Under the pieces are notes generated by a model, which worked only from the letters and a program-made list of their open reading frames with translations, did not search any database and had not been told where the DNA came from. Of a stretch of DNA of 28,039 nucleotides, positions 1-28,039 are shown piece by piece. The stretch covers positions 26,707 to 54,745 of the forward strand of contig NW_003111976.1 of the NCBI RefSeq assembly GCF_000003605.2. The letters run 5' to 3'. The first letter of the stretch is position 1, and the number at the start of each line of letters is the position of its first letter. This DNA is from Saccoglossus kowalevskii. Its lineage: Eukaryota; Hemichordata; Enteropneusta; Harrimaniidae. The position numbers and the translations under genes are program-made.

Positions 1-230
1 CAGGCTGAAATACAATATATAGTGTTTGTAGCTGCCCCAGTAACCAACGCAAAATACTGATGTAACCTTCACTTTATTTATGACGAACAATATTGAGAAG
101 ATTGTAACACCGTCAAAACTGTGAAATACAATAGTATACGTTCAGAAAATAATAACATGAACTTGCGTATTCATACTGTAATAAGTACCAGTGCTGCTAT
201 GTATATAGATAGGCGATGATATACAGCATA

Positions 231-250
231 GTGCGCCACCTAGTGGCAAG
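231..250 (-). promoter_or_regulatory. CTCF-like binding motif
   Basis: On the minus strand this reads TGCCACTAGGTGGCGCAC, a close match to the bilaterian CTCF core CCASYAGRKGGCRS. A match to a short motif does not show occupancy. No gene start is visible nearby, so an insulator or loop-anchor role is inference only. Confidence 0.4.
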
Positions 251-2511
251 ACTAGACGAATCTATTGTACATGTACACACAAAATATGGTAAAGTTGTAC
301 ATGAATCTGAGCTCATACGAATAGATTACAAACTGTACATGGAATGTGACTTGCATAATCGTATAGAAAACGACTGAGAATTTTAGATGAGTGTAAACAC
401 AACTACATGGGTGTCAACTCAACTACAAGACTGACGGCGACTCGGCATGTAAACTACGCCAACGATAAATCAACTAAATCGATAAGACTGCCAAAATAAA
501 TCTAAACATAACAAATGTCTTCTCAAATAATTCCCTAGTACTCCTCAAACGTTACCTACCTCGTTGGCAGCATAAACGATACTTGGGCAGCGAAAAAGAC
601 GAAAACTAGATGCAGGAAACGAGCGTTTCACTTCCAGTGAAAGCGAAAAAATGGCGACTGCCCCCATCCTCGTACAGAGCGCGCACAACACCAAACACTG
701 CCGTGAGATAAATAAACGAGTGGAAGCACTAAAGGAATCAGGAACAAGTCTAAACAACAAAACGAAAGGACCTATTAGTATAACCTGTAGTATAATTCGG
801 AAGAAGACGTCTTTCACGTGTACATAGCACGCCGACAAATGAACGAGGCTAAACAAAGCGCGGGAACGCGGCAAAGTTTAGGTTGCTCGGGAAACTGCAG
901 CCACAGTGTTTCCATGTTTCGTCTGATATCTCTGTGGTATTCTGCTGCTGTAAATAACGCACGATTTGTTCCGAAATTCAGTGTGTTGTGTGCATTCCAG
1001 GGTTATTTGTTTTTTGCTGAAAACACCCCTCTTTATAAATGGCAGAGTCAAATAGTTTCATTCTCATTGGTAAATCTGCACTGTTGCTTGAATGAGAGCT
1101 AATTAAACACATTTTCCAGGCCGGCTAAAGGGTATGCAACAGCCAATTTTAACAGCCTGTCACATGATTTTACTCTGAATGTCAACATGAAAATAGGCTA
1201 GTCCATTTTACGCAGGAGTAATTGGGAGTAGAATATGTGAGGGATAGTACCAACAGAGATGTGTATAATGAAAAGTTATTTCTACCCTTCTTTTGTATCG
1301 CTGACCATTTCTGTTTTAGTATACTGGTTTGAAAATGTTGAACTTGCATAATTTGCAATGTGTTTTTTACTGAAACTCCCCTATTGATAGTCCCGGGTTT
1401 GAAGGAGAACGGCACACCACGTAATTCGTTTGAATACAATGGTGAAGGCAAACATGCTGTGCTACTGCGGTACTCCACTGACAGCGGTCGTCGCTGAGCT
1501 GCGCTACAACTTCGCTTGCGATGTTGCTTGTTAGCCGTGGATTAAATTAATCTTGATTACCGGTTAAAATGTTGCTCATTTGGCGTTGGTGATCTTTATT
1601 TGGAACTGGGTAACGTCGCAACGTCACCAGCAGAAACCATCTGATACTTTGATGTTGATGGTCACGCCTCAATGGTAATCGCTAATTTTACTGCGTTGGG
1701 GGGGGGGGTCTTCCAAGAGCACTTCAGGGTTTATAAAACTCAGTCAACATACATCAAGTTTTCTCAATCGTAGTATTCCATGTGATGTACACCTAATATG
1801 CCAAAAATTTTGCTGAGCGATTTGAACTGGATAAAATTAACAGACAAAAATTTGTTTAAAAAATAAAAATAGTTTGGTTGCCAATGAAAACAAGCTGGTA
1901 GGCTGGTGGCGATCCGCTCCGCTCAAAAAACAAGCAATATGTTATCGGCTGTCGCCAATGTAGGACATGAACGTGAAGCTAACGTCGGTTTATAACTAAA
2001 ACCGGGGCCCCGTATACGAAGTTCACAAAAAAAAAATGCAATCTTTAGAAGACACTTTATTTTATTGCTACAACGTTAAATTTATTATTTGCAACCATTT
2101 TGCGACAGTATTTTCTAGATTGGCGGCAGTATTTACATTTATTCAAAGTTCAAAGTTGCGTTGAGATTACTTTGATACAGTGTAACAACGTTCGCGCCGG
2201 TGATCTCTTTCCGGTGTGCAACGTAGCCAAAATAGAAGGCATAATCATTTGAACATTACAAGACTGGTAGGAGGTAATAAATTTTGGGCGAAAGTATTAA
2301 AAAAAACAGTTTTTGGCTGTTGCTATGGTAGCTGTGGGCCAAGATTGTTTTTCCAATTAGTGACGGTATGACCTGCCTGTCAAGTATGAACAAATTTAGC
2401 CAAGCCAAAGAAATCTCAGAGGAGTTAAAAACCGTTGCAGGTGAAAAATTACCCTAACGTTGGGGTCAATTTTTTCGGTAATGAAAATATACATAAAAAA
2501 CAGTAAATTGT

Positions 2512-2780
2512 TGCCCACACTCAAGCTGAGTAGAATGAGCTACGTCCATGCTTTCTAATCATAGAAATGTAGGCTGTGATGATACATTTGGATTGAAGGT
2601 ATTCAACAAATCAGTTTTTGGCTGTTGCCATGGAAACAGATTTTACAAATAGTAACTTTGTGCCCTCACTCAAGCTGAGCAGAATGAGCTATGTCTGAGG
2701 TGTTGTATCCTAAATTTGTAGCAGGAGATACATTTAGCGCAAAGCTAACTAAAAATCAGTTTTTTGACTGTTGCTATGAC
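2512..2780. repeat. Degenerate ~147-bp direct tandem repeat
   Basis: Two adjacent diverged copies, about 2512-2633 and 2661-2779, share first a block ACTCAAGCTGAG(T/C)AGAATG and then, about 100 bp on, TCAGTTTTTGGCTGTTGC(T/C)ATG. A partial third copy of the second block is at 2307-2328. The flanks around 2395-2410 and 2865-2875 also share a GCCAAGCC/GCTAAGCC motif. This looks like an old dispersed repeat family with local duplication; no coding frame is conserved across the copies. Confidence 0.55.
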
Positions 2781-4616
2781 AACTATGGGCGAAATTATTT
2801 TCTGATTTTCCCTAATAACTAGGGTGAAGGTGTGACCTACATGCTAAGTTTGAGCGAAACCGGCTAAGCCAAACAAATTTATATGTGAAAACACTGGAAA
2901 TCACACACAGACACACACAGTGTAAATTGCAAGTGCTTGTATACAAATAAAATTTACACTTTAAGGGCAATCGTAGTGGAGCGGATGGCCAATACATGTT
3001 CATTTGCATATTGACCGTGAAAATACCAAAAACATTATTGCATTGGTGATATGCAAATTAGTTTTAATCAAAATAAGTGATTGCCTAGAAGTTCCATTAC
3101 TGTTGTTCAAATTTCATTTCACTCGGCAAGTATATTCATGTACCCAAGGGTAAAATAGTGTACTTCTAAATATTGTTTATTTCTGCTATGTTTCGAAAAA
3201 CGTTACTCTTGAAAGGACTACTTTGTTTGCTCTTAGACCTCATTTGCATATAGGGTGTGGTAATACCGATTTTGATTTCAAGGACGAATCAAAATAAACT
3301 ACAGTACATATGTAATAATGTGGAATACATTCTCAATATAAACATTTTTCCGCTAAAATAAATTCCAGTGAAAATTTCCCTCATACTCTATTGAGACTTG
3401 ACACAGCACAGTGAAAATTGGATTCACACGTAATGCTTAAAAACATTTCATCGAAAATAAATTAAGTGTAATTCTATGTGACTTTATGAGAGTTGGAAAT
3501 GAACAAATTATATGAAACCCAACCCTACCACTCCATACACAATGTAAACTACACACCCAAAACATCCTTTCACCAGTGTATTCTATTTGACTTCAGGAGA
3601 AATTGAAATAAACAAATTATATGACAACGAACCTAATTATAATTTCAGCCTCTAGTTCAGCACTGATTAAATAAACTACTTCGTCTTCATGCCAACTGGA
3701 AGTTATTCAATGCCTACATCAGTGACTTCAAAATCTATTTCAATCCCAGGAATTTCACTTGTTATGATTGCATGGGAGTGCCAGTCTTTTATTTTCTATT
3801 GTAATGTCAATTTCTTTCGATTACTCGGAACATGAAGCTGTAACCACAGACCGTCTAGGTAAAACCTGGTGTAAGCACCGGTTAGGCAGTCTTAAACTAT
3901 GCATGTGAAGCCAGCTGAGAGGTATATCCAATCCTATAGATTTCTCATTGTTTGGTAACTATTTGCTGCAAATGCAACAAAAATCAATATAAAAATATTA
4001 CCCACACAGCATTCTACAGGTTACTTATTATATTAGTATGAAATCTAGTAGCTTCGCGATGAGTGGTTAACAAATCAGTGGCTTTGGTGATGAGTTGTTT
4101 TATCAGTGAGTAGCTTTCATTGTCACTGGTCATAGGAATTGAGGATTAATGTTTTACGTGTCATGAACAATTGGTGTTAATGTATGAACACCGTCTTTAG
4201 AAACTGTTAATTTGTCTTTATGATTTGTGCTGTCGCTCTGGCAGGAGTTCCTAAATAACTGCTTAGTGACATATAACCATGTTCCATGTACTATTTTAAC
4301 ATGAGTATTTTATAATTAAATGACGGGGACTGTGATATTAATGTCTTGTTTTGTATTAATTTTAAACATAATTGTATGCGTCTATTGATGTATTATTCAG
4401 CATCAAAATAAACCTACATACTGCATGGCTCAAACTTTGATATTTTTGGCGAAACAAATTGTGTGCCATTGTGTGCAAACAATTTCGGTTTCATTGTTCT
4501 TGGATTTGAATATGTGAATTGATTTCTGATTTTGGATCACTGTTGTATGGTCAAAATGGTTCCAAGTTGTGCCTGAAGAACTGGGATAATAAAATTGGAC
4601 TTTTGTTTATTTGCAG

Positions 4617-7445
4617 TCAAACAATTATGTGACCATGTTACATGGCTCATTGAATTATTACGCGATAGTTATATCAACCATTTTGCAAGAATGCGTCCTC
4701 TACCTTGGAACGAAAACTTGTCACTTGATCTCTGCGATATCTTCACAGAACTAGAAATCATAACGGTATGTAATGATAGAAGAATACACAAGAGAGGTAC
4801 AGTAATGAATCCTTTGGACATATTCAACAAGCCAGAAGACTCAGTGTACAATTGTAGACGAATTAAAGTTGAGGGTCCTCCTGCAATTGGGAAATCAGTA
4901 TTTTGTAGAAAGTTAGCTTATGATTGGGCTTGTGACAGACTAGATCAATTCAATTTTCTTTTTCTAATTGAATTCAGACAGGTTGTAGGCCACAATACAA
5001 TCGAAGATATCATTTTCGAGCAACTTCTTCCAGACCAGCCGTGTATATCAAAAAATCAGTTGAGAGATGCCCTTACTCAACAGTCTAAGTCAACTTTGTA
5101 TGTACTAGATGCTCTGGATGAAATGGGCCCGAAAATGAAATCTGCAAAAGATCACAGTATATGCAAATTGATTCACAAGAAGCTATTACCATGGTGTACA
5201 GTGGTTACGACAACACGACCACATGAATGTGACAGACAATTGAGTGAGTGTGATTCTCATTTCCGTATCAAAGGTTTTACCCTGAAACGAGTATGTGATT
5301 ATATTATGAAATATTTTGTGGGACACAGTGATAAAGCCATCAAACTAATTAAGAAACTCTCAACGCAATTAAACCTACCAAACTATGTAGTTGACTATGT
5401 TTCAAATTGTTACACAACAAGTGACGATTATGAGAGTATACAGGATTGTTTGGATTTTGTTCATGACACACTGTGTAATCCCCTACATGTTTCATTCCTG
5501 TGTTTAATTTGGGAAGATCACCAGGATGGTGATCCATTTCCTGAGGACATCACCCAATTATATGGTGAAATACTCGATTGTGTTCTCAACAGAGCCTGTG
5601 CTAAGCAGGACCCAGAATTCATTGCCGGTGAATATCCACCTGAAGTAATTACTGCTTTGGATGCTCTTAAGGAACTAGCATTCAAGTCATATAAATCAAA
5701 TAATATGATGATAAACGAAAATGATATTTCTAATTCAATATTGTCACTGGGGTTACTTGTTAGAGACACTGGTATTTCTAGAACTAAACCTAGAAAGCTC
5801 TGCTATTTTTATCATAAAACGTGGCGTGAATACTTCACTGCATTGTATGTTAGGAAGCACGCACATGACAGAATGATATCTAAATGGCTGAAAAATACCT
5901 TCAGTGCTCTATTCGATCGCCACGATCGTATGTTTTCATTTGTTTTTGGTTGTCATAAAGGCAATGCTAGTCATTTAGTGAACAGTGAAGACAATGCTAT
6001 TCATCTTCTGAAGATAATGGGTGATGTTTACTTAGATTCACTAGATGAAAACGATCCATATAATATATTATCCAAAAGCTTGGAATATCTAAGGAAGAGT
6101 CAATATGATACAGAGTTCCTGGTGTGTATATCTGAATGGATGCCATGGAACATTGATTGTCTTTCAACTTGTAATTTTCGTATTTTATTAACACTTGAAT
6201 TCGGGAACAACAAGGCCCCACATTCCACTGTTTATGCTTCAGTTAACTTCAGTGAGGAACTTGTATATCTGATTAATTACCGATTATGTAAAGGAATTGA
6301 AAATTCACCCAGTTCCACTCGTAAGCTTATTCTAAAAATTGCCCCTGATCACATGATAGAATTTGAAGATGTTTTCTGGAGTTGTTTGGCATCTTTGTCA
6401 GCTTATGGTTCATTTGTGTTTGATTTTAGTTGATCGTTGGATATCTTCAAGCAGCGTGCCAAACAGTTTGTTGCTTTAGAAGAGATTTGTATGTTTGATA
6501 TTTTTGTTGAGGGCGGTAGTGTGCAAAGGATGGCTCAATTTTATCATGGAAACACATGTTCGTTGACTAAAACACAACATTCGAGGCAGTTTTTATTGTA
6601 TTTTATTCTTGTTAGAATTGATTAACAATATTTGTCTAAATGAGCTTCATATTTCCCATGATTGTATGCAATGTGGAGGACAAGGAAAAAAACTGTTTAT
6701 TAAGTTTACCCAAGCATTATGTACTTACATACTTAATCTTGATGTAAGCTATGACTGTGACAACATACCACAGTCGTGTTACAATACTATATTGCATGTA
6801 ATACACAGTCAGATCAAATCAACAAGGTCTGTTACATTGAGATCATTGAGGTGTGCAAGTTACCTTATGTATTACATGGATATCGAATCATGTTTCGAGC
6901 AGCTGCAAACTGAATATGAAGACCCCTATACCTTTGACATGCTAGTATCTTTGATATTGCATGTTGCCGATTCGACAATGGTAGATGCAATGTACCTCCA
7001 ATTACTTCTGTACAGATTTAGAAAGCTACATTTCCTTACACTCAATATTCACGCAAATAATCAAAGTGTATCAATGTCGGAAATTGTTAAAGCAATTAAA
7101 ATGAGTCCTGGAAAATACTCACTCAATTACCAAATAATCTCCGATATCAAGGAGGCATTTCTTGCTGCAGCTAACTACTTTATACCAGCTGTTACTATAT
7201 TATTTCTTAAATGCCAGTCAAAACTTAAAACGTTTTCAATAAGTGAAGTATCTACACGTAATGACTGTCTGGAAATTCGATACTTGTTAGAACAATGGAA
7301 TAACTTTGGTAACATTTGGCGGTACCAAGTGCAAACAGTCAGTCTTCTTTTACCACCTACTAAGCATACACAGTTATACGAGCACAAAATTCTGACCAGG
7401 GTCAAAGTTGGTGATTCCTCGTTGTTGACATATTTATATGACTAG
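4617..7445 (+). CDS. NACHT-domain NLR-like protein, 5' exons missing, C-terminal half interrupted
   Basis: Splice acceptor TTTGTTTATTTGCAG ends at 4616, so the exon opens at 4617 in phase 1 (two bases complete a codon). The frame runs to TGA at 6431-6433, about 605 residues. It shows an NLR pre-NACHT stretch (LRPLPW-like, then DIFTELE), Walker A GPPAIGKS (4874-4897), Walker B LDALDEMG (about 5105-5128), a TTTRP sensor, NPLHVSFLC, and the winged-helix signature YHKTWREYF (about 5811-5837), all typical of invertebrate NLRs. The same frame continues after the TGA to 6625, then a +1 frame (open from 6567) runs to TAG at 7443-7445 with leucine-rich, LRR-like spacing. NLRs are cytosolic NTPase receptors that oligomerise on sensing ligand. 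The N-terminal effector domain was not found. The gene may encode a truncated protein, be a pseudogene, or splice out 6252-6615. Confidence 0.8.
6252..6615 (+). other. Candidate intron or decayed segment in the NLR
   Basis: The segment contains the in-frame TGA (6431-6433) and the point where the frame changes. A donor-like A|GTGAGG at 6252 falls after codon base 1, and a strong acceptor (pyrimidine-rich TTTTATTCTTGTTAG) ends at 6615, also phase 1. Removing the 364 nt restores one frame from 4617 to 7445, with AAA at the junction. Another phase-1 donor, GTAAAG at 6288, would create TAA at the junction. Against an intron, the translation inside the segment looks protein-like. Transcript data would decide. 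Confidence 0.4.
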
Positions 7446-7451
7446 AAGGCG

Positions 7452-7605
7452 CTAAAGCGGGAGGGTCGTCATCTGCGCACGCGTCACAAGCAACGATAAA
7501 ACACACGCTAAAAACGCAAAGACTCGTGGGTAGACACTTGTTTGTGAACAATGACGCGCTATGGCCATCTGACGCATGCGCAGGTGACGACTCCCCTCTC
7601 TTTAA
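7452..7605. mobile_element. MITE copy 1 (TTAA-flanked terminal inverted repeats)
   Basis: The left end TAAAGCGGGAGGGTCGTC and the reverse complement of the right end (TTAAAGAGAGGGGAGTCGTC) match over about 35 bp, including the following CTGCGCAYGCGTCA block. The right end is flanked by TTAA and the left by its mutated form CTAA. At about 154 bp it has no coding capacity, so it is a non-autonomous DNA transposon. The copy at 15371-15526 matches it in the same orientation. The TTAA target fits the piggyBac superfamily, but that assignment is tentative because the tips do not start with CCC. Confidence 0.8.
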
Positions 7606-10287
7606 ATACATTAGCACATTTTCACACTGGATATAACATGGTGGTCCTGTGTGTGTACTTTTGTATGTCCAAACAATTGTATTTTCCATTTTTTGTTAGT
7701 ACTATTTATTCAACATTTGCGGACCATAGATGTCAATGATAATGATTGTTTGACATGACGTACATAAAATATAGCTGCGCGTAGCCCTGTTATTCGACAA
7801 TATATCCATCATATTTAGCGTGCAGTGAATGTCTACAACCCCGGCTCAAATGATGGGTCTCAGTTATATTTTACTCAAACGATCGTGTGTCCGATTCCCG
7901 ACTCGCGTGATTTTCAAGACGTGAGATATTTTGTTGATCTGAAACAAAACTTCAGAACTCAAATTAATTTAAATCTGGCCATGGATTACACTCATTCCAT
8001 GAAAAATAATATTCTTTTCTCTTGTTTCTTTATTAAATGTTGTATTGCTGCACACAGTAGACCGGTTTCATGTGGTGTAACCACACAACACTGTATCTTC
8101 CATTTTTGCTTTAAATGTAGAGCGTTAGTTTTCTTGAATTGTGATTTTTACTCAAATGTTTCCGAGAAATTGTGTATATTATTTTTTTAACGTTCAACAT
8201 TTCTATTACATTATTATTATTAACATAGTCAATTGAATTGTGTTGGTTTGATGCAGAAAACAGTTTCATCAAATACGCAATCGTAATAAAATATTTTCAT
8301 TCATATATGGCACACGTTTGCGTGCGATGCCGGGAATCAAAACCTTGTTTGACATACATGTAACAGTTTTTTTTTTTCAAACTGACTGCATTTTTTTTAT
8401 TGCATTCGGCTGTAGGTATTTATAGTATATATTGTTGTTTATAACATATACATTAGAAATGTGTTTACATATATATTTTTTTATTCAAAACATAAATATT
8501 TTATGAAGCTATATTTTTATATTTCCTTTCACTTCAGTGTGTTTAATGTATGTCCTACAATACATGTACAATTCAGTGTTTGATTGTTTGCTGCAGGACG
8601 ACTCGTCTGGCGCTTCAATCACTGTTTTTAATGCACTAGAATTGTTCTATCTAGTGTGTATTATTCATAATAAAGGCAAATATATTATTCGCTTAATATT
8701 TTCATTTTATTTTATATTTTCTGAAAGAAATGGGATCGTTATGTATATGACAAAGCCAATGTATGCGATACAATGCCAAGGGCACAGCTTGAGTACTACA
8801 TCTGATTAAAACCTGGTGCTCATTACTACCTATCAATATATATTTTGGGTGGTTAGTTCTGTCAACATTTATGCACGGCATTTGTGATACCAAAGAGGAC
8901 AATTAACAAGCAAGAAAGTGAAAAGCAAGCTATACAGTGATTGGTGTACTGAAGCAATTTTTGGGATAGTAATATATTTAATAATTGTATTTAATATGAA
9001 TGAATCATGCGTGACTTGCACTTGGTCTGGTACAAAAAATGAAACATAACTGCTCAACTCATCTCAGGTAGATCTAAACTGATCTGCAATTTAAATTTAT
9101 TGAAGTATTCCACGCGTTTTATTCAAGCCTGTTACGATTGCTTGAATTGCATTGTCATTGTCAAGAACCTATTATTTCACATTCATTATCAGAGAGTCAT
9201 TAACATGAGAGTCTTAATTATGCACTAATACGAATACTCAAACAACTATTTGTGATATTTGGTTACATACACGTATCTGTTACAGTTCACAGTAAGTCAG
9301 TTCATCTAAGTAGTCTCGCTAATTAGTCTGACCTATATCATATAATCTCAATGTGGTTGAGCCACAAGTGAGTCACCTGTCCTATAAATACCTACTACCA
9401 GCGTATGAACTAAGACTACAGCTAGAGGGCGCTTGTTCTTAATGATCTATTTTTGTTGTATACTGTGTACCGATTGCGACGATTGTGTGAGAACACATTC
9501 TCATTTATTTTATTTCGAACTTGTTCCTCGTAAAAACTGATGGAATGTAGGAATGAAGCACCCTTCCCGACATAATTAAATTTTCACTGCGTGATCCCGC
9601 GTACTACGTGAAATGTTGTCTCTTACTGATTCATGTTATTTTCTTGGTATGACATAACATGAGGTTCGAGTAAAAGTGTTATCCCAAGTTTGATCACTCG
9701 ATCGCTTCGGTATAATATTTGTGATGCATTAGTCGTCCAGCATGTGGCCCTTGGTCCGATGGGTCAAGAATGCCGTTAACGAATCAGAACGCAAATCACG
9801 GTAATGTCAGGGGGAACTCAAAGTTTTTCGAATAGTAGTGCCTAGAAATTGCACTGCAGGACAACTAGATTGCAGTTGAAAATTGGATGACGATTTTCGA
9901 AAGAGGAAATTATAAAAGGTTTAACAAGTAAACGTTTTGAGGTCATTCATAATAAACAACTGAAACAACTGTTAATTAATTCCAGACATCGCTTTTTATC
10001 ATGTGGTATGAAATTTTTATTATCAAATACGTTTCAAAAGCAAAAAGTGACTACACACAATTTAATATCAAAATAGGTATTTAAAAAAGCACAGTAATTC
10101 TTCATTCATCTCATTGTTATTTATTTGCTACATAGAACATATTGTCAACGCCCGCGTCATTTTTTTTCAAGCTGATAGTATGTGATAGTTTGTTCGTACA
10201 TTTTGTGATATCACACGATGAATATTTAAGCATTGAACATATGTTTAATGAGAATATACTATTCAAGGATTTGACAAAATGTTGTTG
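7606..10287. other. AT-rich intergenic spacer
   Basis: I found no supported coding region; the open frames here are short and lack motifs. It holds T-rich runs near 8370-8400 and 8470-8490. The first canonical plus-strand AATAAA downstream of the NLR is at 8285-8290. A TATAAATA at 9383-9390 lies about 30 bp before a partial CTCF-like AGAGGGCGCT (about 9424-9433), but no gene follows on the plus strand. Confidence 0.5.
8285..8290 (+). terminator. Candidate polyadenylation signal for the NLR
   Basis: AATAAA about 840 bp after the last NLR stop codon. It is the closest canonical hexamer I found downstream on the plus strand. Position and AT-rich context are the only support. Confidence 0.2.
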
Positions 10288-10558
10288 TTAAAGGTCGATG
10301 GTCGCCGCACCGCGCATGTGCGACATTTGTGTTGACAAACATTGATTTCCCGCAATCCTATGCGCTCTTTTAATGAAAATAACGAGTACGAGTTTTGACA
10401 TGGGCACGACTTGAAATAGTTACCGCTGGCGACCCAATTACAAATTAGTAACCTCTCAGTTTGTACTCATTGGTTTGCGCAACAATCAAAGTCGCCATCT
10501 TTGTTTATACTAGACCGATATCTCGCACATACGTGGCGCGACGACCCCCGCCCTTTAG
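10288..10558. mobile_element. MITE copy 2, longer member in opposite orientation
   Basis: The left end TTAAAGGTCGATGGTCGCCG is inversely repeated at the right end (CGACCCCCGCCCTTTA), with GCGCATGTGCGA versus a TCGCACATACGT block behind it. The flanks are TTAA on the left and TTAG on the right. Its interior aligns with the reverse complement of copies 1 and 3 (GACAAACA then GCGCTCTTTTAA-like blocks), and it is about 115 bp longer. It may be closer to the parental length. It has no coding capacity. Confidence 0.65.
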
Positions 10559-11016
10559 GGCAGATCGAGCTGAATACAAAATTTTTATTGATGCATAAGT
10601 GTGCAATGAAATATTATTATTTGACTTATTCCTCTTATTAAATTAACCGATAGTATTGAATGCATGGAATAGATGATATATAACCTTAACTTGGTCTAAA
10701 CCCTCTAAAACAACAATCTTTATAATGAGGATATTTCAATGCAAACACAAAACATTCAACTTCTAAACTTCCAGAAATGTTCGTATTTTTCATTTGGTTT
10801 TTTCCCCTCAATTTAAGCAATAGTTTTATTGGATTGAGCAAAAATTGAAAGCAGTACTGCACAGCAAACAACATTCAGGAACTTATGTTTGAGAAAAAAC
10901 TAGTTCAACAATTCTCGGTGATAATATATAAATACATGTATGTCACTACATTGTATTATCATTATTCTAATAGTATTATATGTTTGATTGAGAACCTCTA
11001 AACTCATAACTATTTT
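10559..11016. other. 3' flank of the DED-HECT gene
   Basis: AT-rich sequence without a coding frame. It contains the candidate minus-strand polyadenylation hexamer at 10825-10830 and otherwise nothing I recognise. Confidence 0.5.
10825..10830 (-). terminator. Candidate polyadenylation signal of the DED-HECT gene
   Basis: Minus-strand AATAAA (plus-strand TTTATT) about 190 bp downstream of the stop codon at 11017-11019, a normal distance for a 3' UTR. Identified by position only. Confidence 0.4.
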
Positions 11017-14000
11017 CTAGATATTTCCAAAGAATTTTTTAGAAAATGCAGTATCATATAATTGAAACATTTTGTCAGAGGAAAGTAGCGGTATGTTTAG
11101 AGTTGCTCTTGGCAACGACAAGCAATTTATGCACGTGTTTGCGGTTGGTATAAAAGTTGATGTTACGTCAACGAATTCTATTGACGGTGCAATGCTGAAT
11201 CCTAAGACAGGCTCTTCGTCTGCCCCCGTTACAAACTGAAGGACGTCTGAAAGTGATATAGAATCTCTTCTGCCGCCTGCAAAAATAAATGGATATTACA
11301 AACCACGTTCAATGTATGGCTCGCACAAGCGTCCAAAGCAACACTGCCTACTTATAGTGTGCGCTACTATTCACACAGCTACTGTCTGGACGCCTTCATA
11401 CTCGAGACTATTAGCAATTAGTATTCCAAATGATTATATGATATGTTTGTAATAAGTATAACTCAAATATTTCACTCTCTTTTCACACACTATTCTCTTT
11501 AAACTTACTTGCAACGTCTCTAAGGTATTTCAAAAATACACCATACACAGCGCCCTCCAGTCTCCTGCTATTTGAACCGTCCTCACTGAAAGATGGCGTC
11601 AACAGTGATCTTAACTTTCTGAATGTCATAGCACTTGATGGATTTGGTTGAAGAAGGGACGCAAATGCGGGAATCGATTTACTGAGCTATAAATCAAACA
11701 GAATTATCATTTAATTGTACACATTAAATACACATACATCACGATCGATAACTTAATTGCATTATACATAATAGTTATGTAGATGATCCAGGGTCATGTT
11801 AAGACCTTTTTGGAAAATCCGTGACTTACACCTATCACATTTTATTGTACATACGGTGTATAGTTATTATGCAGTTGCAAATCAATTTCCTAAATTGTTA
11901 TATAGCTACATGTGATAATACCATTGGGTGCCTACCTGATATATTCCTATTTTACTCAGACCCTCACGTAGCTTAATTATGCATGGAGAAGGGTCACTGC
12001 TGATAAGTAGTTCATGGCGTACACCATCTGACATAAAGCGAGGAATTTTTCCATTTTGAAAAATGCTGAGACCTGTAGTATTAAATACTTCTCATTACAG
12101 ACAGACCTGGTGTATATGGGATTTACAACGTGAAATGTGAAGATATAGAGGAACTCAAGGTTACATGCCAAACGTCTTGACACCACCTGATTGATACATG
12201 AAATATGCCAGCTGTAGTGGTAAATCCTTACCCACCTAGTTGTAAACTGGATAAATCAAATGAATCAATCGGGTATGTAACTCGTAAGTATAAATACATA
12301 TACCACATTTGCTAGCTACTATACAACAGAAGAATGTGTTAGCAATATATTTCAATTGAATTACAGTAGTGATTTATGGCACTCACCACAATTATGACTT
12401 GTGCTATGATATGGTGTGTTACCATGATAATTGGTATACATAGAAATTAACTTCATGTCGACAAAACCAACAATAATGAGCCAAGCTACAAACTAACAAC
12501 GAAATCAATGACACCATCTTACACATAACAACACCAACTGTTGAATAATCATCCGCCAAATGCTCTCTCAGGCCATGGTCAAAATATTTAACCTTTATTT
12601 CTTGTAACACATTAGTAAAAAATTCTTTTCGTGGCCCACCATAGTCCTTTGCCTTCTGCAAAAAATAAATAAACACGACACATATACAAATTGTATTGTA
12701 TGTGATTTATTATGAGCCACTCTTAAAACCGTTCAAACCAAGATTGTAATTGTCATATATCATGATTCTATAGTTCACATAGTCTTACCTCGCCATAAAA
12801 ATCGACTTCAAGGGTTTTGCGCAGATCCCGTGATGAAAGAATGCTAACTTCATCAAGTGCTGTTTCCAATAGGTTAAACCTGTCAACGATGATATACGAT
12901 GTGTCTCCTTCACTATATTCATTTATGTTTTCTACTTCCAATGGTCTACCAATCATAACCTTTGATTGGAAATAGCGGAGAATTTCAACCGGATTTGATA
13001 TATTTTTTTCTTCACAATACGTCACCGTTTCCTTTACTATTTCATCAACAAATATATCCCCGTTTTCCTCTTTGTCTATAACAATATCTGTTGTCATATG
13101 TGACGCAGACTGAAAAAAAAAATACAGACGAAAGATCAGAATAGAAATTTATATTCCCTTCCAAATGTAATGTATGTAAGTATAACTGAATTGTAGATAC
13201 CTGAGTTTCTTCTACAGCTGTCGCCACCTGGCTTTGCTGATGAATTTCCACACTCTCGCGTGTACCACGATCGTCAGTTTCTTGACATAGCGCATGTCTA
13301 CCACTCTCTTCGAAGGGTCTACTTGGGGATTCTACCACTTCTATAGTACCAAAATATCGATATATAGACAGTTTATATGTTATCAACAAACTTCGTGTTG
13401 TCCTATGGATAACACTTTCTAAATACACTTAACCGTAGAATGTGCAATTAAGGATGTTCCCATGATATAATTCAATGGATGTGGACGGCGAATGCTTGTA
13501 TATATGCTGCTTCATAGTTTAAGCAAAAAGTGCAAAATTGATTTAAAATAAAACATTGGTTTCAAATTACAAATATGCGTTTTGGTAGAGGGTAAAGTAT
13601 TGTAACACATGGCACATGATAGGGCTGTCACTTGATATTTCCATAGAGAGGTACATTTTTCATTTATTTCAATATATTGTTATTATGAAGCATATCATTA
13701 ATAATGTATATATATCTGATTATACTACCTTAATATTCTATAAAAACATTAAAACCATGTTACCTGTTTTTCCTTTTTCATGATATTTTTGTAGTTTTTG
13801 TGCCAGTTTCTTCAGGGCAATAGCCTCCAATGCTTTCTCCAAAAACAGAGTGTTATCTCTTGTGATGTTTCCCTGATCATGCAGTGTTCTGAATAAATCA
13901 AACGGATGTTCAATGCTTTCCAAAGTTCTTCCTGGTATAACACTAACACAGCGACGCATCATGTCTTTTGTATGACCTACGAAAAACAGTACGAGGACAG

Positions 14001-16148
14001 TTACAACTACAAGATATTGGTACATTATTACCCGTGCGTACCAGTAAATTTTGTTGCCCGCAATCATCGGATATTTGTGTAATTCAAAAGTCACATTAGC
14101 CATCAATACTATGTGCTCTCCTTTGTTTATATGTCATCGCCTGGCAATCGGCTGGACTGAGGAAATAAGCTATATATAGCAGTTTAGGAACTTGTTTAAG
14201 ACGAAATCAAATTCTTGAATGAGGTTTGCTGCATATGTCGGTTGGCATTTGTGTCGCTTACACTGGGGCAATGAGCGCGCGTCTGCCTTAAGCTGTAGAT
14301 GCAGGTTCGTGAGCACGTTGTGAAAGAAACTGGCGACATGAAGTATTAAACACTACTGTATCTATGCCAATATATTCATACTTAACAGCACATTGAACAT
14401 ATATATATTATATTATATTATTATATTATATATATATAATAGGCGGTGTCCTATTCGAAATTCTATGGAATGATTGATTAGTCCGGGGTCCATTCTTTTA
14501 TTACGCATATTAAATGGTCATGCAAATAAACAATTATCTCAGTTGGCCCAGGAAGTGCAAATCTAAACAGCTCTCATAATTGTTTATTTCACGTGAAACT
14601 TTTTTCAATAGTTAACAAAGTAGGGTCCGATAAAAAGCGGTGCAAACGACAATTCAGTTTGATTTATTGGCCGTAATGTATTATTTTGTTTACAGAATAT
14701 ATTAATATTTAATAATCAAAGATAAATTATCGAAGTCAATTCGAAATTAATTCGCATTTTAAGAAAAACTACTGTAAACTACTGTTTCATTCAACCGCAG
14801 ACGAGACGGTTGATAAAAATGGCATCGCAGATGATTAAAACAACATCTCGTTGCCAATTTTGATGTTATTTTCGTGATTTTATGTTTGTGTATTTTGACA
14901 CTGAAAAGTATCTTGCTATTCATTACAATGTTATCAACTGGCAATGTACAGTTATGTTGTGTAAAAAGCTTATTTTAGTATCGTTCACAATGCAAAAAAA
15001 AACACAAAAAAACTCTGAACTCTATCTACCAAAAGAACAAAAGAAATATTGACCACTTTATTTCCTGTACGCGAAAATAAATAAAAATAAAAGTATTTCA
15101 CAGTATGCGACTGGAAGATGTCAGACTAGAAGTTGTTCACATGTTCATGAAATAAGGGTTTAATACGTTTATTTATCATTTAAAATGTATAGTTTTCGTG
15201 TGTTTTGTCTTTTTCCACTACGCATTGCATGCTGACACCGTCTACCTCTAGTTGATCGCACTTGAGATAAGTAAAATAGGGAGCCAGGACAAACCACCAC
15301 ACGCACTGATGCACATATCATCAACAGTAACTTGTCAATCAAAGAGGAACGAAACAAACTCTCGGGATATTTAAAGCGCGAGGGTCGTCACCTGTGCACT
15401 CGCGGGAATTGAGTCCCAAGCGACAATAACAACACACGCTAAAAACGCAAAGGCTCATGGGTAGACGCATATTTGTAAACAAAGACACGCTATGGTCATG
15501 CGCAGGTGACGACTCCCTCTCTTTAATTACATACGCTTACCTCGGTTACTAAATTTTAAATTTGTTTAGTATGCTCCACAATTGGTAAGCTCTGAAATGT
15601 TGATAGTCTCTAACCAAGTACCCACGAACCTACATCTTTACCTTAATTTGCATAAGACCGCCAATCATTTGACATAATTTCGAATAGGTCGCCGCCTTTG
15701 CGAGCACTCATAATTACACGTTTGTCTAATGTTTGATGTGATTGTTAATTTGGATATTAAGTTTGCGTGGGGGTATTTCCTTGTAGAATCAGTAAGTCCA
15801 CGTAATGTCAGCGCTACTTAACGATAAGTACATAACCAACACTGACAATGGAGTGTGACCCAGTGAATTCTGTACAAGTAGTGGCAACACGCAATAAATA
15901 ATAGTTATGTAAACCACACCCATGGAATTTAGTGAGGCAAATGGTGGCTGTTCAGACATAGCGTCATCAACAACAACACAAGCGTGATTGTAGCCTAAAT
16001 CATTTACGGGCCATGTGTCTCGCTTTTCCGGGGAGTTATCATTGCACAGTTAATTGTGTCACTTACTTTCTGTCATATCCATAGCAACGTCGTTCAGAAG
16101 CTCGTAAAACGGGTCAAATTCGTATGAAGCGTTCCTCAAGGCAGCCAT
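11017..16148 (-). CDS. DED-HECT protein: FADD-like death effector domain joined to a G2E3-like HECT ubiquitin ligase
   Basis: Eight exons: 16067-16148, 13764-13976, 13201-13340, 12789-13109, 12523-12655, 11936-12072, 11509-11686, 11017-11276. Every boundary is GT-AG and junction phases agree (1,1,0,0,1,0,1), giving 487 residues ending in TAG. The start ATG at 16148 lies in CAAGATGG and is the only ATG in the open frame. Residues about 9-95 form a DED: FDPFYELLNDV as in the FADD start, then VIPGRTLESI, DLFRTLHDQG and DNTLFLEKAL. Residues 100-145 are a charged linker. From about 185 a G2E3-like HECT follows: GRPLEVEN, LEVDFYGE, KDYGGPRKEFF, KYFDHGLRE, SIFQNGKIPRF, VTGADEEPVLGFS, and NTCINCLSLPR with the predicted catalytic Cys at 450. 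HECT enzymes pass ubiquitin from an E2 through a cysteine thioester; DEDs assemble homotypically in apoptotic and immune complexes. No transmembrane segment is visible, so it is probably cytosolic. A transcript is needed for confirmation. Confidence 0.9.
14397..14442. repeat. AT-only simple repeat
   Basis: Irregular ATATAT/TATTATAT run of about 46 bp, intronic. Confidence 0.8.
15371..15526. mobile_element. MITE copy 3, TTAA target duplication intact
   Basis: The left end TTAAAGCGCGAGGGTCGTCA and the reverse complement of the right end (TTAAAGAGAGGGAGTCGTCA) form a terminal inverted repeat, with perfect TTAA at both ends (15371-15374, 15523-15526). The interior shares ACACACGCTAAAAACGCAAA with copy 1, and the two differ by small indels. 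It sits in intron 1 of the DED-HECT gene and is non-coding. Confidence 0.8.
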
Positions 16149-16236
16149 CTTGCCTGTGGCCCCACGTCTGCGTAGTTGTTGATGAGACGAGCTCTTGTGG
16201 ACTTTGTACTTTTTCCGGTTTGCGTGTACTGACCCA

Positions 16237-16244
16237 TTATATAC
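16237..16244 (-). promoter_or_regulatory. TATA-like element upstream of the DED-HECT gene
   Basis: Minus-strand TATATAAT lies about 90 bp upstream of the ATG at 16148, which would place a start site near 16205-16215 and leave a short 5' UTR in an open, stop-free stretch. Position supports the call; no other promoter element was assigned. Confidence 0.45.
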
Positions 16245-16932
16245 GGTTACATAGCCCAACAAAAATAAAAGCCGTTTCTTTTAAATGAACTTTAGAATTT
16301 GCATGTTCCTAACGTTTCTGACAATGACACTGACGAATCTTATAGCTACGACATGTATTCACACTGTATTAGACAATATATGTATATATATTTTCACTTT
16401 CTCGCATATAGATGTCATATTTTCTGCATACTATTGTAATACATTGAATAGATCTAAGCTACATGTAGCATATCACACCTGGGCCTTGTAATATGTCAGG
16501 TCGTAACTCTCACTACTTTAAATAAGAGTTGAATCATTCATTGCATGGATGCACTTTATTTACCCAACTAACAACAACCACAGACAACAAGGTTGTACCC
16601 AGCATGCAATGCCCTCGGGCAAACTCAATGTATCCCACCTTTCTTTGTTTGAATGAAAAGTATATATGTATTATGTCAAACTTAACAAAACGTGTAGAAC
16701 TTGATCACAGTTTTTTGAGAGACTGAATACTCGGCAAAACATTTATTACCTCATAAAATATTCGCATATTATATCGAAATGGTGTCACTATCGCAATAGA
16801 TGCTGAAAAGCCAGGGTTAGAAAAATTGTAATAGTAATACAACATAGATTAACACAGATTATTACGTTTTGCAATATATATTATGTAATACAATGGATTG
16901 GTGTTATTGCTGCATAACCAGCATTCCATCAT

Positions 16933-16970
<38 letters not shown>

Positions 16971-17829
16971 TGGAAGGTAGTCGATTATTCCAGGTGAGAG
17001 TGCTCAATACTAAACGATGAGTTTGTAGAGCAGATTTACATACGTGGACAGAGAAATTAAGACACGACTACATGAGTAAAGTTCACTCTACAGTACTGTT
17101 TCGTAAGGTACATGGAGTACCTCACTCATCAGGAGTTAAGACTTAAGTTAAGTACCTTATATATATACATGTATATATATATAAGACATTCCAACATATA
17201 AGACATTTGTCACCATATCTGGGTCAGAATCACATGTATTTTATTGTCAGGTATAACGCACCACGTATCAGCAAATCATATGAGCAGATTCGCGCTAAGC
17301 AAGTTATGATGTTTAATATAGTAAACATACAATGTTACTCAATCGACATTAACAGTCATAAACAGTGGAATGAAATGTTCAATAATGCACAAACATATAA
17401 GAGACTACTGATAGAGCCTTGTTTGTTTAACAGAGTACAAGATATTAATGTCAATATTAACTGACATAACTTACTTGGCTTGTCCTCTCCTAGTAGACCG
17501 TTGCGCCATGTCACTTAGAAGCAGTGACTGTTACTCGTCACAACGATGACGCTCCACATCACGATTGGAGGACATAACTCTATCCTTTGGTCACCCGACA
17601 TGCAAAAAGGGCTTTTTAGTCTGTGTAAAATACTAAGCATGTCGGCAATATTGTTTCTTTCTGGGTATATTTGATAGACACGTAGCAAGTACCACAATTT
17701 TTACACGATTCGCATGCTATACGTGTATCTTTAGTATTTCATTTGTGCCAAATCATTGGAAATTCACTTTAGCAAATTATATTCCAATGTACTACATGGA
17801 CGAGTCTTTGTCGTGTTTCTTTACGTTAT
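16245..17829. other. Intergenic, repeat-rich, no supported gene
   Basis: Short frames at 16285-16491, 16529-16726 and 17207-17464 lack motifs and splice support. The stretch includes a CA/TA microsatellite (about 16932-16970) and a palindromic TATATACATGTATATA block (about 17158-17182). It also has a direct pair of ATATAAGACATT words near 17180-17205, and a segment around 17075-17150 that resembles dispersed repeats I cannot name. Confidence 0.45.
16932..16970. repeat. (CA)n(TA)n microsatellite
   Basis: Seven or so CA units run directly into about twelve TA units. Confidence 0.9.
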
Positions 17830-18263
17830 TGTTTATTAACAATTCGGAAAGTCATCACCAGGACAATCCAGACATTTATAAACTCTTGCCTACGAAGAAT
17901 ATTAAGAATATGGTATCCAGATGTGATCACAAACCATGAGTTATGGGAAAGAACAAATCAGCAGCCCATAAAACAGGAAATACTACAGAGACGCTGGCGA
18001 TGGCTAGGACACACCCTTCGAAAACCAACCCAAAACATCACAAGGTCGGCACTCAGCTGGAACCCACAGGGCAAACGGAAACGGGGCCGTCCAAGAAGTA
18101 CCTGACGACGGGGCCTAGAGGCTAATGTCCGGAAGTTGGGCTATACCTGGAGGGAAGTGGAGCGTCTGGCACAAGACCGGCCTGGTTGGAGAAATCTTGT
18201 TGATGGCCTATGTCCCAGGAGAGACGATAGGCATAAGTAAGTATGTAAGTAAGTAACAATTGG
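17830..18263 (+). mobile_element. 5'-truncated RTE-like LINE, reverse-transcriptase C-terminus
   Basis: One plus frame reads [19 protein letters not shown], then [28 protein letters not shown], and ends GWRNLVDGLCPRRDD before TAA at 18238-18240. This series is characteristic of the C-terminal tail of non-LTR reverse transcriptase polyproteins of the RTE type. The tryptophan codon expected after GRPRST is TGA (about 18103-18105), so the copy is dead. The coding end is followed by a (GTAA)n-like tail to about 18257, as expected at a LINE 3' end. The 5' limit is approximate and the clade is tentative. Confidence 0.75.
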
Positions 18264-19447
18264 GACTATGGGATTGTAATGATCTTTATTGACGTACAGT
18301 CACCTGTCGCTACCACAGCAACACAACGCACACATAAGCACTTTCGTTCTCATTATTGCAGCTAACATAGGAAGAAACGCATAGAAATGACACGGAATAT
18401 ACTGTGACAAATCCCCTACTTAATAATACAAGAAGGTGATTAAACACATACACATGAAAGAAACGCATATCAAATATAAATATATTGTCAGTATTAGGAA
18501 AATATACACAACATGTGATTGCAAAAATAACAACACGTAGTATTTACTCAATTATAGCAAACATTTGGGTATATATCTTTGATTTCAGGCGCAAATAGTA
18601 TAGAGTTCACAAATACAACTATACTTGTTTTTATATGTCCATGGATTCATCCCCATCTTTTCCCTCTCGATTTCTAAAAATAAAATATATGTGACATGGA
18701 TTCCCGACATAAATGAGGAGTGTCAGCCAAAATAATACTGTAGAACACGTTGAAATAGCTGCATGCAGTTTTAGCGTATTTGAATCTTGGCATGAAATAA
18801 CAGAATCCTAGTATAGTGTTCACTATCTCCCTGTGAGAATATTAGCTACATTAAATTAGCTACATCTTGAATTAGCGACATTACAGATTAGCTTAAATAA
18901 CATGCTAGCTAAAAAGACATGTTTTGCAGTATATTCTAGATCCATGTTGTGCTTAGGTATATCTGTTATTGAGTTTCACGCCGTCGAGCAGGGAGAGACC
19001 CAAGTAGGGGATTTCCCGGACCACGTGACTCAGGTCAATCATCTACGGCAGCATAGCGTTGCAGGCGGATCGAAAATAAAACAGGGGTGGAATTATTCTA
19101 CCCCGTTGCGGTACGCTCATTCCTTGAGTTTTGGTATTGTTAGCGTCTACTCAGGTCGTGTTTAATCACCAAATGAAACATGCGTTATTATACACACATG
19201 AGTCAGTGTTCATTATGACATACAAAGCGGAAATGCGACTTCGACATATTTCAAAATATTTCTTAATTTGACTTAATATTGGTATACATAAAATAAAAAA
19301 ATAACATATATAAAAACGCTATACCCATTATATATCACGAATATATGGACATTAATAACTTTAGGGATATATTGGCCAACCATAACAACGTTTTCACGAT
19401 GAATGAATTACGATTATTATATAATATTTGTTATATACTAGAAAACA
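18264..19447. other. Intergenic, no supported gene
   Basis: AT-rich sequence with one compositionally distinct, more GC-rich block at about 18975-19130. That block contains CACGTGAC and an 87-codon plus frame (18902-19165), which I do not recognise. Nothing else was seen. Confidence 0.45.
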
Positions 19448-19744
19448 TCAAATGCTATTAAATATAATCAAAGTTATTACAAGGATACCGCAAAGTATGC
19501 ACTCAGACAGTACGCCGTCGCTGCGCGTCGTTCCATACTTCCGCTGTACTGTCTTCGTGCATTCTTGTCGGTATCCTCGCAATAACAATAACCTCATATT
19601 ACAACTTGAGTATTTGATCCATGAATAGACAATAGGGTTATAACAGGAAGACAACATTACGTTCTTGAACACATAAAATCCAAATCTCTTGTACACATAT
19701 TCAGTCCTATATTGACTCAGAATCCGGCTGCAGGATATTGTATA
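19448..19744 (-). pseudogene. Class A GPCR TM7 / C-terminus-like fragment
   Basis: The minus frame contains FGFYVFKNVMLSSC followed by YNPIVYSW and a basic, leucine-rich helix-8-like stretch (MRLLLLRGYRQ), ending in a stop at 19448. NPxxY at the end of a hydrophobic segment, followed directly by a short basic helix, is the hallmark of rhodopsin-family TM7. The frame is closed on its 5' side by TAA at 19745-19747. The same frame further upstream is hydrophobic but shows no clear CWxP. I found no TM1-TM5 or DRY motif, so it is probably a remnant. A last exon of a spliced gene is the alternative. Confidence 0.45.
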
Positions 19745-19870
19745 TTATCCCAACACAATTCTATGGGACATAATGCAGGCAGCAGCGGAGACCAATATAC
19801 CTATAATATAACCGTTCAAGCATATTTAATAGTATTTCTTTAAGGTGTAGGACAGATTATCACCTCCAAC

Positions 19871-20054
19871 CGCCATCATCATCGTCGTCCTCAGATAAAA
19901 GTCATAATTGTCGGTATTTAGCATTATGCTATGTATGAATATACGAATTGGTTCAGTACACTTTGACACACTGAACTCAAACCACACCACATCTAAATCT
20001 AACATACCTAATGCACAGCGATGTATACTTATCACGCCAGATTCCATGTCTGAC
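19871..20054 (-). other. Possible additional phase-1 exon of the scavenger-receptor-like locus
   Basis: Minus-strand acceptor ATGCCTACTACAG opens a frame at about 20054 in phase 1, the phase used by the neighbouring domain exons. The frame includes MESGVISIHRC and DVVWFEFSVSKC and reaches a possible phase-1 donor GGAG|GTGATA near 19871. I recognise no domain. A plus-strand frame overlapping it has a hydrophobic stretch but no splice or start support. Low confidence. Confidence 0.2.
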
Positions 20055-20718
20055 ACTGTAGTAGGCATAGTAATCTCTATATTTGTAGGTGTAACCAGTG
20101 TCGTTGGTTCTTACGTGTATAAGAAAAAATATATCGTATTATATTTATCAGGTGATAATCCCTTTGAAGCCAAAGTCATCTTTTGTCGAAAAAAAAAACC
20201 CACGTACATGTTTCAAAAGATCTGTAGCCAATACAATACACTATGTCCATTTGGTTCAAAGTTCTAATAAAAACATATAAATATTGGCAATACGTTGCAC
20301 CGACATTTAGTCGGGAACAATTATGCCACCAAATGGTTAACATAAACGCGAGTAATCTATACTAGTGTATATGTATCCACAAGTTCTATACTCAGTCTAT
20401 TACTGTAATATTGGAATGTGTGTGCTAGCATAATCTAACCATGCTATAAAGACAGGGACGAGGGATACTCTATATGTAGCCTAGCTCATCTCAACAATGA
20501 TCGCTATTCGTGGAATATTCCTATAAAATAAACATATTGACTGGAATTTGTGTAATCACATAACAAACACTCAACTAACTTCCATGTTTCTTAAAAGTTA
20601 ACACATCTAACATCGCAGACACTCAATCCAGTAGCTGATCTGGTACATTTATACGTTAAATGTGTATCCTCGTAAATGAATCAATATGCATGTATCACAC
20701 CAACGGGATTATACCAAC

Positions 20719-20928
20719 CTGCACATACAGGAAACTTAAAGCTCCACTGGCCATCACTTAGGCAGGTTATAACACGTTCTCCAGTCAACACATACCCCTT
20801 AACACAGGAAAATGTGATGTAGTCGCCAGGATAGTAATTTTCAGCGCAAGATAGTGACGGACTCATTATACGATTTTCATCCAAGTATAGTATTGTACAC
20901 ACTGTGACGTCATTTGTCACTGGAATGG
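20719..20928 (-). CDS. CCP/sushi domain exon, intact
   Basis: Acceptor ATTCTCAACAG ends at 20929 and donor GCAG|GTTGG follows 20719. The exon is 210 nt, phase 1 at both ends, with no stop. The translation has the four sushi cysteines in order (VTVC, ITFSC, RVITC, FPVC) with the expected GYVLTG and DGQW between the third region and the last cysteine. An extra cysteine lies in SLSC. Sushi modules are extracellular protein-binding domains, common in complement and adhesion proteins. It is the most downstream recognised exon of the minus-strand SRCR-WSC-CUB-CCP locus. Confidence 0.8.
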
Positions 20929-21298
20929 CTGTTGAGAATAAGAGATGTGTCATTGATTGCTTTCACGGGAAAGAAAACGTAACAGAGGATAAATTATCAT
21001 GATATGTCTGCAAACACGTGCAGGCTATATCACTCCAATATTGAGTGTTCTAAACAACAAACATTTCTAAACCACCGCCAAAAACGTCGGAGATATGTGC
21101 TATATCATGGTAAATTTGAGATGAGATTTTTCAAAGAAACTGCGCGCTTAAGATTATATAATATAAACAATAATATAAAAGACGAAGATAAAATCTGAAC
21201 ATTTGTTGTATAAAATATACGGTTAGTAGATATTATTTATAAATAACGTTTGTTAGATTTTAAATATTGTTTAAAAAATTTGTAAAACGGACACCCAC

Positions 21299-21623
21299 AT
21301 TTATATTTCGCAAAGAGTCCGTAGTCTCGATCACCTTCTATTTAATTCATCCACAGCATGTTGGATGAACTGTTGACTTTAATTTCGTCTCCTATATAGT
21401 TCCCATGATATATCGTTGACGCTGTATCATCTCCACCATCTCGAACTTGCAGACTACCCAAAAAAACTATAAATAATATATACGACATCAAGTTCTATGA
21501 TATGATCTTCAGCGGTAGTTATTATCCACACACAGTTTTGTTGTTTGTTTATACCGGGGAAGTTTGGTGAGTAGATGTAACCACAGCGATCCGTCAGATT
21601 CCTACTGCATGCTCCTACTGTTG
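21299..21623 (-). pseudogene. CUB domain exon with frame change and stop
   Basis: Acceptor TATCTTCACAG ends at 21624; donor AAAT|GTGGGT follows 21299. The first half reads ACSRNLTDRCGYIYSPNFPG, CVWIITTAEDHIIELDV, typical of CUB. It then hits TAG just after a run of seven T. The second half resumes in another frame as SLQVRDGGDDT, SSSNMLWMN, then TAA, then YGLFAKY, the usual CUB ending. Exon length (325 nt) is incompatible with the phase-1/phase-1 frame, confirming an indel. The central stretch with the usual CxxD pair also seems deleted. Confidence 0.75.
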
Positions 21624-22960
21624 CTGTGAAGATATAATTTATGAAGATATGTATCACGTAAATGTTTCATCCAATCACGTCATAAATATCACAAAAATGT
21701 ATGTTCGTATTAGGCTTAGATGAGTATATGTGTATACATTTATACGTTGTTTCTGTACTAGATCTTATATTTGACTTGTGCCTTAACAACTAGTCATTTT
21801 GAGACGGCATTTGGAGGTGTTCATTTGTAGGGCAGTGGGTGTTGCGCAACGAGGATTACGTCTGCCTACAGTGGCACAGCGCCAAGGTGCGCTGTTTTAA
21901 TGTATGTCTCGTTGTTTGCCTTTACTTGCAATTGTACAAATATATACAATAGATATCGTCTAGAAAAGCGGTTCAGCACTTTCCATTTTACATTACTGCC
22001 AATGGCCGATCAAAGTGCGTTGAAAATTGTTGCTGTGAACGATATGTTACCAAACCAGTATATAATAAATACATTTTACAAATCTGTTACTGTGAAAATA
22101 CGTATGCGTAAGTGTTTAAATTTTCATAGCTAAGACTGGCATAATGGTCTATGAAAGTTGTCTTATTAGCTTTTCTATCCAAGAAAACATATAATTAGAC
22201 ACCACAATTTTCAAAATCAGACCATTATAACAAATTTTATTAATTTGACCCTTCACGAAAAGTGTGTTGACTTTTCCACATTTTCGGCCATTGTGACGTA
22301 ACGCAAGGTAAACAAATATGTCAAGACAAGTAAATTGATATGCATCTGAAAACGATTGGATCATTTTTTAAATTTTGACCCCAAAATAAGGGCGTTTTGG
22401 CCCAAAAATGGCCGGAAAATGTTGGCATCGCCCCTGACCTGAAACCTTACTATATGAGGACTTGATCTAGCATAGATGCCTGCTTGTGACAAAAAATGCC
22501 GAAACAAGGAAACAAGTTGTTTTAAGCACTTTTCTATCTTCCGCTGACTGTCTTATGTATATGAAACGAAATATACACCGCAGTAATATGCCATTCTATA
22601 CATGCAATTACACATTATTTGGGGGGGGGCGGCAAACAATGACGTTGAACTACGGTCGTATTTATTTATTTTTTGTCAAATATTTCTTTATTCGTATCTT
22701 ATTACCATTATCCCACGAAGCATTTCAAGCAAAGTGTTTATTTAGTTTATGTCTTTAATTACACATGATTGAAACTGTGTAATTTTGCCATAAATTAAAT
22801 GGCTGGTTCATTAGCGCGTATCATATGGTTGATAGCCGCAAGAAGCTACAATTTATACTTACTTAAAATAATTAAATTAAATAATTAAACCTAAATCATC
22901 ATTGAGAGTACTGTCATCCTGTCTCATGAAAACCAGTGTTCTTTGAAATGTCATACTTAC

Positions 22961-23296
22961 TATCATAAATGTCCAGCTGATAGATTCCACCACATCCCTG
23001 CTGCGTATAAGGGTTGGTATCAGTATAACCACTACACTGTTCCGTACCGTATACATCCATGCCATTTATTAGTTCACCTGGAATAGCTTCTCCGTATCGA
23101 TCGTAGTCTGTATCATCATCACCACAGTAACATTCATTCCCACCGTAGAGGGCTGCAATAGCTTTACCTTTTTCCCGTCAAGTCCCAATGCATTCTGGGA
23201 TAGTGAGCTTATCTGTGGGTATGTCTTCTTTGCTTGAAGTAGGAAATATTCTCTCTGCTGTCAGACCCTCTTTAAAACGACCACGAAATCCAGGAA
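22961..23296 (-). pseudogene. WSC domain exon with lost cysteines and premature stop
   Basis: Acceptor TTTTCAACAG ends at 23297 and donor GATA|GTAAGTA follows 22961; 336 nt, phase 1 to phase 1. The translation fits a WSC carbohydrate-binding module: FRGRFKEG, RIFPTS, LTIPECIGT, stop, REKGKAIAAL, GGNECYCGDD, EQCSG, QGCGGIYQLDIY. The TGA at 23178-23180 stands where the family has the second cysteine of the CxxxC pair, and GRF stands where the family has GCF (a one-base TGT to CGT change). A functional WSC needs these disulfides, so the exon is probably non-functional. Confidence 0.75.
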
Positions 23297-24084
23297 CTGT
23301 TGAAAATAAATACACCATGTTGAAGGCGATGGTGTGCGGTCTGATGAGGTACTTGCATATATAGTGTTCGTATGGGTTAGTCCTGAGTTTAGTTGAGAAC
23401 AGTACTGTTAATGATTGCGATGTAAGAGCACGATCGAATTGATTATGCATTAAACTTGATATCACAGTATAATATAATTGGCCATATTTATTGACAATTT
23501 TCGTTTTCTCTTTTGTTTTATGACTTTATAACCAATATTCAGGATATTACTTACTATTACTTATAAACGTGTATGCGAGGCACCAGCAATAGGTGAAAAT
23601 CACGGTCAGGTGACCCGATTTCTCCAAAACCCCACCCCTTGGAGCGATATTAAAAAACACCCCTTATTAATATACAGTAGTTCATAATAATTGTAACACA
23701 TCATATGAAAACAGAAAAAATATCGATCCCATTGAATCCTGAATATGAGAAAAGGAACCCTTGACCATTGAAAATGTCAAAAAGAGACCTCATGCCCATT
23801 TTGAACCCCATGGATGCCTCGTTTACTCGTTGGTAAGTTTCAACAAGTGACCCCGACCTTTGGCGTGAATGGCCACTGAGATCTCGTTGAAACAAGAGAA
23901 ACACGAAACTTTGTTTCCTCCAATAGTAATAGATTATTTATATAAAACCCGAGGTGAACCGACCGGGTTAGGGTTCACGTTTACTCCAAACTCATATAGC
24001 TACGGTATGTAGTTGGATCAGTGGACATGATGGAAGTCCAAAGAATGGAAAACTATTTAAGGGCCAAAAACAAGTTCCGTGAAT

Positions 24085-24287
<203 letters not shown>

Positions 24288-24360
24288 TCAAACAGTGAAA
24301 ACTGTGTAAAACTATTTGTATTCAAACTGTCAATTGGGACAATTACTAACTACTGCTTAC

Positions 24361-24552
24361 AATAGCATGACACCAACGCTCTATCCATTTCAGAGCATGC
24401 GCAGGAGGTGTTATCGGATGTAACATGTATTTCACAGTCTTCCAGCGATTCTGCTGACGAATCACAGCTGATGTCACAGACGTTCACTTCAGTGAGATCA
24501 CTGTCAAAATAATCGATTTGCGACACAGACAACCACATGGCATCAACAAACC
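24361..24552 (-). CDS. SRCR domain, second exon
   Basis: Acceptor TTTCCAACTTTAG ends at 24553 and donor TATT|GTAAGC follows 24361; 192 nt, phase 1 at both ends, no stop. It continues the SRCR fold with GFVDAMWLS, NVCDISC, SAESLEDCE and CSEMDRALVSC, the usual C-terminal SRCR cysteines. Splicing to the upstream exon gives VCKQLGFVDA across the junction, the conserved SRCR core. Confidence 0.8.
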
Positions 24553-24725
24553 CTAAAGTTGGAAAAAAACAACATTTCAGTCTGTTAACATATACAACCA
24601 TTGGATTCGGGAGACTACATAGTTTTAAAATAAGACATGTAATGCTTATTTATCTCTGTCATTGACCATGGAAGGTACTAACAAATGGAATGACTCAATA
24701 AACCAAAATGAAAAATGAATATTAC

Positions 24726-24869
24726 CTAATTGTTTACACACGATTCTCGCTTCCATCCAGTTCCATCGGGAGCTATTAGTTGCACACACAAGTGCCCAGT
24801 CGCCGTTATCTATTCTTATTTCAACGTTTCCAACAAATGGCCTTAAACCACCATACAATCTAACATCGA
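24726..24869 (-). CDS. SRCR domain, first exon
   Basis: Acceptor TTTTTTTCAG ends at 24870 and donor TTAG|GTAATA follows 24726; 144 nt, phase 1 at both ends. It reads VRLYGGLRPFVGNVEIRI, GDWALVC, WNWMEARIVCKQL, the standard N-terminal half of a scavenger receptor cysteine-rich domain (VRL.GG, G.VE, W..VC, A.VVC.QLG). It is the most upstream exon I can assign to this locus; the 5' exons and signal peptide are not visible. Confidence 0.82.
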
Positions 24870-25196
24870 CTGAAAAAAACAATTTGTTGATAAGGTTACT
24901 CCGCGATAAATGAGTTAATTGAAGTAATTTCACGCCAGAACCAGAAATTTGGTATATAAATTCACAGTTATTGGTAAAGGTAATGACCATCCTTAGGGCA
25001 GGCAACAAATCGTGATATTGCGCTCACAAACATGTGTTATTATTTAACTAGTCACTGGTGATAGACGAGTTTCCCCCAAACTTACTAGGTGAAAGAATGT
25101 TATGAAAACCAGCCCAGAGAGGTTTTTAAGCGTTTCATGTACCGAAAAGGTAAAAAGTGCAAGATGGGATAAATCAGCACAAGTAAGCGGTAAGAT

Positions 25197-25197
<1 letters not shown>

Positions 25198-25288
<91 letters not shown>

Positions 25289-25329
25289 TTTGTTTGTTTG
25301 TTTGTTTGTTTGTTTATTTATTTATTTAT
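25198..25329. repeat. (TTTA)n microsatellite with internal (TTTG)n block
   Basis: About 130 bp of TTTA units interrupted by about six TTTG units near 25291-25313. Confidence 0.97.
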
Positions 25330-25470
25330 GAGAAATGTTGATCAGAATAGCCCACGGTGTGAAATGTATTTTTTTCTGGACAACACATTACAACACAAAT
25401 CTGAACATTTTGAATATCCGACCTTCTTAATGCTTTTACTTTCCGTTGAGTCAGTAATTGGAAACCTCTG

Positions 25471-25528
25471 TTAGTCTGGTCCCCTGCCCAATGTCAACGC
25501 TGAGGGCGGTAATTGGGGATCAGACTAA
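25471..25528. repeat. Hairpin-forming inverted repeat 1
   Basis: Arms TTAGTCTGGTCCCC and GGGGATCAGACTAA pair with one mismatch around a loop of about 30 nt. Confidence 0.7.
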
Positions 25529-25557
25529 AACTTTTGTAATGTGGGTATCTACTTGTA

Positions 25558-25596
25558 TGTGATATTTAATTAAGTTAATAAACTTAAAATATCACA
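25558..25596. repeat. Hairpin-forming inverted repeat 2
   Basis: Arms TGTGATATTTAATTAAGTT and AACTTAAAATATCACA pair around an AATA loop, allowing a small bulge. It lies 30 bp from the first hairpin. Confidence 0.65.
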
Positions 25597-26549
25597 GGTA
25601 CTTTGAAAAGTCTATATTCTATTGAAGGAGGTCTCAACTCTTCCTATTTCTGTGGAAGCCGCTACTAGAGTGAAAGTGTAGACACTGACTTGGAATTAAG
25701 CTTGATATCAGGCAACCAAAGTATGTGTGTGCATCTGGATGAAAACTGATGTTAACAGACTATTATTTTTTTTTATTGCTCGGGTGTAAAAAAATAAGTT
25801 ACATTACTTATTTACATATTAAAAATGAAATTATTGTAGTGAAATAATTGAAACGAAATCAGGTGACTGGCTTTAAATTAAATTATGTCCAATCGAATTC
25901 AATCAATAATTTGAAATCCCAAGATAACAAAGTAAACTACTTAAAGTTCAGCAACATATAAGAAAATCAATATCAATCGTGTTACTTGTTATAATCACTG
26001 TTTATTCGTCTGGGATTTCACGTGGCATCTATAGTTTCGTATCAGTGGGAATCTGGTGAGTTTTATTGTCCGTGCTCTCTGTTCCCCGTTATTTAGTAAC
26101 TGTCTTGTAGTGTTTTGCAAGCCTAGATGTCATACGCTGAATACTTATTTTGACGTTTCTTCGTATTTCACTATTTTTACGCAAGTTTGATAGGGCCTAA
26201 AATCAGGGCAGAATTATGTGGCATTGTAACCGGTCGTAGCTCGGAGTCGGGGAATAGTGTCAGTTTTGGGGAAAAGGAAAGTAATATATCGACCTGGTGC
26301 GGATCGTAAGTTGGGGAATTCCTCGCTTGGCAAATGTGAGAAGTAAACTTGGGGATCAACTGAGTCACTCGAAGACAAAGATTAGACCATTAAGTAGAGT
26401 TAGTTCGTTTTAGTTCATATTTGTAAAACACCAAGACAGAACAGTTCCGTCATAAAGACAGGGGTAAGGTCTCGGAGACGTCCTTCGTGCGTGGGGATTC
26501 TCGGGTCGGGATCTCCTCGATTGGTTTTCCGATTTCTCCTTTTAAGGGT
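25597..26549. other. Intergenic, nothing recognised
   Basis: No coding frame with motifs or splice support on either strand. Composition is unremarkable apart from a somewhat GC-richer part at 26200-26360. Confidence 0.5.
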
Positions 26550-26760
26550 ATCTGGTTGGCTGCCATTTTAATCTTAATCACGTGGTATTGCAACAGCCAA
26601 TCGAAATTTAATACACTGGTACGTGACATTTATGACGTCACCTAACGGTGAATAACCAATGGCAGGTTGCCATTTGTTTGTCACGTGATATTTACAACGG
26701 CCAATCGAAATAGAATATTTTGTTACGTGATTTTTGTGACGTCACCTAACGATGGCAGCA
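26550..26760. promoter_or_regulatory. ~104-bp tandem duplication carrying E-box, CCAAT and CRE motifs
   Basis: Two direct copies each contain CACGTG (26579-26584; 26682-26687), then CCAATCG (from 26597; from 26701), then TACGTGA, then a full CRE TGACGTCA followed by CCTAACG (26633-26640; 26737-26744). Spacing is 103-104 bp between copies. An additional CCAAT lies at 26656-26660. The order and spacing are preserved in both copies. No gene start is recognisable beside it, so a promoter/enhancer role is inference; a repeat family is the alternative. Confidence 0.5.
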
Positions 26761-28039
26761 TTTTTTAGAGTTAAGTGAATCCTCCAAGAAAGTCATAAGG
26801 GACTATTATTGAATGTGGTTTGTATTACAATTATTATTGCAATAAATAGTTTAAAGCACAAGGTCAATATCTGTAGCTGTATACGCAAATTGAATATTTC
26901 TTTTAGTTGCTATCACAGATCATAATAATATCTACGAAAATACATTTAATAGTAATGTCGTAATGTCGTCTTACAAAAAGTTGACGCCCTTAATTTATAA
27001 TGTATGACATCCCATATTACCTAACGTACTTGTATTCATATTGAATAAAATTAGAAGAAGCTTGGAAGTTTAGAACTACATGGCAAGTCTGTTTGACCGT
27101 CTTTTTTCTTAATAGCAATAAACTAAATGCACTGTCAAAGCGTCATTATGGCCAAGTCGCACAGGGGCAACTGCGTCCGTATTTTTCGTCAGTGGAATAC
27201 TCATTCAGAGCTTGGTATCCAACGATCAAAATGACCGTGACTGAACTGAAGTGTACACAGGATGAGAAACTTGTAGCGAAACGCGCGTTTAAATAGCGAA
27301 TAAATAAGCGAGCATTGAACAGAAATGTACCATGATTTGTTAACACTCTGTTCGCAAACACGCACTAGTATTAGATGCTTTAATTACATATACTAGAATT
27401 ATATCACTGAACGCTCAAAGACACTGCAGAAATTGTAAAAGGAGAACAACACACAACACTTGCCCTAGGCTGAATGTTGTTGTTGATAGGACGTTCATTT
27501 TATATAACACTCATGTCAAGTCATGGAAGAAGGATATCTATTCACAAGTATCAGTACAGACCAACATGACAAAATATAAGTTGACGATATAGTTACGGCG
27601 CCCTATAGTAGTCACTTACACCAACTATTCACCGTGACGGCCTAGATTCGCCACTAACAGCTGTGACTTGCGACAGTGATTAAAACCGTCAGGTGCTCGT
27701 GTTCGACCAGCAATAGTCACGGTAAACGTTATCTTTATCGGTGGTTGGCTACAATTATAAAAACTTTGACTTTGACACGAAAACCAGTCAACCGAACTAC
27801 TTTTTGCGCGAAAATAGCACAAAAGAAAACTACACAACAACAAATTCTGGTAATTAAAGTTTATTTTTTTTAAACGCTCTTACATAGGTGCCAATAGAAA
27901 TAGTTATAAACTTTGAACATACAGTTGATGACTTGGGTAATTGTAATTACAAAATTTCGTCCCTATCTATTTAATAGGTCAAATGCCCTGAATAAAGCAT
28001 GGTATTTTTAGTGTTAAATTTATAACATATGTCTAGGAA
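26761..28039. other. Intergenic, nothing recognised
   Basis: AT-rich with several short frames (27093-27296, 27146-27361, 27625-27843, 27676-27873) that have no domain, splice or start-context support. No RNA gene or element was recognised. Confidence 0.45.

Follow-up and report, generated by a model that had tools for sequence, protein, structure and literature searches.

Whether a death effector domain (DED) and a HECT ubiquitin-ligase domain are encoded by one gene or by two neighbors was the question raised by the minus strand of a 28,039-nucleotide stretch of Saccoglossus kowalevskii DNA (the whole stretch, hereafter the window, lies on contig NW_003111976.1, here C598). A first-pass annotation had proposed eight exons with GT-AG boundaries and agreeing phases, and all of this was reproduced: the exons run from 16148 to 11017 and splice into 487 amino acids plus a stop, with a predicted catalytic Cys450 located 37 residues before the C-terminal end, as it had also claimed. 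The in-frame eight-exon DED and HECT gene model is confirmed, and we infer that both domains are joined in one mRNA.

All eight exons are on the minus strand. Exon 1 (16067..16148), whose ATG has an in-frame stop upstream, carries the start Met and DED helix 1 (residues 1-27), and exon 2 (13764..13976) supplies the remainder of the DED (residues 28-98). A polar linker (residues 99-145) is encoded by exon 3 (13201..13340), which matched 0 Pfam families; by phase comparison, the frame would be lost if exon 2 were joined directly to exon 4 through these splice sites. The HECT N-lobe begins in exon 4 (12789..13109; residues 146-252), where phmmer detects similarity to AREL1 and E6AP, continues through exon 5 (12523..12655; residues 253-296) and exon 6 (11936..12072; residues 297-342), the site at which full HECTs are about 70-90 residues longer, and ends in exon 7 (11509..11686; residues 343-401). 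Exon 8 (11017..11276) holds the HECT C-lobe, Cys450 and the stop. A candidate polyadenylation signal, identified by pattern only, lies 187 bases past the stop (AATAAA at 10825..10830, minus strand), one of 11 AATAAA occurrences across 16148-10400.

Profile scores, phases and position all back the combination of FADD-like DED and HECT that was first suggested from the letters of the window. The profile search that had been recommended with that proposal placed both domains above their curated cut-offs: PF01335 matched residues 14-94 of the spliced protein over profile positions 1-81 of 82 (E 2.8e-13; 50.3 bits against a cut-off of 35.9), and PF00632 matched residues 409-458 over positions 230-282 of 306, that is, the C-lobe only (E 7.8e-8; 32.7 bits against 23.9). 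These were the only domains reported by Pfam at E<=1. Exons 1-2 alone, for which an insignificant DED score would have counted against the pairing, gave E 1.7e-14, and a genome-wide PF01335 scan recovered exon 2 at C598:40483-40671 (E 5.7e-8). AlphaFold2 applied to exon 2 alone, leaving out DED helix 1, returned a helical model (mean pLDDT 76, pTM 0.44).

Among solved structures the best match of this DED is FADD (residues 12-90, E 6e-5). The two share an N-terminal DED, whereas in the window protein a HECT stands in place of the C-terminal Death domain, and the alignment puts Arg at the position of Phe25 and LKKL at that of RxDL, so that neither FADD feature is kept. The RxDL charged triad and the FADD-type hydrophobic patch are features of DEDs, although not of every DED; in the same genome RxDL is kept in 3 of 8 other DEDs and is missing from five, including the best-scoring one. 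DED proteins are numerous in this genome and include a FADD-like pair of its own on C4134, with a DED at 41312 and a Death domain at 38262 on the same strand.

We then considered whether the HECT is complete. It spans about 270 residues (218-487), and its N-lobe piece alone (residues 216-342) had no Pfam match. In phmmer comparison with PDB sequences the N-lobe resembled the HECT chains of AREL1, E6AP, RSP5, SMURF2 and NEDD4, with AREL1 and E6AP the best matches among the best 60 of 63 PDB sequences. G2E3 was absent from those best 60 of 63, leaving the earlier label of a G2E3-like HECT unconfirmed. G2E3 has PHD-type fingers before its HECT, and at E<=1 these are absent here. The N-lobe start and the catalytic Cys of the C-lobe align with AREL1 and E6AP, but a DED stands in front and the middle of the N-lobe is shorter, by 82 residues relative to E6AP and by 92 relative to AREL1. 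The HECT E3 ligase is described as a bilobal domain of about 350 residues with its E2 interface on the N-lobe (PMC9547173). The stretch missing here is perhaps the E2-binding part. With about 270 residues and a shortened N-lobe, the protein is classed as HECT-like by sequence and not as a proven HECT ligase. A missed exon was rejected as the source of the short N-lobe, because the gap is internal to exon 6 and other genomic copies keep the same net length. All copy matches spanning the shortened stretch (4/4) show zero net length change relative to the window HECT, so the short N-lobe is a trait of the family. The catalytic Cys and its surroundings are likewise kept in 4/4 aligned C-lobes, the window copy included. 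AlphaFold2 on exon 8 alone gave no usable structure (pLDDT 37).

The HECT exons of the window are one of eight mini-HECT copies with matching exon cuts in the 572 Mb genome, the other seven being on contigs C357, C3354, C2039, C4624, C2678, C2916 and C4704. Copies with matching cuts were found in 5 pieces on C357 and in 4 on C3354, and the acceptor and phase of exon 4 recur at both (both exon ends at C357, the start only at C3354). In these two copies, the ones inspected, the first HECT exon starts at a phase-0 acceptor, and a 5' partner coding exon is therefore needed. A DED is reported only at the window copy: none lies on the seven other contigs among the matches listed (at least 87 genome DED matches at E<=10), and none was seen in about 2.6 kb upstream at C357 or about 1 kb at C3354. 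A Death domain was likewise absent from all seven contigs among 82 matches. Two copies appear damaged, C357 by a frame break within a run of A and C2039 by in-frame stops. Close relatives were absent from viral, phage and non-animal genome contig collections, a result with no bearing on animals.

Several of these copies have a mobile-element neighbor. An rva_4 (PF24764) integrase lies tail-to-tail with three mini-HECT copies (C2678, C2916 and C4704) and with ten other HECT places, every pair being convergent (13/13). No integrase was present within 20 kb at 11 of the 24 HECT places checked (the window, C357, C3354, C2039, C4624, C289, C1174, C1407, C4547, C1775 and C2070), and 29 of 41 integrase contigs had no HECT place of the checked set within 20 kb. 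The window HECT probably derives from this transposon-linked family. It differs from its convergent relatives in having a DED and no integrase found: rva_4 had no reported match on C598, and tblastn searches of the window and L054-L058 with six integrase pieces gave no match at E<=1. Thirteen inverted-repeat pairs were counted here versus 0, 3 and 8 in three control stretches. Two of them, each of 24 bases (8825-8848/13349-13372 and 7634-7657/13739-13762; 75% and 71% identity), enclose exons 3-8 and leave the DED exons outside; as element ends flanking exons 3-8 they were rejected, being two weak pairs only, with similar ones in 2/3 controls. Intron 1 also holds inverted repeats resembling other elements. 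Literature searches for HECT domains with transposons, and for G2E3, found no paper.

An alternative is that the locus comprises two adjacent transcription units, a DED-only gene in which exon 1 is followed by a run-on exon 2 and, apart from it, either a mini-HECT gene or the remnant of a mobile element formed by exons 3-8, the frame agreement being luck. Exon 2 read past its donor does reach a stop after 8 codons, followed by an AATAAA at 13668, and a Met occurs early in exon 4 (residue 150); yet GT-AG boundaries and phases agree over all eight exons, and it is an acceptor, not a start codon, that opens the first HECT exon in two copies. Exon 3 stays open for 140 bases, for which the chance in the window is about 9%, and the DED exons lie upstream of exon 4 in the same orientation, stopping about 650 bases short of it. 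The lack of a second DED-mini-HECT pair in the genome, among the matches listed, speaks for separate units, as do the weak repeat pairs surrounding exons 3-8 only, although such pairs recur in controls; the expectation of such an adjacency by chance is 0.0002-0.0006, and the six integrase pieces match nothing in the window. We regard two units as unlikely. Still less probable is a mobile-element relic, young or in decay, that became spliced to a DED gene by accident and has no host role. The damaged C357 and C2039 copies and the element-like repeats of intron 1 would suit such a relic, but the window copy is open across five HECT exons, with no integrase remnant in the window or reported on C598. 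Across exons 4 and 8, synonymous change is near saturation and non-synonymous change moderate, which favors a one-gene fusion.

A further possibility, which we consider real but doubtful, accepts the fusion and denies it ligase activity: lacking the E2-binding stretch, the HECT would bind ubiquitin or substrate as a decoy and so block DED assembly. The 82-92 residues absent from the middle of the N-lobe, the family-wide recurrence of this shortening and the lack of a Pfam match for the N-lobe piece are all in keeping with a decoy; set against them are the catalytic Cys and surroundings kept in all four C-lobes and the comparison of exon 8 with the C4704 copy, where non-synonymous change is far below synonymous (pN 0.30, pS 0.86), a constraint that a pure decoy might not need.

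We favor a single gene, at roughly even odds (about 0.5), encoding a 487-residue protein with a DED, a linker and a compact HECT of a captured family, in which the DED docks and the HECT tunes death or immune signaling. The predicted order is DED, a linker of 50-70 residues and a compact HECT with an intact predicted catalytic Cys. The DED would dock on other DED proteins of the same genome, and the HECT would mark or bind ubiquitin on the DED assembly, thereby limiting or tuning signaling. Since the usual E2-binding stretch is seemingly missing, ubiquitin ligation would have to rely on a non-standard E2 contact or on a partner ligase. The first-pass annotation had inferred that E3 activity is brought directly into death-effector complexes; the domain pairing behind this idea holds, whereas the short N-lobe and the absence of FADD Phe25 and RxDL weaken it, and from sequence we rate it as possible. 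For its suggestion of a role in NLR signaling, the sole link is a nearby NACHT reading frame.

As to origin, mini-HECT exons sit behind a host DED with the frame kept and no integrase found, and the direction of capture would be from element to host. We tentatively propose, at somewhat less than even odds, that a host DED gene captured a ubiquitin-ligase gene carried by a transposon, which gave a one-chain death-effector ubiquitin regulator; in the source elements, which pair HECT tail-to-tail with integrase, ubiquitin transfer may serve the element. Vertebrates have host-transposase fusion genes, in which a host domain is likewise spliced to mobile-element exons, the difference being that an accessory HECT and not a transposase is joined here. 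Known systems recruit separate ligases; the HECT ligase ITCH acts on the DED protein c-FLIP as a separate chain. The likeness lies in HECT activity aimed at a DED protein, proposed here for a single chain. Literature searches on DED and HECT found no DED-HECT protein among the papers listed, and nine papers in which the terms "death effector domain" and "HECT domain" occur together describe none in their titles or the beginnings of their abstracts. If the fusion reading is true, DED docking and ubiquitin chemistry would be united in one protein, and the locus would be a traceable example of how an accessory gene from a mobile element feeds into cell-death wiring, with HECT-carrying integrase elements a possible source of new ligase genes.

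All eight minus-strand exons (16148-11017) proposed by the first-pass annotation were present when the window DNA (C598:26707-54745 of an assembly of 572 Mb and 4,830 contigs) was spliced in silico, with GT-AG introns and agreeing phases at every junction. The coding sequence spans 1,464 bases and yields 487 residues plus a stop, with exon 7 ending at 11509 and an in-frame stop codon upstream of the ATG. The claim that this predicted gene carries both a death effector domain (DED) and a HECT domain was borne out: a Pfam search of the spliced protein returned both above cut-off (DED, residues 14-94, E 2.8e-13; HECT, residues 409-458, E 7.8e-8), and no other family at E ≤ 1. Among solved structures, the DED best matched FADD, while the HECT best matched AREL1 (E 1.3e-9) in two pieces, 218-268 and 409-458, followed by E6AP, RSP5 and SMURF2.

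Rules for DED interfaces center on Phe25 and the RxDL motif of FADD. In the FADD alignment, the window DED differs at both, with Phe25 replaced by Arg and RxDL by LKKL. RxDL is kept in three of eight other DEDs of the genome (L002, L003 and L004) and absent in five, including the top-scoring L001; its loss is therefore not unusual here and by itself is no bar to docking. An AF2 prediction of exon 2 alone gave helices (mean pLDDT 76).

The HECT is compact. Its two aligned pieces are separated by 140 residues, versus 232 in AREL1 and 222 in E6AP, so that 92 and 82 residues, respectively, are missing. Alignment to L052, a HECT from this genome encoded in a single frame (333 aa; positions 30-304 of the Pfam profile), maps the shortening between residues 312 and 331, within exon 6. 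The missing N-lobe stretch would correspond to the E2-binding subdomain, which we take to lie at this position in E6AP. According to PMC9547173, HECT domains measure ~350 residues, and their N-lobe bears the surface that contacts E2~ubiquitin. Searching the genome with residues 146-487 as query gave, among the matches listed, 40 matches, 22 of them on eight contigs bearing mini-HECTs, a short-form family sharing the cuts of exons 4-8: five on C598 (the window's own), five on C357, four on C3354 (1038-1041 kb), three on C2039, two on C4624, and one each on C2678, C4704 and C2916. The remaining 18 were weaker and were assigned to other HECTs. Wherever a copy match crossed the shortened stretch (C357, C4624, C2039 and C3354; 4/4), its codon number equaled that of the query residues, thus the shortening is a property of the family.

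The C357 pieces cover the query with boundaries near the exon 4-8 cuts, and the first HECT exon there has an acceptor, phase and donor end identical to those of exon 4. At C3354 the corresponding start agrees with exon 4 and is immediately preceded by an in-frame stop codon. At both loci this exon begins at an acceptor, therefore no start codon opens it. Some other copies show damage: the C357 frame is broken in a run of A, possibly an assembly error, and the C2039 copy has stops in frame. Exon 8 compared with C4704 gave pS 0.86 and pN 0.30 (85 codons), and exon 4 compared with C357 gave pS 0.74 and pN 0.33 (56 codons); we quote no ratio because synonymous sites are near saturation. Judged from these comparisons, the pattern in exons 4 and 8 is one of purifying change.

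A genome scan for DEDs returned 67 matches at E ≤ 0.001, 52 of them above cut-off, and a wider scan (E ≤ 10) at least 87 among 88 candidates scored. C598 is the only one of the eight mini-HECT contigs with a DED among the matches listed. Given 52-87 matches to the DED and 5-8 copies of the mini-HECT, chance alone would place an expected 0.0002-0.0006 DED exons within 1 kb upstream of a mini-HECT on the same strand. By E-value the closest DED elsewhere in the genome, among the matches listed, is on C2396 at 31% identity, hence the window DED is not a recent duplicate of any other DED gene identified. The exon 3 linker has no known Pfam domain, and in any given frame about 9% of the window's 140-base stretches contain no stop. 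Read past its donor, exon 2 meets a stop eight codons later, and an AATAAA follows at 13668, so a DED-only transcript is possible. Also counting against the joint, no second DED-mini-HECT fusion was found in the genome among the matches listed; and no DED was seen ahead of the mini-HECT in about 2.6 kb at C357 or about 1 kb at C3354.

Several HECT places sit on short contigs with the rva_4 integrase core domain PF24764, which gave 59 matches on 41 contigs in a genome scan (78 candidates scored). We chose 24 HECT places by hand from the genome HECT searches, omitting 15 further HECT contigs as well as C3354's second HECT gene; the PF24764 scan listed no integrase match on any of these contigs. 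An integrase lay within 20 kb of 13 of these 24 places, convergent in 13/13, and of none of the other 11, window included; the places are partly non-independent, as copies within families are 91-99% identical over kilobases and may be haplotype duplicates. Two places on C4815 form an inverted repeat (1,737 bases, 100% identity), a possible assembly artefact, and the C3977 match, also counted, is weak (E 0.087). HECT and integrase are 1-4 kb apart, except at C4704 (15 kb, tandem arrays in between). Three of the 13 are mini-HECT copies, at C2678, C4704 and C2916 (the last match with two internal stops), and the C1648 pair is bounded by inverted arrays (L051 3020-3295 and 7464-7536). Viewed from the integrase side, a HECT place from the set of 24 lies within 20 kb on 12 of the 41 contigs, and the other 29 lack one at that distance. 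The HECT genes that converge on rva_4 integrases (L042, L046, L047, L051, L053 and others) apparently make up a mobile-element family. Long tandem arrays, open in several reading frames, separate or flank the HECT and integrase genes in L048 (C4704) and L040/L041.

C598 had no match among the PF24764 scan results, and six integrase pieces had zero matches to the window and L054-L058. Two weak inverted-repeat pairs bracket exons 3-8, leaving the DED exons outside. Control stretches of equal length held 0, 3 and 8 pairs, of comparable strength in two of three; we therefore did not take the pairs as element ends. On the most economical explanation, a mini-HECT gene of the mobile-element kind would have arrived downstream of the DED exons, which would then have been spliced to it with the reading frame retained. 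The opposite direction, elements acquiring their HECT from the host, is possible.

Within intron 1 (14288-15697), inverted repeats at 14441-14476/15662-15697 (83%) and 15368-15398/15499-15529 (81%) resemble small DNA elements, the latter related to 7453-7592 via a common L054 match. Another at 19473-19586 (41 bases, 83%, spacer 32 bases) is 69% identical, over 19464-19605, to L043-L045 DNA. A frame at 17773-18105 (+) resembles a LINE reverse transcriptase tail. On the strand opposite the DED-HECT gene and beside it lies an NLR-like gene with a NACHT frame at 4577-6433 (+; 618 aa, E 9.2e-24); a 292-aa frame downstream (6567-7445, +) matched no family above cut-off. Exon-like frames at 20681-25023 (-) with Sushi, CUB, SRCR and weak WSC matches probably belong to secreted or receptor genes, and sequence resembling the Sushi and CUB ones recurs in flank L055. 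Tetranucleotide arrays at about 24050-24320 and 25190-25340 appear as repeated CLSV/RQTD and LFIY frames.

According to excerpts of PMC8195603, DEDs in animals occur fused to TRADD-N and to numerous effector domains; these excerpts show no DED-HECT, and in the paper "HECT" occurs once, beside SPRY-like proteins. A mussel survey (PMC11353290) reports 22 HECT genes, and "death" and "DED" are absent from its text. Nine papers use both "death effector domain" and "HECT domain", and judged by titles and abstract openings none of them describes a DED-HECT protein. Predicted DED-HECT proteins may already be in UniProt or InterPro.

Elsewhere in the genome, six DED matches cluster in 20 kb at C129:186677-205867, and C4134:38262-41551 (-) encodes a DED then a Death domain on the same strand, a likely FADD for this genome. 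We favor the window protein as a DED-docked ubiquitin regulator. Retention of the predicted catalytic cysteine and the purifying pattern favor chemistry, and loss of part of the N-lobe favors a non-standard or partner-dependent ligase step. The FADD-like pair at C4134 could be a partner of the window DED.
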